DNA of 64,000 bases, taken from contig JAFDVY010000005.1 in assembly GCA_018268785.1 (NCBI GenBank), positions 1 through 64,000 of the forward strand, written 5' to 3'. Numbering within the stretch: the stretch's first letter is position 1; each line of letters opens with the position of its first letter. Below, one piece after another: positions 1 to 64,000 of this stretch. This DNA comes from Acidobacteriota bacterium. Lineage in GTDB: Bacteria > Acidobacteriota > Terriglobia > Acidiferrales > UBA7541. Both the position numbers and the translations under genes were made by a program. Under the pieces are notes generated by a model, which did not search any database, was not told where the DNA came from, and saw only the letters and a list, made by a program, of their open reading frames with translations.

Positions 1-377
1 GTCAGGAATTGCATCGCGTATCTGGCGCGAATTCCTGCCGTGTCCGTTCTGCGGTAGAGCGCCACAACAGCCCACATCAGAAGACAGGCCAGAGAACCAA
101 ACACGAGATGCAGCAGCAAATTGCCCTTGAGGCGGGCTTCTTCCAACTGGAAATGCCAAGCCAGGAGCCCTGTCGCCACAACGGGCAGGGAAGCGATCGC
201 AGCAGCGACCTGATTGTAGTAGGACGCGGAGATCAAAGCCGCGTTCTCGCGCCACTTTCCGAGCACTTCAAAAATTACCGCCGTCAGGCAAAGGCCGATC
301 GGAAAGTGGACGAGCACGACGTGCTGCGCATGCTTTGCGAACAAGACAGTGCGCGGATCGAAGGGATTTTCCATCAT
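1..377 (-). CDS. DUF2231-like integral membrane protein (C-terminus off the window)
   Basis: Reading the minus strand from an ATG at 377 gives an open frame that runs off the left edge (about 125 residues visible). It starts MMENPFDPRTVLFAKHAQHV and contains the HFPIGL motif typical of DUF2231 membrane proteins, followed by several hydrophobic helices. AGGGG lies just upstream of the start. It sits 8 bases after the cupredoxin stop, so it is the last visible gene of the phosphoesterase-cupredoxin operon. DUF2231 proteins are membrane proteins of unresolved role, often next to haem or copper proteins; a redox-linked membrane partner for the cupredoxin is inference. Confidence 0.7.
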   Translation of the reverse strand, partial: MMENPFDPRTVLFAKHAQHVVLVHFPIGLCLTAVIFEVLGKWRENAALISASYYNQVAAAIASLPVVATGLLAWHFQLEEARLKGNLLLHLVFGSLACLLMWAVVALYRRTDTAGIRARYAMQFL

Positions 378-385
378 CGCCGCCC

Positions 386-754
386 CTATTGAACGACAAC
401 CTTGGCCGTCATTTTCGGGTGCAGCGAGCAGAAGTAAGGGTACGTTCCCGGCTTGTCGAAGGTGAACGAAAATTTCTCGTCGGTGTCCAGCGCCTTGGAC
501 TTGAAGATCTTGTCGTCGCTCACGACCGTGTGCGGAATATCGTCGGCGTTCGTCCAGGTGACTTTTGTCCCGGCTTTGATTTGCAGCGTGGCCGGAGAAA
601 AGCTGAAGTTATCGATCTTTACCTCCGAGGTCATCTCATGCGCCATCTGCTGCGGAAGAGGCGCGGCGTGAGTGCGCGCGCGCAATCCCGCCAACTGCCC
701 GAATCCTCCTACAAGAAAAATTGAAGTTCCTAAGATTCTGAGTGCGATTTTCAT
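386..754 (-). CDS. Secreted cupredoxin (amicyanin/plastocyanin-like)
   Basis: A 122-residue protein with an N-terminal signal or anchor segment (about residues 5-30) and one cupredoxin domain. Type 1 copper ligands are visible: H75 in the DDIPHTVV segment and the C109-x2-H112-x2-M115 loop (YFCSLHPKM). It should carry single electrons in the periplasm. The ATG at 754 was chosen because GGAAAAG precedes it and the signal peptide begins there; the longer upstream reading has no such features. It lies 28 bases after the phosphoesterase and 8 bases before the DUF2231 gene, so the three are probably co-transcribed. Confidence 0.88.
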   Translation of the reverse strand: MKIALRILGTSIFLVGGFGQLAGLRARTHAAPLPQQMAHEMTSEVKIDNFSFSPATLQIKAGTKVTWTNADDIPHTVVSDDKIFKSKALDTDEKFSFTFDKPGTYPYFCSLHPKMTAKVVVQ

Positions 755-782
755 TTTCTTTTCCTTTTTCCGCTCGATTGAG

Positions 783-1748
783 CTAAGCCAGATTCGAATC
801 CACGACCGCGAGCGCTTTTTGCCCGCGCACAAAATTCACGCTGGTCACTCCTAAAACACTCCGCAACTGCTCGGCTGGAACTTTCATCGGGCCTGGAGAA
901 TCCGCTTTGCCCGGCGCAGGCTGAGGGAACGCCGTCGAAGCGGCGGTGTGAAAAGTGATATTTCCTTCGACTTTTTGCATGGTCTGGTGGATGTGGCCGT
1001 TCAGCACCGTCACCGAGCCGAATTTCTTCAAATAAGAGAGCGCCTGCGCTGCGTCCTCCGTGCCCCAGCCCCATTCCGGATAGACCGACCACAGCGGAAT
1101 GTGCGCGAAGACCACGATTGGCGTGCTCGATTTCTTTGCCTTCAAATCGTCTTCGAGCCACTCGAGCTGCTCGTGGCCCAGCGTGCCAAGTCCGCCCGCT
1201 TTCAAATTCACAACGTTCACCAGCCCAACGAAATGAACGCCGTTCTTGTCGAAGCTGTGCCAGCCGGCGCCCTTCGTTCCCTTGCCATAGCGTTCGAGAA
1301 ATTCCTTGCCTTCATCGATGGCCACATCGTGTTCGCCCGGAACGTAAAACGATTCCTTCACCTTCGCACCCCGCAGGATCTGCTGGACGTTGTCAAACTC
1401 TTCCGGTTTCGAAAGATGAGTGATGTCTCCGGTGTGCAGCAGGAATTCCGGGTTGCCGGGAAGCGCGTTGATTTTTTCGATCGCGGCTTTCAGTGTGCCG
1501 ATCACGTCGGGGTTCGCGGGCTTATTGAATCCCATGTGGCTGTCGCTGATTTGCACAAAACTCAGCTCGCCAGCGGCGGCGGCCGGATCGAGTTCACCCA
1601 GCCGGCTCAGGCTGAACGACTTCATCACGCCGCCCTTCATCACGCAGAGCGTTCCCGTACCAGCCCACGCCATGCACTTCAGAAAACCTCTACGATCGAT
1701 TCCATCTCCGTTGTGGTCAAACTTGATTTCATCCTCAATCTTCTTCAT
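783..1748 (-). CDS. Tat-exported calcineurin-like metallophosphoesterase
   Basis: A 321-residue protein. RRGFLK near residues 19-24 followed by a hydrophobic stretch is a twin-arginine signal, so it is exported folded. Metal-binding motifs occur in family order: D69-x-H71, G107-D108, G138-E-H-D141, H216 (FAHIPLW) and G251-H-x-H254. The third motif is GEHD instead of the usual GNHD, replacing the Asn that normally helps hold the phosphate; this may be a subfamily trait. The substrate is not deducible. It heads the minus-strand operon with the cupredoxin and DUF2231 genes and is divergent from the ECF sigma gene. Confidence 0.88.
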   Translation of the reverse strand: MKKIEDEIKFDHNGDGIDRRGFLKCMAWAGTGTLCVMKGGVMKSFSLSRLGELDPAAAAGELSFVQISDSHMGFNKPANPDVIGTLKAAIEKINALPGNPEFLLHTGDITHLSKPEEFDNVQQILRGAKVKESFYVPGEHDVAIDEGKEFLERYGKGTKGAGWHSFDKNGVHFVGLVNVVNLKAGGLGTLGHEQLEWLEDDLKAKKSSTPIVVFAHIPLWSVYPEWGWGTEDAAQALSYLKKFGSVTVLNGHIHQTMQKVEGNITFHTAASTAFPQPAPGKADSPGPMKVPAEQLRSVLGVTSVNFVRGQKALAVVDSNLA

Positions 1749-1909
1749 CTGCCGCTTCCTTTCCTCTTAAAGGGGCGAGCGGCGCACTTCGTGCAGGGGA
1801 AGCACGCCGCTCTTGGACGTCGTCTTACAACCGTACAGAACGGCACGGCGCCGCGTTTTATTCCATGAGCCAGAACGCAATTTCCCGCGTCAAATTTGTT
1901 TTAATCGCT

Positions 1910-1937
1910 GGAATAAAAGCCGCCCGGTGGCAGTTAT
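1910..1937 (+). promoter_or_regulatory. Possible ECF-type promoter upstream of the sigma gene
   Basis: GGAATA at 1910-1915 is followed after 16 bases by AGTTAT at 1932-1937. A GGAA-type -35 element is the usual mark of ECF-dependent promoters, so this could be autoregulation. If it is real, transcription would begin near 1944 and translation would have to start downstream of the ATG at 1936, for example at the GTG at 1996. Weak, single-site evidence. Confidence 0.3.
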
Positions 1938-2520
1938 GCTAGAGGTACGCCGGAGTTTCGGCGAACGGGCGGAAGTAAAAGGACGGGCGTTTAAGGTGCA
2001 GGATCGCGAGCAATTCGATCAGCTTGTGCTGCCGCATTTGCGGGCGGCGTTCAACCTGGCGCGGTGGCTGCTGCGCAGCCGGGAGGATGCCGAGGACGTA
2101 ACGCAGGAAGCCCTGCTTCGCGCGTTCCGGTTTTTCAGCGGCTTTCGCGGCAGCGACGCCAGAGCATGGTTGCTGCAGATCGTGCGCAACACTTGCTATA
2201 CGTGGATGGAAAAGAAAGGTTCGATGGGGTCGAATGTCGAATTTGACGAATCGTTGCACCTTTCGCCCATGCCTGGTCCCGAAGCGCAGGCGGTTTCCGG
2301 AAGCGAGCGCGAACGATTGACGCGCGCCCTTGAACTGCTTTCTCCGCGTTCGCGCGAAGTGCTCGTGCTGCGAGAACTGGAAGGTTATTCCTACAAGGAA
2401 ATTGCGACGATCACGGCCATGCCAATCGGAACGGTGATGTCCACGCTGGCGCGAGCCAGGGAACGTTTGCAGGAATTGCTAGCGCCGCCAGCGAGAAAGG
2501 AGGCCGCCCGTGACGTGTGA
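1936..2520 (+). CDS. ECF-family RNA polymerase sigma factor
   Basis: About 194 residues with two sigma domains. Region 2 spans EDAEDVTQEALLRAF and the following RAWLLQIVRN; region 4 is the helix-turn-helix around YSYKEIATITAMPIGTV. The length fits a minimal ECF sigma without C-terminal extension. The ATG at 1936 follows GGTGG; an alternative GTG at 1996 follows AAAGGACGGG and still keeps region 2 intact. Its stop overlaps the start of the anti-sigma gene, so the two are translationally coupled. The divergent phosphoesterase-cupredoxin operon is a natural target candidate, but that is inference. Confidence 0.9.
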   Translation: MLEVRRSFGERAEVKGRAFKVQDREQFDQLVLPHLRAAFNLARWLLRSREDAEDVTQEALLRAFRFFSGFRGSDARAWLLQIVRNTCYTWMEKKGSMGSNVEFDESLHLSPMPGPEAQAVSGSERERLTRALELLSPRSREVLVLRELEGYSYKEIATITAMPIGTVMSTLARARERLQELLAPPARKEAARDV

Positions 2521-3259
2521 AGAAAACCGAACGATTTTGCACGCGTATCTCGATGGCGAGCTGGATGCTCCTCGCTCCGCCGAATTTGAAAAACATTTGG
2601 AAAACTGCGCGGCCTGCGTTCGCGCGCTGGAAGCGCAGGAAACGCTTCGATCGAAAATTCGGCATGCGGATTTGTACGAACCGTTGCCAAACGATCTGGA
2701 AAGCAAGATTCGGCGCCAGTTGCGAGAGGCTTCTGCGCCGGTTCCAAAGCGTTTTGTTTGGCAATGGCTCGCGGCAGCGGCAGCGGTTCTTTTCTTCGCC
2801 GGAATTTCCTGGAGATATTTGCCCAAATTTGGCGCCGACTCCGGCCTTTCCGCATCGGCGTTCGCATCTGAAATCGTGGACGCGCATATCCGCGCGCTCC
2901 AGCCGGGCCACTTGACCGATGTTGCATCGACGGATCAGCACACGGTCAAGCCGTGGTTCGACGGAAGAATAGCTTTCGCTCCGCCCGTCAAAGATTTTGC
3001 CGAGGAAGGTTTCCCCCTGATTGGCGGAAGGCTCGACGTCCTGCAAGGGGAAAACGTGGCTGCGCTTGTCTACGGCCGCCGCAAGCATTTCATCAACGTT
3101 TTCGTCTGGCCGGAACGCGCGGGCGAGGCCGAGCAATACACCGGATCAAAAAACGGCTACAACTGGATCTCCTGGAAGCAGGGCGAACTGCGCTTGTGCG
3201 CCGTTTCGGACACGAATCGCGACGATCTCAACGCGTTAAAGGATTTGATCAGCCGCTAA
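2510..3259 (+). CDS. Membrane anti-sigma factor with zinc-finger (ZAS/zf-HC2) domain
   Basis: A 249-residue protein starting at a GTG inside the end of the sigma gene, preceded by AGGAGG-like bases near 2498. The N-terminus has the anti-sigma zinc motif: C3, then H29-x3-C33-x2-C36. A transmembrane segment follows at about residues 85-103 (WQWLAAAAAVLFFAGISW) and a periplasmic domain of about 145 residues completes it. It should hold the upstream ECF factor at the membrane and release it on an envelope signal. The periplasmic domain carries no signature from which the signal could be read. Confidence 0.88.
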   Translation: MTCEENRTILHAYLDGELDAPRSAEFEKHLENCAACVRALEAQETLRSKIRHADLYEPLPNDLESKIRRQLREASAPVPKRFVWQWLAAAAAVLFFAGISWRYLPKFGADSGLSASAFASEIVDAHIRALQPGHLTDVASTDQHTVKPWFDGRIAFAPPVKDFAEEGFPLIGGRLDVLQGENVAALVYGRRKHFINVFVWPERAGEAEQYTGSKNGYNWISWKQGELRLCAVSDTNRDDLNALKDLISR

Positions 3260-3672
3260 TTTTTCGAAGCCGGTTTGCTAACGGAAGAGGGCATTTGCTT
3301 CGGCATTTCTTTTGCGTAAATCAGGCGCAAGATGATTTCGCTGGTGTGCCCCGACTGCACCTGAAAATTTTTTTGCCACTCCGAGAATATTCCCTTCGCG
3401 GATGCTCGCAGGTCATAGTTATCCGTATGCAATTTTGTAATCGTGAAACGGCCCCTCGCGTCCGCATGGACCACATGAGGAGCGATCCCGCTCGACGATT
3501 GATAGGTAATCACCGCGTGAGGCGCTGGTTTGTCGTTTGGTCCAAGCACCGTTCCCGAAATGATTCCGCTCGGAGCGCCTTTGCCGCGCTTTACCACAAC
3601 GTTTTGACCCGCCCATGCGGTCGTTCCCAGGGCCGCTGACAAGATCAGTAGGATCGCGATTTGTCGCTTCAT
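3256..3672 (-). CDS. Secreted protein with carboxypeptidase-regulatory-like (Ig-like) domain
   Basis: A 138-residue protein with a clear signal peptide (about residues 1-21, ending TAWAG). The rest is one beta-sandwich with the pattern GIISGTVLGPNDKPAPHAVI ... GRFTITKLHTDNYDLRASA, as in carboxypeptidase regulatory-like domains. Such single-domain secreted proteins are abundant in Acidobacteriota and are thought to bind ligands or proteins. It overlaps the anti-sigma gene tail to tail by 4 bases. No catalytic residues are visible. Confidence 0.75.
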   Translation of the reverse strand: MKRQIAILLILSAALGTTAWAGQNVVVKRGKGAPSGIISGTVLGPNDKPAPHAVITYQSSSGIAPHVVHADARGRFTITKLHTDNYDLRASAKGIFSEWQKNFQVQSGHTSEIILRLIYAKEMPKQMPSSVSKPASKN

Positions 3673-3922
3673 CTCCGTCTCCCGCTTCAGCCTCAGTGTA
3701 AGTCTAGTGGCTCGATCCCGCCGCAGAGAGGAACGTTTTGTGTCGCAGGAGCAACCTGCCTCTTGGAGCAGGTCGGTTCCACCCTTGCACGAAGCCGCGC
3801 CGATGAAGCGACTCTCCCACGTTGCGCGGCCCCGTGCCTTGCGCTTGTCTTGTTTTGAAACGATTAGACGCCGCGCTTGCGGTTCGTGTGCCCGCGCCAG
3901 GCAGCCTTCCGCGCCCGCGCCG

Positions 3923-4600
3923 TCAGACTGCCGCCTTCGGAGTGAGCGCTCTTGCAGCTCGGAAGATCAGCAAATGGCTCAGCCACGCCACTTGCACCAG
4001 GTATGTTGGCAACCAAATGTATGGAAAATAGGTCACAAACATGTTCGCTGGCTCACTGTGAAAATGTCGCAGCGGCGTCGGCATGGAAAGCGCGGCCACA
4101 ATCGTCACGTTCAACAGCAGCGCCAGTCCAATCGTGTTCCAAGCGTAGATCAGCCACTTCGGCGCTTTGTTTTTCGCTACGAGCCAGGCCATCGGCAGCG
4201 CCGTCAACCCAGTAAACACATCCCAGTTGCGTCCTTCGAACGTCATCTGCACCGGAACAAATCCGGCACGGTGCCCTAGATATAGAAAAATTTCCACCGC
4301 CACGCGAAATACTTGAAAGCCAATCAACCAGGCAAGACCGGGAGTCTCGATCAGCTTCGCCGCAGCCGAAAACTTGCTTCCAAAATAAACTCCCACAAAC
4401 GACAGCACCACCAGCAGCATGATCCGCGGCGGGCGCTGGCTGAAATCGTGCAGCATAGGCGTAAGGCTTAGCACGCCCGTCACCGCCAGCCACAAGAACA
4501 GCGCGCTCCCCAACTGCTTGCTGCGCCGCGTCAGCTCTCCCTGCACCGCGCCCACAATCAGCGAAAACAAAATCGCCAAATATACTGGCCCTGGATTCAT
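3923..4600 (-). CDS. Conserved hypothetical integral membrane protein (6-7 helices)
   Basis: A 225-residue, strongly hydrophobic protein with about six or seven predicted membrane helices, from NPGPVYLAILFSLIVGAV to LPTYLVQVAWLSHLLIF. I do not recognise a family motif. It starts only about 75 bases from the divergent aspartyl-protease-like gene. The 250 bases between it and the gene at 3672 hold no credible gene. Function unknown. Confidence 0.65.
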   Translation of the reverse strand: MNPGPVYLAILFSLIVGAVQGELTRRSKQLGSALFLWLAVTGVLSLTPMLHDFSQRPPRIMLLVVLSFVGVYFGSKFSAAAKLIETPGLAWLIGFQVFRVAVEIFLYLGHRAGFVPVQMTFEGRNWDVFTGLTALPMAWLVAKNKAPKWLIYAWNTIGLALLLNVTIVAALSMPTPLRHFHSEPANMFVTYFPYIWLPTYLVQVAWLSHLLIFRAARALTPKAAV

Positions 4601-4676
4601 GGACCGGCATTATCGCCCACTCTCGTACTTCAGGCCACGACCTATAACCCGCCGCTCGCTCGTGCATCAAACCGCC

Positions 4677-5561
4677 ATGATTCGCCGGTGTCCCTCGAAC
4701 GCCGCCATCTTCTTTCTTTGCCTGCTCGGTTTTTCTTTTCCCTCTGTCGCCCAAGAGCAGCCGGCATCTTCTGAAATTCCCATCGAACGCTGCGACGTCC
4801 TTCCCGTCGTTCCGGTGCGCATCGACGGCGCGGAAATGCGCTTTCTCCTCGACACAGCGGCGACCACTGTCCTCAACCTGAAAACATTCTCCTCAGGCCG
4901 CTCCAAACAAATTCAAATCTCCTCCTGGACCGGCACAGCCGCCACCAGCGCCCGCGAAGTTTCTCTTCCTGAACTTGTCTTGGGCGAACACAAACTCCTC
5001 AATCTGAAACTCCCGGCAATTGACCTGAGCCCCATCGGCAACGCCTGCGGCGGCAAGATTGACGGCATCCTCGGCGTGGATCTTCTCGACCAAATGGGAG
5101 TCACCATCGATCTCAAGCGCCGCATCGCTACATTTGCTCCGATGCCGCATGATGCCGTGACTGTCTACAGCCAAATGGAAAGATCGATGCACCTCTGCAT
5201 CACAGCGTTCAACAAGGGTGACGCGTCAACGCTGGAACAGTGCTTTGATCCGGAAATTGTGCTCTATGCGCCCCATGGTGAATTTCAGGGCCGGTCGCAG
5301 GTCATGAAATATTTGAAGGAGCGGTACCTGCAATATGCCCCAAAGCTCTCTTACGTGATGAAGCTTCGCGATGTAAAACTCTATGGCGACGCCCTGTGGT
5401 ATTCCTACGACTACACTCTGGACTCACCCAGGGAACACCTCGCCGGCCACGGGATGTCCATGTGCCGCAAGGATGGCGATCATTGGCGCATCCTGAATCT
5501 GCACAACTCGTTGCGCGATCCTGCCGCTATGGCAAAGGCGGAATCTCCAGCTTACCAATAG
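4677..5561 (+). CDS. Secreted retropepsin-like aspartyl protease fused to an NTF2/SnoaL-like domain
   Basis: A 294-residue protein with a signal peptide (residues 1-25, ending PSVAQ). Residues 45-155 look like half of a retropepsin: FLLDTAATTVLNL carries D59-T60-A61 in place of the usual DTG, and IDGILGVDLL (128-137) is the second conserved segment. Residues 160-285 look like a SnoaL/NTF2-like cone domain of the kind found in ketosteroid isomerase homologues. The DTA triad still holds the catalytic Asp; single-lobe retropepsins act as dimers. The ATG at 4677 starts the signal peptide; the open frame extends upstream but lacks one. The fusion is unusual. Confidence 0.72.
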   Translation: MIRRCPSNAAIFFLCLLGFSFPSVAQEQPASSEIPIERCDVLPVVPVRIDGAEMRFLLDTAATTVLNLKTFSSGRSKQIQISSWTGTAATSAREVSLPELVLGEHKLLNLKLPAIDLSPIGNACGGKIDGILGVDLLDQMGVTIDLKRRIATFAPMPHDAVTVYSQMERSMHLCITAFNKGDASTLEQCFDPEIVLYAPHGEFQGRSQVMKYLKERYLQYAPKLSYVMKLRDVKLYGDALWYSYDYTLDSPREHLAGHGMSMCRKDGDHWRILNLHNSLRDPAAMAKAESPAYQ

Positions 5562-5571
5562 GCTTCAACAG

Positions 5572-5600
5572 AAAAGGCGCGGTCGCCCGCGCCATTTCCA
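5572..5600. terminator. Hairpin between convergent genes
   Basis: GGCGCGG (5576-5582) and CCGCGCC (5587-5593) form a perfect 7-bp stem with a 4-base loop, preceded by AAAA and followed by ATTTCCAATTTT. It lies between two genes that end toward each other, so it could terminate both. Confidence 0.5.
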
Positions 5601-5621
5601 ATTTTCTGTGACTTCCGCGAA

Positions 5622-6470
5622 CTACTGCTTCGGCGCCGTCGCCGGTTTCGCGAACAGCTCATCCTCGATCGGATAATTATTCTTCACCGCCGTCAGCCGG
5701 ATGTTGATCACGGCGCCCTTTTCGGTGCGCTTCATGCGAAACGGAAACTTCATTCCATCCACTTCGCGGTAGTCTTCCATATCCAGCTTCACTACGTAGG
5801 GTCCTTCCGGGCTCATAAACGTGTCTTCGGTATGAATCTCGAGTCCCGTTTCCGTGTCGAAAAAGAGCTTCGCGGTTTCATTCTTCTGTGGCGAATACTC
5901 GATAACGTAGGCGTTGTGTGTGCCCGTCTTCTCCACGCCTAGAACCTTCCCTGTCGCCGCAATCAAAACCATGTTTGCTTGTTCGGAGAATTGCGAGCGC
6001 CGGATCCGGCTCGCCAGCGCCGCTCCGGAATATTCGTGATAGCCGCCGCGTGGATCCTCGATCCAGGCTGTTTTGCCGTCGCAAATGTCGCGCATCACGA
6101 TGTCCTGCTGCAGTTTCATCTTGTACATCGTCTTGTCCGGCGACTTTTGATAGATCTCCATCGCCACAAACGAGGAGGAATCCTCGCTCTGATACACACC
6201 TTTCATCAGGCGCGTATTCACGCTCTTCCAGGCCTCTTCGCCGCCCACCGCTTTCTGAGCGCGTTCCAGAATGTCTTTCAACGAAGGGAGTTCCGCGTCG
6301 GGCGTCGCGCCGGCCGCTTTCGCATCCGAGGGCGCCGCGGCAATCTTTTCCGAGACCATGGACGCGTTACTGGCGGGCGGCGTCTGACTCAACACGCCGC
6401 GCGGCATCAGCAGCAACACAATCACGGCGGCAGCAAGAATCGCCAGGGCGCGTTTTAGCTGGGTGTGCAT
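5622..6470 (-). CDS. Secreted LolA/outer-membrane-lipoprotein-sorting-like protein
   Basis: A 282-residue protein with a signal peptide (about residues 1-29). After a low-complexity Ala/Pro/Ser linker, residues 65-275 look like the beta-rich fold of LolA-like proteins (AQKAVGGEEAWKSVNT, DICDGKTAWIEDPRG, LFFDTETGLEIH, VDGMKFPFRMKR). Proteins of this shape are common in Acidobacteriota, and lipid or lipoprotein binding is proposed by analogy only. Convergent with the upstream aspartyl-protease fusion gene. Confidence 0.6.
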   Translation of the reverse strand: MHTQLKRALAILAAAVIVLLLMPRGVLSQTPPASNASMVSEKIAAAPSDAKAAGATPDAELPSLKDILERAQKAVGGEEAWKSVNTRLMKGVYQSEDSSSFVAMEIYQKSPDKTMYKMKLQQDIVMRDICDGKTAWIEDPRGGYHEYSGAALASRIRRSQFSEQANMVLIAATGKVLGVEKTGTHNAYVIEYSPQKNETAKLFFDTETGLEIHTEDTFMSPEGPYVVKLDMEDYREVDGMKFPFRMKRTEKGAVINIRLTAVKNNYPIEDELFAKPATAPKQ

Positions 6471-6747
6471 GGTACTTCCTCGCTTTCAGAACCGCTGGAC
6501 GTCTTTCAAGTGTGGCGCGCACTTGCGCTTCGCTCCATAGCGCCCGTGGCCAACTGTGTTTGGCGTGACACTGTACGAACGTTCAGGTAAGTATTTCTCG
6601 CCTGGTCGTGGCCGCAGCAAGAAAATTTGTCCACGTGGTAACCCGTTTCTCCCGCGCACACCTGTCCTTCGTTGTCTCTTGGGAAATTCCTTTTGATTGT
6701 TATCGTGTAAATCCGGAAAGCCAAAAAACTGATTCGCGGGAGTTTGA

Positions 6748-7662
6748 ATGAAGAAACCTCGTTTTCTTCTTTCTCTGGTCACGCAAGACAACGACTACCA
6801 GCTCGAGCAGGCCGCTGCCGCCAAGACTGCTGCCGTGGATTGCGGCGTGGACCTTGAAATTGTTTTCGCCGATGGCGATACCATCACGCAAAGCACGCAA
6901 ATCCTGCGCAACATTCAAGCGGAACCTCTCCTCCGTCCAGCTGCCGTCATCTTCGAACCCGTCGGCGGAACCTCCCTTCCGCAAGTTGCCCGCGCCGCTG
7001 TAGCCGCGGGCATCGGCTGGGGCGTCCTCAATTCCGATCCTTCTTACATTTCCGAATTGCGAAGCTCCGCAAAAGCGCCGCTTTTCTCGATCAGCTCTGA
7101 CCACAAGGAGATCGGTCGCATCCAGGGACATCAGTTTGCTGTTCTCTTACCGCGAGGCGGCACTCTGCTATACATCCAGGGGCCTTCGGACAATCTTGCC
7201 GCAAAAGATCGCACAGCCGGAATGCAGTCGACTTTGCCTTCCAACATTCACACCATCTTGCTGAAGGGCCAATGGACCGAGGAAAGCGCCATCAAGAGCG
7301 TGAACTCCTGGCTCAAACTTGCGGCTACCGGCAAAACGCGCGTGGACCTCGTAGGCGCGCAGAACGACGCCATGGCGCTTGCCGCCCGCAAAGTGCTGTC
7401 CACGGTATCGAATTTGGAGGAACGGGATCGCTGGCTCCGCGTTCCCTACACTGGAGTTGATGGCCAGCCGAAAACCGGCCAGGCTTGGGTGCGCGATGGA
7501 TCGCTTGCCGCGACTATTGTCGTTCCACCGAACTCCGACCAGGCCCTTCGTCTCATGGCCGGCGCGATACAAAACGGCAGCTCCATTCCAGACCACACGC
7601 ATACCGTTCCGCAGTCCATGCCTTCGATGGAAAAGCTGGCAGCTTTGAAAATTGCGAGCTGA
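6748..7662 (+). CDS. Type 1 periplasmic-binding-protein homologue without signal peptide
   Basis: A 304-residue protein with the two-lobed sugar-binding fold of ribose/galactose-binding proteins: ADGDTITQSTQILRNI and PAAVIFEPVGG in lobe 1, then LLYIQGPSDNLAAKDRTAGM and DLVGAQNDAMALAARKVL as in the RbsB family. It begins MKKPRFLLSLVTQDNDYQL, with no signal peptide, lipobox or DNA-binding head, and no ABC transporter gene is adjacent. A cytoplasmic ligand sensor or a scavenged solute-binding domain is possible. It stands alone, with 277 bases upstream and about 140 downstream. Confidence 0.75.
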   Translation: MKKPRFLLSLVTQDNDYQLEQAAAAKTAAVDCGVDLEIVFADGDTITQSTQILRNIQAEPLLRPAAVIFEPVGGTSLPQVARAAVAAGIGWGVLNSDPSYISELRSSAKAPLFSISSDHKEIGRIQGHQFAVLLPRGGTLLYIQGPSDNLAAKDRTAGMQSTLPSNIHTILLKGQWTEESAIKSVNSWLKLAATGKTRVDLVGAQNDAMALAARKVLSTVSNLEERDRWLRVPYTGVDGQPKTGQAWVRDGSLAATIVVPPNSDQALRLMAGAIQNGSSIPDHTHTVPQSMPSMEKLAALKIAS

Positions 7663-7804
7663 CTCCGCTCCTATATCGTTGGCAGTTCGACCTGCACAAT
7701 CTTGGCGCGTCCTTCTTCGGTATCGCAGGCCTCGCAGCTGCCGCGTCCCTTTGATGCCGAAAAGTGTAGAATAAAATTGCCAGCGCGGGAGAGGACTCTC
7801 CGCC

Positions 7805-8398
7805 ATGTTTTGCAAAAATGCTCATGTCACGCGGATCCGGTTTACAGTCGCTCTTCTAGCTTGTTCCCTGCTTTCTCTTGCGGCGTCCGCTGCCGCGGCT
7901 CAAACTGCCTTTACTCTTGATGGAAAGCCGATCAATCCATTTCCTGGCCCCTCGGGAAAACCCATCGTGTTGATCTTCGTCCGTACGGATTGCCCAATTT
8001 CCAACCGCTATGCTCCCGTCCTTCGCGGCCTTTTCGATTCCAAATACCATCGGTTGGCAACGTTTTGGCTGGTCTATCCGGACAAGAAAACCGCGCCGCA
8101 GCAAATTCGCGCACATGTCCGCGAATTTCAGTTCGGGATCGATGCGCTTCGCGATCCGGATCATGTCCTCGTCAAACGCGCAGGCGCCACAATCACCCCG
8201 GAAGCGGCGGTGTTCGATTCCAGCGGCAACTTGCTCTACCGCGGCCGCATTGACAATCTTTACGTGGATGCGGGCCGCGCTCGCCCCGCCGCCACCACGC
8301 ACGAACTCAAGGACGCCATCGAATCCGCCATTTATGGAAAAACGCCAATGCCGGTGTCCGCGTCCGCAGTTGGCTGCTATATCTCCGACCTCGAATGA
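7805..8398 (+). CDS. Secreted thioredoxin-fold (redoxin-like) protein
   Basis: A 197-residue protein with a signal peptide (about residues 10-33, ending AAAAQ). The thioredoxin fold is indicated by PIVLIFVRTDCPISNRYAP, where C63 starts a C-x-x-S motif instead of C-x-x-C, and by the cis-Pro region ITPEAAVFDSSGNLLYRGRI. A second Cys (C190, AVGC) lies near the C-terminus and could pair with C63. It overlaps the downstream cytochrome/PHM-like gene by ATGA, so the two are coupled and probably act together in the periplasm, perhaps in thiol or copper delivery. Confidence 0.8.
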   Translation: MFCKNAHVTRIRFTVALLACSLLSLAASAAAAQTAFTLDGKPINPFPGPSGKPIVLIFVRTDCPISNRYAPVLRGLFDSKYHRLATFWLVYPDKKTAPQQIRAHVREFQFGIDALRDPDHVLVKRAGATITPEAAVFDSSGNLLYRGRIDNLYVDAGRARPAATTHELKDAIESAIYGKTPMPVSASAVGCYISDLE

Positions 8399-10203
8399 CT
8401 TCATTGTCCAAGCCAGCCGCAATCGCAAGCGCAGGAATATTTTTTTTCGCGCTGGTGGCTTCCCGAACATCCCGCACGCACGCGGCCGATGAACGTGGCG
8501 TTACATTCAATCGAGATCTCGCTCCAATCGTCTTCCGGACTTGCGCGCCATGCCATCATCCGGGCGAAGCCGGCCCGTTTTCTCTGCTCACCTACGGCGA
8601 CGTAAAGTCCCATGCCCGGCAGATTGCCGATGTCACACAAAAACGCATCATGCCTCCTTGGCTTCCCGAACCCGGCGAATGGAAATTCAACGACGATCTC
8701 CATCTCACGCCGGATGAGATCGCGCTCTTCGCAAAATGGGTGGATGCGGGTATGCCGGAAGGTGCGCCATCCGATCTTCCGCCCGCGCCTCGCTTCAATA
8801 GCGGCTGGCATCTCGGCGAACCCGATCTGATTCTTCATGCCGAATCTTTCTTTGAAGTTCCCGCCAGCGGCAGCGACGTTTATTGGAATTTTATTTTTCA
8901 CCCGCCACTCGAAAAAACGCGCTGGGTCAGGGCCATCGAAATTCGCCCGGGCGAACGCCGCCTTGTTCATCACGCAAATTTGATCGTGGACCGTACGCAA
9001 TCCGCGCGCCGCCAGGAAAAATTTCCAGGAAGCGGTTTCCCCGGAATGGAATTGCAAATCGAATCCGAAACCTTCGATCCCGACGGCCATTTTCTCTTCT
9101 GGAAGCCCGGCACAATTCCCGAACCCGAGCCGCACGATATGGCTCTGCGCCTCGACCCCGGCAACGACCTGGTTCTGAACACACACCTCCAGCCATCGGG
9201 CAAAGCGGAAAAAATCCAGCCTGCTATCGGAATCTACTTCACCGGCGAGCCCGCAACGAAATTCCCGCTGCTTCTCCAGCTCGAAAACGACCGCAAGCTC
9301 GACATTCCCGCCGGCGAAAAGCATTTCGTTGTAACGGATGAATTTGAATTCCCCGAACCGGTTTCGCTTCTGGCGATCTATCCTCACGCGCACTATTTGT
9401 GCCGCGACATGCTAGCGCAGGCCAAATTTCCCAGCGGCGAAACGAAAACATTGCTTCACATCTCGCGATGGGACCTGAATTGGCAGGCCGTCTTCACCTA
9501 CACGACGCCAATCGATTTGCCAGCCGGGACAAGAGTTTCCATGCGCTATAGCTACGACAATTCCGCAGACAATCCCGCAAATCCGAATTCTCCGCCGCAG
9601 CGCGTCCTCGCCGGAAACCGCGCCAGCGACGAAATGGCTCATCTCTGGCTGCAAGTTTTGCCCAAAGCAAACACGCACCAGGATCACGATCCGCGCCGTG
9701 TCTTGCAGGAAGCCATAGCCTGGCACCACGTCCAAAACAATCCGGGCGATTTCGAAGCTCACTACAATCTCGCCGCAATGCTGCAAGCGCGCGGCGAATC
9801 TTTGCAATCCATCGAACATTTCAGACTTGCTCTTGCCATCAAGCCCGGCGACGCTACCGTGGAAAACGCGCTCGGCGGCGCCTATTTCGCCGCTGGGAAT
9901 TTGCCGCAGGCCATCGCGCATCTCTCCGTGGCTGTTCGCGCCCGCCCTGATTATTTCGATTCGCAATACAATCTCGGCCTTGCGCTGGCAAACAGCGGCC
10001 AGTTTCCCCAAGCCATCGAACATCTCCGGGTTGCGGCAAATCTTCATCCGCAAGACGCGGATGCCGAAGCCAATCTCGGCGGAGCGCTTGCCGCAAACGG
10101 GGAAACAAAAGAAGCCATCGCACATTTGCGCCGCGCCATTGAACTCAATCCACAACACGCACTTGCCCGCGAAAACCTGGCTGCAATCACAAATCCACAA
10201 TAA
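8395..10203 (+). CDS. Secreted cytochrome c / PHM-like copper / TPR multidomain protein
   Basis: A 602-residue protein. A signal segment (residues 8-31) is followed by one haem motif C50-x2-C53-H54 with the distal region IMPPWLP (planctomycete-type cytochrome c). The middle domain matches the order of copper ligands in peptidylglycine alpha-hydroxylating monooxygenase: H192-H193, H264, H331-x-H333 and a Met (M383, or M414). The last 160 residues are three to four TPR repeats. This is consistent with an ascorbate-type copper monooxygenase fed by a haem domain, or with an electron-transfer scaffold. The substrate is unknown. Overlaps the redoxin gene by 4 bases. Confidence 0.8.
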   Translation: MTSLSKPAAIASAGIFFFALVASRTSRTHAADERGVTFNRDLAPIVFRTCAPCHHPGEAGPFSLLTYGDVKSHARQIADVTQKRIMPPWLPEPGEWKFNDDLHLTPDEIALFAKWVDAGMPEGAPSDLPPAPRFNSGWHLGEPDLILHAESFFEVPASGSDVYWNFIFHPPLEKTRWVRAIEIRPGERRLVHHANLIVDRTQSARRQEKFPGSGFPGMELQIESETFDPDGHFLFWKPGTIPEPEPHDMALRLDPGNDLVLNTHLQPSGKAEKIQPAIGIYFTGEPATKFPLLLQLENDRKLDIPAGEKHFVVTDEFEFPEPVSLLAIYPHAHYLCRDMLAQAKFPSGETKTLLHISRWDLNWQAVFTYTTPIDLPAGTRVSMRYSYDNSADNPANPNSPPQRVLAGNRASDEMAHLWLQVLPKANTHQDHDPRRVLQEAIAWHHVQNNPGDFEAHYNLAAMLQARGESLQSIEHFRLALAIKPGDATVENALGGAYFAAGNLPQAIAHLSVAVRARPDYFDSQYNLGLALANSGQFPQAIEHLRVAANLHPQDADAEANLGGALAANGETKEAIAHLRRAIELNPQHALARENLAAITNPQ

Positions 10204-10235
10204 GCGACACCGCCTCCCTTGCCTCGAAGATAGCT

Positions 10236-10259
10236 GTAGCGGCCGATCTTCAGATCGGC
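10236..10259 (+). repeat. GTAGCG-palindrome repeat
   Basis: GTAGCG (10236-10241) precedes a perfect palindrome, GCCGATCT-TC-AGATCGGC (10242-10259). It is one of several copies in the window that share the GTAGCG lead and a CT-nn-AG centre while the stem varies. It sits between the PHM-like gene and the C45 hydrolase gene and could also serve as a transcript-end hairpin. Confidence 0.7.
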
Positions 10260-10333
10260 GAATTCTGCAGCCGCCATTCGCTTGTAAATTCCGCGCCCAA
10301 GAGATAGCTTCGTTCTTCGACTTGGAGGAAGAA

Positions 10334-11749
10334 ATGCGCAGAGGAATAGCCCTTGCGGCAATCTTGATCGTGGTCGTTTTGTCCGGCGTTGCCGTCACCC
10401 ACGGAAGTGTTGCAAGTGCCGCGGACAATCGCTTGCAAGGCGCGTTTCGCAAACCCGCCGTCAGTGGCTGGACGTTTGTCCACGTGCAAGGGACGCCAGC
10501 GCAAATCGGATATCAACACGGCTATCTTCTTTCCGCTGAAATTCTCGATCTGAAAAATGCGCTGCAGCTCGAACTAACCCACGACAACGGAAAGGATTGG
10601 AACTTTTTCCGTGACGCCGCGAAAAACTCCATGTGGCCGCATATCTCCGGGGAATACCGCGAAGAGCTGCAGGGAATTGCGGATGGTTTAGACGCACACG
10701 GCGTGAACCTGGATTTGTGGGACGTGGTCGCAATGAACGCCGCGGAAGAGTGGAGCTATTACGTCGGTGAATGGAACAAGCAGCACCGGATCGCTTCGCC
10801 TTCGACTGTAGTCGCGCCCGATCATTGCAGCGCCTTTGTCGCCACGGGCAGCTACACGAAGGACGGAAAAATCGTCATCGCGCACAACGATTGGACGGGT
10901 TATCTCGACGGAGCGCGCTGGACCATCGTGCTCGATGTCGTTCCCGCAAAGGGCTATCGCTTTATCATGGATACTTTGCCGGGCTTCATTCACAGCGGCG
11001 ACGACTTCGCCATAAATTCCGCGGGAATCATCCTCACGGAAACCACCATCACTGGATTTTCCGGCTATGACTTTGGTGGCATTCCGGAATTTGTCCGTGC
11101 CCGCAAGGCGATGCAGTATTCCGCGTCCATCGATGAAGTGGCGAATCATTTCAAGGAAGGGAACAACGGCGGCTACGCCAACGACTGGCTCATCGGCGAC
11201 ACAAAGAAAAACGAAATCGCCAGCCTCGAACTCGGATTGAAAAACGTCACCCTCGAACGCAAAACCGACGGCTATTTTGCCGGATCGAATTTTCCCATCA
11301 ACCCGAAACTCGCGGCGGAAGAAACCAATTTCAATTTGAAAGATCCTTCCCTCAGCGCCAACGCGCGCCACAAGCGCTGGACACAACTGCTCGAAGCCAA
11401 CAAGGGAAAAATCGACGTCGCCCTGGCGCAGGAGTTTCTCGCCGATCACGTCGATTCCTTCTCTGGAAAAACCGAAGCCAGCGAACGCACCCTTTGCGGC
11501 CACGTGGAAGATTCGCCGCGCGGAATGGGCGCCTGGCAGCCACCCTACGGAACCGCGGGTGCCGTTCAAAATAAAGTTACGGATGCAAGCCTCGCAGCGA
11601 AATTATCGTTCACTGCGGCTGCGGGTCACGCGTGCGGCAAGGATTTTATCGCCGCAAAACACCTTGCCGCGCATCCCGAACTCTCCTGGCAAAAGCCGGA
11701 ACTCCGCGATATGAAGGCGTTTCCCTGGACGACCGTCGCCGCTCAGTAA
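10334..11749 (+). CDS. Secreted C45-type Ntn hydrolase / acyltransferase homologue
   Basis: A 471-residue protein with an N-terminal signal or anchor (residues 5-30). It matches the C45 / phospholipase-B-like Ntn fold: GTPAQIGYQHGYLLSAE near the start, then MNAAEEW, and DHCSAFVATG where C165 is the likely self-processing nucleophile, followed by IAHNDWTGY. Family members cleave or transfer acyl groups on amides such as penicillins or lipids. The ATG at 10334 has GGAGG six bases upstream; the longer open frame overlaps the previous gene and is spurious. It follows the PHM-like gene on the same strand across a palindrome. Confidence 0.8.
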   Translation: MRRGIALAAILIVVVLSGVAVTHGSVASAADNRLQGAFRKPAVSGWTFVHVQGTPAQIGYQHGYLLSAEILDLKNALQLELTHDNGKDWNFFRDAAKNSMWPHISGEYREELQGIADGLDAHGVNLDLWDVVAMNAAEEWSYYVGEWNKQHRIASPSTVVAPDHCSAFVATGSYTKDGKIVIAHNDWTGYLDGARWTIVLDVVPAKGYRFIMDTLPGFIHSGDDFAINSAGIILTETTITGFSGYDFGGIPEFVRARKAMQYSASIDEVANHFKEGNNGGYANDWLIGDTKKNEIASLELGLKNVTLERKTDGYFAGSNFPINPKLAAEETNFNLKDPSLSANARHKRWTQLLEANKGKIDVALAQEFLADHVDSFSGKTEASERTLCGHVEDSPRGMGAWQPPYGTAGAVQNKVTDASLAAKLSFTAAAGHACGKDFIAAKHLAAHPELSWQKPELRDMKAFPWTTVAAQ

Positions 11750-11759
11750 TCCGCAATTT

Positions 11760-12284
11760 CTAACGCAAAGCTCCAGGCTCAATCCCGTTGTGGCGCGCGT
11801 CGTCGAAAATCCTTTGCATCTGTTCGGTAAGCTGCGTTCTCTTCGTTTCCAGTTGTGCAATTTGATCGGAAACCGACCCGCGGTTCAGGCGATGATTTGT
11901 CTGGATTCCCGTACTCGCGCCGCTGTCGCCGTTGAAATTATGCAAGTCCGCCAATTTCTTGTTCACGTCGTCCAGTTGCGCCTGCAATTTTGCCAGTTGC
12001 TGTTTGTAGTTCGCCGCGGCGCCATCTTTTCCAGTATTTGGCGAAGCATGTCCCTTCGCGCTTGGCTTTGCATTTCCGACAACGGACACGCCGCCCAGTC
12101 CGTGCAAATCGTCCTCGGTCCAGACTTTTTTCGCTTTCTTGTCCGCCGCGGTATTGGAAGCGCTTGCGCTGGATGTATTCTGCGTATTGTTCTTGGACGA
12201 ATCGGTTTGCTGCTGGGCATTTGCGGAGAACGCGCAGAGCGCCCAAGCGCAAAAAATCAGCCAAAGTCCCGGCAAGCTTTTCAT
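11760..12284 (-). CDS. Secreted hypothetical protein with coiled-coil
   Basis: A 174-residue protein with a signal peptide (residues 1-23, ending AFSANAQ), a Ser/Asn/Lys-rich linker, and heptad-like segments (YKQQLAKLQAQLDDVNKKLADL and IAQLETKRTQLTEQMQRIFDD). The build resembles the protein at 25313-25960: signal, low-complexity linker, coiled-coil with LAKLQAQLD / LAQAQAQLD. No catalytic motif. Probably a periplasmic structural protein; function unknown. Confidence 0.6.
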   Translation of the reverse strand: MKSLPGLWLIFCAWALCAFSANAQQQTDSSKNNTQNTSSASASNTAADKKAKKVWTEDDLHGLGGVSVVGNAKPSAKGHASPNTGKDGAAANYKQQLAKLQAQLDDVNKKLADLHNFNGDSGASTGIQTNHRLNRGSVSDQIAQLETKRTQLTEQMQRIFDDARHNGIEPGALR

Positions 12285-12377
12285 GATAACTACCTCAACT
12301 TCACTCTATGCCCGGCCCTGCCGAGTGGAACTTGAATTGTCTAATCCGCAAGCTGTACGCACGGGCAGACCGCCCAA

Positions 12378-13289
12378 TCACGGTTTGGCCGCTGCGGAAG
12401 GAGCGACTCCCAATTTGTCCAGCTCGGCTCGCACGAGCGGAATCGCCTCTGCGGGGGTGCCGACGCGCCGGTAGTCCGAAGAAAAAGTTTTTTGGTGGAC
12501 GGAAACCGACGAAAAAAGTTTTCGCGCGTCGAAATCGTACTGCGAAAACGACGGCAGCCAGACGCCCGGAGCAAATTCATAGCGCTCCTGCATGAAATGG
12601 CTGCCTTTGTAGATCTTTCCCAGGAAGATTCCAAACGAAATATCGTCGGTGATTTCGCCCTCAATGCGCGCCATTTGTCCGCTCGCGTCGTCGAGCCAGA
12701 CCGTGCCGGTCACTTTGGAAAAGAGAGAGGCGGAGCGCGTCGTGGGCTTGTAACTCGGATTGGGCGCCAGATGGAATTTGGAGAGCGGGCGACCCTCGCG
12801 CGTCTCTTCCCCAAGATAAGTAAAAATAAATGCGTTGCGCGTTTGGTCGATCAAATCCGCGCGCTCTTTCTGCTTTTTCGCCACTTTCTCATAGGCTTCG
12901 CGCTGCTGTTTCCCGCCGGTCGCCGCCCATTCCAGCGAACCCAGGAGTTTTTCCAGATCGTTCTTGTACGCTTCTGCGTCCGTGGGTTTGCCGTCGGGAC
13001 CGAGCGCAATGTGAGCGATGCCCGTGCCGGCGGGAAATACTCGTGCGATTTTCACAGTTGCCGGATTCGGATCGCTGGCCGACTTCCTTTCTTCCACCCG
13101 TTCCACGCGCTCGTAAAGATAAAGATTCCGTTCGCTTTCTTTGAGCCCGGCCACAGCTTTATCAAACCGGCTGGGATCGGTTCGCTCCTCATCGGCCCGT
13201 GCACCCATGGCTGTTTTGGCGTCCTGCGCAAACGTGAGCAGGGACATTGCTAACAGGGATACGGAGAGCCCGGAGGCGATTGTTTTCAT
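12378..13289 (-). CDS. Secreted hypothetical protein, LolA-like beta fold
   Basis: A 303-residue protein with a signal peptide (MKTIASGLSVSLLAMSLLTF, cleaved before QDAK). The C-terminal half has the pattern GTVWLDDASGQMARIEGEI ... FAPGVWLPSFSQYDFDAR, as in many acidobacterial outer-membrane-lipoprotein-like proteins. The middle is helical and charged. The start at 13289 is taken from the signal peptide; the frame stays open to 13442, but that part is Arg/Gly-rich and unlikely to be translated. Function unknown. Confidence 0.6.
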   Translation of the reverse strand: MKTIASGLSVSLLAMSLLTFAQDAKTAMGARADEERTDPSRFDKAVAGLKESERNLYLYERVERVEERKSASDPNPATVKIARVFPAGTGIAHIALGPDGKPTDAEAYKNDLEKLLGSLEWAATGGKQQREAYEKVAKKQKERADLIDQTRNAFIFTYLGEETREGRPLSKFHLAPNPSYKPTTRSASLFSKVTGTVWLDDASGQMARIEGEITDDISFGIFLGKIYKGSHFMQERYEFAPGVWLPSFSQYDFDARKLFSSVSVHQKTFSSDYRRVGTPAEAIPLVRAELDKLGVAPSAAAKP

Positions 13290-13648
13290 AGACCCAAGAG
13301 CAGTTTGGCTACCCATTCGATTCATCCCCAACCCGGGCTGTTGCACCGCAAGACGGAGCCTGAAGCGCCGAATGCCGCCCTGCCCGGACAAGTTTACCGA
13401 AAATTGGCTAGAAAAACCCCGAGAGCGCGTTCTGCGACGCAAGACCGCAAAAATCAGGAAATTAGCTCAAGCTGTTGATAAATAAGGACATAAGCACGCA
13501 GACTCCGTACTCTTCCTGTTCCCTGAGTTTTGCCGCAAAACATTTGGCAAAATTTCGATTCCGACGAGGAAATTCAGCGTCTAAAGGAACGAACGGGCCT
13601 GCTCGCGCGTATTACAATTGCAGGTAGGTGTGTACCAGGAGGGTAGTT
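13290..13648. other. Intergenic region between divergent genes
   Basis: This 359-base stretch separates the LolA-like gene (minus) from the permease pair (plus). I see no further gene or RNA. AGGAGG at 13637-13642 is the ribosome-binding site for the first permease. Confidence 0.5.
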
Positions 13649-14959
<1,311 letters not shown>

Positions 14960-14967
14960 GGCGCAAA

Positions 14968-16209
14968 ATGGCACAAGCACACGGCGAGAACCTTAAACAA
15001 GCGATGGACACGCTGCGCACGCACAAACTGCGCAGTGCCCTCACGGTATTCGGCGTTGTGCTCGGCGTCAGCGTCATCATGCTCGTCGCCGCCCTCATCA
15101 CAGGCTTCGACAACAAAGTTCAGGAAATGGTCAAGCAGTTCGGCGCCGACACTGCTTTCGTCTCCAAATGGGATCAAGGCAATCACGGGGGCGATCGCCC
15201 GCTCGAAGAACGCCAGCGCAAGCCTCTCACTCTCGAAGATGGCAAAGCGCTGAAGGAATTTTGCCCGGCCGTCAAAAATGTCACCGTTTTTCTGCAAACG
15301 GAATGGCGCCAGTCGCACACCGTCCGCACCAAAGCCGGCGAAGTCACAGCCATCGATTTTCGCGGCGTTCAGCCCAATTTCGGTCAGGTCTACGCCAACG
15401 CGGCAACAATAGAAGGCAGGTTCCTCGCTGATGGTGATGACCAGCACAGGGAAAAAGTCGTAATGCTGGGCGAAAACGTGGCGCCAGTCCTGTTCCCCGA
15501 GGGCCATCCCATCGGCAAGGATGTCTTCATTGACGGGTCCGCGTTCACCGTTGTTGGCGTGGTGGAAAAGCCAAAAGGCGGCTTCGGAGCCGGCGACGAA
15601 GACCGCCGCGTCTTGATTCCGTACAACACGTTCAAGAAAACTTACCCGGCCGCCGACGAAGTCAACATGCGCTTCCAGGCTTATCCCGGAATGTTGGACC
15701 AGGCCGTGGATCAGGCCACCGAGGTTTTGCGCCGGCGCCGCAACGTGCCCATCGGCGCAAAGGACAATTTTTCCATCGGCACCGCCGCGCAGGAAGTTGC
15801 CGAATTTCACGACATCATGAGAATGGTCTATCTCGCCACGCTCGCCCTCAGCGGCACAGGCCTGCTGATCGGCGGCGTCGGCGTCATGAACATCATGCTC
15901 GTCAGCGTCACCGAGCGTACCCGCGAAATCGGCATCCGCAAGGCCATCGGAGCCCGCAGCGGAGACATCACGTGGCAGTTTCTCCTGGAAGCCATGACGC
16001 TCACCGGCGCCGGCGGTGTTTTGGCGCTGGTCATGGTCTTTGGCCTTGTCTTGCTCATCCGCCTCACGCTTGGCTGGGCTGGCGTCGTTCCCGCTTGGGC
16101 CGCCGCCACGGGAATCCTGGTCAGCGTCAGCATCGGCCTCATCTTCGGCGTCTGGCCCGCCGTAAAAGCCTCCAAACTCGACCCCGTCGAAGCCCTGCGC
16201 TACGAATAA
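14968..16209 (+). CDS. Second MacB-type ABC transporter permease
   Basis: A 413-residue paralogue of the preceding gene, 8 bases downstream. It opens MAQAHGENLKQAMDTLRTHK, then a first helix (LTVFGVVLGVSVIMLVAALI), a MacB-like periplasmic domain, and the FtsX region VTERTREIGIRKAIGARSGD with LLIGGVGVMNIMLVS. The two permeases differ throughout the periplasmic domain, so they may form a heterodimer that transports or acts mechanically on envelope substrates. Substrate unknown. Confidence 0.88.
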   Translation: MAQAHGENLKQAMDTLRTHKLRSALTVFGVVLGVSVIMLVAALITGFDNKVQEMVKQFGADTAFVSKWDQGNHGGDRPLEERQRKPLTLEDGKALKEFCPAVKNVTVFLQTEWRQSHTVRTKAGEVTAIDFRGVQPNFGQVYANAATIEGRFLADGDDQHREKVVMLGENVAPVLFPEGHPIGKDVFIDGSAFTVVGVVEKPKGGFGAGDEDRRVLIPYNTFKKTYPAADEVNMRFQAYPGMLDQAVDQATEVLRRRRNVPIGAKDNFSIGTAAQEVAEFHDIMRMVYLATLALSGTGLLIGGVGVMNIMLVSVTERTREIGIRKAIGARSGDITWQFLLEAMTLTGAGGVLALVMVFGLVLLIRLTLGWAGVVPAWAAATGILVSVSIGLIFGVWPAVKASKLDPVEALRYE

Positions 16210-16229
16210 CAAATTTTTTCTGGTAGTGG

Positions 16230-16245
16230 CCGGTCTTTAGACCGG
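16230..16245 (+). repeat. Palindrome CCGGTCT-TT-AGACCGG
   Basis: A perfect 7-bp stem with a TT centre, preceded by GTAGTGG, a near match to the GTAGCG lead of the other copies. Being 21 bases past the permease stop, it may act as a terminator as well. Confidence 0.6.
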
Positions 16246-16266
16246 TTCCTTCTCCGCACTCCTCTT

Positions 16267-16337
16267 CCTTCTGCATGTCCGAAGATTCTTTCGTAGCGTC
16301 TGGCTCCTTCTGCATGTCCGAAGGTTCTTATGTAGCG
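16267..16337 (+). repeat. Two direct repeats of a 32-base unit
   Basis: Units 16267-16298 and 16306-16337 both read CCTTCTGCATGTCCGAAG, then TTCTT, then GTAGCG, with four differences. The second unit runs straight into a perfect palindrome; the first runs into a decayed remnant. This looks like duplication of a repeat element together with its flank. Confidence 0.65.
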
Positions 16338-16354
16338 CCGGGCTTCAGCCCGGC
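16337..16354 (+). repeat. GTAGCG-palindrome repeat
   Basis: GTAGCG at 16332-16337 leads into GCCGGGCT-TC-AGCCCGGC, a perfect 8-bp stem with a TC centre. Same family as the copies at 10236 and elsewhere. Confidence 0.7.
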
Positions 16355-16437
16355 ATCTTGAAGCGTAGGATTATATCTAGGCCCCGGCTTTCTACTTGCC
16401 AGCCGCGAAGGGAAGCGGCCCTCTTAGCGGCGGGTGG

Positions 16438-16464
16438 CCCGGGTTCCGGTTTTGGGAACCCGGG
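16438..16464 (+). repeat. Strong palindrome in the DUF4097 leader
   Basis: CCCGGGTTCC (16438-16447) and GGAACCCGGG (16455-16464) pair perfectly over 10 bp around a 7-base loop. It lies 135 bases before the DUF4097 start. It has no U-run, so it is a repeat or an RNA structure and not an obvious terminator. Confidence 0.55.
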
Positions 16465-16598
16465 TCTTGGGTTTGATGGGAACATTTGCCCATCGGACTG
16501 CGTTACTCACAGCGCCGGGGATAAGACGAACAGAAAGACTGAAGCGTCTGGAGTGCTGGTGGAGTGTGAATTGTGGTCATCGAGAAGGAGTGAGTCTT

Positions 16599-17417
16599 AT
16601 GAATAAGAGAATCATGTGGTTTGCTGCGGCGTGCAGCTTGTTGCTATCCGGAATAGCGGCGCAGGCACAGGAAAAGCGGACCGTGTTTACCGAGAGCGAT
16701 TTTCACTGGCAAGGGAAAATGGCTGCGGGCCAGACGCTGGAAATCGTTGGACGAAATGGTGAGATCAACGCCGGCGGCGCTTCGGGCGAGTCGGCGGAAG
16801 TGAATGCCACAAAGAAAAGCCGCAACGGCGACGACGAAAGAGAGGCGTTCATTGAAGTGGTCGAATATTCCGATGGAGTGACGATCTGCGCGGTTTATGC
16901 GAAAGAAGCCAGACCGGGAAGATGCCATCGCGGCGGGGTCGATTCGGAGAATAGCAGCGGCTTCTGGCACAACTCACGCGCGAAAATCGAGTTTTCAGTG
17001 CAAGTGCCGCGAGGAGTGACGCTCAAGGCCGAAACAACCAACGGAGGCATACACGCGCACAATTTGAACAGCGTGGTGGAAGCGAACACGACGAACGGAA
17101 GCGTGGACGTTTCCACGAGCGAATGGGCTTCCGGCCACTCGACCAACGGACACCTGGACATCACCATGGGAAAAACGGACTGGAAAGGCGATCTTGAACT
17201 GGCCACAACAAACGGAGGAATTTCCGTGTCGCTGCCAGGCTCGGCGGCGTTCCAACTCCATGCCGAGACGACAAACGGAAATATTCACACGGATTTTCCC
17301 ATCACCGTGATGGGCACATTCGGTACAAAGAATATTAGCGGAACTGTTGGATCCGGAGGGCGCGAGCTACGCCTTGCGACAACGAACGGCGGAATCGAAG
17401 TGAGAAAGACGAGTTAG
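16599..17417 (+). CDS. Secreted DUF4097 (beta-helical adhesin-like) protein
   Basis: A 272-residue protein with a signal peptide (residues 1-24, ending AAQAQ). From about residue 140 it has repeated TTNGG/TTNGS/STNGH turns (ETTNGGIHA, ANTTNGSVDV, STNGHLDI, ATTNGGISV, ETTNGNIHT, ATTNGGIEV), about every 20 residues. This is the parallel beta-helix signature of DUF4097. Such proteins are surface or periplasmic; binding functions are suspected, none proven. The ATG at 16599 follows AAGGAG; the earlier open frame lacks a signal peptide. Its stop abuts the stop of the kinase gene on the other strand. Confidence 0.82.
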   Translation: MNKRIMWFAAACSLLLSGIAAQAQEKRTVFTESDFHWQGKMAAGQTLEIVGRNGEINAGGASGESAEVNATKKSRNGDDEREAFIEVVEYSDGVTICAVYAKEARPGRCHRGGVDSENSSGFWHNSRAKIEFSVQVPRGVTLKAETTNGGIHAHNLNSVVEANTTNGSVDVSTSEWASGHSTNGHLDITMGKTDWKGDLELATTNGGISVSLPGSAAFQLHAETTNGNIHTDFPITVMGTFGTKNISGTVGSGGRELRLATTNGGIEVRKTS

Positions 17418-18299
17418 TTACGCGGAACGCAGCAGCTTGGCGGCGCGATCGCGCAGTGTGGACTGCTGTTGCGCAGGCTGATTGACCTGCGAAACCGCTT
17501 TGCGGCGCGCAAGTGGATAGAGAAGTTCGGCGACCGCATCGCCAGAAGTAGGACGAAGCACGGGATCTTTTGCGAGGCACTTCATCACGATTTCGTCGAG
17601 CGCCTGAGGGACCGTGGAGTTGCGGCGCGACGGAGGCAGCGGCGCGGAAGAGAGCACGCGCGTGCAGACCGCCTGAATCGAATCCGCATGGAACGGACTT
17701 TCGCCGGTGAGCAGTTCGTAGATGACGCCGCCCAGAGAAAAGAGATCGGAGCGGGCGTCTTGCGGCCGTCCCATGATTTGTTCGGGGCACCAGTAAGCGG
17801 GAGTGCCGAGCAGGGGAGAGCCAACACCGTCGCGATGAGCGACGCGCGCCATGCCGAAATCGGAGAGTTTTACACGGCCTTCGGCGTTGATGAGAATGTT
17901 TGCAGGTTTGACGTCGCCGTGAATCACGCCTTTGCGATGCGCAACGCTGAGCGCCACGGCGATATCGCCCATCCAGGCACAGGCGCGAGGAAAAGGAATC
18001 GTGCCCTTTTCAAGAACGCGATCGAGCGGCTGGCCGTCCACAAATTCCATGACGAAGTACGGAGTCTGCGTCGCTTCGTCAATTCCCATGTCGTGCAGCG
18101 CAAGGATGCAGGGGTGATTGATCTGGCCGATGACGCGCGCTTCCTGAAAGAATTTTTCGCGCGCGGCGCCTACGGCGATTTCCTTGGGGAAAATCTTGAT
18201 GGCGACAATGCGGCCGATGTAAGGATCGTGCGCGCGTACGACGCGGCTGAAGGCGCCGGCGCCGACCGTATCGAGAATTTCGTAGCGACCTACTTTCAC
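17418..18299 (-). CDS. Soluble Ser/Thr protein kinase (Hanks type)
   Basis: About 293 residues, essentially one kinase domain (counting from GTG 18299). The parts are all visible: Gly-rich loop VGAGAFSRV, lysine in VAIKIF, catalytic loop HGDVKPANIL, DFG in LSDFGMAR, and GTPAYWCPEQ. The catalytic loop has HGD instead of HRD, so it is a non-RD kinase and may not need activation-loop phosphorylation. No membrane segment or sensor domain follows. The GTG at 18299 gives the usual VKVGRYEIL start; a TTG at 18359 would add 20 residues. A secreted phosphatase gene lies just upstream on the same strand. Confidence 0.88.
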   Translation of the reverse strand: MKVGRYEILDTVGAGAFSRVVRAHDPYIGRIVAIKIFPKEIAVGAAREKFFQEARVIGQINHPCILALHDMGIDEATQTPYFVMEFVDGQPLDRVLEKGTIPFPRACAWMGDIAVALSVAHRKGVIHGDVKPANILINAEGRVKLSDFGMARVAHRDGVGSPLLGTPAYWCPEQIMGRPQDARSDLFSLGGVIYELLTGESPFHADSIQAVCTRVLSSAPLPPSRRNSTVPQALDEIVMKCLAKDPVLRPTSGDAVAELLYPLARRKAVSQVNQPAQQQSTLRDRAAKLLRSA

Positions 18300-18490
18300 G
18301 TCGAGCCAACTTTCCGTGAAGCGAGGGACATTCCGCAGTGGGAAGGATAAGAAAGACAAAGGGCGGAGGGAATGAAGCAGTAGTTCTATTTTCAGGCGTA
18401 CAAGAGTACTAGGAAGAGATGGCTGTAACTATAAGAAAACAATAATGTTAATGCGACTCCAGCCTGCCGGAACGAAGGTGCAATCCACCA

Positions 18491-19105
18491 TCACAATTTC
18501 GAGGCAAAGGGGGCGAGGACAGGCGCTGCTTTCAGTTTCTCCGGGAAGTCGTTGATAAAAGACTTCATGGCGGGATGCCAGAAACCATTGAAACCGAAGA
18601 AATACATTTCTTTGACGGCATGGTCGGCGGACCAGGAGTCGTGAGCGATGCGATAGGCGGCAACGAAAACGCCGGTGCGATCGTCGCCGAAGCGGCAGTG
18701 AACGAAAACCCTTTCATGAGGATTTTTGAAGAGAGAAAGAAATTGCGCGATTTGATCGTTAGTGGGAGGAGACCAGCCACTGACGGGAATATTGAGGAAG
18801 CGAATGCCGATGGATTCGGCTTGTTTGCGTTCCCAGTCAAGCTTGTGCGAATTATCGCCGCGGAGGTCGACGATGGTGGTGACGCCGAGTTTTTTGAGTT
18901 CCGGAAATCCTTCCGCATGCGGCTGTGCGCCGCGAAGGAGGGAATCATCGATTTTTCCGCCGTTGGGAAGACCGGGAAGTTTCAGTTTTTCGCCAAAATG
19001 AGGAGCAGAAATAGTTGAGCAAAGAATTTTTTCAGGCGGTGGAGATTGCGGCGGAACGGCGTAAAGAGAAATAACGAAAAGCGCGAAGGTAAAAGAAAGT
19101 TTCAT
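18491..19105 (-). CDS. Secreted dual-specificity/tyrosine phosphatase-like protein
   Basis: A 204-residue protein with a signal peptide (about residues 1-17). The phosphatase signature is complete: VHCRFGDDRTGV, with nucleophile C137 and R143, preceded by TTIVDLRGD and the IPVSGWSPPTND segment that may supply the general acid. This matches the family of small secreted PTP-like enzymes that can also act on phosphoinositides or inositol phosphates. Kinase and phosphatase lie head to tail 190 bases apart, but predicted locations differ (cytoplasm versus exported), so a direct opposition is not assured. Confidence 0.82.
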   Translation of the reverse strand: MKLSFTFALFVISLYAVPPQSPPPEKILCSTISAPHFGEKLKLPGLPNGGKIDDSLLRGAQPHAEGFPELKKLGVTTIVDLRGDNSHKLDWERKQAESIGIRFLNIPVSGWSPPTNDQIAQFLSLFKNPHERVFVHCRFGDDRTGVFVAAYRIAHDSWSADHAVKEMYFFGFNGFWHPAMKSFINDFPEKLKAAPVLAPFASKL

Positions 19106-19185
19106 AGAAGATTGGATGCAAAGAGTTTAGCGCGAGCGAGTGGCAAGGGAATTTGAAAAATCCGGATCTGTGCTGCTGGAAAAGG

Positions 19186-19203
19186 CACCACAAGATGTAG
19201 TTG
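19186..19203 (+). promoter_or_regulatory. NrdR-box-like palindrome
   Basis: CACCACAAGATGTAGTTG is an imperfect palindrome resembling the NrdR consensus (a 16-bp palindrome around ATAT, with CAC/GTG ends). It ends 37 bases before the -35 element of the promoter facing nrdJ. A copy differing at 3 of 18 positions stands at 24336-24353. Confidence 0.45.
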
Positions 19204-19240
19204 CCGTGCGAAAAAGTCATCCACATTTTGCGTTTTTCTC

Positions 19241-19269
19241 TTGACAGAGAATTTACATACGCCGATACT
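19241..19269 (+). promoter_or_regulatory. Sigma-70 promoter facing nrdJ
   Basis: TTGACA (19241-19246), a 17-base spacer, and GATACT (19264-19269). Transcription would begin near 19276, which leaves about 535 untranslated bases before nrdJ. Confidence 0.6.
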
Positions 19270-19476
19270 GCGAATCCAGATTCGGGGGAACGTGGAAGCG
19301 CCAGACGGACCCAGTCGAGGCTGTGACAGGTTCGTTTAACCAAACCCACGAAATCGGCCCGGGTTTTAAACGAGAAAACCAAGCGCGAAGTAGATGCTTT
19401 CGCAGGGCTTTTGCGGAGCAGCGAACCTGCTGTGAGGCTGTTTTTGGGAAAGCGGCCAATGGCGGGGCATTGCTTT

Positions 19477-19502
19477 TGCCGTCCCGGCAGACCGGGATGG
19501 CA
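19477..19502 (+). other. Strong hairpin in the nrdJ leader
   Basis: TGCCGTCCCGG (19477-19487) pairs with CCGGGATGGCA (19492-19502) across a CAGA loop, 11 pairs with one G-U. It has no following U-run at the right distance, so it is more likely an RNA structure or repeat than a terminator. Confidence 0.5.
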
Positions 19503-19810
19503 GGAGGATTTGTCGCGCAAAATTTTTTCGCGGGCAGCTTCTGCGTGAACCGATTCTGAAGAATTGGACGCGATAGGAAGACAAAGGGGAGCAACTGATC
19601 GGATTGGATTTTGACTCATTGCCACGAATTTGAAATTCAAACCGACCTGCTGCTTAGTTGGATGCAAATTTTGACTTGTCTAGTTTCGAGGTTTCAGGCC
19701 GAATTCGCCTGAGAAAGAAGTTGTAAGTACAAACCCCGAGCCCCGGGCGCACGGGGGAGTAAAATAAAAGGGTTCCTCCAGGGTGAGGGGCCTGTACGCG
19801 GAGGAACGGG

Positions 19811-22612
19811 ATGGCAACGGTGAAGCCGGCACTGAATGGAAAGACGCTCGAGACGAAGGCGGCTGCGGAAACCGCGGTAGGCGTTCGAAAAGGACTGGTG
19901 TTCGAGCGGTTCTTTACCGATGGGAAGATTTCGCCGTTCGATGCGGTCGAATGGGAAAAGCGCGCCGCCCTGATCGGAAATGAAAAGGGCGTGACGATCT
20001 TCCGCCAGGACGACGTCGAGGTGCCGAAGAGCTGGTCGCAGACGGCGACGAACATCGTTGCGAGCAAGTACTTCCATGGAAAACCAGGAACAAGCGAGCG
20101 GGAAGGCTCGGTGCGGCAACTGATCGGCCGCGTGGTGAATACGATCGTGAAATGGGGCGAAGAGGGCGGGTATTTTGCGGACAGCGCTTCGCGGGATACG
20201 TTCAAGGACGAACTATCGCATTTGCTTGTCGAACAGAAGATGGCGTTCAACTCGCCGGTATGGTTCAACGTAGGCGTGCAGCCGAAGCCGCAGTGCTCGG
20301 CGTGCTTCATCAATTCCGTTTCAGACAGCATGGATTCGATCATGAACCTGGCGAAGACGGAAGGAATGCTGTTCAAGTGGGGCTCGGGGACAGGAACGAA
20401 TTTCTCGACGCTGCGGGGGAGCAAGGAAACGCTGAGCGGCGGCGGGATTGCGAGCGGGCCGGTCAGTTTCATGAAGGGTTTTGATGCGTTTGCGGGGGTA
20501 ATCAAGAGCGGCGGGAAGACGCGGCGCGCGGCAAAGATGGTGATTCTGAACATCGATCACCCGGATATCGTGGAATTTATCGAGTGCAAGACGAAAGAAG
20601 AGCGCAAGGCGCAGGTGTTGATTGAGCAGGGCTACGATGCGGCGATTGACGGCGACGCGTACACTTCGATTTTCTTCCAGAACGCGAATCACTCGGTGCG
20701 CGTGACGGACGACTTCATGCGCGCGGTCGAAGAGGATAAGGATTGGTGGACGAAGAACGTGAACGATGGGCAGCCGAATGAAAAGCTGCGCGCGCGCGAC
20801 CTGATGCACATGATTTCCGAATCGACCTGGCGGTGCGGCGATCCGGGCATGCAGTACGACACGACGGTAAACCGCTGGCACACGTCGAAGAACACGGCGC
20901 GGATCAATGCGTCGAACCCCTGCTCGGAATACATGTTCCTGGACGACACGGCGTGCAACCTGGCTTCGCTGAACTTGATGAAGTATGTGAACCCGAGCGG
21001 GCAGTTTGACGTGACGGCGTTCAAGCATGCAGTGGATGTGACGATCACGGCGCAGGAAATTCTGGTGGACAACGCGAGCTATCCGACGCCGAAGATCGAA
21101 AAGAATTCGCACGACTTCCGGCCGCTCGGATTGGGCTACGCGAATCTGGGCGCGCTGCTGATGTCCATGGCGCTTCCGTACGATTCGAATGAAGGGCGCG
21201 ATGTAGCGGGTGCGGTTACGGCGCTGATGTGCGGCGAAGCGTACGCGCAGTCCGCTCGAATCGCGGAAAAGATGGGGCCGTTTCCTGGCTATGCAGTGAA
21301 CCGCGAGCCGATGCTGGACGTGATTCGCATGCACCGCGAAGCGATGCGGGGGATTCAGCCGGATCACGTGCAGGGCGACCTTTATATGGCGGCGCAGGAA
21401 TCGTGGGACAACGCGCTGGCGCTTGGCGAAAAGTTCGGCTACAAGAATTCGCAAGTGACGGTGCTTGCTCCGACGGGAACGATCGGCTTCATGATGGACT
21501 GCGACACGACGGGCATCGAACCGGACCTGGCGCTGGTGAAATACAAGAAGCTGGTGGGCGGCGGGCTGATCAAGATCGTGAACAACACCGTGCCTTCCGC
21601 GTTGATGAAACTGGGTTATACGCCGGAAGAGACGAGCGAAATCGTTTCCTACATTGATAAGGAAAGCAAAGTGGAGGGAGCGCCGCACTTCAAGGCGGAG
21701 CACCTGCCGGTGTTCGATTGCTCGCTGGCGGCACCGGGCGGACGCTCGATTGCGTGGACCGGTCACGTGCACATGATGGCGGCGGCGCAGCCGTTCCTTT
21801 CAGGGGCGATTTCGAAGACGATCAACATGCCGGAAGATTCGACGATTGAGGATATTTCGAATGCGTACCTTGAATCGTGGAAGCTGGGGCTGAAAGCCGT
21901 GGCGATCTACCGCGACAATTCGAAGAAGTCACAGCCATTGAATGCCGGCAAGAAGGAAGAGAAAAAGGAAGAAATTTCCGCGCAAGCTCTTTTGCCCATG
22001 CAAACGGAGCTGTTTGCCCGCGCACAACGGGAGAAGATGCCGTACGAACGCGCTTCCGTGACGCACAAGTTCAGCGTGAGCGGCCACGAAGGCTACATTA
22101 CGGTTGGCATGTATGAAGACGGGCGGCCTGGCGAAATCTTTATCAAGATGTCCAAGGAAGGCTCGACGCTTTCCGGTGTGATGGACGGTCTGGCGCTGAC
22201 GATTTCTTTGGGTCTGCAATATGGAGTGCCGCTGAAGGTGTTCGTGGACAAGCTGGTGAACACGCGGTTTGAGCCGAGCGGCATTACATCAAATCCGAAG
22301 ATCCGGTTTGTATCGTCCGTACTGGATTACATCGCACGGTGGCTCGGCGGACGGTTTATCTCCGCAGATTATTTGAAGCTAAACGGATCCGCTCCGGTGG
22401 AAAACGGAGGGCATGGAACGATGATGATGCCCGCAGTTCCTGCCCAGACGATGGCGATGCCGCCGGCCATGAAGCCCGCGAGTCCGAGCTCGAATTCCAT
22501 GACCAATGCGCACGAAGGCGCGCCGACTTGCAGCGAATGCGGCATGCTGATGGTGCCGAACGGGGCCTGCTACAAGTGCGAAAACTGCGGAGGCACGAGC
22601 GGATGCAGCTAA
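19811..22612 (+). CDS. nrdJ: Class II (adenosylcobalamin-dependent) ribonucleoside-diphosphate reductase
   Basis: A 933-residue protein that reduces ribonucleotides to deoxyribonucleotides, using coenzyme B12 to make the thiyl radical. Family segments: FNSPVWFNVGV and QCSACFINSV with the first redox Cys, the finger-loop NPCSEYMFLDDTACNLASLN, LAPTGTIGFMMDCDTTGIEP, and a Cys-rich C-terminal tail (CSECGML, CYKCENCGG, SGCS) that regenerates the active-site thiols. Length is normal for the B12-dependent family with the TSCPD-type C-terminal domain. No class I genes are in the window, so aerobic and anaerobic dNTP supply may rest on this oxygen-insensitive enzyme. Confidence 0.96.
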   Translation: MATVKPALNGKTLETKAAAETAVGVRKGLVFERFFTDGKISPFDAVEWEKRAALIGNEKGVTIFRQDDVEVPKSWSQTATNIVASKYFHGKPGTSEREGSVRQLIGRVVNTIVKWGEEGGYFADSASRDTFKDELSHLLVEQKMAFNSPVWFNVGVQPKPQCSACFINSVSDSMDSIMNLAKTEGMLFKWGSGTGTNFSTLRGSKETLSGGGIASGPVSFMKGFDAFAGVIKSGGKTRRAAKMVILNIDHPDIVEFIECKTKEERKAQVLIEQGYDAAIDGDAYTSIFFQNANHSVRVTDDFMRAVEEDKDWWTKNVNDGQPNEKLRARDLMHMISESTWRCGDPGMQYDTTVNRWHTSKNTARINASNPCSEYMFLDDTACNLASLNLMKYVNPSGQFDVTAFKHAVDVTITAQEILVDNASYPTPKIEKNSHDFRPLGLGYANLGALLMSMALPYDSNEGRDVAGAVTALMCGEAYAQSARIAEKMGPFPGYAVNREPMLDVIRMHREAMRGIQPDHVQGDLYMAAQESWDNALALGEKFGYKNSQVTVLAPTGTIGFMMDCDTTGIEPDLALVKYKKLVGGGLIKIVNNTVPSALMKLGYTPEETSEIVSYIDKESKVEGAPHFKAEHLPVFDCSLAAPGGRSIAWTGHVHMMAAAQPFLSGAISKTINMPEDSTIEDISNAYLESWKLGLKAVAIYRDNSKKSQPLNAGKKEEKKEEISAQALLPMQTELFARAQREKMPYERASVTHKFSVSGHEGYITVGMYEDGRPGEIFIKMSKEGSTLSGVMDGLALTISLGLQYGVPLKVFVDKLVNTRFEPSGITSNPKIRFVSSVLDYIARWLGGRFISADYLKLNGSAPVENGGHGTMMMPAVPAQTMAMPPAMKPASPSSNSMTNAHEGAPTCSECGMLMVPNGACYKCENCGGTSGCS

Positions 22613-22646
22613 AGCCGGTGAAGGAAAAGGAGCCGCGAGCGACGGA

Positions 22647-22988
22647 ATGAGCGCACACGCAACCCGAACAGCACTGGCAGTAAATCCGGTACCCGTCACA
22701 CAAAAAACCAAAGGGTTTTTGCGCATCGTGCGCCATGGAGTGGGACCCGCGGCGATTTACATCATTACCTACCACAAGCTGAATGCGCAGCAGGGCACGC
22801 TCCCAAAGCCGGCGATGGCGGAGGGAGCAGAAGCGCTGATTGATTTATTGGAAAAGATTGGTGTGGACTTTCGCGTGAGCGAAGTGCGAGGAGCTCTGGA
22901 AGATATTTTGCGGTTCGGATCGGCAAATATTCCGGATTTGTGGCTGAGCGATGAAGAGATGGTGGAGAAGGGACTGGGGGAAGCGTAA
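22647..22988 (+). CDS. Hypothetical protein downstream of nrdJ
   Basis: A 113-residue protein, 34 bases after nrdJ on the same strand and so probably co-transcribed. Residues 20-45 (GFLRIVRHGVGPAAIYIITYHKL) are followed by a small alpha/beta part with EALIDLLEKIGVDFRVSEVRG. No cofactor or metal motif is visible. A role linked to NrdJ is suggested only by position. Function unknown. Confidence 0.6.
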   Translation: MSAHATRTALAVNPVPVTQKTKGFLRIVRHGVGPAAIYIITYHKLNAQQGTLPKPAMAEGAEALIDLLEKIGVDFRVSEVRGALEDILRFGSANIPDLWLSDEEMVEKGLGEA

Positions 22989-23007
22989 GAAACTAAGGAC
23001 TGCTCGA

Positions 23008-23892
23008 TCAGCGACTCAAAACGAAGATTACATCGATAGTGGTGTCAACCTCGACGGGCGTTCCCTCAAGTAATGTTGGGCGGTACCGCCACTGGCGAAC
23101 CGCGTCGATAGAAGCGCGTGCCAAGGAACACCTGCCTGTGAGAACTCGCAGTTCCCTGATTTTTCCTTCCTTATCGATGATGGCGTGAAGACGCACTGTG
23201 CCGGAAAGGTGCTCGTCGCGGGCGATTTGAGGGTATGCCGGCTGAACCCGGTTGATTAAAGAAGCGGCTGTCACAGCACCGCCTTGCCGGACACGAGTGA
23301 GCGCAGCACCTGCTTCCGATTCGCCCGGTGCCGCTTTTTGAGGCGGAGGTTGCGAGAAATCTGGAGTCAGGACGAAGCGGAATCCACCGCCGATATATGC
23401 GAATGCGAACAGGCGCTTGAATTGGTTGCTACCGTTGATGAATCTCAGCTCATACAGAGGAAAGGAACTGAGACGGGCGTCGAGAGTGTTGAAGGTCTGC
23501 TCGCTGGCGTTATCGTCGCAGTTCTTTTCGAATCGGACCACGTCAACGTCTTTGAAACCCTCCGACTGCGCCGTCAAGAAAAAATTAGCGAGTTGAAGGG
23601 GCAAGGATTGCTCGTTCGTCCGGTATTTCTCGAGGACGCGCGAAGTGGCTCCATTGTCGAAATTCGCCGGGTACCATTTGTCCGCTTCCGGAATCACCAT
23701 GCTGTTCAAAAGCGCGCCGGCCTTTGCGGAATCATTCGCCTTTTGCGCGGTCATGATGTCGTTGGCAAGACGCTTCAGCCCCGAGGTATTGTCTGAATAA
23801 GAACCGATGTAGGGCGTGGAGTGCGTCGAATTCTGTGCCAGGGCCAAACCAGGAAGAACGCAGATGAAAGCAACGCAGAGAAAACGAATCAT
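23008..23892 (-). CDS. Secreted protein with C-terminal TonB domain
   Basis: A 294-residue protein. The signal peptide is residues 1-19 (MIRFLCVAFICVLPGLALAQ). The last 80 residues are a TonB C-terminal domain: ASLINRVQPAYPQIARDEHLSGTVRLHAII and DAVRQWRYRPTLLEGTPVEV. The N-terminal 190 residues are not recognised. It has no N-terminal membrane anchor or Pro-rich stalk, so it is not a classical TonB; secreted TonB_C proteins like this are common in Acidobacteriota. The start at 23892 begins the signal peptide. Confidence 0.78.
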   Translation of the reverse strand: MIRFLCVAFICVLPGLALAQNSTHSTPYIGSYSDNTSGLKRLANDIMTAQKANDSAKAGALLNSMVIPEADKWYPANFDNGATSRVLEKYRTNEQSLPLQLANFFLTAQSEGFKDVDVVRFEKNCDDNASEQTFNTLDARLSSFPLYELRFINGSNQFKRLFAFAYIGGGFRFVLTPDFSQPPPQKAAPGESEAGAALTRVRQGGAVTAASLINRVQPAYPQIARDEHLSGTVRLHAIIDKEGKIRELRVLTGRCSLARASIDAVRQWRYRPTLLEGTPVEVDTTIDVIFVLSR

Positions 23893-24005
23893 AACGAAGT
23901 GAGCGGGCGGCCAAGACATTCGAGCATTGTAAACGAGGGTCAGCGCTCAACCAAAGAAGTCCGCTAGGTTGAAGAAGCGTTCTGATCCTACGAAAAAGAG
24001 CCGCG

Positions 24006-24227
24006 TCAACGCGGGCGCGGGCGCAGGGGCGGGCGCGCGGCGAGGGAGCGCGGGCGCATGCGGAAGCGCGGGCCGAGGGGCGGCGGGACGGCTTGGAGCG
24101 TGCAGCCGCAGCTTGGGCAAAATTCGAGGCCAGCGTTGGGGCCGGAAAGATGGGCACGAAGCCAGTGTCCACGAGCGGAACACTGCGGATTGATGCATTG
24201 CACGGTCCAGCCGGGCAGGTATTGCAT
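24006..24227 (-). CDS. Small zinc-ribbon protein
   Basis: A 73-residue protein with a four-Cys zinc ribbon: C11-x4-C16 (QCINPQCSARGHWLRAH) and C37-x2-C40 (EFCPSCGC). The C-terminus is Arg/Pro-rich (PLRPRPR) and may be disordered. GGAGAA lies 8 bases before the ATG at 24227. The region is very GC-rich, which weakens the coding argument, but the spaced Cys pairs support it. Function unknown. Confidence 0.5.
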   Translation of the reverse strand: MQYLPGWTVQCINPQCSARGHWLRAHLSGPNAGLEFCPSCGCTLQAVPPPLGPRFRMRPRSLAARPPLRPRPR

Positions 24228-24335
24228 GCGCGTGTTCTCCGGTGGCCGCCTTCCCCGGTGAGGGGTTCCCCGGCGGCAAGATAACTGCGATGGCGGGGAT
24301 TTTGCGCCGAGCGGGGTTTGGTGTCAAGGGAAAAG

Positions 24336-24353
24336 CACTACAAGATATAGTGG
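24336..24353 (+). promoter_or_regulatory. NrdR-box-like palindrome before the SPFH gene
   Basis: CACTACAAGATATAGTGG has palindromic CACTA/TAGTG arms around CAAGATA. It matches the site upstream of nrdJ at 15 of 18 positions, and both are preceded by GGAAAAG-like bases. It lies about 95 bases before the ATG at 24448. Confidence 0.4.
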
Positions 24354-24447
24354 TAGGGTTGCTGTGTGGAAAAGGGCGACGTAAGATGGCAGCGGGGAAA
24401 TGTCCAGAGCGGGCGCTACGTATTAACAGGCAGAGAGCGGAGGATTT

Positions 24448-25299
24448 ATGGCGAATGTGGAATTCAGCTTTGGCGGCGGAAAGCCGGGGATGCCGAATTT
24501 GAGCGGGCTGAAGTCGAGATTTCTGCGAATTGTGGTTGTGGTGGCGATTTTCATTTTGTTGATGGCGTCCACCACTTCGATTCCGACAGGGAACGTCGGT
24601 GTGTTGACGCTGTTCGGCAGGGTTACTGGAGACGTGCTGCCGGAAGGGATTCACCTGATCAATCCGTTAAAGTCGGTGACGAAGCTGTCCATTCAGACGC
24701 AGTCGCGAAAGGAGAGTGCGAGCGTTCCCTCGAAGGAAGGGCTTGTGCTCGCGCTTGATACTTCCTTGCTGTATCACCTGGACAGGAATCGCGCAGCGCA
24801 GATGCTTCAATCGGTCGGAACAGAATACGCCGAAACGATCATCGAGCCGGAATTGCGGTCGGCGATTCGCTCAGCGACTTCGTCGCACTCTTCCAACGAT
24901 CTCTATACGAATGCGCGGGAATTGGTGCAACTACAGATTGAAAACGATTTGAAAGCGCAACTGGCGCCGCGCGGCGTGATTGTGGAAGCGGTGCTGCTGC
25001 GCGACGTGCAATTACCGGCACTGCTGAAGGCTTCGATCGAAGCAAAACAGCAGGCGGAGCAGGATGCACTGCGCATGAGTTTCATTTTGCAGAAAGAAAA
25101 GCAAGAAGCGGACCGGAAGAGCATTGAAGCGAAGGGCATCGCGGATTTCCAGAAGATCGTGGCTCAGGGAATCAGCCCGCAACTGCTGGAGTGGAAAGGA
25201 ATTGAAGCGACGGAAAAATTGGCGGCGAGCCAGAACACGAAGATCGTGGTGATTGGAAATACGAAAAATGGATTGCCGCTGGTGTTTGAGCCGAAATAG
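24448..25299 (+). CDS. Prohibitin-like SPFH/Band 7 membrane protein
   Basis: A 283-residue protein with one N-terminal membrane helix (residues 27-44, LRIVVVVAIFILLMAST), then an SPFH domain starting IPTGNVGVLTLFGRVTGDVL and containing LVLALDTSLLYHL, SVGTEYAETIIEPELRSAIR and APRGVIVEAVLLRDVQLP. A coiled-coil (QQAEQDALRMSFILQKEKQE) completes it. Prohibitin-type proteins form ring scaffolds at membranes and modulate membrane proteases. It stands alone, with no NfeD partner. GGAGGA precedes the ATG. Confidence 0.87.
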   Translation: MANVEFSFGGGKPGMPNLSGLKSRFLRIVVVVAIFILLMASTTSIPTGNVGVLTLFGRVTGDVLPEGIHLINPLKSVTKLSIQTQSRKESASVPSKEGLVLALDTSLLYHLDRNRAAQMLQSVGTEYAETIIEPELRSAIRSATSSHSSNDLYTNARELVQLQIENDLKAQLAPRGVIVEAVLLRDVQLPALLKASIEAKQQAEQDALRMSFILQKEKQEADRKSIEAKGIADFQKIVAQGISPQLLEWKGIEATEKLAASQNTKIVVIGNTKNGLPLVFEPK

Positions 25300-25312
25300 G
25301 ATCCGGGTGCGT

Positions 25313-25960
25313 TTAGTTCTGTGGCGGAGGAGGGTTTTTGTCCGCGTCCGGAGAGATGCCGGCTTCTTTCATTAAAGCTGCGAGTTGCTGTTTGAGATCT
25401 TCGACGGAAATTTGTTTGTCGCCGATCGTTTTCTGGAGATCGTCGAGCTTTGCCTTGCCAGCGCTGTCGTGGGAATAGTCGGGGTTTGAGAAGAAGGAAT
25501 CCGAGTCGAGTGCAAGTTCCCGCTTGAGAACATCCAATTGCGCTTGAGCCTGGGCGAGGAGATCTTTTGCTTTTGCGACTTCAGCGGATTGTTCTTGCTT
25601 TTTCCTAGTATCCGGAGCCGGTTGCGCGGGAGGGTTTGGAGCGGCCGCGTCTGACGGCGCGGAGGATGCCGGTTGTGCTGCGGCTTCGGCCGGCGGAGTT
25701 GAAGTTACGACCGTGCCAGCAGGCGGTGCGGCATCACTATCGGCGGAAGCAGGGCGCAGGCGAATCGTGTCGTCGGTAATTACACGCGCGTCTTTCGTTG
25801 TGGTTTTCTTTTGCTCTTTTGCCTTGCGTGCAGCTTCCGCGACAGATTGCGAGTTGTCCTGCGATTGTGCGCGGAGAGCGGGCGAAAACGCGGAGGCAGC
25901 GGCTAGCGCAGCAGCAACTGAACCAAGCCAAATTGTGCGAACGCGAGAGACAGTGTTCAT
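25313..25960 (-). CDS. Secreted hypothetical protein with Ala/Pro-rich linker and coiled-coil
   Basis: A 215-residue protein. A signal peptide (residues 1-31, ending PALRAQ) is followed by AEAARKAKEQKKTTTKDARV, an Ala/Pro-rich disordered stretch (residues 75-120), and a coiled-coil (KDLLAQAQAQLDVLKREL; ISVEDLKQQLAALMKEAG). The build resembles the protein at 11760-12284. Convergent with the SPFH gene, 13 bases apart. Function unknown; probably periplasmic. Confidence 0.65.
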   Translation of the reverse strand: MNTVSRVRTIWLGSVAAALAAASAFSPALRAQSQDNSQSVAEAARKAKEQKKTTTKDARVITDDTIRLRPASADSDAAPPAGTVVTSTPPAEAAAQPASSAPSDAAAPNPPAQPAPDTRKKQEQSAEVAKAKDLLAQAQAQLDVLKRELALDSDSFFSNPDYSHDSAGKAKLDDLQKTIGDKQISVEDLKQQLAALMKEAGISPDADKNPPPPQN

Positions 25961-26041
25961 GGGTGTTCTCTAGTCAGGCTGAAGCTGCAGAATACGCCTT
26001 GAGCTTGCCGGGTGCAATCGCCCGAAAGTACAGGGCCGCCA

Positions 26042-26611
26042 ATGAATTACGGGGAGCGGCGCGGCAGCGGTTATACTGAAAGGGTTGCAATCTCAGCAGG
26101 ACTGCCGGGCTTGAAAAACTTCTTCCGTGAATTAACGCGATTCTCCGTTTTGCTTTCTGTGTGGGTCGTATTTGGACTCAGTAGTGCGCCACAAATTTGT
26201 GCGCAAGGGGCTCCGGCTGCGCCGGAGGCCAAACAAGAAGTTCGCAAATCCGCGGTTTCGGGAGTTTCCAAAAAAGATGTGCATCCATTCTGGGATGGCA
26301 CAAATGGATGGTTGTTTGCGGGAGTCGGTGCGTCCCGCACACTGGATTATTTTTCCACTCTGAATATGCGAGCGAGAGGGCGACAGGAAATTCTTCTGAA
26401 TGACGATGTTGTGGATAACCACGCCGCGTTTGCAACGATTGAAGCCGTGGGGACGGGCGTATCGATCGCGGCTTCGTACTTGTTTCACCGCACGGGGCAT
26501 CACAAGCTGGAACGATGGACATCAATTGTGCATATCAGCGCAGCGACTACGGGCGCGGTTAGAAATTATTGCTTAAAGACGGCTCACCCGGCGCTTTCCG
26601 CAGCGCCCTAG
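26042..26611 (+). CDS. Hypothetical membrane-associated protein
   Basis: A protein of about 189 residues. After a hydrophobic segment ending SAPQICAQG comes a low-complexity linker and a C-terminal module: GWLFAGVGASRTLDYFSTLNMRA, then VDNHAAFATIEAVGTGVSIAASYLFH, then a His-rich HRTGHHKLERW. The module has the same order as the protein at 60893-61498, so the two look like distant paralogues. The start is uncertain: the ATG at 26042 leaves a long N-terminus, while a TTG at 26111 would give a standard signal peptide and has AGGA nine bases upstream. Confidence 0.55.
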   Translation: MNYGERRGSGYTERVAISAGLPGLKNFFRELTRFSVLLSVWVVFGLSSAPQICAQGAPAAPEAKQEVRKSAVSGVSKKDVHPFWDGTNGWLFAGVGASRTLDYFSTLNMRARGRQEILLNDDVVDNHAAFATIEAVGTGVSIAASYLFHRTGHHKLERWTSIVHISAATTGAVRNYCLKTAHPALSAAP

Positions 26612-26803
26612 ACGATAATTTCGGCGAGTACTGCTCTCCCTGGACTACTTCGCGCATCTAAGGAAATGTGGCTTGAGCGAACACTGGCCGCTCTAATCCC
26701 GGAAAAGTTGCGGAAGAATCTCATGTGCTGCATACTCGCGGCGCGCACTGGAGTTGGCGGCTCCCGGCGCAGTGTTTCTCAAAATGAAAGTAAGGATGGC
26801 TCT

Positions 26804-28210
26804 ATGACGAGAAGCGGCGTGGGCCGTTTCTTGATGATGGTATTTCTGTGTTGCGTGCTTCTGCTGCCGGCTGCGATGGCCAGGGCAGCGGAAGCGCCCG
26901 ACTCGCCAAAATGCCCCGAAATTCTGATTGCGCAGGAAAAGCCCACCGTCGATCCTCCCACTCCGCGAAGCCCCGAACCGGCCTGGAACCCTCCCGTAAC
27001 CGAAGCAAAAAGCGAAACGGAGCAATACACGCTTTCTCATGAACGATATGAAAAGGCCGTGGCGTATTCGCGCGCCGCATACGCTCTGTATTTCATCTGG
27101 AGCATCGGCGGAATTGCAATTGTATGGCTGCTTTTGCGGCTCAGGATTGCGGCGAAGATGCGCGATTTTGCGGAGCAAACAACGGAAAACCGCTTTCTAC
27201 AAGGACTGATTTTCATTCCGATGCTCATACTGGCGGCACAGATTCTGGAGCTGCCCGTGCTCCTTTACTGGCATTCACTCTCTTTGCGGTATCAGCAGTC
27301 TGTGCAGGGATGGGGTTCCTGGTTCTGGGATTGGACGAAGGAAGAAGGGCTGCTTGTGGGAGGGGCGCTTATTTTTGGTTCGATTCTGCTTTGGCGAATC
27401 CGGAAGACGCCGAAGCGATGGTGGCTGCAGGCCTGGTGCATCGCGCTGGCGATCGCGTTTGCGATGTTTTTCGTGAGCCCCTGGGTGATCGATCCGCTTT
27501 TCAACAAATATGAGCCACTCAGTGCAACGCATCCAGAGCTGGTCAGTTCGATTGAAAAAGTAACGCAGCGTGCAGGGCTTTCGATTCCCCGCGATCACAT
27601 GTTCCTGATGCGAGCGAGCAAGAAGACCAATCAGATCAACGCGTATGTGACGGGAGTCGGAGCGTCGAAGCGCGTCGTCGTATGGGATACGACGATTCAA
27701 AAAATGGCGCCGAACGAAACGCTTTTTATTTTTGGACATGAAGCGGGGCACTATGTTCTTGGGCATGTTCGAAACGGGTTTTTGTTTTTTTCGGTCACAT
27801 TCCTGGTGGCGATGTATGCCTGCTTCCGTGCGATGCATTTTCTGCTGGGAAAATGGGGAGGCACCTGGCGAATTTACGGCCCGCAGGATTTGGCGTGCCT
27901 GGCTGTGCTGCTCCTGATTTTTAGAGTGTTTTCCTTTGTTGGGACGCCCATTGAATCCGCTTTTTCGCGGATGGAAGAACACAGCGCGGACGTTTTTGGG
28001 CTGGAAGTGATTCACGGCATTGTGCCGAACTCTGGCGAGGTGGCCGCGCACGCCTTTCAGGTGCTGGGGCAGGAGGACCTTTCCGATCCCAATCCGCCGC
28101 CTTTCATCACGTTTTGGCTATACAGCCATCCACCGCTGGCGGAACGGCTTGTCTTTGCGCACAGCTACGACCCATGGTCCAAGGGGCAAACACCGCGTTA
28201 CGTGAAGTGA
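26804..28210 (+). CDS. Ste24-like M48 family membrane metalloprotease
   Basis: A 468-residue protein: signal-like first helix (residues 8-26), several membrane helices, and the M48 zinc site HEAGHYVLGH with the third ligand in EEHSADVFGLEVI. Surrounding segments (GASKRVVVWDTTIQKM, SHPPLAERLVF) match CAAX prenyl protease 1-type enzymes. Bacteria lack CAAX prenylation, so it probably acts in membrane protein quality control. The ATG at 26804 follows AAGGA; the longer open frame has no signal. Convergent with the CGNR regulator, 4 bases apart. Confidence 0.87.
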   Translation: MTRSGVGRFLMMVFLCCVLLLPAAMARAAEAPDSPKCPEILIAQEKPTVDPPTPRSPEPAWNPPVTEAKSETEQYTLSHERYEKAVAYSRAAYALYFIWSIGGIAIVWLLLRLRIAAKMRDFAEQTTENRFLQGLIFIPMLILAAQILELPVLLYWHSLSLRYQQSVQGWGSWFWDWTKEEGLLVGGALIFGSILLWRIRKTPKRWWLQAWCIALAIAFAMFFVSPWVIDPLFNKYEPLSATHPELVSSIEKVTQRAGLSIPRDHMFLMRASKKTNQINAYVTGVGASKRVVVWDTTIQKMAPNETLFIFGHEAGHYVLGHVRNGFLFFSVTFLVAMYACFRAMHFLLGKWGGTWRIYGPQDLACLAVLLLIFRVFSFVGTPIESAFSRMEEHSADVFGLEVIHGIVPNSGEVAAHAFQVLGQEDLSDPNPPPFITFWLYSHPPLAERLVFAHSYDPWSKGQTPRYVK

Positions 28211-28214
28211 CGGT

Positions 28215-28844
28215 TTAAGCGCTGGCGGCACGCCTTTTCAAAGTCTTGCGCCGCGCAAACGCAGCGACCTTGTGGCGGTTTCCGCAGAGCGACATCGAGC
28301 ACCAGCGGCGGCGGCGCGTGCGGGAGTTGTCGTAGAAAAAAAGACTGCACGATGGGTTCGCGCATTGGCGGACTTGGGAAGGCTGACCTTCGGTGATGAG
28401 GTCCGCGGCGGACCTGGCAATCGCAGCAAGAAGCCAATCTAGGCCACCTTCTCGCGCGATGTATTCCATGCGCCAGCCGCGCGCAGTTGTTTCAACCAAC
28501 TCCTCATGACCTTCCGTGACGCGAAGGACTTCATTGATGGGACTAATCCATTCTCGCGGGATACGGTCTCTCTTCACTAGGGCGCTGAAAACCATTCGCA
28601 GGGCGTCGCGAAGGCGCGTGGCGCGGGCGAGCAAATCCTCGGCAGTTCGGGGATCCGAATCGGTTAGCTTTGCGAGCTCCTCGGCGCGATCCGAGGAAAC
28701 GACGAGGGTGGAATGGAGACACTCAATAAGTTCTTCCCAAGTGAGAGTATTGGACTGGGGTGAGCCAGGAAGAGTAGGAAAATTGGCAAAGTCAATCGCG
28801 AGCTTACCGCCGACCGGAGAAACAATGGTGTTCAGGTTAGTCAT
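28215..28844 (-). CDS. CGNR zinc-finger transcriptional regulator (ABATE domain)
   Basis: A 209-residue protein. Residues 10-150 form the ABATE domain (GGKLAIDFANF, ATRLRDALRMVFSALV) seen in stress-associated regulators. The C-terminus is the CGNR zinc finger: CANPSCSLFFYDNSRTRRRR, WCSMSLCGNRHKVAAFARR. Such proteins bind DNA through the Arg-rich finger. It is divergent from the DUF1223 gene, and the shared 146-base promoter region holds a direct repeat (28901-28928) that could be its site. Confidence 0.88.
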   Translation of the reverse strand: MTNLNTIVSPVGGKLAIDFANFPTLPGSPQSNTLTWEELIECLHSTLVVSSDRAEELAKLTDSDPRTAEDLLARATRLRDALRMVFSALVKRDRIPREWISPINEVLRVTEGHEELVETTARGWRMEYIAREGGLDWLLAAIARSAADLITEGQPSQVRQCANPSCSLFFYDNSRTRRRRWCSMSLCGNRHKVAAFARRKTLKRRAASA

Positions 28845-28900
28845 GGAAGTGCCTGTGGACGCGGATTTGTGTAACCGCTTAAATCTATTATGAAGGTTAG

Positions 28901-28928
28901 TTTTGCGTCAACAACGACTTTTGCGTCA
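28901..28928 (+). promoter_or_regulatory. Direct repeat TTTTGCGTCA x2, operator candidate
   Basis: TTTTGCGTCA occurs at 28901-28910 and again at 28919-28928, 18 bases start to start, in the region between the CGNR regulator and the DUF1223 gene. Repeats in the same orientation at nearly two helical turns suit a transcription-factor dimer or tandem binding. Confidence 0.4.
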
Positions 28929-28990
28929 GAGCTCTATTTAGCGTTTCCAACTTGCGGAAGTGACATCTAAGTGAGGAAAGGCGAAAACTG

Positions 28991-29803
28991 ATGAAGACTT
29001 ATCTTAGCCTGGCAACAATGATGGCAGCAATTTCGGTGGCGGCTTTCTTTGGTATTCGATCCTTTTCGAACCCACGCGCAGATGCTCAGGGCGCGCCCCA
29101 GTCCGTTCATCCCGTGATTGTGGAGCTCTTTACTTCGGAGGGTTGTTCAAGCTGTCCTCCTGCGGACGCGCTTTTGACGCGGCTGGATCAGCAAGGCCGC
29201 CTGGGTAATGCAGAGATTATCGCTCTGGAAGAGCATGTGGACTACTGGGACCAGCTCGGGTGGCGCGATCCCTTCTCGTCCGCGCAATGGACGCAACGCC
29301 AGCAGGACTATGCCGCAGCATTTCGAAACGACGGTGTTTACACGCCGCAAATGATTGTAGACGGCCGCAAGGAATTTGTGGGCAGTTCGCAGAGCAGTGC
29401 GCGCTCCGCGATTGCGGATGCGAGCCGCGCACCAAAGGCGGAAGTGGCCCTTACCGCCAACCCGGTTTCACCTCTTCAAGCGCATTTGAAAATTGACGTG
29501 AAGATGCTGCCGGATCCGGCTGCGAAATCGGCGCAAGTCTGGCTCGCCGTGACGGAGTCCGGGCTTCATTCGAACGTGAAACATGGGGAGAATGCAGGAG
29601 AAGATTTGCATCACGCGGCAGTTGTGCGAAGCCTGCGCAAAATCGCGGATGCGAAGCAGGGCGCAGCAATCGCCTACGCGGGGGAGGAGGATGTCCCGCT
29701 AGATTCGACGTGGCAACGAGGCAACATTCGTCTAGTCGTTTTCGTTCAGGATCCAAAATCGAAGCACATACTGGGCGCGGCGATGGCGCATCTGGCACAA
29801 TGA
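28991..29803 (+). CDS. Secreted DUF1223 (thioredoxin-like) protein
   Basis: A 270-residue protein with an N-terminal signal (residues 5-25). It matches DUF1223: VIVELFTSEGCSSCPPADALLTRL, where the C-x-x-C pair has the thioredoxin layout, then ALEEHVDYWDQLGWRDPFSS, RQQDYAAAF and YTPQMIVDGRKEFVGS. The family is widespread but its redox partner is unknown. GAGGAAAG precedes the ATG. Divergent from the CGNR regulator, which may control it. Confidence 0.87.
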   Translation: MKTYLSLATMMAAISVAAFFGIRSFSNPRADAQGAPQSVHPVIVELFTSEGCSSCPPADALLTRLDQQGRLGNAEIIALEEHVDYWDQLGWRDPFSSAQWTQRQQDYAAAFRNDGVYTPQMIVDGRKEFVGSSQSSARSAIADASRAPKAEVALTANPVSPLQAHLKIDVKMLPDPAAKSAQVWLAVTESGLHSNVKHGENAGEDLHHAAVVRSLRKIADAKQGAAIAYAGEEDVPLDSTWQRGNIRLVVFVQDPKSKHILGAAMAHLAQ

Positions 29804-29854
29804 AGGCTCGAAGCCGGGTCTTCTGAATTCTCCGGCGAATCGCAGGGGAACATC

Positions 29855-30805
29855 ATGGATTTTTCATCCGAGCCGCCGCCCGCTTCGGAGCCAGCTTCGC
29901 CCCAATTGCAATCCGGTGCAAATTCCCCCAACCCGCTTTTTTACAATGAGGAAGGAATTCGCCCAGGCTGGCGGATTCTTCTTTATCTGGCTTTAGGATT
30001 TTTTCTCTACGGCATTCTGCTCGTTCCGGTGTCTCTGATTTTTCGAGCTCCACCCGGCCCGTATTCCGTTTCCACCATCATGCTTGGTGAAGCGATGATG
30101 TTTGCTGCCGCGTTTGGCGCAGCGATCATCATGTCGAAAATCGAACAGCAGCCGGTAGGACTGTATGGATTGGCGCTAGCATCCGCGTTTGGTAAACGCT
30201 TTTGGCAGGGCATGTTTGTCGGCCTCTGCGAAATCAGCTTGCTGATTGGCGCGATGGCTCTACTGGGAGCTTATTCTTTCGGAAATTTGGCGTTCCACGG
30301 TGGAAAAATCCTGCAGTGGGGAGCGCTTTGGCTGGTTGCCAGCATTTTGATCGCGCTACCGGAAGAGTTTCTCTTTCGCGGCTACACGCAGCACACTTTG
30401 GCGGAGGGAATCGGATTTTGGCCGGCGGCTATCATCCTTTCTGTCCTTTTCGGCCTCATGCACAAACTGAATCCAGGAGAGAACTGGATCGGTGTGATGA
30501 ATATTGTTTTTACGGGTCTGCTGTGGGCATTCAGTTTGCGCCGGACAGGGACACTCTGGTTTGCGGTCGGCTGGCATGCAGCATTCGATTTTGGAGAGAG
30601 TTTCCTGTTTTCCGTTCCAAACAGCGGAGGAGTATTTGAAGGCCACCTTTCCAATGCGACATTCGCACCCGGGCGGGCGTGGCTTACGGGAGGGGACGTC
30701 GGTCCGGAAGCCAGTGTTTTCGCGTTTCTTACTCTTATCCTTGGCGCAATCGTCGTCCACTTTTGGTTTCCAGCAAAGGGGCAACCGATTGAAGTTAAGG
30801 CCTGA
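29855..30805 (+). CDS. CPBP (CAAX/Abi-type) intramembrane metalloprotease
   Basis: A 316-residue protein with about eight membrane helices. The family motifs are in order: EEFLFRGYTQH (motif 1, EExxxR), FGLMHKLNP (motif 2) and GWHAAFDFGE (motif 3). CPBP proteases are glutamate-activated intramembrane enzymes; in bacteria some process membrane peptides or bacteriocins, but no peptide gene is adjacent. The N-terminal 35 residues are Pro/Ser-rich and cytosolic. It follows the DUF1223 gene by 51 bases and may be co-transcribed. Confidence 0.87.
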   Translation: MDFSSEPPPASEPASPQLQSGANSPNPLFYNEEGIRPGWRILLYLALGFFLYGILLVPVSLIFRAPPGPYSVSTIMLGEAMMFAAAFGAAIIMSKIEQQPVGLYGLALASAFGKRFWQGMFVGLCEISLLIGAMALLGAYSFGNLAFHGGKILQWGALWLVASILIALPEEFLFRGYTQHTLAEGIGFWPAAIILSVLFGLMHKLNPGENWIGVMNIVFTGLLWAFSLRRTGTLWFAVGWHAAFDFGESFLFSVPNSGGVFEGHLSNATFAPGRAWLTGGDVGPEASVFAFLTLILGAIVVHFWFPAKGQPIEVKA

Positions 30806-30815
30806 CGAAAAAATT

Positions 30816-31991
30816 CTAGTGCACAAGTTCTGAAACGAAGACCAATCGCACGCCGTTCTCCTGCACCGAGGGCAGGAATTCGCGCATAGCTTCGAGTGTG
30901 GCGGGATGCGGATGCCCGATGGCGATTGCCGATTTTTTTTCTTTGGCGCCCCTCAGGGCGAGCCTCAGCTGTTTTCGAATCGCAGCGACATCCTGTACAT
31001 CATCCAAAAAGGGCACATTGCGGAAAGCGGTGGCGACACCTTCTTTTTTTGCCGTATCAAACGCAACGGTTGCCGCAGTGGTGCGGCTGTCCACGTAGAA
31101 CAGATTCAGATCGCGCAATGCAGGCATCAGGTTTTCCATCAACACCGGATCGGATGTAGCTTGCGAGCCTTGATGGTTGTTCACTCCAACTGCGTTTGGC
31201 ACGGACACGACCATTTCATCCAGGAATTTCTCCACGCCCTCCCGGGACATCCCGGGTCGCAGCTCTTTTTTTTCCGGCGATTCGTTTGCCACGGACTGCA
31301 TCGGCAGATGCAGCATCACCTGATAGCCGCGCTGCAGCGCTTCGTCGGCGATTTCCCTTGAATGTTCGTGATTCGGCAAAATTGAGATTGTCAACGGATA
31401 GCCCATAGCAAAGATGGATTCGGCCGCGGCGCGATCGCTGCCCAAATCATCCAGAATAATCGCAAGCCGCGGCAAGTCTCTTTCCGAGACAGTTTTTTCT
31501 TCGACATTCAGGGCGCGGACAAATTTGATTTCCACGAAATGGGTGGTTCGCGATCCGGAGTGAAAACTCGCCGAAAAAGAACCCTCCTTGGAAAATCGAC
31601 TGCCCGACTGGAGCTTATGCCGCTCCGCAACGCCGCTCAGGCCATTCAGAATTTGCGTAGCTTGCGCGGAGGACTCCGCTGCATTCGCTTCGGTGAATAA
31701 GGTGATTTCGAGCCAGTCAGGCAATCCGGGTTCCTTGGACGTTGCCTGCAACTTCATTCGGATCACGGTGCCGGCCGGCGTCGTCTTGCGCGCTTTAGCA
31801 GCCAGTTCGCGTGTAATTCCGTGAATCGCGGATGAATTTATCCGGGCGGTGCGGCTGGGGAATTGGCAAGAAGCGGTAAAAAGAATGAGCCCTGCAATGG
31901 CAGGGAGGAAGATCGCGCGAAAAAGAACGCGAAATGTCCGATTACTGGATCTTTGCGTAAGCAGGGAGAACGGAAGCGCCTTCAGCGGCAC
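30816..31991 (-). CDS. Divergent polysaccharide deacetylase (YibQ-like), probable lipoprotein
   Basis: A 391-residue protein. The N-terminal hydrophobic stretch ends in a lipobox-like LFTAS-C42, so it is likely a lipoprotein. From about residue 175 it matches YibQ (divergent polysaccharide deacetylase): LAIILDDLGSDRAAAESIF, PLTISILPNHEHS, YQVMLHLPMQS, GVNNHQGSQATSD, FYVDSRTTA and SAIAIGHPHPATLEAM. The Asp-Asp and His residues of the catalytic core are present. YibQ often lies beside EnvC and CtpA; here it follows an S41 gene by 6 bases and EnvC is missing. Confidence 0.87.
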   Translation of the reverse strand: MPLKALPFSLLTQRSSNRTFRVLFRAIFLPAIAGLILFTASCQFPSRTARINSSAIHGITRELAAKARKTTPAGTVIRMKLQATSKEPGLPDWLEITLFTEANAAESSAQATQILNGLSGVAERHKLQSGSRFSKEGSFSASFHSGSRTTHFVEIKFVRALNVEEKTVSERDLPRLAIILDDLGSDRAAAESIFAMGYPLTISILPNHEHSREIADEALQRGYQVMLHLPMQSVANESPEKKELRPGMSREGVEKFLDEMVVSVPNAVGVNNHQGSQATSDPVLMENLMPALRDLNLFYVDSRTTAATVAFDTAKKEGVATAFRNVPFLDDVQDVAAIRKQLRLALRGAKEKKSAIAIGHPHPATLEAMREFLPSVQENGVRLVFVSELVH

Positions 31992-31997
31992 AGCAAA

Positions 31998-33242
31998 CTA
32001 AGCCGCTTTCTTGGCGGGTGTCTTGAAGAGCTCGATCACTTTTTTTAGCAAAGGGTCTTCTTGAGAAAGAGGCTTTACAGCGGGCGGCGTTTGCGGGTTC
32101 GCAGCCCCAGAGTTCGTCGTGGCTTCGTCATCGTCGCTGCCGTCGCCATTGTCGTACGCCGCCGCCCGAACGACCTCCGTTGGGACGACGCCTTCTTCCA
32201 GAATCGATTTGCCATCCCCGTTGTAATAGTTCGCAACGGTCAGAATCAATGCCGCGCCGTCATCCAGCGTAATCAACTTTTGCTCGGAAGCCAGTCCGAA
32301 CGAGCGCTCGCCGACCACGTCTCCGCGATGGTTCATCGCCAAAGCCGATGCCAGGATTTCAGCCGCGCCGGAGGTTGTCGTGTCCATCAAAACAGAAACG
32401 GGGCCCTTCCAGACGACTTTGTTGGGCTCTGCCGCGAAAACTTGTGTGGAAACCGTCTGACCGCGCAGTGTGGCGATTGTTCCGCTCGGAACAAAAAGTC
32501 GCGCGGCCGCGATTCCTTCGGATGCGGGTCCCCGACCGCAGTTGCGCACATCCAGTACGATTTTGCGAGCACCCTGCTTCTCAGCTTCCAACAGCTTTGC
32601 GCGCAACTCATCTGCGCGGCCGGGCTCGAGGGAAAGAATCCGAATTGCTGTAACATCCGAATCTACTTTCACGGATTGCAGTTTCGCCGGACTCAATTTT
32701 TCACGAACCAGATCCACTTCTTCCGGTTCGGCCTTGCCGCTGCGAATCACGCCAACTTTCACGCTGGTCCCCGGTTGACCGCGCATCAAATTCAGCGCCT
32801 GCCCCACGGACATCTCCCGCGTTGTGAATCCCGCAACGGATTCCAGGAAATCGCCGCTGTGGATATTTGCCTTGTCCGCCGGACTATCCGGAACAACGGA
32901 AACGGCCACGATGTATCCGGAGCGCTTGCTCATGGTCAAACCGGTTTCGCCGGCAGCGTTGCTCGCAATCTTCTGCTTGTATTCGGCGTACTCACGAGGG
33001 GTCAAATAGCTCGATTGCGGATCCAGCGATTCCAGCAATCCATGCAAAGAACCAGCAGTTACCAAGGGGATGTTTGGATCATCCACGTAATCATTCTGAA
33101 TCTTTTGGAGCACTTCGCCGTAGACGGTGAGCGACTTGTAGGCACGGTCATCGGGTGTGCGGCCCAAGACGTGTCCTAATCCTGCATAACAGAAGATCAC
33201 CGCGGAAACCGCAATGATACCGATTCGAGCCGCTCGATTCAT
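31998..33242 (-). CDS. CtpA-like S41 protein lacking the catalytic Ser-Lys dyad
   Basis: A 414-residue protein with an N-terminal membrane anchor, a PDZ domain (about residues 105-190) and an S41 fold. Lining up VLMDTTTSGAAEILASAL with the family pattern VLINEGSASASEILAGAL puts G292 where the nucleophilic Ser belongs; lining up GERSFGLASEQ with GEKTFGKGSVQ puts L317 where the Lys belongs. The RNNPGG-type segment is also changed (RNCGRG). It is probably a non-catalytic scaffold unless the adjacent S291 substitutes. The ATG at 33242 starts the anchor; the frame is open further upstream. Coupled to YibQ, 6 bases apart. Confidence 0.82.
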   Translation of the reverse strand: MNRAARIGIIAVSAVIFCYAGLGHVLGRTPDDRAYKSLTVYGEVLQKIQNDYVDDPNIPLVTAGSLHGLLESLDPQSSYLTPREYAEYKQKIASNAAGETGLTMSKRSGYIVAVSVVPDSPADKANIHSGDFLESVAGFTTREMSVGQALNLMRGQPGTSVKVGVIRSGKAEPEEVDLVREKLSPAKLQSVKVDSDVTAIRILSLEPGRADELRAKLLEAEKQGARKIVLDVRNCGRGPASEGIAAARLFVPSGTIATLRGQTVSTQVFAAEPNKVVWKGPVSVLMDTTTSGAAEILASALAMNHRGDVVGERSFGLASEQKLITLDDGAALILTVANYYNGDGKSILEEGVVPTEVVRAAAYDNGDGSDDDEATTNSGAANPQTPPAVKPLSQEDPLLKKVIELFKTPAKKAA

Positions 33243-33494
33243 TACCTCACCATCCTGGCGAATCACTTGATTGTAACACTTCAATGGTATGGGACGCAGT
33301 AGGAGAAGCAAAGGAAGCTTCCCCGGTCGCAGATCGAAATAGGTGGCTGAATGTGGAAGACACAGCACAGAGGTAAAACGTTGTGAAATTACCACATACA
33401 TTCGTCTTGTGCGGGTTTATGCTCCTTTAACTTAATGAAAATAAAGGATAAAAATGGAGCGGAGCTGGCTTTCAATTTGCTAGCATAGGAGTGA

Positions 33495-34403
33495 ATGTTT
33501 CAGACGACGATCCATCGCGAGGTGGCCACGGAAGGGGTGGGCCTGCACACCGGTGTTTTTGGGCATGTACGGTTAGTCCCGGCCCCGGCCGACACTGGCA
33601 TTGTTTTCCGCCGCACGGACCTCGACAATTTTATTATTGAAGCGCGAGGTGAAAACGTAGCTCGAGTGAGCTATGCCACTAGCTTGATGAAGCAAGGCGT
33701 TTTGCTCTCCACGACAGAGCATTTGCTTGCCGCTATCTATTCCTGCGAAATCGACAACGTCTTCATCAATATAGATTCCATAGAAGTGCCCATCCTCGAT
33801 GGCTCGGCAGAGCCGTTCATGCAGATGCTGGAACAGGCTGGTGTCCGGCGACTGCGAAAGCGCCGTCGCTATCTAAAGGTATTGAAACCGCTGGAAGTCA
33901 TCGAGAACGGCCGCCAGATTGGAATCTATCCCGCCAACGAATTTCATGTGAAGTGCTTTGTGGATTTTCCGCACCCACTCGTGGGCAAACAGGAAATTGA
34001 GATGAATGTAAGCCAGGCTAGCTTTCGACACTTGCTAGCGCGTGCGCGAACGTTCTGTTTTGAACGCGAAATTGAGCCACTTCGCGCCATGGGCTTGATT
34101 CGAGGCGGCTCGCTGGACAATGCGATTGTCCTCACAAATGAAGGCGTGATGAATGGTCCGTTGCGCTTCGACGATGAGTTTGGTCGTCACAAGGCACTGG
34201 ATCTAATTGGCGATCTCGCGCTCGCCGGATTGCCGCTGCTGGCGCGCGTGGAGGCTCACAAAGCAGGACATGCGCTGCACACACAGCTCGTTAGCAGCCT
34301 GCTCGCCGATCCTTCACTTTGGACAATTACGACGGAAGATGGCAGCCCGGTGGAAAGCGCGTCGCCGGTTTCCGCTCCTGACCAAATTCCTGCCACAAAC
34401 TGA
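33495..34403 (+). CDS. lpxC: UDP-3-O-acyl-N-acetylglucosamine deacetylase
   Basis: A 302-residue zinc enzyme that commits UDP-GlcNAc to lipid A synthesis by deacetylating the UDP-3-O-acyl sugar. Zinc and catalytic motifs are visible: STTEHLLAAIYS, DEFGRHKALDLIGD (His and Asp ligands) and AHKAGHALHTQ. The N-terminus TTIHREVATEGVGLHTG is standard. Length is normal. It shows that the organism makes lipid A-type lipopolysaccharide and is diderm. It is divergent from the CtpA-like gene across 252 bases in which I see no other gene. Confidence 0.96.
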   Translation: MFQTTIHREVATEGVGLHTGVFGHVRLVPAPADTGIVFRRTDLDNFIIEARGENVARVSYATSLMKQGVLLSTTEHLLAAIYSCEIDNVFINIDSIEVPILDGSAEPFMQMLEQAGVRRLRKRRRYLKVLKPLEVIENGRQIGIYPANEFHVKCFVDFPHPLVGKQEIEMNVSQASFRHLLARARTFCFEREIEPLRAMGLIRGGSLDNAIVLTNEGVMNGPLRFDDEFGRHKALDLIGDLALAGLPLLARVEAHKAGHALHTQLVSSLLADPSLWTITTEDGSPVESASPVSAPDQIPATN

Positions 34404-34427
34404 GCAAACAACTTTACCCCCGAGAAC

Positions 34428-35240
34428 CTACCTGAGTGGAGGGCTCGTTTCGTCGGCTTGCGCAGTGTTGCTAAAGCGAATGATTCCGGTTTGATCTACA
34501 AAGAAATGCCGCGTTCCAGTGCTTTGTGTGGTGGGGTCGGCATTCCATCCGAACCCGGTTTCCGGCTTGTTTCCAGAAAAACTGGACATGTGCGGCGTGA
34601 ACAAATAACCGTGCTTCTGTCCGTGTGCCAACAAGGAATCAAGCTGATTGCTGGCTTCTGGGCAATCCGTGCCTCCCGGCCCCATTTCCGCGAGTGAATA
34701 TGCAAATCCGATTTTGGGGCAATCACTCGCATATGCGATTTCGGCGGTGGTAATTGTACGGAGCGACCCCACTGCGGAAGCCTCGTTTGCGGCCATTTTT
34801 GCCCTGAGCAAATTGGGTATCGCAATCGCCGCAATGATCAAAATAACGGGAAGACCTGCGAATTGGAGGTAGCCAAGAACCAATCCCGCGATTGCCATTC
34901 CTTCGCCCTTCAGGCGGCCGGCGCTTTTCTTGATTTCGCTCAGACCCATGTGGCCAAGAACGATAGCCACAATCGCACCGACAAACGGGGCAACCACATA
35001 TGCGGCGATTCCTGCAATCAGGCTCCCTGTCGCTTTTCCGCTAGTTTGAGGCGGAGAAGCAAAAGGCCCGGCAGAATAGGCGTCTCCGGCAATCGGAGGC
35101 TGGGCGTCGGGAGATTGCTGGTAGACCGGCGGAACTGCTGCGTGTGCAGGCGCCTGAGCTGCCGCCAGGTCCGTACGGCAGTGTGCACAAACCCGTGCGT
35201 CGTCCTGAATCGGCTGACTGCAAAAGGGGCACTTTTTCAT
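34428..35240 (-). CDS. Zinc-ribbon + DUF4190 membrane + pilin-like composite protein
   Basis: A 270-residue protein. Residues 1-24 form a zinc ribbon (CPFCSQPIQDDARVCAHCR), then a Pro/Ala linker, then DUF4190-type helices (SLIAGIAAYVVAPFVGAIVA; LGHMGLSEIKKSAGRLKGEG). Residues 128-160 read LPVILIIAAIAIPNLLRAKM followed by NEASAVGSLRTITTAEIAYA, the hallmark of type IV pilin/pseudopilin N-termini, and the rest is a pilin-like globular domain with two Cys. This mix is common in Acidobacteriota, but its role is unknown. No prepilin-peptidase site precedes the pilin helix. Confidence 0.78.
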   Translation of the reverse strand: MKKCPFCSQPIQDDARVCAHCRTDLAAAQAPAHAAVPPVYQQSPDAQPPIAGDAYSAGPFASPPQTSGKATGSLIAGIAAYVVAPFVGAIVAIVLGHMGLSEIKKSAGRLKGEGMAIAGLVLGYLQFAGLPVILIIAAIAIPNLLRAKMAANEASAVGSLRTITTAEIAYASDCPKIGFAYSLAEMGPGGTDCPEASNQLDSLLAHGQKHGYLFTPHMSSFSGNKPETGFGWNADPTTQSTGTRHFFVDQTGIIRFSNTAQADETSPPLR

Positions 35241-35396
35241 GAAACGCTCCCTTCAAGATAAGTGCATAGCATGGAAATGGCTTGATCTGTGTGGACTCTA
35301 CGGCAATTCCGGCATGGCGTCTAGGGCACAGTAGCCCAAGCTGGCGCGGTTCGTGTAATTGTTTATTGGAGAAGGACGGGCGAGAATACCTCAACC

Positions 35397-36854
35397 ATGC
35401 CGAACAAAGACGCTGTAATTGTGATTCTCGCCGCAGGCAAGGGGACGCGACTTAAGTCGTCCCTGGCAAAAGTACTGCACCCGGCGGGGGGACGAGCGCT
35501 GGTGGAAAGCGTCGTGCGTGCATGCTTGCCGCTTGGTGCGAAGAAAATCGTCGTGATTGTCGGTCATCAGGCGGAAGAAGTGACCGCTGCCGTTGCGCCG
35601 CTTGGCGCAGAGGTTGTCTTGCAACAGCCGCAGCACGGAACGGGGCATGCGATGCTTGTAGCAAAGCGCGCGATCGGCAATGCGAAAATGACAGTTGTGC
35701 TCCCAGGTGATGCTCCTCTTGTTCAAACCGAGACGCTCAAGGCGTTGATTGCCACGCATCGTTCCGGCAAGGCCTCTGCGACCATTCTTTCTGCGGTTGT
35801 TGCCGATCCTTCCGGCTATGGAAGGATTTTGCGCAAGGCCGAAAATTCCGTCGCTGCGATCGTGGAAGATTCGCAACTTACGGCCGAACAGCGCGAACTC
35901 AACGAAATCAATTCGAGCATTTATTGCTTTTCTACAGACAAACTGTGGCCCGCTCTCGCCCGCGTGAAGCCGGAAAATAAGCACCGCGAAATATATCTGA
36001 CGGATGCGATCGCGGTACTGGCTTTGAAAGGCGAAACCGTTCTGGCGCAGATTGCGCCCGATTCCCGGGAAGTGCTCGGATGCAACACGCGGGCCGATCT
36101 TGCGGGAGTCGATCGCATTTTCCGGGAGCGCAAACTAGAAGAATTGATGAGCGCTGGAGTAACGATTCAACTTCCGGAAACAGTTTTGATCGACCCTGAA
36201 GTTACGGCAGGGGAAGATACGGTGCTTGAGCCGTGCGTGCAGTTGCTTGGCAAAACGAAACTGGGCGAGCGCTGCGTGATTCGAACCGGCAGCGTTCTGA
36301 ACGATGCGATTCTCGGCGACGGCGTCACCGTCGAACCGCACACCATCATCACAGAGAGCAGGCTCGACGACGGGGTAATCATCGGCCCGTTCGCACGGCT
36401 TCGACCGGGTTCCCACCTGAAGAAGGGCGCAAAAGTAGGCAATTTCGTCGAGATGAAAAAATCGGTCATCGGCGAGGGCAGTAAGGTTCCACACCTGAGC
36501 TACATCGGCGACACAAAGATGGGTTCTCATTCGAATATCGGTGCGGGGACGATCACTTGCAACTACGACGGAGTGAACAAGTTTCCGACGACGATTGGCA
36601 ACCGCGTTTTTGTGGGCAGCGATTCCGTGTTGGTCGCTCCGGTGAAGATTGGAGATGGCGCGTATATCGCCGCGGGGTCCGCCATTACCGAGAACGTTCC
36701 GCCCAATGCGCTTGGCCTCGCGCGCAGCCGCCAGACCACGAAGCCCGGTTGGGCAGCGAAAAAACGCCGCGAGCAAGCCGCATCTTTCCCGAAGAAAAAA
36801 TCCGTCCGGAAAAAGGCGCGATCGAGAAAGCCCCGTTCCCGCCGCAAACGCTAG
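35397..36854 (+). CDS. glmU: Bifunctional GlmU: GlcN-1-P acetyltransferase / GlcNAc-1-P uridylyltransferase
   Basis: A 485-residue cytoplasmic enzyme that makes UDP-GlcNAc for peptidoglycan and lipid A. The N-terminal uridylyltransferase opens VILAAGKGTRLKSSLAKVLH; QQPQHGTGHAML and VLPGDAPLV follow. The C-terminal half is a left-handed beta-helix with hexapeptide repeats (IGPFARLRPGSHL, VGNFVEMKKSVIG, LSYIGDTKMGSHSNIGAGTI). A Lys/Arg-rich tail of about 30 residues extends past the usual end and may be disordered. It lies about 1 kb from lpxC, a linked pathway. Confidence 0.96.
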   Translation: MPNKDAVIVILAAGKGTRLKSSLAKVLHPAGGRALVESVVRACLPLGAKKIVVIVGHQAEEVTAAVAPLGAEVVLQQPQHGTGHAMLVAKRAIGNAKMTVVLPGDAPLVQTETLKALIATHRSGKASATILSAVVADPSGYGRILRKAENSVAAIVEDSQLTAEQRELNEINSSIYCFSTDKLWPALARVKPENKHREIYLTDAIAVLALKGETVLAQIAPDSREVLGCNTRADLAGVDRIFRERKLEELMSAGVTIQLPETVLIDPEVTAGEDTVLEPCVQLLGKTKLGERCVIRTGSVLNDAILGDGVTVEPHTIITESRLDDGVIIGPFARLRPGSHLKKGAKVGNFVEMKKSVIGEGSKVPHLSYIGDTKMGSHSNIGAGTITCNYDGVNKFPTTIGNRVFVGSDSVLVAPVKIGDGAYIAAGSAITENVPPNALGLARSRQTTKPGWAAKKRREQAASFPKKKSVRKKARSRKPRSRRKR

Positions 36855-36935
36855 TTCCCGCCTCAAGAATCAGCGACATTGAATCGCGCGCGGCGGGATG
36901 TTATCTTCCGCGGTACGTAGAAAAAGGAGTTAGCG

Positions 36936-37376
36936 ATGGGCAACTCGGTCAGTTGGCTGCTCGTCATCCTCGGTGTCATTTGCGTCATCGCGGAGCTGGC
37001 GCTCGGCGTGATGACGGGATTCGATCTTGCGCTGGTCGGCGCTGCGTTAATCGCGGGTGGAGTCGTCGGACTCGTTTTTGGATCCGCGAACGTCGGGTTG
37101 CTCTCCACCGCGATTCTCGCACTGCTTTATTTCGCACTCTTTCGCAAATGGCTCAGATTCAAGCTTCAGGTGAAGCATCAGCCATCCAACGTGGATGCGG
37201 TCATCGGCCGGACAGGAATTGTTACCAAGCGCATCGCTCCCCGCGACTGGGGGCTCGTAAAAATTGGTTCGGAAGAATGGCGCGCGGAACTCGTGCGGCA
37301 GGATGGCGCCGCGCTCGAACCTGGGGCCGAAATCAAAGTTCTTTCCGTCGAAGGCGTAACTCTCAGAGTGGGGTGA
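36936..37376 (+). CDS. NfeD-like membrane protein
   Basis: A 146-residue protein with two to three helices (LLVILGVICVIAELALGVMTGFDL; IAGGVVGLVFGSANVGLLSTAILALLYFALF) followed by the NfeD OB-fold (DAVIGRTGIVTKRIAPRDWGLVKI; EWRAELVRQDGAALEPGAEI). NfeD proteins partner SPFH proteins; the stomatin-like gene follows 6 bases later, confirming the pair. This is the short NfeD type without a ClpP-like domain. Confidence 0.9.
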   Translation: MGNSVSWLLVILGVICVIAELALGVMTGFDLALVGAALIAGGVVGLVFGSANVGLLSTAILALLYFALFRKWLRFKLQVKHQPSNVDAVIGRTGIVTKRIAPRDWGLVKIGSEEWRAELVRQDGAALEPGAEIKVLSVEGVTLRVG

Positions 37377-37382
37377 AACGAT

Positions 37383-38288
37383 ATGGATGGAGCCGGAGCT
37401 TTCTTCACGATTCTTCTGGTTTTTTTCGTTATTTTTGCACTGATCACCATTGCACGCGCGGCTCGCATCGTCCGGCAGTATGAGAAGGGCATCATTCTGC
37501 GCTTTGGAAAGTTTCACGGGCTGGCCGATTCCGGTCTGACGTTTATCATGCCGTTCACGGATAGCATCGTGCGCGTGGACATGCGTGAGCAGGTCATCAG
37601 CGTCCCGCCGCAGAAACTGATCACCAAGGACAACGTCACCGTGGAAGTCGACGCGGTTGTCTATTACAAAGTGGTTGACCCGGTAAAATCGCAGTTCGAA
37701 GTGCAGGATTTCGGCTATGCCTGCACCACGCTCGCGCAGACCAATTTGCGGAACCTCATTGGCGACCGCACACTGGACGAGACACTTGTCGCGCGCGACA
37801 TGATCAATTCCAATTTGCGCCATGTGCTCGACGAAGCCACCAACAACTGGGGCGTCAAAGCCACGCGCGTGGAAGTGCAGAAAATCGAGCCGCCGCGCGA
37901 CATCACAGATGCGATGTCCCGGCAGATGAAAGCCGAACGCGAAAAGCGCGCGGCTGTGCTTGAGGCGGAAGGCATCAAGCAAAGCCAGATTTTGCAGTCG
38001 GAAGGGAAAAAACAATCGGAGATTTTGAAAGCGGAAGGCGACGCGCAGGCGCGCATCACCCGAGCCAACGCGGAAGCTGAAGCCATCAAAATGGTTTCCA
38101 CCGCCGCCGAAACCTATTTCAAGGAACGAGCGGAAATGATGCGCCGCCTGGAAGTGCTTAACAACACGCTAGTCAACAATACCAAGTACATCGTTCCGTC
38201 CAACTCGAGTTTGGTGAACGTCCTCGGCCTCGACAGCGCCGTGCAAGCCGCCGCCGATACCGTCGCGCCAAAGACTCCCGCAAAATAG
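37383..38288 (+). CDS. Stomatin/paraslipin-like SPFH protein
   Basis: A 301-residue protein with one N-terminal helix (FFTILLVFFVIFALITIARA), an SPFH domain (IVRQYEKGIILRFGKFHGLA, VDMREQVISVPPQKLITKDN, VTVEVDAVVYYKVVDPVKS) and a coiled-coil that ends near TYFKERAEMMRRLEVLNNTL. It matches the NfeD-linked stomatin-like (slipin) family. These proteins oligomerise at the membrane and control the local lipid or protease environment. Operon partner of the NfeD gene just upstream. Confidence 0.92.
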   Translation: MDGAGAFFTILLVFFVIFALITIARAARIVRQYEKGIILRFGKFHGLADSGLTFIMPFTDSIVRVDMREQVISVPPQKLITKDNVTVEVDAVVYYKVVDPVKSQFEVQDFGYACTTLAQTNLRNLIGDRTLDETLVARDMINSNLRHVLDEATNNWGVKATRVEVQKIEPPRDITDAMSRQMKAEREKRAAVLEAEGIKQSQILQSEGKKQSEILKAEGDAQARITRANAEAEAIKMVSTAAETYFKERAEMMRRLEVLNNTLVNNTKYIVPSNSSLVNVLGLDSAVQAAADTVAPKTPAK

Positions 38289-38290
38289 CC

Positions 38291-38761
38291 ATGAGCTGGA
38301 CCGAAGATTGGCTTTGGCCAAAAGTTGATATTCGACGCAAGGCGCAAAACGCGATAGATGAGGGCTTTTGGGCGGCGGCGTTTTGGGCGGGATTTAAAGG
38401 AGTACTGGCGCTAATCGCGTTGTTGAGCCCCGCTGAAGGATTCGGCTTGACAATCGGAATCAGTGCCGCGGTTTACGCCAGCCTCGCCTTTGGCATTCGT
38501 CGTCGGTCCAGAATTGTAGCGGTTTTTGCGCTCATTATTTTTATTGCCGAGCGCCTTTTACTCGGGGCTGCGATGGCATTACCTAACCTCACCCTTTTGG
38601 CATTCGGGTCTTTGTTGTTCGCGAATGGAGTACGCGGCACATTCGCTTATCACAAATTTCCGCCGCTACCTGCAAACATTCCAAGCGTTGAGCAAAGTTT
38701 TCGAGCCATGTCGAAAACGGCCGCGTCTGGCGAATCGCAAGATGATTCCAGCAAGACTTAG
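38291..38761 (+). CDS. Hypothetical membrane protein (SPFH operon)
   Basis: A 156-residue protein with three to four hydrophobic helices (GFWAAAFWAGFKGVLALIALLS; LTIGISAAVYASLAFGI; IVAVFALIIFIAERLLLGA) and a Ser-rich tail. It begins 2 bases after the SPFH stop, so it belongs to the nfeD-SPFH operon. No family recognised. Confidence 0.65.
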   Translation: MSWTEDWLWPKVDIRRKAQNAIDEGFWAAAFWAGFKGVLALIALLSPAEGFGLTIGISAAVYASLAFGIRRRSRIVAVFALIIFIAERLLLGAAMALPNLTLLAFGSLLFANGVRGTFAYHKFPPLPANIPSVEQSFRAMSKTAASGESQDDSSKT

Positions 38762-38805
38762 TGCATCTCTTTCTCGCGAGCGCTATGATGGAAGCAGGAA
38801 CAAGC

Positions 38806-39051
38806 ATGCGAAAGAAAGTCATTGCATGGTCCGTTTTTCTCGCTTGCGTCCTTTTCCTTAGCCTTGCCGCCACTCCGTACTCACGTACTGCCGATGAATT
38901 GCTTATTACCATCCGGCTCACGCTAGTCATCGTTATTTCTGTTCTCGTTGTACGCGAACGGTGGAAACGTCCGCGCGAATCGCGGCCGGATAGCACCGAT
39001 GCCGACTCCGCGTTTCTTCGGCGGGTCCGCACCTGGTATCACGGCGAATAG
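38806..39051 (+). CDS. Small hypothetical membrane protein
   Basis: An 81-residue protein with two hydrophobic segments (VIAWSVFLACVLFLSLAATP; ITIRLTLVIVISVLVV) and a basic, Asp-containing tail. The ATG at 38806 follows AGGAA at about 6 bases; the frame extends upstream to a GTG at 38761 overlapping the previous stop. It ends 56 bases before purQ. No family recognised. Confidence 0.5.
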   Translation: MRKKVIAWSVFLACVLFLSLAATPYSRTADELLITIRLTLVIVISVLVVRERWKRPRESRPDSTDADSAFLRRVRTWYHGE

Positions 39052-39107
39052 CGCAGCGTCTGTGCTAAAATAAGGTTTCCCCGAATGCTCCTGGGAGACC
39101 CAACACG

Positions 39108-39818
39108 ATGAAATTCGGAGTCGTAGTCTTTCCCGGCTCGAATTGCGACCACGACGCGTTTTACGCGCTCGGCAACGTCCTGCACAAGCCCGTCGAATTC
39201 ATCTGGCACCAATCGCAAGACCTGGCAAATTGCGACGCCATCATTCTGCCCGGCGGGTTTTCTTACGGCGACTATCTCCGCACCGGAGCCATCGCGCGCT
39301 TTTCACCCGTCATGAAGTCCATCGAAAAGTTCGCAAACTCCGGCGGCATGGTTCTCGGCATCTGCAATGGCTTTCAAACACTCTGCGAAGCAGGCCTGCT
39401 TCCCGGCGCGATGATGCGCAACTCCGGCCTGCGATTTATTTGCCGGCACGTGCATATTCGCGTCGAGCAGACCGATACGCCGTTCACCAATGCCGCCAGA
39501 AAAGGCCAAATCCTGAAAATCCCCATCGCACATTCCGACGGCTGCTATACCGCGGACGAAGAGGACATTGCGAGTCTCGAAAAGAACAAACAGATTCTTT
39601 TCCGCTACACAACCCCGGATGGTTCCGATGACGCTGCGGGAAATCCCAACGGCTCGATGCATAACATTGCGGGTATCTGTAATCGCGAACGCAATGTTGC
39701 AGGTCTCATGCCGCACCCCGAGCGAGTCGTTGAATCTGCTCTCGGCTCCGCTGATGGCCTGGTCCTTTTCAATTCCATGGTCGAAGCCCTCGCCGGCGCC
39801 GCAAAGGCCACGGCGTAA
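39108..39818 (+). CDS. purQ: Phosphoribosylformylglycinamidine synthase, glutaminase subunit PurQ
   Basis: A 236-residue class I glutamine amidotransferase that supplies ammonia for the FGAM synthase step of purine synthesis. [15 protein letters not shown] holds the nucleophilic Cys; GLMPHPERV holds the catalytic His and downstream Glu. FPGSNCDHD and [12 protein letters not shown] are family signatures. Its stop overlaps the start of purL by one base. The small PurS subunit that normally links PurQ and PurL is not encoded in this window. Confidence 0.96.
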
Positions 39819-42196
39819 TGGCAACGGCACTCACTGAAATCAAAGTGACTCCCGAAATCGCCGCCGAACACGGTGTCACCGCCGAAGAGTACGCCCGCAT
39901 CCAGAAAATTCTTGGCCGCGATCCGAACATCACCGAGCTTGGCATCTTTTCCGTGATGTGGAGCGAACACTGCTCTTACAAATCGAGCAAAGTTCATCTG
40001 AAGCGCCTGCCGACGCGAGGAAAACTCGTAGTGCAAGGCCCGGGCGAAAACGCAGGCGTCGTGGACATCGGCGATGGTCTCGTCGCCGCCTTCAAAATCG
40101 AATCGCACAATCATCCGAGCTACGTCGAGCCGTTCCAGGGCGCGACGACGGGAGTCGGCGGCATCCTTCGCGACATTTTTACGATGGGCGCGCGACCGAT
40201 CGCCATCCTTGATTCGCTGAGGTTTGGCGAGATCAGTTCTTCTGGGGCTAAAGCCCCTTCTTTGATAGGCGACAGCAATGTCGCGGCTAAAGCCGCGACC
40301 CTCAAAACCACGGATGAGGAAGTGAAAGCAAATCGGCGCATCTTGGATGGCGTCATTCGCGGCGTCGGCCACTACGGCAACTGCTTCGGCGTGCCGACGG
40401 TCGGCGGCGAAGTCGGCTTCGAGCCATGCTATTCGCAAAATCCGCTGGTCAACGCGCTCGCGCTGGGCATCGCCCGCAAGGAAGAGATTTTTCTGGCGAA
40501 AGCGAAGGGCATCGGCAATCCAGTAATTTACGTCGGCGCAAAAACCGGCCGTGACGGAATTCACGGGGCGTCGTTACTTGCTTCGGCCGAATTCACCGAG
40601 GAATCGCAGCAGAAACGCCCCAACGTACAAGTTGGCGATCCCTTCGTCGAAAAACTTTTACTCGAAGCATGCCTTGAAGCGATGCGCACGGGCGCAGTCG
40701 TCGCCATTCAGGACATGGGCGCAGCGGGCCTCACCTGCTCCACCATGGAAATGGCCTCGCGCGGCGGCACCGGCATCGAAATTGATCTCGCCAAAGTACC
40801 GCAGCGCGAAACGGGCATGACCCCGTACGAAATCATGCTCAGCGAATCGCAGGAGCGAATGCTTCTCGTCGCCGAACGCGGCCGTGAACACGAAGTACTA
40901 AAAGTTTTCAAAAAGTGGGGACTCGACGCAGTCGTCGTCGGCACAGTTACCGAAGGCGGCTTGGCCGTGGTAAAAAATCACGGCGCAGTCGCCGCACAAA
41001 TCCCGGCTCATCCGCTTGCGGAAGAAGGGCCCGTTTACAATCGCCCACTCGCCGCACCAGCGCCGCGAGTCGAGTCTGAAAAAGATTGGTTTCAATTCGC
41101 GCCGGAAGGCGTAAACCTCACCGAAAATTTCAAAAAGCTTCTCGCGTCGCCCGCTATCGCTTCAAAGCGCTGGATCACCGAGCAGTACGACACCAGTGTT
41201 CGTACCAACACGCTCGCTGGCCCAGGCGCCAGCGACGCTGCAATCGTTCGCATCAAGGAATCAGAGAAGAACGGCGTCATGCGCGGGCTGGCACTCGCCA
41301 CCGACGGCAATGGCCGCTGGTGTCAGCTCAATCCCAAGATTGGCGCCATGCACGCCGTCGCGGAAGCCGCGCGCAATGTAGCGAGCTCTGGTGCGCGCCC
41401 CATCGCCGCAACAAATTGTCTGAATTTTGGCAGCCCGGAAAAACCGGAAGTGATGTGGCAATTCTCGCAAGTCATTGATGGCATCGGCGAAGCCTGTATG
41501 GCTCTCGGCACGCCAATTACCGGCGGCAATGTCAGCTTCTATAACGAAACCCTCGGCAAATCCATCTACCCTACGCCCGTTATCGGAATTCTTGGCATTC
41601 TCGATGACTCTTCCAAAGCCTTGAAAATTGCCTTTCGAAACCATGGCGATGTGATTGTTTTGCTGGATGGCGCTTTGGGGAACGAAGTGGCGAGTGGCGA
41701 GTGGCGAGTGGCGAGCAAAGAGTTTTCGTCTTCGGAATATTCGAAGACGGTTGGAGGAATTGTAGCTGGCGAACCGCCTGCCATTGATCTCGCCGCGGAA
41801 AAGCGCCTCATCGATTGCCTTGTAGCACTCGCTTCAGCGGGCACCCTTCAGTCCGCACACGATATTTCCGACGGCGGCCTCGCCGTTACCCTCGCCGAAT
41901 CCTGCTTTGCCGCAAATGGTCTCGGCGCTTCGGTTTCTTTCAGCGAAACTGCGCCTTCTGAATCCGCGCTCTTCGGTGAACGCGGCGCCCGTTGCCTGCT
42001 CTCCGTCGCTCCCGCAAACCTTGCCGCCGTTCTTGCAACTGCGAGACAATACAATGTAGGGGCGCGCGAGCTCGGCAAAGTTACCGTAGACGCGTCGCTC
42101 CGCATCGAATTTCAGGGACGCGCAGCCATCGATTCCCCCCTCGATGTCTTGCGCGATATTTGGGCCAATTCTCTCGAACGGACGCTAAAGGGTTAA
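39818..42196 (+). CDS. purL: Phosphoribosylformylglycinamidine synthase, PurL subunit, with in-frame insertions
   Basis: A 792-residue PurL of the small (PurS-dependent) type; the usual length is nearer 720-750. Family motifs: [16 protein letters not shown] with the catalytic His, [52 protein letters not shown] and [10 protein letters not shown]. Two stretches look foreign. Residues about 140-168 split [14 protein letters not shown] from [19 protein letters not shown] and are encoded by two palindromes. Residues about 622-634 ([10 protein letters not shown]) come from four 7-base tandem repeats. Neither interrupts the reading frame. Second gene of the purQLF run. Confidence 0.95.
40244..40297 (+). 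repeat. Two perfect palindromes inside purL
   Basis: GGGGCT-AA-AGCCCC (40244-40257) and CGCGGCT-AA-AGCCGCG (40282-40297), 24 bases apart, both with a CT-AA-AG centre. They encode most of the extra residues at about 140-165 of PurL ([20 protein letters not shown]). The paired build recalls palindromic elements that insert in frame into genes. Confidence 0.75.
41687..41714 (+). repeat. Four tandem copies of GTGGCGA inside purL
   Basis: Exact 7-base repeats, 28 bases in all, encoding [10 protein letters not shown] in PurL at a place where the family has a short loop between GDVIVLL and the EY-K segment. Seven is not a multiple of three, so gain or loss of a copy by slippage would shift the frame. 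Confidence 0.8.
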
Positions 42197-42205
42197 ACAC
42201 TAAGG

Positions 42206-42616
42206 ATGAATACAGCTTTTCATTCATTGCCGCCACTAACCAGCGCCTCCAACGTTACCTGCGGAATGGTAGCGGGGATGCATTTCTTGTTAGCAGTTAT
42301 TCTTGGCGCTGGCTTATTAATCGAGTGGAAACTGCTCCAAACATCCGAACTGGGCGAGACCGCGGTAATCGTAGTCCCCTTTATTGCCTTTTATTTTGCG
42401 GCGGGGCTGGGAATCCTCCGATGGAGGAATTGGGGTAGGCTCCTCTCGCTGGGATTAAATTGGCTGAATGTGATCGCGGCCCTACTGGTGATCCTGTTTC
42501 ATAGGATGAGTTTGGAGGGCGTAGTCGGCGTACTTTTGTCCGCTTTTATCATCTGGTGGTTGTCGGCGCCCTCAGTTAGAAAACGATTCAAAGTTGGCCG
42601 CGGTGGGGAGCAATGA
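42206..42616 (+). CDS. Hypothetical membrane protein in the pur run
   Basis: A 136-residue protein with three to four helices (LLAVILGAGLLIEWKLL; AVIVVPFIAFYFAAGLGILRW; VIAALLVILFHRM; VVGVLLSAFIIWWL). It lies 9 bases after purL and overlaps purF by 4 bases, so it is transcribed with the purine genes. No family recognised and no obvious purine role. Confidence 0.65.
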   Translation: MNTAFHSLPPLTSASNVTCGMVAGMHFLLAVILGAGLLIEWKLLQTSELGETAVIVVPFIAFYFAAGLGILRWRNWGRLLSLGLNWLNVIAALLVILFHRMSLEGVVGVLLSAFIIWWLSAPSVRKRFKVGRGGEQ

Positions 42617-44121
42617 ATTACGAGAATTACGTTCTTGACGACCGCTTTCACGACCACTGCGGGGTCGTGGGCGTTTTCGGCCACGCCGAAGCGGCTAAAC
42701 TCGTCTATCTCGGCCTTTACGCGCTGCAGCATCGCGGCCAGGAATCGGCCGGTATTGTTTCCAGCGACGGCACCGAACTTCATTCGCACCGCGCAATGGG
42801 CGAAGTCGAGGAAATTTTTACGCCCGACGTTCTAGACAAACTCCCCGGCGCATCCGCCATCGGCCATACGCGCTATTCCACTGCCGGCGACAAAGCTCTA
42901 CTGAATGCGCAGCCCATCATGATCGATTGCAACAAGGGCAAAATCGCGCTCGGGCACAATGGCAATCTTACCAACGCCGCCGAGTGGCGGCGCAAGCTCG
43001 AACATCGCGGCTCGATTTTTCAGACCAACAGTGACACCGAAGTCGTCGTCCACCTCGTCGCAAAGTCGCAAGCGCGCAATCTTTCCGGGGCGCTCGGCGA
43101 CGCGCTCAATCAAGTCGAAGGCGCCTACTCGCTGGTCGTGCTCACTCCCGACGAACTCTATGCCGTGCGCGATCCACGCGGCTTCCGCCCGCTAAATCTT
43201 GGCAAGCTCACTTCGCCAAAAGGCGAAGAAACCTGGATCGTTGCCAGTGAAACCTGCGCGTTCGATCTTCTCGACGCCAAATACGTCCGCGAAATCGAAC
43301 CCGGCGAAATGGTGCGCATCAGCAGGTCCGGCATCGAGTCCATCCATTTCGCTCCGCCCAAACAGCACCAACAATGCATTTTCGAGCACGTCTATTTCGC
43401 GCGCCCGGACAGCAAGATTTTCGGCCGCAGCGTCAATGCGAGCCGCGAAATGCTTGGCCGTTTGCTGGCAAAGGAATATCCGGTTGATGCCGATCTTGTC
43501 GTTCCTGTTCCCGATTCCGGCGTTCCCGCCGCCGTTGGCTACGCCATGGAATCCGGTATTCCATTTCGCATGGGTTTGATTCGCAATCATTACATCGGCC
43601 GCACGTTCATCGAGCCGTCGCAGGCCATCCGGAATTTTGGCGTGAAGCTGAAGCTCAATCCCATTCGCGGGCTCATTGAAGGCAAGCGCGTTATTCTTGT
43701 GGACGATTCCATTGTGCGCGGCACTACATCGCGCAAAATCGTGCGCATGGTGCGCGAAGCTGGAGCCACCGAAGTTCACGTGCGCATTTCCTGTCCGCCA
43801 ACAATTTCTCCGTGCTATTACGGCGTAGACACGCCAACTCGTGAAGAGCTAATCGCTTCATCGAACACGCCCGAAGAAATCTGCAAATTTCTCGGCGCCG
43901 ATTCGCTTGGCTATATTTCGCTCGCTGGCTTGAAGCAAGCCGTCGGCGACACGCAAGGGGACTTCTGCACGTCTTGTTATACGGGCGTTTATCCCACCGA
44001 CCTTGTGCAGCTCGAAGTTCGCGAAGGCGGCTCGAACGGCCAGCTCCTGAAAGATCCCGGCGTGCAAGATACAACGCCTGTACAGACCGACGGCCCAGTT
44101 ACGGTGACTCATGAAGGCTAA
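42613..44121 (+). CDS. purF: Amidophosphoribosyltransferase
   Basis: A 502-residue enzyme for the first committed step of purine synthesis (PRPP plus glutamine to phosphoribosylamine). The short N-terminal propeptide ends before C16 in HCGVVGVFGHA, the glutaminase nucleophile. The phosphoribosyltransferase site is VILVDDSIVRGTTSRKIV. C-terminal Cys residues (ISCPPTISPC, FCTSC) fit the iron-sulfur-binding class of PurF. GGGGAG precedes the ATG. Overlaps the next gene (lepB) by 11 bases. Confidence 0.96.
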   Translation: MNYENYVLDDRFHDHCGVVGVFGHAEAAKLVYLGLYALQHRGQESAGIVSSDGTELHSHRAMGEVEEIFTPDVLDKLPGASAIGHTRYSTAGDKALLNAQPIMIDCNKGKIALGHNGNLTNAAEWRRKLEHRGSIFQTNSDTEVVVHLVAKSQARNLSGALGDALNQVEGAYSLVVLTPDELYAVRDPRGFRPLNLGKLTSPKGEETWIVASETCAFDLLDAKYVREIEPGEMVRISRSGIESIHFAPPKQHQQCIFEHVYFARPDSKIFGRSVNASREMLGRLLAKEYPVDADLVVPVPDSGVPAAVGYAMESGIPFRMGLIRNHYIGRTFIEPSQAIRNFGVKLKLNPIRGLIEGKRVILVDDSIVRGTTSRKIVRMVREAGATEVHVRISCPPTISPCYYGVDTPTREELIASSNTPEEICKFLGADSLGYISLAGLKQAVGDTQGDFCTSCYTGVYPTDLVQLEVREGGSNGQLLKDPGVQDTTPVQTDGPVTVTHEG

Positions 44122-44854
44122 GCAGTCCAAAAAGGAAAAATCCGCCAAGCCGGAAGAAAATCTCACTACGGAACAAAAGATCCGGCGCGAAGCGCTCGCG
44201 TGGTTTTGGGTCATCCTCGTTTTTCTTCTGATCAACGCAACAGTTGGTCAGGCCCGCGTGATTCCTTCCGGCTCGATGCAAAATACGCTGCTCATCGGCG
44301 ATCACCTCATCATGAGCCGCTTTGGCTACGACGTAGGCATTCCGTTCACGGACATTCACACGTCTCTCTGGCGCACGCCAAAGCGCCAGCAGATCGTCAT
44401 ATTCCGCCCTGTGGTTCCCGGCGATACCTCGGACGTGATCAAGCGCGTCATTGGCCTTCCCGGCGAAACCATTGACGTTCATGATGGCCACGTCTACGTC
44501 AACGGCAACATGCTTCTCGAAAATTACACTGTCGGTCGCACGGAGCCAGGCAATCCGTTGCCATTTGTGCAGCAAGCCATCGGCAAATCAACGCTGCTTC
44601 CCTACACGCTTCCCAAGGATTGTTATTTCCTGATGGGCGATAATCGCGAGAATTCGCTCGATAGCCGCTTCATCGGCTGCGTTCCGCGCAAACACATCAT
44701 CGGCACGCCGGTGATGATTTACATGTCCATTGATACGCAGGGCGAACTACAACCGTGGGGCTCCGGCGCAATTCTCGATCGCATCTCGGTCTACGCAAAC
44801 GCCGTGATTCATCCCAGCGAAATTCGCTGGCGCCGGCTCTTCCATTTTTTCTAG
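44111..44854 (+). CDS. lepB: Signal peptidase I (copy 1)
   Basis: A 247-residue membrane serine protease that removes Sec signal peptides. One N-terminal anchor (WFWVILVFLLINATVGQ), catalytic S55 in IPSGSMQNTL, general-base K111 in VIKRVIGLPGETID, and box E in MGDNRENSLDSRFIG. It overlaps purF by 11 bases, so it is expressed from the purine operon. A paralogue follows 22 bases later. Confidence 0.95.
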   Translation: MKAKQSKKEKSAKPEENLTTEQKIRREALAWFWVILVFLLINATVGQARVIPSGSMQNTLLIGDHLIMSRFGYDVGIPFTDIHTSLWRTPKRQQIVIFRPVVPGDTSDVIKRVIGLPGETIDVHDGHVYVNGNMLLENYTVGRTEPGNPLPFVQQAIGKSTLLPYTLPKDCYFLMGDNRENSLDSRFIGCVPRKHIIGTPVMIYMSIDTQGELQPWGSGAILDRISVYANAVIHPSEIRWRRLFHFF

Positions 44855-44876
44855 GTGATTCCAGTCGCGGTGATTC

Positions 44877-45596
44877 GTGAAGGATAAAGAAAAAAAGCCC
44901 GAAGAAAAACTGACCACCGAGCAGAAGATCCGCCGCGAAATTATCGCGTGGTTTTGGGTCGGCCTGGTTTTTCTTCTCATCAACGGGGCCATCGGCCAGG
45001 CGCGCGTCATCCCGTCTGAGTCCATGGAAAAAACGCTGCTTGTTGGCGATCACCTCATCATGAGCCGCATCGGCTACGACGCGGGCATTCCGTTCACCGA
45101 TATTCACGTTCCACTCTGGCGAAATCCCAAGCGCCAGCAGATCATCATTTTCAAGCCGCCATTCGATCGCAATCAGCCGGATTACGTAAAGCGCGTCATC
45201 GGCTTGCCCGGCGATGTTGTGGATGTTCACGACAATTCCGTCTGGATCAACGGCAAACGCCTCGAAGAACCTTACACCACCGGTCCTTCACGCCCGGCTC
45301 CGCCATCCGCCTACGAAGGCGAGTTCCGGGACAAGGAAAATGTTCTTCCCTACAGAGTGCCGAAGAATTGTTACTTTGCCATGGGCGACAATCGCCAGAA
45401 TTCGCTTGATTCGCGTTTCTGGGGCTGCGTTCCCCGCGAAAACATCATCGGTACGCCAGTCATGATCTACATGTCGCTCGATGCGCCGGAAAGCGCCTGG
45501 CAGCCCGGCAATCTTGGTGCGCGATTCACCGCGTACCTGAACGGAATCCTCCATCCCAGCACGGTTCGCTGGAGGCGCTTGTTCCATATTTTCTAA
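44877..45596 (+). CDS. lepB: Signal peptidase I (copy 2)
   Basis: A 239-residue paralogue of the upstream lepB, starting at a GTG. Catalytic S49 in IPSESMEKTL and K105 in YVKRVIGLPGD are intact, as is GDNRQNSLDSRFWGC. The segment after the Lys (GPSRPAPPSAYEGEF) differs from copy 1, which could alter the substrate groove. This is a recent-looking tandem duplication with both copies active by motif. Confidence 0.95.
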   Translation: MKDKEKKPEEKLTTEQKIRREIIAWFWVGLVFLLINGAIGQARVIPSESMEKTLLVGDHLIMSRIGYDAGIPFTDIHVPLWRNPKRQQIIIFKPPFDRNQPDYVKRVIGLPGDVVDVHDNSVWINGKRLEEPYTTGPSRPAPPSAYEGEFRDKENVLPYRVPKNCYFAMGDNRQNSLDSRFWGCVPRENIIGTPVMIYMSLDAPESAWQPGNLGARFTAYLNGILHPSTVRWRRLFHIF

Positions 45597-45676
45597 GCAG
45601 CTTTTAAGCGGTCTCCCCCTCGCCCGCTGACGCTGTCTGTGTCAAAATTCTCGTCCCCGGAAATGGGTCACACGCC

Positions 45677-46723
45677 ATGAAATACGCCGACGCAGGAGTC
45701 AACATAGCCGTAGCGGATGAAGCCAAGCAGCGCATCCGCCATCTCGCGACGCGTACCTTTACCAATGGAGTTCTCGGCGGCATTGGCAGTTTCGGCGCGC
45801 TCTTTGCGCTGGATATGAAAAAATTCAAGGAACCGATTCTGGTTTCGAGTGCCGATGGCGTCGGCACAAAACTCAAAGTGGCCATCGCCATGAATGTCCA
45901 TTCCACCGTTGGCGGCGATCTTGTCAATCATTGCGTGAACGACATTCTGGTTCAGGGAGCCGAGCCGCTCTTTTTTCTGGACTACCTGGCGCTCGGAAAA
46001 ATGGATCCGCACATCGTTGAACAGCTTGTGGACGGTATGAGCCGCGCTTGCCGCAAAGCAGGCTGTGCGCTGATCGGCGGCGAAACCGCGGAAATGCCTG
46101 GCTTCTACCCGCTCGGCGAATACGATCTTGCCGGTTTTATCGTCGGCGCAGTCGAACGCAAGAAACTTCTCACCGGAAAAAACGTAAAACCCGGCGACAC
46201 ACTTCTCGCACTCCCCGCCGCCGGCCTGCACACCAACGGCTATTCGCTCGCGCGGAAACTCGTTTTCGAGGTCGCCAAACTAAAGCCGGAAACGTACGTA
46301 GCCGAAGTCGGCAACAAAATCGGCCCCGAACTTTTGAAGCCGCATCTCTGCTACGCCCCCGCGCTCAAAAACATTCTCGCCAAGGGCTGGGTGTCCGCAC
46401 TCGCACACATCACTGGCGGCGGCATCCCCGGCAATCTCCCGCGCGTTCTTCCTGCAGGCGTCAAGGCTGTCGTGGACCTCGCCTCCTGGCCCGTTCTACC
46501 GATTTACAAATACCTCGCCAAGGTCGGCAAAATGGATACGGACGGCCTACTTGAATCCTTCAACCTCGGCGTTGGCATGATTCTCGTCGTCCCGCCCGCG
46601 CATATTGCCAAGGTCGAGGCCGATCTAAAGCGACGCCGCGAAAAATTCTTCAACATCGGCCGCATCGAGCGCGGCGACACCGCCAAAGCCCGCGTCGCCT
46701 ACTCCGGCGCATTGAATCTATAG
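45677..46723 (+). CDS. purM: Phosphoribosylaminoimidazole synthetase (AIR synthase)
   Basis: A 348-residue ATP-dependent enzyme that closes the imidazole ring in purine synthesis. Family motifs: MKYADAGVNIAVADEAK, VSSADGVGTKLKVA, GGDLVNHCVNDILVQGAEPL, IGGETAEMPGFYP and GLHTNGYSLAR. Length is normal. It lies 80 bases after the second lepB and ends the run of purine genes. Confidence 0.96.
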   Translation: MKYADAGVNIAVADEAKQRIRHLATRTFTNGVLGGIGSFGALFALDMKKFKEPILVSSADGVGTKLKVAIAMNVHSTVGGDLVNHCVNDILVQGAEPLFFLDYLALGKMDPHIVEQLVDGMSRACRKAGCALIGGETAEMPGFYPLGEYDLAGFIVGAVERKKLLTGKNVKPGDTLLALPAAGLHTNGYSLARKLVFEVAKLKPETYVAEVGNKIGPELLKPHLCYAPALKNILAKGWVSALAHITGGGIPGNLPRVLPAGVKAVVDLASWPVLPIYKYLAKVGKMDTDGLLESFNLGVGMILVVPPAHIAKVEADLKRRREKFFNIGRIERGDTAKARVAYSGALNL

Positions 46724-46851
46724 ACTTGGATTGAAAAAATTGGCTTAAACAGAGACTAATCTCGTCGTCACCCTCAAAAAGCATGCAAATTCCCCGCATT
46801 TTCGTAGTTCATTGAAAATAAGCTACTTCTAGTCGCGTACTAGTGCTCTAC

Positions 46852-46880
46852 TTGACTTCCCCAAAACGCACGCGCAATCT
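46852..46880 (+). promoter_or_regulatory. Candidate promoter for the large SPFH gene
   Basis: TTGACT (46852-46857), 17 bases, then CAATCT (46875-46880), about 75 bases before the ATG at 46957. Just upstream is a small palindrome CTAGT-n5-ACTAG (46829-46843), a possible operator. Confidence 0.4.
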
Positions 46881-46956
46881 CGCGCCTGTCTGAACCATGT
46901 AAACCCCCTTGGACAAGGCAAGCTCAAACGGCGCCCAGCGCCCCGGAGGTGTGTGT

Positions 46957-49029
46957 ATGTCGGTCTTCAATTCAGTTCTTAGTCTGTTCTATGCCTATCC
47001 GCTGCTGGCTCTGCTCCTTGTGCTGGCAGCGGTTATCGTAGTTACGTCGCTCCACAAGATCGGCCCGACCGAAGTCGGCTTGGTTACGAAGCGCTTTTCC
47101 TTCGCCAAGCTCACCAAGGACAATCCCGTGGCGTTCAACGGCGAAGCCGGTTACCAGGCGGACTTGCTCACGCCAGGCCTGCGCTGGAAAACCGTCCTCG
47201 TGTATTCGGTCGAAAAGTACCCGTGGGTTCAGGTTCCAGCCGGAGAAATCGGCGTGGTGATCGCGCAAGTCGGCAACCCGTTGCCAATCGGCGCAAAATC
47301 GGCCGTTTACAAAAAAGAGTTCGCGAACTTTTCCGATCTCCGCAACTTCATCCAGCTTGGAGGCCAGAAGGGTGTGCAACGCCCTGTGCTGCCTCCAGGC
47401 TCGCTCGTCCCGGTGCATCCGGTTGGCTTTCTTGTTGCCACGCGCAGCCGCGTTTACGGCGAGCCGATTTCGCCCGAACTCTGCGCAAAAATGGGCCGGG
47501 GCGGGGAACTGATGCCTGCCTCGCTCGGCCTCAAATCCGAACAGCTCGAACTCGTTCGCATTGAGCCGCAGCCGCGCGGCAAAGACGGTTCCACGCTTGA
47601 CGTCGTAGGCATTGTCACTACTTATGAAGGCGATCCGCTTCCTTCCGGCGATATCGCCAGCCGCCTGGGCGGTTTCGTGGACGTGGAAAAAATGGAGAAC
47701 GACAAAGCAAACGACGCGCAGATTATCGAAGCGCTGCTCGGCAGCAAAAATAACCTGCACAACAACTATCAGGACTTTCAGTCCTTCCTCGATCACGGCG
47801 GCCACATCGGCCTGCAGCACGATCCGCTGCTCTACGGTGCATATGCGCTCAATCCATTTCTTGTCAGCGTGGAAATGGTGCCGATGCTTATCATCAAGCA
47901 GGGCCAGGTCGGCGTGATCAAAGCCTACGTCGGCCTCGCCACGCAGGACACCAGCGGCGATGATTTCAAGTACGGCTCGCTCGTTCGCCCGGGTCATCGC
48001 GGTGTTTGGCAGGAGCCTCTGCGCACCGGCAAATATCCGCTCAACCCGCGCTGCTACGAGCCGGAAATTGTGCCGACAGCTATCCTCAACCTGAACTGGG
48101 CGGATGCGATCAGCGAAGCCCACAATCTCGACGCGCAACTCCAGCAGATCGTCGCGAAGTCGAAGGAAGGGTTCGTCTTCAAAATCGATCTGCAAGTTCA
48201 GATTCATGTGCCGGACACCAAAGCGCCGCGTGTCATCTCCATGGTCGGCACCATGAAAAACCTGGTGAACGAAGTGCTCCAGGCAGCAGTCGGCAATCAC
48301 TTCCGCAATTCGTTGCAGAATATGCCGGCAATCAACTTCATTGAAACGCGCCAGCAGGTGCAGGTCGAAGCCTTCGATCATATTCGCGAACAACTTGAGC
48401 AATATCAGGTGGAAACGAAAGGCGTTTACATCCAGGACGTGATTTTTCCGGAAGACATGGTCACGGTGCTCACGCATCGAGAAATCGCCAACCAGGAAAT
48501 CGAAACGTTCAAAAAACAGCGCGCCGCGCAGGATCAGCGCATCGAGATGGAGCAGGCAAAGGGCACGGCCGACATGCAAGCCGACCTCGCGCGTTCCAAA
48601 GTCGGCGTGGACATCAAGAAGAACAACGCGGACGCGCGCGTCGCGGAAGCCACCGGTGAAGCGGAGTACATTCGCCAGACCGGTACGGCAAAGGGCGCGG
48701 AGGTCGAAGCGGTCGGTCTTGCGCGCGCTCGCGGTTATCGCGCGCAGGTCGAAGCGCTCGGCTCGAACGCCACAGCCATCGTCAACGTCGTCGCGGCTCT
48801 TGCCGAAGGAAAAGCCAAGTTCGTGCCTGATGTTCTCGTAACCGGCGGTGGTAACGGCGGCGGTGCGCTCGATGGACTCGCCGCAACAGCCATGCGCTTC
48901 TTCGGCGGTCCCAGCAATGGCGGCACCGGCGCTTCCGCCAAAGCTCCCGTCACCGCGCTGCCTCCCGACATGGAAGCCGCGCTTGCCAAAATCGCGCCAA
49001 AGCAAAAGGAGCCACCAGCCAAGTCGTAA
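46957..49029 (+). CDS. Large SPFH (flotillin-like) membrane protein
   Basis: A 690-residue protein: N-terminal membrane helix (LLALLLVLAAVIVVTSL), then IGPTEVGLVTKRFSFAKL opening a first SPFH-like part, a second part from about residue 330 (FLVSVEMVPMLIIKQGQVGV), a long helical region (QRIEMEQAKGTADMQADLAR; ATGEAEYIRQTGTAKGAEVE) and a Gly-rich tail. It is about twice the length of ordinary stomatins. The ATG at 46957 follows GGAGG by 7 bases; an earlier start at 46909 lacks one. It is the third SPFH gene in the window and has no adjacent NfeD gene. Confidence 0.88.
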   Translation: MSVFNSVLSLFYAYPLLALLLVLAAVIVVTSLHKIGPTEVGLVTKRFSFAKLTKDNPVAFNGEAGYQADLLTPGLRWKTVLVYSVEKYPWVQVPAGEIGVVIAQVGNPLPIGAKSAVYKKEFANFSDLRNFIQLGGQKGVQRPVLPPGSLVPVHPVGFLVATRSRVYGEPISPELCAKMGRGGELMPASLGLKSEQLELVRIEPQPRGKDGSTLDVVGIVTTYEGDPLPSGDIASRLGGFVDVEKMENDKANDAQIIEALLGSKNNLHNNYQDFQSFLDHGGHIGLQHDPLLYGAYALNPFLVSVEMVPMLIIKQGQVGVIKAYVGLATQDTSGDDFKYGSLVRPGHRGVWQEPLRTGKYPLNPRCYEPEIVPTAILNLNWADAISEAHNLDAQLQQIVAKSKEGFVFKIDLQVQIHVPDTKAPRVISMVGTMKNLVNEVLQAAVGNHFRNSLQNMPAINFIETRQQVQVEAFDHIREQLEQYQVETKGVYIQDVIFPEDMVTVLTHREIANQEIETFKKQRAAQDQRIEMEQAKGTADMQADLARSKVGVDIKKNNADARVAEATGEAEYIRQTGTAKGAEVEAVGLARARGYRAQVEALGSNATAIVNVVAALAEGKAKFVPDVLVTGGGNGGGALDGLAATAMRFFGGPSNGGTGASAKAPVTALPPDMEAALAKIAPKQKEPPAKS

Positions 49030-49043
49030 ACGATGTTTGTACA

Positions 49044-49106
49044 GGCGAATTTACTTCGCCATCTTCTCTCGGTTTCGCAGAGGCCGTGCCCAGCGCGGTC
49101 TCTGCG
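49044..49106 (+). terminator. Stem-loops after the SPFH gene
   Basis: GGCGAA-n5-TTCGCC (49044-49060) is followed by CGCAGAG (49076-49082) pairing with CTCTGCG (49100-49106). They lie between the SPFH stop and the convergent Imm50-like gene. No long U-run follows, so termination is plausible but not certain. Confidence 0.4.
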
Positions 49107-49110
49107 GTTT

Positions 49111-49569
49111 CTATGAAGTTGGTCTACCTCTGTTATCACATGGACGCGCATCAACGACCTCAATGCGGGCACAATGAAATGAAATGCTCATCCCGGTCGC
49201 CGGCTCCATCTCCACCGAGAAATAGGGTGCCAGGCCATCCGCCCGGTTCAGATGTTCAATGAGCAATTCCATGATTGCGTTCTGATGGTTGAATCCTTCC
49301 ATGCGAAAATTGTCGATGTCCCCAAAACGCAGCGTTGCCAAAATGCGATGTTTTCTCGCTGAACCACCAGATGGCTCCGTCGCGTTGGCCCATTCCTTCA
49401 AATCTATGCTAATTGTCAGGACAGGAAGATCGTATCGGCCCTCATCGGGATTCAGATCGCCGCGCGAGAAATGAAGCTCAATCACTTCCGCATCATGAAA
49501 ATCGGGCCAGTGGCCGAAAATATTCGTTAACTTCTCACTTCCTTGAATTAGCGTCTCGATGTTTTTCAC
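49111..49569 (-). CDS. Imm50-like immunity protein (orphan)
   Basis: A 152-residue soluble protein. The N-terminal segment LTNIFGHWPDFHDAEVIELH matches the Imm50 family of contact-toxin immunity proteins (FG-W-P-FHDAEV pattern), and the rest is alternating beta strands (LPVLTISIDLKEW; HRILATLRFGDID). No toxin, Rhs or secretion gene lies next to it; it is between the SPFH gene and a PadR gene. It may protect against toxins of neighbours or have been recruited to another role. Confidence 0.65.
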   Translation of the reverse strand: MKNIETLIQGSEKLTNIFGHWPDFHDAEVIELHFSRGDLNPDEGRYDLPVLTISIDLKEWANATEPSGGSARKHRILATLRFGDIDNFRMEGFNHQNAIMELLIEHLNRADGLAPYFSVEMEPATGMSISFHCARIEVVDARPCDNRGRPTS

Positions 49570-49584
49570 TGTTACCAGTCCCCG

Positions 49585-50163
49585 TCAATAGCTCGCATAC
49601 TCCGGATTCTTTGCCTTTCCCCGGAGTTTCATCTCCTTCTCCACTTTCGCAATCCACTTTAACTCCGTCTCAAACTCCGCAATCATCAGCGTAATCATCC
49701 ACACCGCTTCATGATACGGATGCCCCACTTCCTTGAGCACGCTCTCCAGCGTCTCCCGTTCGCGCGCCAACTCTTTCTCCAAAAACTCGCGCCGCCGCCG
49801 CAATTGCTTTGCAAAAACGCCACGCCTTGCCTGCCAAGACAACGCCATCCAAGTTAAAAACGCTGGTCGTTCTCGCCCTGTAGTCCAATCCTCCCGCTCC
49901 AACGCATCCCCCAAAGCCTCCGTCCCCCGCGCCGTCACCGCATACACCTGCCGCTCCGGTCCTTCCGCGTCTTTCTTGTCCGCCGCCGCTCGCAACATTC
50001 CCAATCGCGCCAATTTTTCCAGCGAGTAGTACACCTGCGGCCGCGAAATCCCGGCCCAATCCTGCACCTCGCGCCGCACCAGTTCCGCGTTTGCCTGATA
50101 TCCATGCATCGGCCGCTCCGCCAGCAAATTCAGCAGCACCAAATCCGCCGTCGTTAGTCCCAC
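49585..50163 (-). CDS. PadR-family transcriptional regulator
   Basis: About 192 residues. A winged-helix domain (LTTADLVLLNLLAERPMHGYQANAELV; SRPQVYYSLEKLARLGML) is followed by a helical dimerisation domain with charged heptads. The GTG at 50163 gives the standard start before LTTADL; the ATG at 50292 would add 43 Arg/Glu-rich residues encoded by bases that look like intergenic sequence and would overlap the Cdd1 gene. A near-perfect palindrome between Cdd1 and the glyoxalase-like gene is its probable operator, so it is likely autoregulated. Confidence 0.85.
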   Translation of the reverse strand: MGLTTADLVLLNLLAERPMHGYQANAELVRREVQDWAGISRPQVYYSLEKLARLGMLRAAADKKDAEGPERQVYAVTARGTEALGDALEREDWTTGRERPAFLTWMALSWQARRGVFAKQLRRRREFLEKELARERETLESVLKEVGHPYHEAVWMITLMIAEFETELKWIAKVEKEMKLRGKAKNPEYASY

Positions 50164-50228
50164 CCCGCCCTTTTCTTTCCTCTTCCGCACTCTGAGTCCT
50201 CTGTGCTCCGATCTCCGTGTCCTCTGAG

Positions 50229-50522
50229 TTAGCTCTTCGCTCTTCTCTTTTGCCCTTGCTTCCTTTTCTCGCTCCACCACCACCATTGGCACTTCTCCAC
50301 AGCCAATCTCGGATTCTTTGCCTGAGCCACCGCAGCCTCAAACGTATCCAGCACGCAAATATCCTGATGCTGCTTCGCCACGCGCCCCAGCTTCGCGTAC
50401 AGCTTCTTTGCATCCTGCTCCGTCAGTTGCGCCACGCTGCGGATCCCCAGCAGCTCAAAATCCCGCAGCATCGCCGGCCCAATCGAGATCAAATCCATCA
50501 GCTTTCGCTCCTTATTTTTCAC
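50229..50522 (-). CDS. Cdd1-like helix-hairpin-helix protein
   Basis: A 97-residue protein. Residues 9-45 (MDLISIGPAMLRDFELLGIRSVAQLTEQDA) form a helix-hairpin-helix like Cdd1 (pathogenicity locus) proteins, followed by KKLYAKLGRVAKQHQDICVLDTFEAAV. The GTG at 50522 has AAGGAGG six bases upstream. It is the first gene after the divergent promoter and precedes padR in the same operon. HhH domains usually bind DNA without sequence preference; the role is unknown. Confidence 0.75.
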   Translation of the reverse strand: MKNKERKLMDLISIGPAMLRDFELLGIRSVAQLTEQDAKKLYAKLGRVAKQHQDICVLDTFEAAVAQAKNPRLAVEKCQWWWWSEKRKQGQKRRAKS

Positions 50523-50532
50523 GAAGTCCTCC

Positions 50533-50573
50533 TTGACACCGCCCTTTATCTCCTCTAGTCTAAATAAGACTAG
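50533..50573. promoter_or_regulatory. Divergent promoters with embedded PadR-type operator
   Basis: CTAGTCT-AAATA-AGACTAG (50555-50573) is a perfect palindrome with 7-base arms. Rightward, TTGACA (50533-50538), 17 bases, TAGTCT (50556-50561) drives the glyoxalase-like gene. Leftward, reading the other strand, TTGCGC (50590-50585), 17 bases, TAGACT (50567-50562) drives cdd1-padR. Both -10 elements lie inside the palindrome, so one bound dimer could block both. Confidence 0.65.
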
Positions 50574-50595
50574 TAGTTAGCGCAAGGAGATTCTC

Positions 50596-50994
50596 ATGAT
50601 CAAGAAACTCACTCCCGTCCTGTTTGTGGAAAAAATCGAACCCGTTCTCCCGTTCTGGACCGAGCACCTCGGCTTCCTCAAGACCGTGGAAGTCCCCGAA
50701 GGCGATCATCTCGGATTCGTAATTCTGCGGCAGGGAACTACCGAAGTGATGTACCAGGCCTATGCCAGCGTGGAGAAAGATATGCCCGCAATCCTGCCCG
50801 ACGTTCGCAAAGGCCCCACATTTCTCTACATTGAAGTCGAAAATCTGAACGCGCTAAAACCCGCATTGGCTTCTGCTGACGTTTACATGACCGAACGAAC
50901 CACGTTCTACGGCTCCCGCGAAATCGGTGTCAAAGATCCCGCCGGCCATTTCCTCACCTTTGCCGAATTCGCCGCCACCGGCCAATCCGCGTGA
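50596..50994 (+). CDS. Glyoxalase/VOC-family protein
   Basis: A 132-residue single-module VOC protein (betaalphabetabetabeta): MIKKLTPVLFVEKIEPVLPFW, LGFLKTVEVPEGDHLGFVIL and GSREIGVKDPAGHFLTFAEF. The metal positions typical of metalloenzymes (His/Glu) are only partly present: DPAGHFLTFAEF supplies a His and a Glu near the C-terminus. Small VOC proteins include resistance proteins that sequester toxic compounds, consistent with control by PadR. AAGGAG precedes the ATG. Confidence 0.82.
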   Translation: MIKKLTPVLFVEKIEPVLPFWTEHLGFLKTVEVPEGDHLGFVILRQGTTEVMYQAYASVEKDMPAILPDVRKGPTFLYIEVENLNALKPALASADVYMTERTTFYGSREIGVKDPAGHFLTFAEFAATGQSA

Positions 50995-50996
50995 CT

Positions 50997-51020
50997 GTAG
51001 CGCAGGCTCTCTTGCCTGCG
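50997..51020 (+). repeat. GTAGCG-palindrome repeat
   Basis: GTAGCG (50997-51002) overlaps CGCAGGC-TCTCTT-GCCTGCG (51001-51020), a perfect 7-bp stem. It sits between the convergent glyoxalase-like and M28 peptidase genes and could terminate either. Nearly the same stem occurs at 54399. Confidence 0.7.
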
Positions 51021-51053
51021 ACAACCCTGCGTTGCCACGGTTCTTGCCGCCGG

Positions 51054-52454
51054 CTACTTCTTGTCTATCGGCGCGCGCCGCACTTCCGGCTGGCTTGCCG
51101 TGGCAATCGACCGCGCGCCGTTCTTTCCGACCGACCGCACAGCAAAAAAATGATTGTCCGTCGAAACGCCTTTCAACGCATGCTCGCCCTCGTCCGTCAC
51201 AAAGTCATAGACGCTCCAGCGCGCTTCCGTCGTCTCGCGCCACAAAATCTCGAACCCCGCGCGTTCTGAATCTTCTTCCGCCGTCCACTTCAATTTCGCG
51301 TCGGGCGTTACCGCTCCGTATAAGCGCACATTCATCGGCGGAGCCGGGGCCAGCGCCAACTGCCGCAGCGCTTCCGCATTGTCCCGCGCCACATTTCCCA
51401 TGAACGCAAAATTCAAATATTTCTCCAGGTCGCCGTACTCCACGCCATTCTCCGTCCGCGGCGTCTGATGCTGATGGTTGTAGTCTTCCAGCGGCTCCGT
51501 AAATCGCACCGCGGGCAATCCCGCCTTATAAAACACGTAATGGTCTCCGCCTCGTCCATAGCGGTCCACGCGGAAAATCATCCGAACCGCATCGCGGCCT
51601 GCAATCTCTTCCACCGCCCGCGCCAATTCCCGCGAAGGGGAATCCGCATCTTCAATTTCGCCGTTTCCAGAAAACACGCGCACACGATGCGGCCCGCCCG
51701 GCGCTGGATCTGCCCCTACAATGTCGTTGTCCATCATCCCACCCACGGTGTAACCCTTTTCCTTAACCCAATCGAGCATATGGTAGCTGCCCAGCAATCC
51801 CTGCTCTTCCCCGGAAAACGCCGCAAAAATAACTGTCGCCCGGCCTCCATGTCCTTCCGCGGCCGCTTTGCTCAATAGCCGCGCCGATTCCAGCATCACT
51901 GCCACTCCCGAAGAATCATCATCCGCTCCGGGCGCATCCGCATTTGGATCCATTACGTCCGAAGGCCGCGAATCGAAATCGCCGTCCACAATGAACACCG
52001 TGTTCGCCAGTTTCGGGTCCGAGCCTTTCAGAATTCCGTATACATTTTCCAGATGCACCGGCTTCCCGCCCGTCCGTTCCGCCATCATTTCAAATTTGTC
52101 TACAACGACCTCCAGTTTCCCGCCGGAGTGCTTTGCAATTTCATTGAATCGCGCCACGATGAAGTCGCGTCCACACCCGGCCCCGCGTTTCGGATCCGTC
52201 CACGAAGAAAGTGTCAGTCGTGTCCCGCAGCTCACCTGCTCGTGAATGATTTCCCGCATCGTTTTTTCGTCGAACGCGCTTCGTGGAATCGCTCCCGCAG
52301 GGCGCGGCAAAATCTTCGGCGTCGAAGCGCCAGACAACGGCTCTCCCGGATCGTGTAGCGTTTTCTCTTGTGCGCGCACCGTACTCGCCACTAACAAGAG
52401 TCCCAGCGCCACTGTTCCAACAGGTACCAACTGCTTCCGATTGCCCAAATTCAT
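51054..52454 (-). CDS. Secreted M28-family metallopeptidase with Fn3-like domain
   Basis: A 466-residue protein with a signal peptide (residues 1-28, ending STVRAQ). The catalytic domain has PGADDDSSGVAVMLE (bridging Asp), FSGEEQGLLGS (Glu pair), DNDIVG, and DYNHQHQTPRT (last His). The first zinc ligand, usually His in GHxDS, appears as D159 in VDGDFDSR, so one metal site may be altered. An Fn3-like domain ends the protein (MNVRLYGAVTPDAKLKW ... NHFFAVRSVGKNG). The ATG at 52454 follows GGAGG; the longer frame lacks one. Confidence 0.85.
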   Translation of the reverse strand: MNLGNRKQLVPVGTVALGLLLVASTVRAQEKTLHDPGEPLSGASTPKILPRPAGAIPRSAFDEKTMREIIHEQVSCGTRLTLSSWTDPKRGAGCGRDFIVARFNEIAKHSGGKLEVVVDKFEMMAERTGGKPVHLENVYGILKGSDPKLANTVFIVDGDFDSRPSDVMDPNADAPGADDDSSGVAVMLESARLLSKAAAEGHGGRATVIFAAFSGEEQGLLGSYHMLDWVKEKGYTVGGMMDNDIVGADPAPGGPHRVRVFSGNGEIEDADSPSRELARAVEEIAGRDAVRMIFRVDRYGRGGDHYVFYKAGLPAVRFTEPLEDYNHQHQTPRTENGVEYGDLEKYLNFAFMGNVARDNAEALRQLALAPAPPMNVRLYGAVTPDAKLKWTAEEDSERAGFEILWRETTEARWSVYDFVTDEGEHALKGVSTDNHFFAVRSVGKNGARSIATASQPEVRRAPIDKK

Positions 52455-52514
52455 TGGTTCCTCCGGGCGTCCGTGTTCCGCGCCGGAGATTCTAGCAAGT
52501 TCCTCCTGCCTTTG

Positions 52515-52538
52515 TAGCGCCCTCCCTTCAGGGCGGCC
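52515..52538 (+). repeat. Degenerate GTAGCG-palindrome repeat
   Basis: GTAGCG (52515-52520) runs into GCCCTCCCTTCAGGGCGGC, an imperfect inverted repeat with the CT-TC-AG centre. It lies upstream of the M28 gene, in the 239-base region shared with the divergent GWxTD gene. Nothing else was seen in that region. Confidence 0.55.
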
Positions 52539-52693
52539 AACTTTGCGATTTCGCGTTCGCAACTTATTTCCCCCGCCTCGTTGCTAGGCAACCTTACGCC
52601 ACCGCTCCGAGTCTGACTTCACCATTGGGCGGTCCTCGTCACGTTTCTAGCCGGTTGGTCGTGCGCCCCAAGTCCTGTCTTTGAGGTGTTGCC

Positions 52694-54370
52694 ATGCGCT
52701 ATCCAGCTCCACGTCTCGCGATTCTCATCTCCTCCGTGCTTTTTGTTTCATGCTCTATGGCATTTGCTCAGGACATTCCCTCTTCCGGTTCTCCTCCGCC
52801 AAAAGCGCAAACCGAAAAACAACGTAAGAAGCAAATCAGAAAAGCCAAAGATGAACTCGGCGACAGCTTGGCGCACATCATCGAAGAAGACATGATTTAC
52901 ATCCTTACAAAAGAGGAGCGCGACGCCTTCTATCGCCTCGGCACCAACGAGGAGCGCGAACAGTACATTGAGATTCTCTGGCAGCGCCGCAATCCCAATC
53001 CGGATTCCGCTACAAACGAATTCAAGGAAGAGCACTACCGCCGCATCGCTTATGCCAACGAACACTTTTCTTCCGGCATTCCCGGCTGGAAGACCGATCG
53101 CGGCCATGTCTATATCGTTTGGGGCCCGCCCGAGGAAATCGAATCTCATCCCACGGGTGGCACCTACGACCGCCCGATGTGGCAAGGCGGCGGTTCCACA
53201 CCGACGTACAACTGGGAACTCTGGCGCTACCGCCACATGGAAAGTGTCGGCGACAACATCGAACTGGAATTCGTTGATCCTTCCGGAAGCGGCGAATATC
53301 ACCTCACGACCGATCCAGGCGAAAAAGATGCCTGCGCCCACGTTTCGTCGTGCGGCGAGAGCATCAGCGAAATTCTAAGTGGTCGCGGCAAAGCGGATCG
53401 CTTCAGCAATACCAATGGCACGACGCTCCCCGCGCCGCTCGGCGGCATTCCCGCCAATGAAGGCGAGTTCGAAAGGTCGGAACGCTATGTTCGCGTCTTA
53501 GGCCCCCCGCCCGTGCATTTCAAGGACGTGGTTACGGAAGTTTCTTCCCGCGTCCTGCGCAATCAGATGGATGTCAGCTATGACGTTGCCTTTCTCCGCG
53601 CAACCACCGATTCCATCATCGTGCCGGTCACGCTCCAGATTCCCAACGGACAAATGAGCTATCGAACAAAGGACGGCGTTCACTCTTCCATCGTCAATGT
53701 CTACACGCGCGTCACGACTCCTGGTGGTCGCGTAGTCCAAACCTCCGAAGAAGCAGTCGCCCACGATGTCCCGGACTCTCTTTTTCAGAAATCTCTCGCG
53801 CAATCCTCTCTCTATCAAAAATCTGTGCCGCTCCATCCCGGGCTCTACCGTCTCGATATCGTCGTCAAAGACGTCGAATCGGGAAATGTTGCCGTCATCA
53901 ACACATCCCTCAGCGTTCCGCGATACGAAGAGGGTGTTCTCAACGCCAGCACGCTCATCCTCGCCGACAAGATCGAATCCGTTCCCACCGGAGAAATTGG
54001 CTCCGGCCAGTTCGTTGTCGGTTCCTACAAAGTTCGCCCACGCCTCTCGCGTTCTTTCACTAACGCCGAAAACCTCGGTATCTTTCTCCAACTCTACAAT
54101 CTAAAAACAGATAGCGTTTTTCGCGAAACTAGTGTGTCCACAACCTATCGTCTCCTCCGCGACAAACAACAAATCTGGAGTTCCGTCGAGCGATCAGGCT
54201 CCATCCCGCGCGAAGGCGAACAGGTCACTTTGAATCGCCGCCTGCCACTTGCCGCATTCGCACCCGGCAAGTACACGCTGGAAATCAAAGTCACCGATCA
54301 AATCTCAAAGCAAACCGTCACTCGCACCGCTGACTTCGAAATCGCGCCGACCCAATCAACGCGTCAATAA
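52694..54370 (+). CDS. Secreted GWxTD-domain protein
   Basis: A 558-residue protein with a signal peptide (about residues 1-25). The GWxTD domain spans residues 50-165: FYRLGTNEEREQYIEILWQR, then IPGWKTDRGHVYIVWGPPEE and NWELWRY. The rest is beta-rich repeats with no recognised motif. GWxTD proteins are largely confined to Acidobacteriota and related phyla and are of unknown function. Gene-family content like this is the main hint for the phylum. Confidence 0.87.
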   Translation: MRYPAPRLAILISSVLFVSCSMAFAQDIPSSGSPPPKAQTEKQRKKQIRKAKDELGDSLAHIIEEDMIYILTKEERDAFYRLGTNEEREQYIEILWQRRNPNPDSATNEFKEEHYRRIAYANEHFSSGIPGWKTDRGHVYIVWGPPEEIESHPTGGTYDRPMWQGGGSTPTYNWELWRYRHMESVGDNIELEFVDPSGSGEYHLTTDPGEKDACAHVSSCGESISEILSGRGKADRFSNTNGTTLPAPLGGIPANEGEFERSERYVRVLGPPPVHFKDVVTEVSSRVLRNQMDVSYDVAFLRATTDSIIVPVTLQIPNGQMSYRTKDGVHSSIVNVYTRVTTPGGRVVQTSEEAVAHDVPDSLFQKSLAQSSLYQKSVPLHPGLYRLDIVVKDVESGNVAVINTSLSVPRYEEGVLNASTLILADKIESVPTGEIGSGQFVVGSYKVRPRLSRSFTNAENLGIFLQLYNLKTDSVFRETSVSTTYRLLRDKQQIWSSVERSGSIPREGEQVTLNRRLPLAAFAPGKYTLEIKVTDQISKQTVTRTADFEIAPTQSTRQ

Positions 54371-54398
54371 CTTTCGCCTCTGTGCCAACGCCACCGGT

Positions 54399-54422
54399 AG
54401 CGCAGGCACTCCTGCCTGCGCT
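54399..54422 (+). repeat. GTAGCG-palindrome repeat
   Basis: AGCGCAGGCA (54399-54408), CTCC loop, TGCCTGCGCT (54413-54422): a perfect 10-bp stem, with GTAG starting at 54397. Near-identical in stem to the copy at 51001. It follows the GWxTD stop and precedes purN, so it may end the upstream transcript. Confidence 0.7.
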
Positions 54423-54486
54423 CTTCGATCTATCCGAACACCTTGCATTTTGGTGCGCTCGCCATCTGTGCTAACGTTTTTTGTTT

Positions 54487-55092
54487 ATGAAGAAGCGCAT
54501 AGGCGTGCTCTTGAGCGGCCGCGGCTCGAACTTCGAAGCCCTCGCCGACTCCATCGCGGCAGGACGCATCTCCAACGCGGAAATCGCGCTCGTCCTTAGC
54601 AATCGTGAAGCCGCCGTAGGAATTGAGCGAGCGAAAGCGCGCGGACTCGTCACCAAAGTTATCCCATCAAAAGGCCTCGAACGCGAAGTCTACGACCGCC
54701 AGGTAGTCGCCGCCCTGAACGAAGCGAAAGTTGATCTCATTTGTCTTGCGGGTTACATGCGACTGCTCTCGCCCTACTTTGTCGCGGCGTTCCCGCAGAA
54801 AATCCTTAACATTCATCCCTCGCTGCTACCCTCTTTTCCCGGCCTCGAAGCCCAGAAGCAAGCGCTCGACTATGGAGTAAAATTTGCCGGTTGCACGGTC
54901 CACTTTGTGGACGAAAATCTAGACGCTGGACCGATCATTCTGCAATCGATTGTTCCGGTCGAAGACGCCGACACGGAAGAAACTCTTTCCGCACGCATTC
55001 TGAAAGAAGAGCACAAGATTTACACGGAAGCTGTGAAGATAGTTTTGGAAGGGAACTTCAACATTTCCGGACGCCGTGTTGTACGCTCATAA
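54487..55092 (+). CDS. purN: Phosphoribosylglycinamide formyltransferase
   Basis: A 201-residue enzyme that transfers formyl from 10-formyl-THF to GAR in purine synthesis. LLSGRGSNFEALADSI opens the phosphate site; LNIHPSLLPSFPGLEAQ holds the catalytic Asn-His pair; VHFVDENLDAGPIILQ holds the catalytic Asp. The ATG at 54487 is taken; an in-frame TTG lies two codons earlier. It stands apart from the main pur run at 39-47 kb and 12 bases before tyrS. Confidence 0.95.
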   Translation: MKKRIGVLLSGRGSNFEALADSIAAGRISNAEIALVLSNREAAVGIERAKARGLVTKVIPSKGLEREVYDRQVVAALNEAKVDLICLAGYMRLLSPYFVAAFPQKILNIHPSLLPSFPGLEAQKQALDYGVKFAGCTVHFVDENLDAGPIILQSIVPVEDADTEETLSARILKEEHKIYTEAVKIVLEGNFNISGRRVVRS

Positions 55093-55104
55093 ATCAATCG
55101 AACC

Positions 55105-56406
55105 ATGACTGCAAATTTCAAACCTGTTGCCGAACAGCTTGCCTACCTGAAAAAAGGCGTCGCGGAGATCATTCGCGAAGAAGAACTGCGAGCGCGCCTC
55201 GAAAAATCGTACAAAACCGGGATTCCCCTCCGTGTCTATCTCGGCGTCGATCCCACCGCGCCAGACATTCACCTCGGCCACACGGTGGTGCTGCGGAAAC
55301 TAAAACATTTTCAGGACATGGGGCACACGGCCATTTTCCTGATCGGCGATTTCTCCGCCATGATTGGAGACCCAACGGGACGCTCCGAAACTCGTCCGCC
55401 GCTTTCTCGCGAAGAAGTGAACGCCAACGCAAAAACTTATCTCGATCAGGTTTTCAAAATTCTCGACTCGCATAAAACAGAAGTGCGCTACAACAGCGAA
55501 TGGCTCGACAAACTTTCGAGCGCCGAAGTTGTGAAACTTTGCGCACACTACAGCTTGGCGCGCATGCTCGAACGCGAAGACTTCCGTTCGCGCCTCGCAA
55601 ACCAGCAGCCCATTTCCGTTCATGAACTGCTATATCCCCTGCTAACAGCTATGGACGCCGTTCAGCTCAAGTCAGACGTTGAACTGGGCGCTACTGAGCA
55701 AAAATTCAACCTGCTAGTGCATCGCGATATTCAGCGCGAGTACGGTCTCGACGGCCAGGTATGTCTGACGATGCCAATTCTCGTCGGGCTCGACGGCTCC
55801 AAGAAAATGTCCAAGAGCCTCGGCAATTACGTCGGTATCACCGAATCGCCTGCGGACATTTTCGGGAAGATGATGTCCATTCCCGACGACCTGATGTGGT
55901 CCTACTACGAACTCGTTACCGACCGCGCGCCCGAAGAAATCGCTGCGCTCAAGAGCGAAGTTTCCTCCGGCAAGCTGCATCCGATGGATACAAAGATGAA
56001 ACTTGCGACGGAAGTGGTTTCCGGTTTCCATGGAGCCGACGCCGGAAAAAAAGCCGCCGAGAATTTCCAGCGCGTCTTCCGCGACAGACAAACGCCGGCG
56101 GAGATGAAAGAAATTGTATTGAAGCGAATGCCGATGGGTTTTTCTATTAGGTGGAAGACAACTTCAAGCCAAGGTAGTCACATGGCGACTGATCTACCGA
56201 AGGCGCAAGAAAAATGGTCAAAATTACTGGCATATCTAGGCGAAGCACCTTCAGCGTCTGAGGCCGAGCGCCTAATGAAGCAGGGCGGTTTTGAGATTAA
56301 CGGAGATCCAGTCAAAGATCCCATTTGCAAGATCGATCTGAATAGCCCTTCGGCGTACGAAGTACGCGTCGGCAAAAAGAAATTCCTTCGCATTGTCGTC
56401 GAATAA
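55105..56406 (+). CDS. tyrS: Tyrosyl-tRNA synthetase
   Basis: A 433-residue class I synthetase. The HIGH-type motif is PDIHLGHTVVLRK and the KMSKS motif is DGSKKMSKSLGN. A C-terminal S4-like RNA-binding domain is present (ASEAERLMKQGGFEINGDPV). PTAPDIHLGHTVVLRKLKHF and the full length fit the TyrRS subgroup with a shortened N-terminus. It follows purN on the same strand at 12 bases, so the two are probably co-transcribed. Confidence 0.95.
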   Translation: MTANFKPVAEQLAYLKKGVAEIIREEELRARLEKSYKTGIPLRVYLGVDPTAPDIHLGHTVVLRKLKHFQDMGHTAIFLIGDFSAMIGDPTGRSETRPPLSREEVNANAKTYLDQVFKILDSHKTEVRYNSEWLDKLSSAEVVKLCAHYSLARMLEREDFRSRLANQQPISVHELLYPLLTAMDAVQLKSDVELGATEQKFNLLVHRDIQREYGLDGQVCLTMPILVGLDGSKKMSKSLGNYVGITESPADIFGKMMSIPDDLMWSYYELVTDRAPEEIAALKSEVSSGKLHPMDTKMKLATEVVSGFHGADAGKKAAENFQRVFRDRQTPAEMKEIVLKRMPMGFSIRWKTTSSQGSHMATDLPKAQEKWSKLLAYLGEAPSASEAERLMKQGGFEINGDPVKDPICKIDLNSPSAYEVRVGKKKFLRIVVE

Positions 56407-56419
56407 TTCACTTTTCCCA

Positions 56420-57547
56420 TCAATTCAAAATTTCTGCGGCGAGTCCGGCGACATATTTGGCGATGGCTGGCGCTGCAGTCAGTCCAGGAGATTCAATTCC
56501 GACGAGTTGAATTGCTTGCGGGACTTTTGGATCACGTGTGATTACGAAATCGGCGATTCCGTGGCCTGTTGGCGGAACAAGTTTTGGGCGCAAGCCGGAA
56601 TAGGCAAGGTTTAGATCGCTTTCCAGGATTTCCGGCAGCAAATGTCTCGCACTCTCCGCAAAAGCCGCAATTGGCAGGCGATCCTTTTCGTAATTGTCCT
56701 TGCGATCGACGTACGTCGCCGTAGGGCCCAGTAAAAATGTTCCCCACAAAGTCTTAGTGAAATGAACGCCGAGGCTCAGCCCATCCGCATGTGGCAGCGG
56801 ATACACGAGATTGTTGATGAGCGAGGCGCGCGGACCGCGTACTTCGCAGTACTCGCCGCGGACCGGATATATCTTCCAGGAATTGTTCCCTAGCATCGCG
56901 GCAACTTCATCCGAATAAAGGCCCGCGGCGTTGATGACGCAACGCGACTCGATGGATTCTGTTTGCGAGTCTTCTTCATCTCCGATGCGCAGATCTACGC
57001 GAATTGTTTTTCCACTAGGTGCAAGCGAAGTTACCTTCGCGTGAGTCACAATGTTCGCCCCTTGCTCCATGGCAATTCGCCCGAACGCGTGAACGAGTTC
57101 TTCTGCGGATACGATTCCCGTGGAAGGAACAACCATCGCGGAGTGCCCTTTGATGTGCGGTTCGCGTTTGCGGATTTCAGCTGCATCAATCAGGAACAAT
57201 CCCTCGACGCCGTTGTCCTCGCCGCGTTTCTTCAACGCCACAAGCTGTTCCTCTTCGTGCGCATCCGCCGCTACAACCAGCTTTCCGCAATGGCGGTAGG
57301 GAACTTTGTGCCTTGCGCAAAATTCGTACAGTAATCGGTTGCCTTCCACGCAAAGCCGCGCCTTCAGCGAATTCTTCGGATAGTAGATGCCTGAATGATT
57401 GACGCCGCTGTTGCGCGTGCTCGTCGCCATGCCGAGTTTTGGGAATTGTTCGACGAGAAAAACGTCCTGCCAGCGCTGCGAAACGGCGTGGGCGATGGCG
57501 CAGCCGACGACACCACCGCCGATGATCAAAATGTTGGCCTGGTCCAT
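56420..57547 (-). CDS. FAD-dependent oxidoreductase, L-2-hydroxyglutarate dehydrogenase family
   Basis: A 375-residue DAO-type flavoprotein. The dinucleotide-binding start is ILIIGGGVVGCAIAHAVS; GMATSTRNSGVNHSGIYY and the late PTGHGIADFVI match the LhgO/L2HGDH family, which oxidises L-2-hydroxyglutarate and passes electrons to the quinone pool. It overlaps nothing and lies 9 bases after the Tat-exported Ntn hydrolase gene on the same strand, so they may be co-transcribed. Convergent with tyrS. Confidence 0.82.
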   Translation of the reverse strand: MDQANILIIGGGVVGCAIAHAVSQRWQDVFLVEQFPKLGMATSTRNSGVNHSGIYYPKNSLKARLCVEGNRLLYEFCARHKVPYRHCGKLVVAADAHEEEQLVALKKRGEDNGVEGLFLIDAAEIRKREPHIKGHSAMVVPSTGIVSAEELVHAFGRIAMEQGANIVTHAKVTSLAPSGKTIRVDLRIGDEEDSQTESIESRCVINAAGLYSDEVAAMLGNNSWKIYPVRGEYCEVRGPRASLINNLVYPLPHADGLSLGVHFTKTLWGTFLLGPTATYVDRKDNYEKDRLPIAAFAESARHLLPEILESDLNLAYSGLRPKLVPPTGHGIADFVITRDPKVPQAIQLVGIESPGLTAAPAIAKYVAGLAAEILN

Positions 57548-57556
57548 AAGAGCTTC

Positions 57557-58699
57557 TTACTGGTCGCCTCCGACGGAATCGAAGTAGGTTGCGCAATCGA
57601 CAAGCTTCGATTCGGCGCCGTCATGGACGGCGTACTTCGCACGTTTGCCTTCTTCATAGCCGTTGAGCCAAAGCGAAGCCGCGCCGTGAACGCCGTCTTT
57701 GTTCAGCGCGTAAAAATAGATGTGAAACGTGCCCAGCTTTTTCTTGTCGTTTTTGTAGTGGCGCGCGATGCGGCTCAGCGCTTCAAGGCATGCGTCGGTC
57801 GGTGACTTTCCCTGGCGCATCATTTCGACGATCGTGTGACCGCCGGAAATTTTGATGTTTTCCTCGCCTTTTCCCGTCGAGCCCGCCGCGCCGACTTCGT
57901 TGTCCACGCAGCACCCGGCTCCGATGATCGGCGAATCGCCCACGCGCCCGGGAATTTTCCATGACAAACCTGAAGTGGTCGTTGTTGCGGAGATATCGCC
58001 CTTAGCATCCACTGCCATGCAGGGGATCGTTCCCGTCGGCGGATCCTTGATCACTTGCATCGCGCGAGCGAGCAGCGCCTGATCTTCCGGCGTGCCCTGA
58101 AAGATTGACGACATTTTCTCTTTCCATTCAGGGCTATCAATCCCCGGGCGCCAGTTGAACGAAGTGGACGCTTTCCACGCGAGCCAGATCTTGCGCGAAT
58201 GTTCGGTGAGTAAATTCTCCTCTGGAAAACCTTCCGCTACTGCAAAACGCCGCGCGCCATCACCGACAAGCATCACATGATTCGTGCGTTGCATAACGGT
58301 CTGGGCGAGCTTGGCAACGTTTTTGATGCGGCGCACGCCCGCAACGGAGCCGGCGCGATACGTCGGGCCGTGCATGCAGCTCGCGTCCAGCTCGACCTCG
58401 CCTTCTTCATTGGGCAGGCCGCCGTAGCCGACGGAGTCGTCGTTGGGATCGTCTTCTACGACGGTTACTGCAGCAATGACCGCATCGAGCGTGTCCCCGC
58501 CAGCTTTCAGAATGTCCATGCCTTTGTGCAGCGCGTTCACTCCGTTCGCGCTGGAAATAATGAGCGGTCGCTTGCCTTGCGCGGCGGGGAGAGAAACTCC
58601 CAGCGTCGCGGGAGCGGCTCCAAAGAGTTTTGTGCTGCCGGCTACGGCGGTTCCTGCAAGCGAAGTAAGGAAAAATTTACGGCGTGACCACAGACTCAT
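57557..58699 (-). CDS. Tat-exported glycosylasparaginase-type Ntn hydrolase
   Basis: A 380-residue protein. An N-terminal SRRKFF followed by a hydrophobic stretch is a Tat-type signal. It matches N4-(beta-N-acetylglucosaminyl)-asparaginase: GVNALHKGMDILKAGGDTLDAV, DPNDDSVGYGGLPNEEGEVELDA, the cleavage point before T224 in PTGTIPCMAVD, and GRVGDSPIIGAGCCVDNEVG. Family members self-cleave to expose the Thr nucleophile and hydrolyse the glycosyl-Asn bond; the eukaryotic HDTI is PTGTI here. It could release Asn-linked sugars from external glycopeptides. Confidence 0.87.
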   Translation of the reverse strand: MSLWSRRKFFLTSLAGTAVAGSTKLFGAAPATLGVSLPAAQGKRPLIISSANGVNALHKGMDILKAGGDTLDAVIAAVTVVEDDPNDDSVGYGGLPNEEGEVELDASCMHGPTYRAGSVAGVRRIKNVAKLAQTVMQRTNHVMLVGDGARRFAVAEGFPEENLLTEHSRKIWLAWKASTSFNWRPGIDSPEWKEKMSSIFQGTPEDQALLARAMQVIKDPPTGTIPCMAVDAKGDISATTTTSGLSWKIPGRVGDSPIIGAGCCVDNEVGAAGSTGKGEENIKISGGHTIVEMMRQGKSPTDACLEALSRIARHYKNDKKKLGTFHIYFYALNKDGVHGAASLWLNGYEEGKRAKYAVHDGAESKLVDCATYFDSVGGDQ

Positions 58700-58763
58700 A
58701 CCAGCCTCCTCGAAATTGCGAGGGACAATATAGCAGCGCGCAGTTAGCCGTTGCCAGTGGCGG

Positions 58764-59945
58764 CTAGTGCATATTCCATTTTGGAAGTTTACGCTTGTCC
58801 AAAAGCGCTTCGGCCGCCCATCGGCCGAGATAGACAGAAAGGGCCACGCCGTGGCCGGAGTAGCCGCCGAGGAGAATCATGTTCTTATTTTTCGGATGAC
58901 GGCGAAAAATGGGCGCGAAGTCTTTCGTCAGCAGAATTGGACCGCCCCAACGATGAGTGATGCGGACTTTTCTCAGAACGGGATGAAGACTGCGGACACG
59001 TTGCTCGAGATTGTTTAATCTCTCAAGTGGAGCGCCGCGCAGGATTGATTGTTTTTCGAGCCCGCTCCAAGGTTGCTCTGAATTTCCTATTGGCAATGCC
59101 TCATCAAAACCGGGAACTAGACCGCTACCAAAGACAATCCTCCCATTTTTCAAAAGACGGCCCCAAAGATAAGGCAGGTCGACACTGTAAAAGGGGCGGC
59201 GCGAAGCCAGTCCAAGCTCTGCGATGTGCTTCTTGCTGAGCGGAGCGGTAGCGAGAGCGAAAGTAAGTTTTGGTTCGCCGGGAATGGCTTCACGCGTGAG
59301 TTTTGCGGCGTTTGTGGCTTGCAGGATTTGGCCGGCGGTAATGGTTCGCTTCTTCCCTTTGTGAATCACATGCAATTTCAACGGAGGGCCAGGCTGGACG
59401 TCGAGTACTTTTGTCCGAGTAAAGATAGCGGCGCCAGCTTTTACGGCCGCACGAGCAAGACCGGTAACAACTTTTCCCGGATCGACCGAACCCCCGGGGA
59501 CTTTCTTGACGACACGGACTAGTCCAGAGTCATTCCACTCGATAGGCGAACGGTGAACCGGATGGATTCTCTTTCCTTCCATGGAGCGCGGACCGCGCGC
59601 AATTTCCCAAACACCGCGCAATTCGAGATCCGTCTTTACATTCAGCTCGCGCAGAATTTTCTTGTAGCCGTTCAGCACATCGCCGAGCCCCGGCAAATTT
59701 CCCGCGGCGGATTCGGCAAGGACTATGCCACCGGTACGCCCGCTGGCGCCGTTGCCGACTTCGTTTGCCTCGAGAAGCAAAACCGATTTTTCAGGAGCGA
59801 GGTGTTTCACCATGGCGGCAGCAGTGAGCCCCGTGAATCCGCCTCCGATGATGACTACGTCCGCATGGGATGGAAGTGCCTTGTGCTTGGAGCGAAACGA
59901 AATGGCCCAGGGAGTGTTACCCCAGTTGTGGCGAGGGGAGTTCAT
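58764..59945 (-). CDS. FAD-dependent amine/amino-acid oxidoreductase (DAO family)
   Basis: A 393-residue flavoprotein. VVIIGGGFTGLTAAAMVKHLAP binds FAD; GASGRTGGIVLAESAAGNLP follows, and the end has MILLGGYSGHGVALSVYLGR, the FAD-contact motif of glycine-oxidase/gamma-glutamylputrescine-oxidase-like proteins. The substrate cannot be read from the sequence. It starts 61 bases after the deoxynucleoside kinase stop on the same strand and may be co-transcribed with it. Confidence 0.82.
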   Translation of the reverse strand: MNSPRHNWGNTPWAISFRSKHKALPSHADVVIIGGGFTGLTAAAMVKHLAPEKSVLLLEANEVGNGASGRTGGIVLAESAAGNLPGLGDVLNGYKKILRELNVKTDLELRGVWEIARGPRSMEGKRIHPVHRSPIEWNDSGLVRVVKKVPGGSVDPGKVVTGLARAAVKAGAAIFTRTKVLDVQPGPPLKLHVIHKGKKRTITAGQILQATNAAKLTREAIPGEPKLTFALATAPLSKKHIAELGLASRRPFYSVDLPYLWGRLLKNGRIVFGSGLVPGFDEALPIGNSEQPWSGLEKQSILRGAPLERLNNLEQRVRSLHPVLRKVRITHRWGGPILLTKDFAPIFRRHPKNKNMILLGGYSGHGVALSVYLGRWAAEALLDKRKLPKWNMH

Positions 59946-60006
59946 CGCTCGGATTGGATGCGGAACGGAAGGAGATGGCGAGAATACAACGCGAATCTTG
60001 CCAAAT

Positions 60007-60693
60007 TTACTCCGCGGCCCCCAGTGGGAGGAAGTATTGCGTGCCCTTGACGGGCTCCTGCAGGCGTCGCAGCAGTTGTTGGAGGTCTTCGCTGCGCTCC
60101 ACGAAGTCTATGTCCGAGGTGTTTATCACCAGCAAGTCCGAAGCTTCATAGCGAAAGAAAAAGTGTTCGTAGGCGCGGGCCACTTCCTCGACGTAGTCCG
60201 GCGAAATGTGCGATTCGCCTTTGGCGGCCTTTTTCGCTATGCGCGCGCGCAGTGTTTCCGGCTTGGCTTGCAAATAGATGACCAGATCGGGCGGTGGAAT
60301 TTCGCGGGCGAGAACGTCGTAATACCGCTCATAGAGTTTTAACTCTTCGTCATCTAAATTGAGGTTGGCGAAAATACGGTCTTTTTCCATCAAGAAATCC
60401 GAAAGCAGCGGAGCGGGCGAATCGGCGGCGAGGGCTTCGCGAAGGCGCTTTTGGCGTTCGAGGAGAAAGTACATTTGCGCGCGAAAAGCGGAGCCGGATT
60501 TTTCTTCGTAAAAATCGCTGAGAAACGGATTGTCTTCGCAGTCGTATACACGGCGAGCATGCAGACGTTCCGCCAGGATGCGCGCTAGCGTGGATTTGCC
60601 CACGCGCAGCGGGCCTTCGATGGCGATAAAGCGGGGAGCTTGCGGGCCCCGTTTGGCGATCGGTGCGCGTTTGGCCGAGGATTCGTGCGCCAT
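60007..60693 (-). CDS. Deoxynucleoside kinase family protein
   Basis: A 228-residue P-loop kinase. FIAIEGPLRVGKSTLARILAE is the Walker A loop; DNPFLSDFYEE supplies the substrate-site Glu; SDFLMEKDRIFANLNL is the DR-type motif; RARIAKKAAKGESHISPDY holds the lid Arg residues. It should salvage deoxynucleosides as 5'-phosphates. It is the first gene of a minus-strand run (kinase, DAO oxidoreductase) and divergent from the gene at 60893. Confidence 0.87.
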   Translation of the reverse strand: MAHESSAKRAPIAKRGPQAPRFIAIEGPLRVGKSTLARILAERLHARRVYDCEDNPFLSDFYEEKSGSAFRAQMYFLLERQKRLREALAADSPAPLLSDFLMEKDRIFANLNLDDEELKLYERYYDVLAREIPPPDLVIYLQAKPETLRARIAKKAAKGESHISPDYVEEVARAYEHFFFRYEASDLLVINTSDIDFVERSEDLQQLLRRLQEPVKGTQYFLPLGAAE

Positions 60694-60892
60694 TGGGGAG
60701 GATTATAGCAAGTTAACCAGGCGCCAGGCCGGCTTTTCGGGGTGCAGCAAAAAGTACTAGGAAAAACGTTCAATCGGCCCGTACTGCCTAAAATGTGACC
60801 AATGGGCCAGTGCAACCTGTCCTTTTGGACAGCATACTCAGAGAGTCGCGGGCAGTCTTCTGCTGAGCCTGCGGCAACTGAGGTGTCCCCAA

Positions 60893-61498
60893 ATGCTCCT
60901 GGCAGCAGCACTTCTGGTCTTCAGCTTCCCGCAAAATGCGGTGAATGGTGCGACGAGTGTGAATGTCGCAACTGTCGTGACAGATGCCGCGAAAGCCGAT
61001 GTGGTCAAGACGGATTCTTCGAACGCCTCCCTCCCAATGGCCCCAGTTCCCAAGACTGCCGGCGACGATTCCGCGAACGCGACCGGCGAATCTTCGTCTT
61101 TGGCCGCCGAACCGATTCAACCGGCGGCCCCGATCCAACCGGCGATGCCTCCGAAGCGTGCAATCCGCGGCGTTCGCTATGAAGCACCTCGTCAAAAAAT
61201 AGCCTGGATTGGACTGTCCGTTCTCGGCCATGGCGCCGCGGCATTTGACGCGTATTCAACGCGGCAGGCGATTCAGGGCGGATTCGGCACGGAATCGAAC
61301 CCGCTACTCCGGCCGTTTGCTCATTCGAATGCGCTGTATGTCGCCACGCAGGTCAGTCCGGCCTTGATGGATTTTATCGGCCACAAAATGATGAAGAGCA
61401 ATTCTCCGATGATCCGGAAAATGTGGTGGATTCCGCAGGCAGCCGGCGCGGGAATTTCATTCAGCGCTGGCGTACACAATATGAGCCTGGTGAAATAA
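60893..61498 (+). CDS. Hypothetical secreted or membrane protein
   Basis: A 201-residue protein with a short N-terminal hydrophobic signal (MLLAAALLVFSFPQNAVNG), an Ala/Pro/Ser-rich linker (residues 25-85), then hydrophobic segments (IAWIGLSVLGHGAAAFDAYSTRQAI; VATQVSPALMDFIGHKMM). GFGTESNPLLRPFAHS is the most distinctive stretch. It has the same order of parts as the protein at 26042-26611 and may be its distant paralogue. Followed by a strong terminator. Function unknown. Confidence 0.6.
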   Translation: MLLAAALLVFSFPQNAVNGATSVNVATVVTDAAKADVVKTDSSNASLPMAPVPKTAGDDSANATGESSSLAAEPIQPAAPIQPAMPPKRAIRGVRYEAPRQKIAWIGLSVLGHGAAAFDAYSTRQAIQGGFGTESNPLLRPFAHSNALYVATQVSPALMDFIGHKMMKSNSPMIRKMWWIPQAAGAGISFSAGVHNMSLVK

Positions 61499-61537
61499 CA
61501 CGCAAGGTTGTTTAACGGGTTTCTTCCAAACAAAAAA

Positions 61538-61583
61538 AAGGCGTCCCGAGCCGTTCCCTCCGGCCGGGACGCCTTGCGTTTTT
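61538..61583 (+). terminator. Rho-independent terminator
   Basis: AAGGCGTCCCG (61538-61548) and CGGGACGCCTT (61565-61575) form an 11-bp stem with a 16-base loop, followed by GCG and TTTTT, and preceded by a run of A. It ends the transcript of the gene at 60893 and, read the other way, could work on the minus strand. Confidence 0.85.
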
Positions 61584-61638
61584 AAACTGAGGATTTTTGC
61601 GTTTGGAGTTGATGACGGCGCTGCTATGCTGTGCAGCC

Positions 61639-62272
61639 ATGCCAAGCATGTACAACAAAATTGCGGGCGGAAGTGGGGAGCGAATCGCCGCTCTGAGCGA
61701 CGGAATTTTTGCCGTGGCCATGACATTGCTAGTGCTCGAGCTGCACGCTCCGGCGCGCGAAGCGATTCACGGCGAGCACGATTTGCGTGCGGCGTTGTTC
61801 CTGCTCGCACCCAAGCTGCTCGTTTACCTGATGAGCTTCTTGACGCTGGGGGGTTTTCTGGGTCGGCCAGCAGACGCAGTTGAATCATATCGAACGCGCG
61901 AACCGCAACTTCACTTGGATCCACTTGGCATTCTTGTTTGCCGTTACGTTGACCCCGTTTTCGACCGCTCTTCTCAGCGAACATCTGGAACTGCGCACAG
62001 CGCTCGTGATTTATTGGGGAAATATTTTTCTGCTTGGCTTCACGTTGTATTGGAGCTGGATTTACGCGTTTTCCGCGAAGCTCGTGGATGAAGACGTTTC
62101 GCCGGTCGTGGCTACCGCCATTTGCCGCCGGATTCTGATTGCCCAGGCACTCTACGCATTTGGCGCGCTCCTCTGTATTTTCAGCACGTATTGGAGCGTC
62201 GGCGTTATTGTGCTGGTGCAGTTGAACTATGCAATCGCCCCGAGATTTGGTCGCAAGCCTGAAGCCGCCTAG
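61639..62272 (+). pseudogene. TMEM175-like potassium channel gene (DUF1211), frameshifted at a poly-G run
   Basis: The N-terminal frame has ERIAALSDGIFAVAMTLLVLEL, the selectivity-filter helix of TMEM175-like channels, and runs to LMSFLTLGGF near 61857. The rest is in another frame from GTTTTC on, reading FWVGQQTQLNHIERANRNF and ending APRFGRKPEAA at 62272. Removing one base from the six-G run at 61848-61853 joins both halves into one protein of about 210 residues. Either the gene is inactivated, slips in its G-run, or the base is a sequencing error. An ATG at 61612 is another possible start. Confidence 0.75.
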
Positions 62273-62528
62273 GGGTTACCTCGCCCTGCCATCCATTCGG
62301 GATTTGATTGTCTCATCGCATCCGTCTCGCGCCCGTAACTTCCCGGCCCCAGCTTTCTTCTTCATCATATTTTCCTCACCCACCAATGTTTAGGCTGGCT
62401 CTAATCGATCGAGACATATTTTCTACTAGTCCTAATGAACACCGCCGCGTACAAAGGTGGTGAAGATACAGAACGGCGAGGCAAGCTTTCGCCGGCTGGC
62501 TGCCCTGAAGGAAAAGTGAGGAAGTCCA

Positions 62529-63017
62529 ATGAACGAGAGAGCGATTCAGATAACACAGCCCGACGTGGAAAAACTGAGGAAGCTGATCGAGACTCGCACC
62601 AAGACGGGCACACGCGACCAGGAAAATCTCAAAATGCTTGCAAAAGAGCTGGAGCGCGCCGAAATCGTGCCCGCGAATGAGATCTCCGCGGACGCCGTCA
62701 CCATGAACTCGCATGTCCTAGTGCGCGACCTCAACAGCGGCGTCGAGTCGGCCTATACGCTGGTCTTCCCCCCGGATGCCGACATTGCACAAGGCAAGAT
62801 CTCCATTCTCGCTCCGATAGGCACCGCTCTTTTGGGATACCGCGAGGGTGATGAAATCGAATGGCCGACTCCCGGTGGATGGCGGCGTCTGAAAGTCGCC
62901 AAGGTGGTGTACCAGCCCGAAGCCGCCGGCGATGAACCCGGTCATTCCGTGAGCCACTATCGGCCGGCACAGAAAACACAACAACGCTTCTGCGGCCCTC
63001 AGTTTGCTTCGCTTTGA
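62529..63017 (+). CDS. GreA/Rnk-family transcription elongation or regulator protein
   Basis: A 162-residue protein. A short N-terminal helical part (QITQPDVEKLRKLIETRTKT; LKMLAKELERAEIV) precedes a C-terminal GreA_GreB-type FKBP-like domain (YTLVFPPDADIAQGKISILA; LLGYREGDEIEWPTPGGWRRLKV). The short coiled-coil suggests Rnk (nucleoside diphosphate kinase regulator) more than GreA, which needs a longer tip. GAGGAAG precedes the ATG. It heads the run leading to the Glu dehydrogenase. Confidence 0.85.
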   Translation: MNERAIQITQPDVEKLRKLIETRTKTGTRDQENLKMLAKELERAEIVPANEISADAVTMNSHVLVRDLNSGVESAYTLVFPPDADIAQGKISILAPIGTALLGYREGDEIEWPTPGGWRRLKVAKVVYQPEAAGDEPGHSVSHYRPAQKTQQRFCGPQFASL

Positions 63018-63043
63018 GACCTATCGAAAGGAATGGAACCGCC

Positions 63044-63667
63044 ATGAACACAGAAATCCTGGAGCAGGTGCAACAAGAGATTCAATCGAAATCCCCGGTG
63101 GAATTTTTTGAACTTTCGGCGCTTCGCGACGACTCTGCCGTTGACGAGACCGCGGTTTTGACAGCGCCTGCGCCTATTGACGAATGGGACGTGTTCGTTG
63201 AGTTCACTCTCATCGCCCCCATTTCGCTCAGCACGCAACCATTTATCGAAAACTGGAGTCTGGTGGAGGGCAAGCGCGTTCGCGACATCGAGCAGGAACT
63301 CCGCGCCGAGGGCTGGCATTTCTTTTACATCGTCCCGGACTTGCGGAGCACCGCGATAGCTCGTCGCCCGGAGATCGCAATCCGCAGAGCGCTTGCCGGG
63401 ATCTTCCAAAGCGCCACCCGGCAGGGCTTGAATACCGTGGAGATCGCTTCGCTTCGGACCAGGCGAGTCTTCGGAGTCCATCGAGCCGAAGTAGTCGCAA
63501 GGCTCCGGCATATTCAAGAGAGTCCCTATCTTTTCCAAACTAACGAGGAAATGCACCAGCGCATGCAGCAGGAAGATCCAACACCCCGAACGATGCCGCT
63601 GACACACGGTTTCGTCGGCCGTAGTTACGCCGAACTGCACGCCATCCTGGCAGGGAGAACGCAATGA
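63044..63667 (+). CDS. Hypothetical protein preceding a Glu dehydrogenase
   Basis: A 207-residue soluble protein opening MNTEILEQVQQEIQSKSPVE, with acidic strands (DEWDVFVEFTLIAPISLSTQ), a middle segment (RDIEQELRAEGWHFFYIVPD) and a helical Arg-rich C-terminal half. No recognised family. The ATG at 63044 follows AAAGGAA. Its stop overlaps the start of the next gene by ATGA, so it is coupled to the dehydrogenase. Function unknown. Confidence 0.6.
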   Translation: MNTEILEQVQQEIQSKSPVEFFELSALRDDSAVDETAVLTAPAPIDEWDVFVEFTLIAPISLSTQPFIENWSLVEGKRVRDIEQELRAEGWHFFYIVPDLRSTAIARRPEIAIRRALAGIFQSATRQGLNTVEIASLRTRRVFGVHRAEVVARLRHIQESPYLFQTNEEMHQRMQQEDPTPRTMPLTHGFVGRSYAELHAILAGRTQ

Positions 63668-64000
63668 CTGGCATGATGAAAACTGAAACGCTCGCCGAGG
63701 GGCAACAAATGGGTCACCTGGCGAATCCTCGCGAAATCGTGGACTACAACTTCGATGTCGCCGCCCGGTCTCTGGGATTGAGCGAGTCGCAGAAAGGGCT
63801 CCTCAAGGAACCCTTCCGGGAAATCAAAGTGAAACTCCCCGTCCGCATGGACGACGGTACTGTCCGAATCTTCCAGGGATACCGCGTGCAGCACAACGGC
63901 GCGCGTGGTCCGTTCAAGGGCGGAATCCGTTACAGCCCGGACGTCAACGAACATGAAGTTCGGGCGCTGGCCGAAGCCATGACTTGGAAGACAGCTCTGG
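63664..64000 (+). CDS. Glutamate (Glu/Leu/Phe/Val) dehydrogenase, N-terminal part
   Basis: The first 112 residues, cut by the right edge. YNFDVAARSLGLSESQKGLL is followed by REIKVKLPVRMDDGTVRIF, YRVQHNGARGPFKGGIRYSP and ALAEAMTWKTAL, the Glu dehydrogenase dimerisation domain with the GGI(R)-x-P substrate loop. The NAD(P)-binding half lies beyond the window. It overlaps the preceding gene by 4 bases. It interconverts glutamate and 2-oxoglutarate, linking nitrogen and carbon metabolism. Confidence 0.9.
   Translation, partial: MTGMMKTETLAEGQQMGHLANPREIVDYNFDVAARSLGLSESQKGLLKEPFREIKVKLPVRMDDGTVRIFQGYRVQHNGARGPFKGGIRYSPDVNEHEVRALAEAMTWKTAL

Follow-up and report, generated by a model that had tools for sequence, protein, structure and literature searches.

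Genes A and B of the locus described here are, judging by their overlap and by fusions in relatives, a real unit, and B is, by its model fold and the conservation of its ligands, a PHM/DBH-fold protein with a predicted two-site copper set. We favour with moderate confidence the reading in which B is an exported copper monooxygenase of this fold fed by its own cytochrome c, A is a two-Cys thioredoxin-fold accessory and the next gene, C, is unrelated to them; in this reading copper binding, the electron path, hydroxylation and the roles of A and of the TPR part are predictions from sequence and models.

The window, that is, the whole stretch of DNA that was analysed (64,000 nt), belongs to contig JAFDVY010000005.1 of assembly GCA_018268785.1, from an Acidobacteriota bacterium (GTDB Terriglobia; Acidiferrales; UBA7541). 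The open reading frames A, B and C lie in one row on its + strand at positions 7805-11749. An earlier note on this DNA had described three same-strand genes for a redoxin, a haem c/PHM-like/TPR protein and an Ntn hydrolase, which the reading frames and the profiles confirm. The features are as follows:

7805..8398, + strand: gene A, thioredoxin-fold redoxin, 197 aa, with the motif DCPISNRYAP and a C-terminal GC; probably exported
7991..7993, + strand: Cys63 of A, invariant (30/30 aligned rows; 34/34 linked A sequences)
8375..8377, + strand: Cys191 of A, near the C terminus, invariant (30/30 aligned rows; 34/34 linked A sequences)
8395..8398, + strand: overlap of the A stop and the B start, ATGA, 4 nt, read from the sequence
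8395..10203, + strand: gene B, 602 aa, with a signal-like N terminus, a cytochrome c domain, a PHM/DBH-fold domain and TPR
8542..8556, + strand: haem c motif CAPCH of B, residues 50-54 (110/111 members, 1 gap)
8650..8652, + strand: Met86 of B, candidate axial haem ligand (110/111 members, 1 gap)
8968..8973, + strand: His192-His193 of B, predicted CuH ligands (108/111 and 109/111 members)
9184..9186, + strand: His264 of B, predicted CuH ligand (109/111 members; VHYH of relative L079 aligns with VHYH of human DBH)
9385..9393, + strand: His331-Ala-His333 of B, predicted CuM ligands (108/111 each; HMHLLGRK of L079 aligns with HTHLTGRK of DBH)
9634..9636, + strand: Met414 of B, predicted CuM ligand in a DEM motif (106/111, with 2 gaps among the remaining 5; DEMC of L079 aligns with EEMC of DBH)
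9730..10188, + strand: C-terminal TPR repeats of B, residues about 446-598 (Pfam TPR_11, E 1.7e-20, and others)
10334..11749, + strand: gene C, 471 aa, C45 / phospholipase B-like Ntn hydrolase; a neighbour, probably outside the A-B unit
10826-10828, + strand: Cys165 of C (conserved in 31/31 rows)

The predicted copper core and haem domain of B

We compared the AlphaFold (AF2) model of the B core (pLDDT 89.4) with solved structures. With Foldseek, the top 31 rows are all DBH and PHM chains, human DBH 4zel coming first. With VIA-align, the best match is rat PHM 3mic (Z 20.0, rmsd 3.4 A, 265 aligned residues, model range 106-403), DBH 4zel is at Z 18.2, the lowest PHM row is at Z 16.7 and the first entry which is neither PHM nor DBH is at Z 7.8. 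The likeness to rat PHM (3mic, 1phm) extends over about 260 residues, at about 17% identity.

B itself has no Pfam match to Cu2_monooxygen or Cu2_monoox_C at E 0.1, and the PDB sequence and profile search with the B core returned no PHM or DBH. The PHM/DBH link of B runs via structure and intermediates. One relative (L079) matches human DBH 4zel by sequence with E 1.5e-7, the H-x-H, the HYH histidine and the Met all being aligned, and Cu2_monoox_C is over its cut-off in relatives, including a paralogue of B in its own genome. Bacterial members of PF03712 (Cu2_monoox_C) resemble B in that all 20 loci taken from the search with this model, the paralogue included, also match B's profile; they differ in that B lacks a match to the model.

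The motifs HH, H, HxH and Met of B presumably correspond to the copper ligands of PHM. Of 116 B-like reading frames that we found, a coverage filter kept 111 and removed five (the 111 include no row for L012 or L034). All six ligands (five His, one Met) are intact in 106 of the 111 members, the His being kept in 108 or 109 and the Met in 106, with two gaps. A smaller alignment of 39 rows (the window and 38 relatives) has the five His in every row and the Met in 37, the other two being gaps, which exceeds chance. The ligands are thus conserved in the family, and the lack of conservation that the earlier note had named as refuting its view is not seen. The alignments termed A1 and A2 contain 34 of 37 cores (L005, L008 and L022 left out) and 30 of 32 (L004 and L005 left out).

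The haem motif C50-xx-C53-H54 and the distal Met86 are each found in 110 of the 111 members, with one gap, and in the core model the helices 3-14, 32-37, 39-48 and 71-82 surround them, an arrangement that fits a class I cytochrome c domain. The cytochrome domain has a weak, below cut-off match to Pfam Cytochrome_CBB3 (E 0.012), and the B profile matches cytochrome c6 in the PDB weakly (E 0.72). Many Pfam TPR models are over their cut-offs in the C-terminal region, about residues 446-598; for the relatives, the TPR label follows a rule of length (a tail of at least 100 residues). The combination of a PHM-like copper site, haem c and TPR that the earlier note had seen in B is thus borne out. B is also predicted to be exported.

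Ligand loss is seen in L179_2719 (all six), L153_5233 (four), L176_8279 (five His, the Met column being a gap) and L159_5990 (Met only). The first three, which lost at least four ligands and kept the haem motif, suggest that the scaffold can serve without copper, as would suit an alternative which we hold to be rather unlikely: B would put its PHM fold and copper to a use different from hydroxylation, such as transferring electrons, binding or sensing copper, or peroxide or NO chemistry, with the haem as partner. Hydroxylation by B is a prediction, which leaves room for this view, as does the position of the peptide anchor. Tyr329 of B, located by its spacing to the HxH pair, stands in the column which we take to be that of PHM Arg240, the anchor of the peptide carboxylate; of the 111 members, 55 have Tyr and 23 have Gln in this column, and peptide amidation is accordingly not favoured. 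Against a non-hydroxylating B stands the intactness of the six ligands in nearly the whole family, since a protein that did nothing but carry electrons or serve as a store would not require this exact two-site set.

Compared with rat PHM, B differs further by its fused cytochrome c and TPR, and there is no PAL domain among its Pfam matches. PHM is disulfide-bonded, whereas in 25 of the 35 members linked to A the B core contains no cysteines besides the two of the haem motif. DBH is not known to have a haem c or redoxin partner.

At least 41 of the 199 genomes sampled from the window's phylum have the cytochrome-PHM family of B (up to nine best candidates were scored per genome), and Cu2_monoox_C is over cut-off in 12 of 119 sampled genomes; because some of the genome matches are fragments of a single gene, copy numbers are approximate. 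A plasmid collection searched with the B core and with the paralogue gave no match. The named relatives were picked for their resemblance to B, and every one of them has an Acidobacteria-group title; the 60 regions were chosen by hand, nearly all from genome matches of the B family, and are not a random draw. The family tree of B is a quick one (LG+G4), in which 29 of the 108 inner branches are left open.

Gene A and its linkage to B

We call A and B linked when they are fused or when A precedes B on the same strand by no more than 1.5 kb. This is so for 35 of the 72 members of B's clade and for none of the 39 outside it. Among the 35, the A gene lies 1256 nt away in L023 and is broken or cut in L003 and L006. 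A 4-nt overlap is possible in 26 of the 33 separate linked pairs and the B start is at most 20 nt from the A stop in 32 of them, while A and B are fused in two distant relatives (fused loci L032 and L070/L155). The coupled redoxin of the earlier note is thereby supported, and translational coupling of A and B seems a natural reading of the overlap. The distances of A and of B correlate over 34 pairs (Spearman 0.67, with 0 of 1000 permutations as high), which is partly shared species history.

The other 37 of the 72 members have no upstream A, although A is just downstream in two of these (L141_5707 and L144_7868); A is therefore not obligatory. Judged by eye, none of 11 reading frames upstream of members lacking A (8 in the B clade, 3 outside) looks like a replacement redoxin. 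Looking from the side of A, at least 17 A-type redoxins above 160 bits were found in the 199 genomes, window included (up to 16 best candidates scored per genome): 12 of them adjoin or are fused to B, and for the five others the 1.5 kb examined contains no B. None of 13 weaker redoxins lies beside B, a weak control since the genomes of 12 of these lack any B match.

The thioredoxin fold covers the whole length of A (AF2 model, pLDDT 93). The nearest solved structures are 3u5r, 2ywi, 2ywo and 2cvb (Z 18.1-18.7, 3u5r being at 18.7), and the A profile matches 2cvb with E 5e-22. A shares its whole-length fold with the thioredoxin-like proteins of Thermus (2cvb), Geobacillus (2ywi) and Sinorhizobium (3u5r), and its C-terminal GC motif with the first of these. 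It differs from them in being coupled to B; they are not known to have a link to copper monooxygenases. A also differs from the CxxC thiol-disulfide oxidoreductases ResA and CcmG: it has CPIS in place of the CxxC active site, and its second invariant Cys comes 128 residues further on. An N-terminal hydrophobic stretch, seen by eye, suggests that A is probably exported.

Two alternatives concern the role of A. It might be a peroxiredoxin which shields B, as a copper monooxygenase, from H2O2 of uncoupled copper chemistry. The sub-threshold Pfam match to AhpC-TSA (E 7e-5) and the similarity of the model to peroxiredoxins and glutathione peroxidases (Z about 12) speak for it, but the thioredoxin-like structures are nearer (Z about 18), and the Thr which we take to be a peroxiredoxin motif, three positions ahead of the peroxidatic Cys, is not conserved, many rows having R there and others S, T, A, M or D. 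We regard this as improbable. Slightly less credible still is a copper-homeostasis module, in which A and B would bind or traffic periplasmic copper with A as a Sco-like chaperone. The thioredoxin fold with its two invariant Cys would suit such a role, and a Sco-type His (window A residue 166) is near-constant in close relatives, but it is missing in L060, L062, L065, L066 and L070. Moreover, a catalytic DBH/PHM ligand set and a haem c domain are unexpected for a copper store, and no copper transporter was found among 20 neighbour and family proteins scanned with Pfam.

Proposed mechanism and significance

Textbooks present PHM and DBH, with which animals make hormones and noradrenaline, as copper enzymes that depend on ascorbate. 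Under our preferred reading, that of a copper monooxygenase with an accessory, A and B would be made as a translationally coupled, exported two-protein unit. The fused cytochrome c of B would pass electrons to CuH (HH, H), and would itself be fed by periplasmic or respiratory donors and not by ascorbate; where PHM takes its electrons from ascorbate, the fused cytochrome suggests another donor. CuM (HxH, Met) would be the site of O2 activation, so that B would hydroxylate a C-H bond of some exported or periplasmic substrate, with the TPR tail docking to a partner or to the substrate. A would most likely load the metal sites of B or keep them reduced, either by delivering copper or by acting on the haem cysteines. 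It counts against a thiol role of A on B that A has no CxxC and that most linked B cores have no Cys other than those of the haem.

We put forward more tentatively, as a possibility somewhat short of even, that these proteins form a bacterial clade of ascorbate-free PHM-fold hydroxylases, connected to the periplasmic electron chain through the fused cytochrome c and served by a dedicated two-Cys redoxin maturase, the bacterial counterpart, and possibly the root, of animal PHM/DBH. In the table of a 2020 metalloproteome review, PHM and DBM stand only in the eukaryote column (PMC7435645). A bacterial cytochrome-PHM protein was not found in the open-licence literature searched by title and abstract opening, which is weak evidence of absence; the word "uncommon" used in the earlier note thus fits this literature but not the genomes, given the family's frequency in the phylum. 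With a bacterial family that joins the PHM/DBH ligands to a haem of its own, the known copper proteome of soil bacteria would become broader. Such a family would also be a simple system in which to ask how electrons get to two distant coppers, a question still open, and would offer in B a tractable protein with which to probe the substrate range of the PHM/DBH fold.

Gene C and the wider neighbourhood

C matches NCBIfam C45_proenzyme (174 bits, cut-off 85), Pfam Phospholip_B (51.7 bits, cut-off 27) and PLBD2 (E 2e-5). Together with Cys165, its putative nucleophile, this likens it to phospholipase B-like 1/2 and C45 Ntn hydrolases (3fgr, 3fbx, 4bwc).

That C hydrolyses a peptide or amide hydroxylated by B, as the earlier note had suggested, is very improbable and already largely refuted by gene order: C follows B in one of the 28 relatives whose sequence continues for at least 1.8 kb downstream of B, B is upstream in none of 28 assessable C relatives, and 73 of 151 genomes contain a C relative, against which stand the shared strand, the gap of 130 bp (10204-10333) holding no terminator-like or promoter-like site (an uninformative scan, whose overall counts are as in shuffles) and the presence of C after B in the closest relative, L001. 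We therefore rejected C as a member of the module: it is probably an unrelated neighbour of A-B, in line with the caveat of that note that the hydrolase might be unlinked, and of its question whether the three genes stay together, the A-B part stands and the C part falls.

Three kinds of protein are seen repeatedly in the vicinity of some loci: outer-membrane barrels (at 24 loci in the clustering), ASPIC/UnbV proteins (at 11) and GWxTD proteins (at 7). By judgement, we took all three as background and rejected a conserved wider neighbourhood.

Three genes and the fold of the second

The three genes, which the earlier note had read as lying on the same strand, do all lie on the + strand of the window:

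7805-8398, + strand: gene A, redoxin ORF
8395-10203, + strand: gene B, ORF with haem c, PHM-like and TPR parts
10334-11749, + strand: gene C, ORF for an Ntn hydrolase

In the sequence of the window, A and B overlap by ATGA, and B and C are separated by 130 bp. Two further ORFs code for a retropepsin-like aspartyl protease domain with a DUF4440/SnoaL-like domain after it (4419-5561) and for a Peripla_BP_4 (sugar-binding periplasmic protein) domain with, by eye, no obvious signal peptide at its start (6748-7662).

Along B one meets a signal-like N terminus (judged by eye), CAPCH at 50-54, Met86, HH at 192-193, H264, HAH at 331-333, M414 and TPRs at about 446-598. Pfam and NCBIfam recognise the TPRs and, for the cytochrome, give no more than a sub-threshold match, and PDB sequence searches with the B core or with a 34-row profile did not find PHM. 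The fold is given by an AlphaFold model of the cytochrome and PHM-like core (405 residues, pLDDT 89.4), while the sequence link to DBH and Cu2_monoox_C runs through relatives. With this model, the top 31 Foldseek rows are all DBH and PHM; VIA-align superposes it on 3mic with Z 20.0 and rmsd 3.4 over 265 residues, PHM rows going down to Z 16.7 and the first other entry standing at Z 7.8. The model thus identifies B as a predicted PHM/DBH-fold protein. Among relatives, L079 matches human DBH in sequence (E 1.5e-7); this alignment pairs the histidine of HYH, both histidines of H-x-H and the Met. Of 119 genomes, 12 have a Pfam Cu2_monoox_C match above cut-off, the window's own among them (a paralogue on contig C199), and the B profile matches all 20 loci fetched from the Cu2_monoox_C search. 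That paralogue (5674-7452 of locus L180), above the same cut-off, gives the window's genome a second cytochrome-PHM gene; it belongs to the outer clade and carries the motifs HH, HY, HAH and DEM.

Some bacterial homologues are already grouped by Pfam. The open-licence full-text papers searched, at the level of listings, yielded no description of the cytochrome-PHM architecture; the table of a 2020 review places PHM and DBM under eukaryotes only (PMC7435645). The family occurs in 41 of the 199 genomes sampled from the phylum, some holding several copies; L179 has six (2719-16389, genome G009), closely spaced on one strand.

Predicted copper ligands, haem motif and a possible chemistry

The PHM ligands, on whose conservation in the family the earlier note had staked its reading, are kept. 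In an alignment of the window and 38 relatives, all 39 rows have the five His and 37 have the Met, the other two being gaps. Among the 111 family members that passed the coverage filter, each ligand is kept in 106-109 (H192 108, H193 109, H264 109, H331 108, H333 108, M414 106 with two gaps), and in the same phylum-sample alignment CxxCH and Met86 are found in 110, with one gap. The losses are concentrated in few members, which is the pattern expected of residues that work together: the haem motif is kept while all six ligands are gone in L179_2719 (2719-4086), the five His are gone and the Met column is a gap in L176_8279 (8279-9697), and H192, H331, H333 and M414 are gone in L153_5233 (5233-7221). 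The latter two are possible pseudo-enzymes. L159_5990 lacks the Met ligand alone, and the sequence of L022 stops ahead of the Met column, at a contig end. In genome G084, the gene of a family member (L078 and L089) is open but for one in-frame TAG, so that it is a pseudogene or holds a sequence error.

At the column two residues ahead of the HxH pair, aligned to Arg240 in PHM numbering, 55 of the 111 members have Tyr and 23 have Gln, so that peptide binding in the manner of PHM is not expected of B.

In PHM and DBH, O2 is carried by the CuM copper site; supplied with an electron by CuH, this site abstracts a hydrogen and hydroxylates the substrate. By analogy, B, probably exported, would follow the same course from CuH to hydroxylation. 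The fused haem would be the natural electron source for CuH in a bacterium, where ascorbate is not expected.

Association of A with B

An A relative stands at B in 24 of the 38 named loci, those found by similarity to B (L034 begins within B and is not judgeable; A of L006 is cut by a contig end). Of the 71 members whose C-terminal tail is long (at least 100 residues, the length rule used as TPR label), 69 fall within B's clade (support 98) in the tree of the 111; A is fused to B or at most 1.5 kb upstream in 35 of the 72 members of this clade and in none of the 39 outside; with named relatives excluded, the counts are 11 of 35 and 0 of 39. Two further clade members, L141_5707 and L144_7868, have A just downstream. 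There a single redoxin gene lies between two same-strand cytochrome-PHM genes, in the order B-A-B (L141, 5707-10486; L144, 5196-10012). Of 33 pairs that are linked but separate, 26 have a possible B start codon sharing 4 nt with the stop of A, and in 32 the two lie within 20 nt, the exception being L023 (1256 nt). Fused genes with A ahead of B occur in L032 and, at a distant place in the tree, in L070/L155.

Conversely, of the 17 A-type redoxins above 160 bits in the 199 genomes, with the window's own counted in, 12 lie next to B or are joined to it in one gene; B is absent from the 1.5 kb examined around the other five, four of whose genomes hold B elsewhere. Two of these redoxins, in L192 and L193, have FG-GAP repeat-like ORFs (by eye) as neighbours, and both genomes carry B. 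None of the next 13 weaker redoxins has B beside it, a weak control as 12 of their genomes have no B match. A better one is given by 16 weaker redoxins in B-holding genomes, none of which, among the matches listed, shares a contig with B. Pairwise distances of A and B correlate (Spearman 0.67, 34 pairs, 0 of 1000 permutations as high), shared species history contributing. At the sequence level, these results indicate that A and B belong together. Cysteines other than the haem-motif pair are absent from the B core in 25 of the 35 members linked to A and in 31 of the 38 TPR members that lack it.

The model of A is a thioredoxin fold (pLDDT 93), nearest to 3u5r, 2ywi, 2ywo and 2cvb (Z 18.1-18.7), with ResA lower at 14.5 and peroxiredoxins at about 12. 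Cys63 and Cys191 are invariant (30/30) and a CxxC motif is absent from A. A would help to load copper or haem, and may also act as reductant or as peroxidase; the TPRs would dock B to a partner or substrate.

C, a neighbour

The earlier note had proposed C as part of an oxidation module, allowing that it may be unlinked, and had asked whether the three genes stay together in relatives: A often stays with B, C does not. Sequence continues for at least 1.8 kb after B in 28 relatives, and C follows in one of them, L001, the closest. From the C side, 29 loci were fetched besides the window's, one of which begins at a contig end; none of the remaining 28 has the B core upstream (about 1.5 kb examined in 27 and about 1.1 kb in L113, a more distant B escaping this count), and the window's own locus, as positive control over 1.5 kb, gave the signal. 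From gene order, then, C appears not to belong to the A-B unit. C is a C45/phospholipase B-like Ntn hydrolase whose Cys165 is unchanged in an alignment of 31 rows, and its relatives are present in 73 of 151 genomes.
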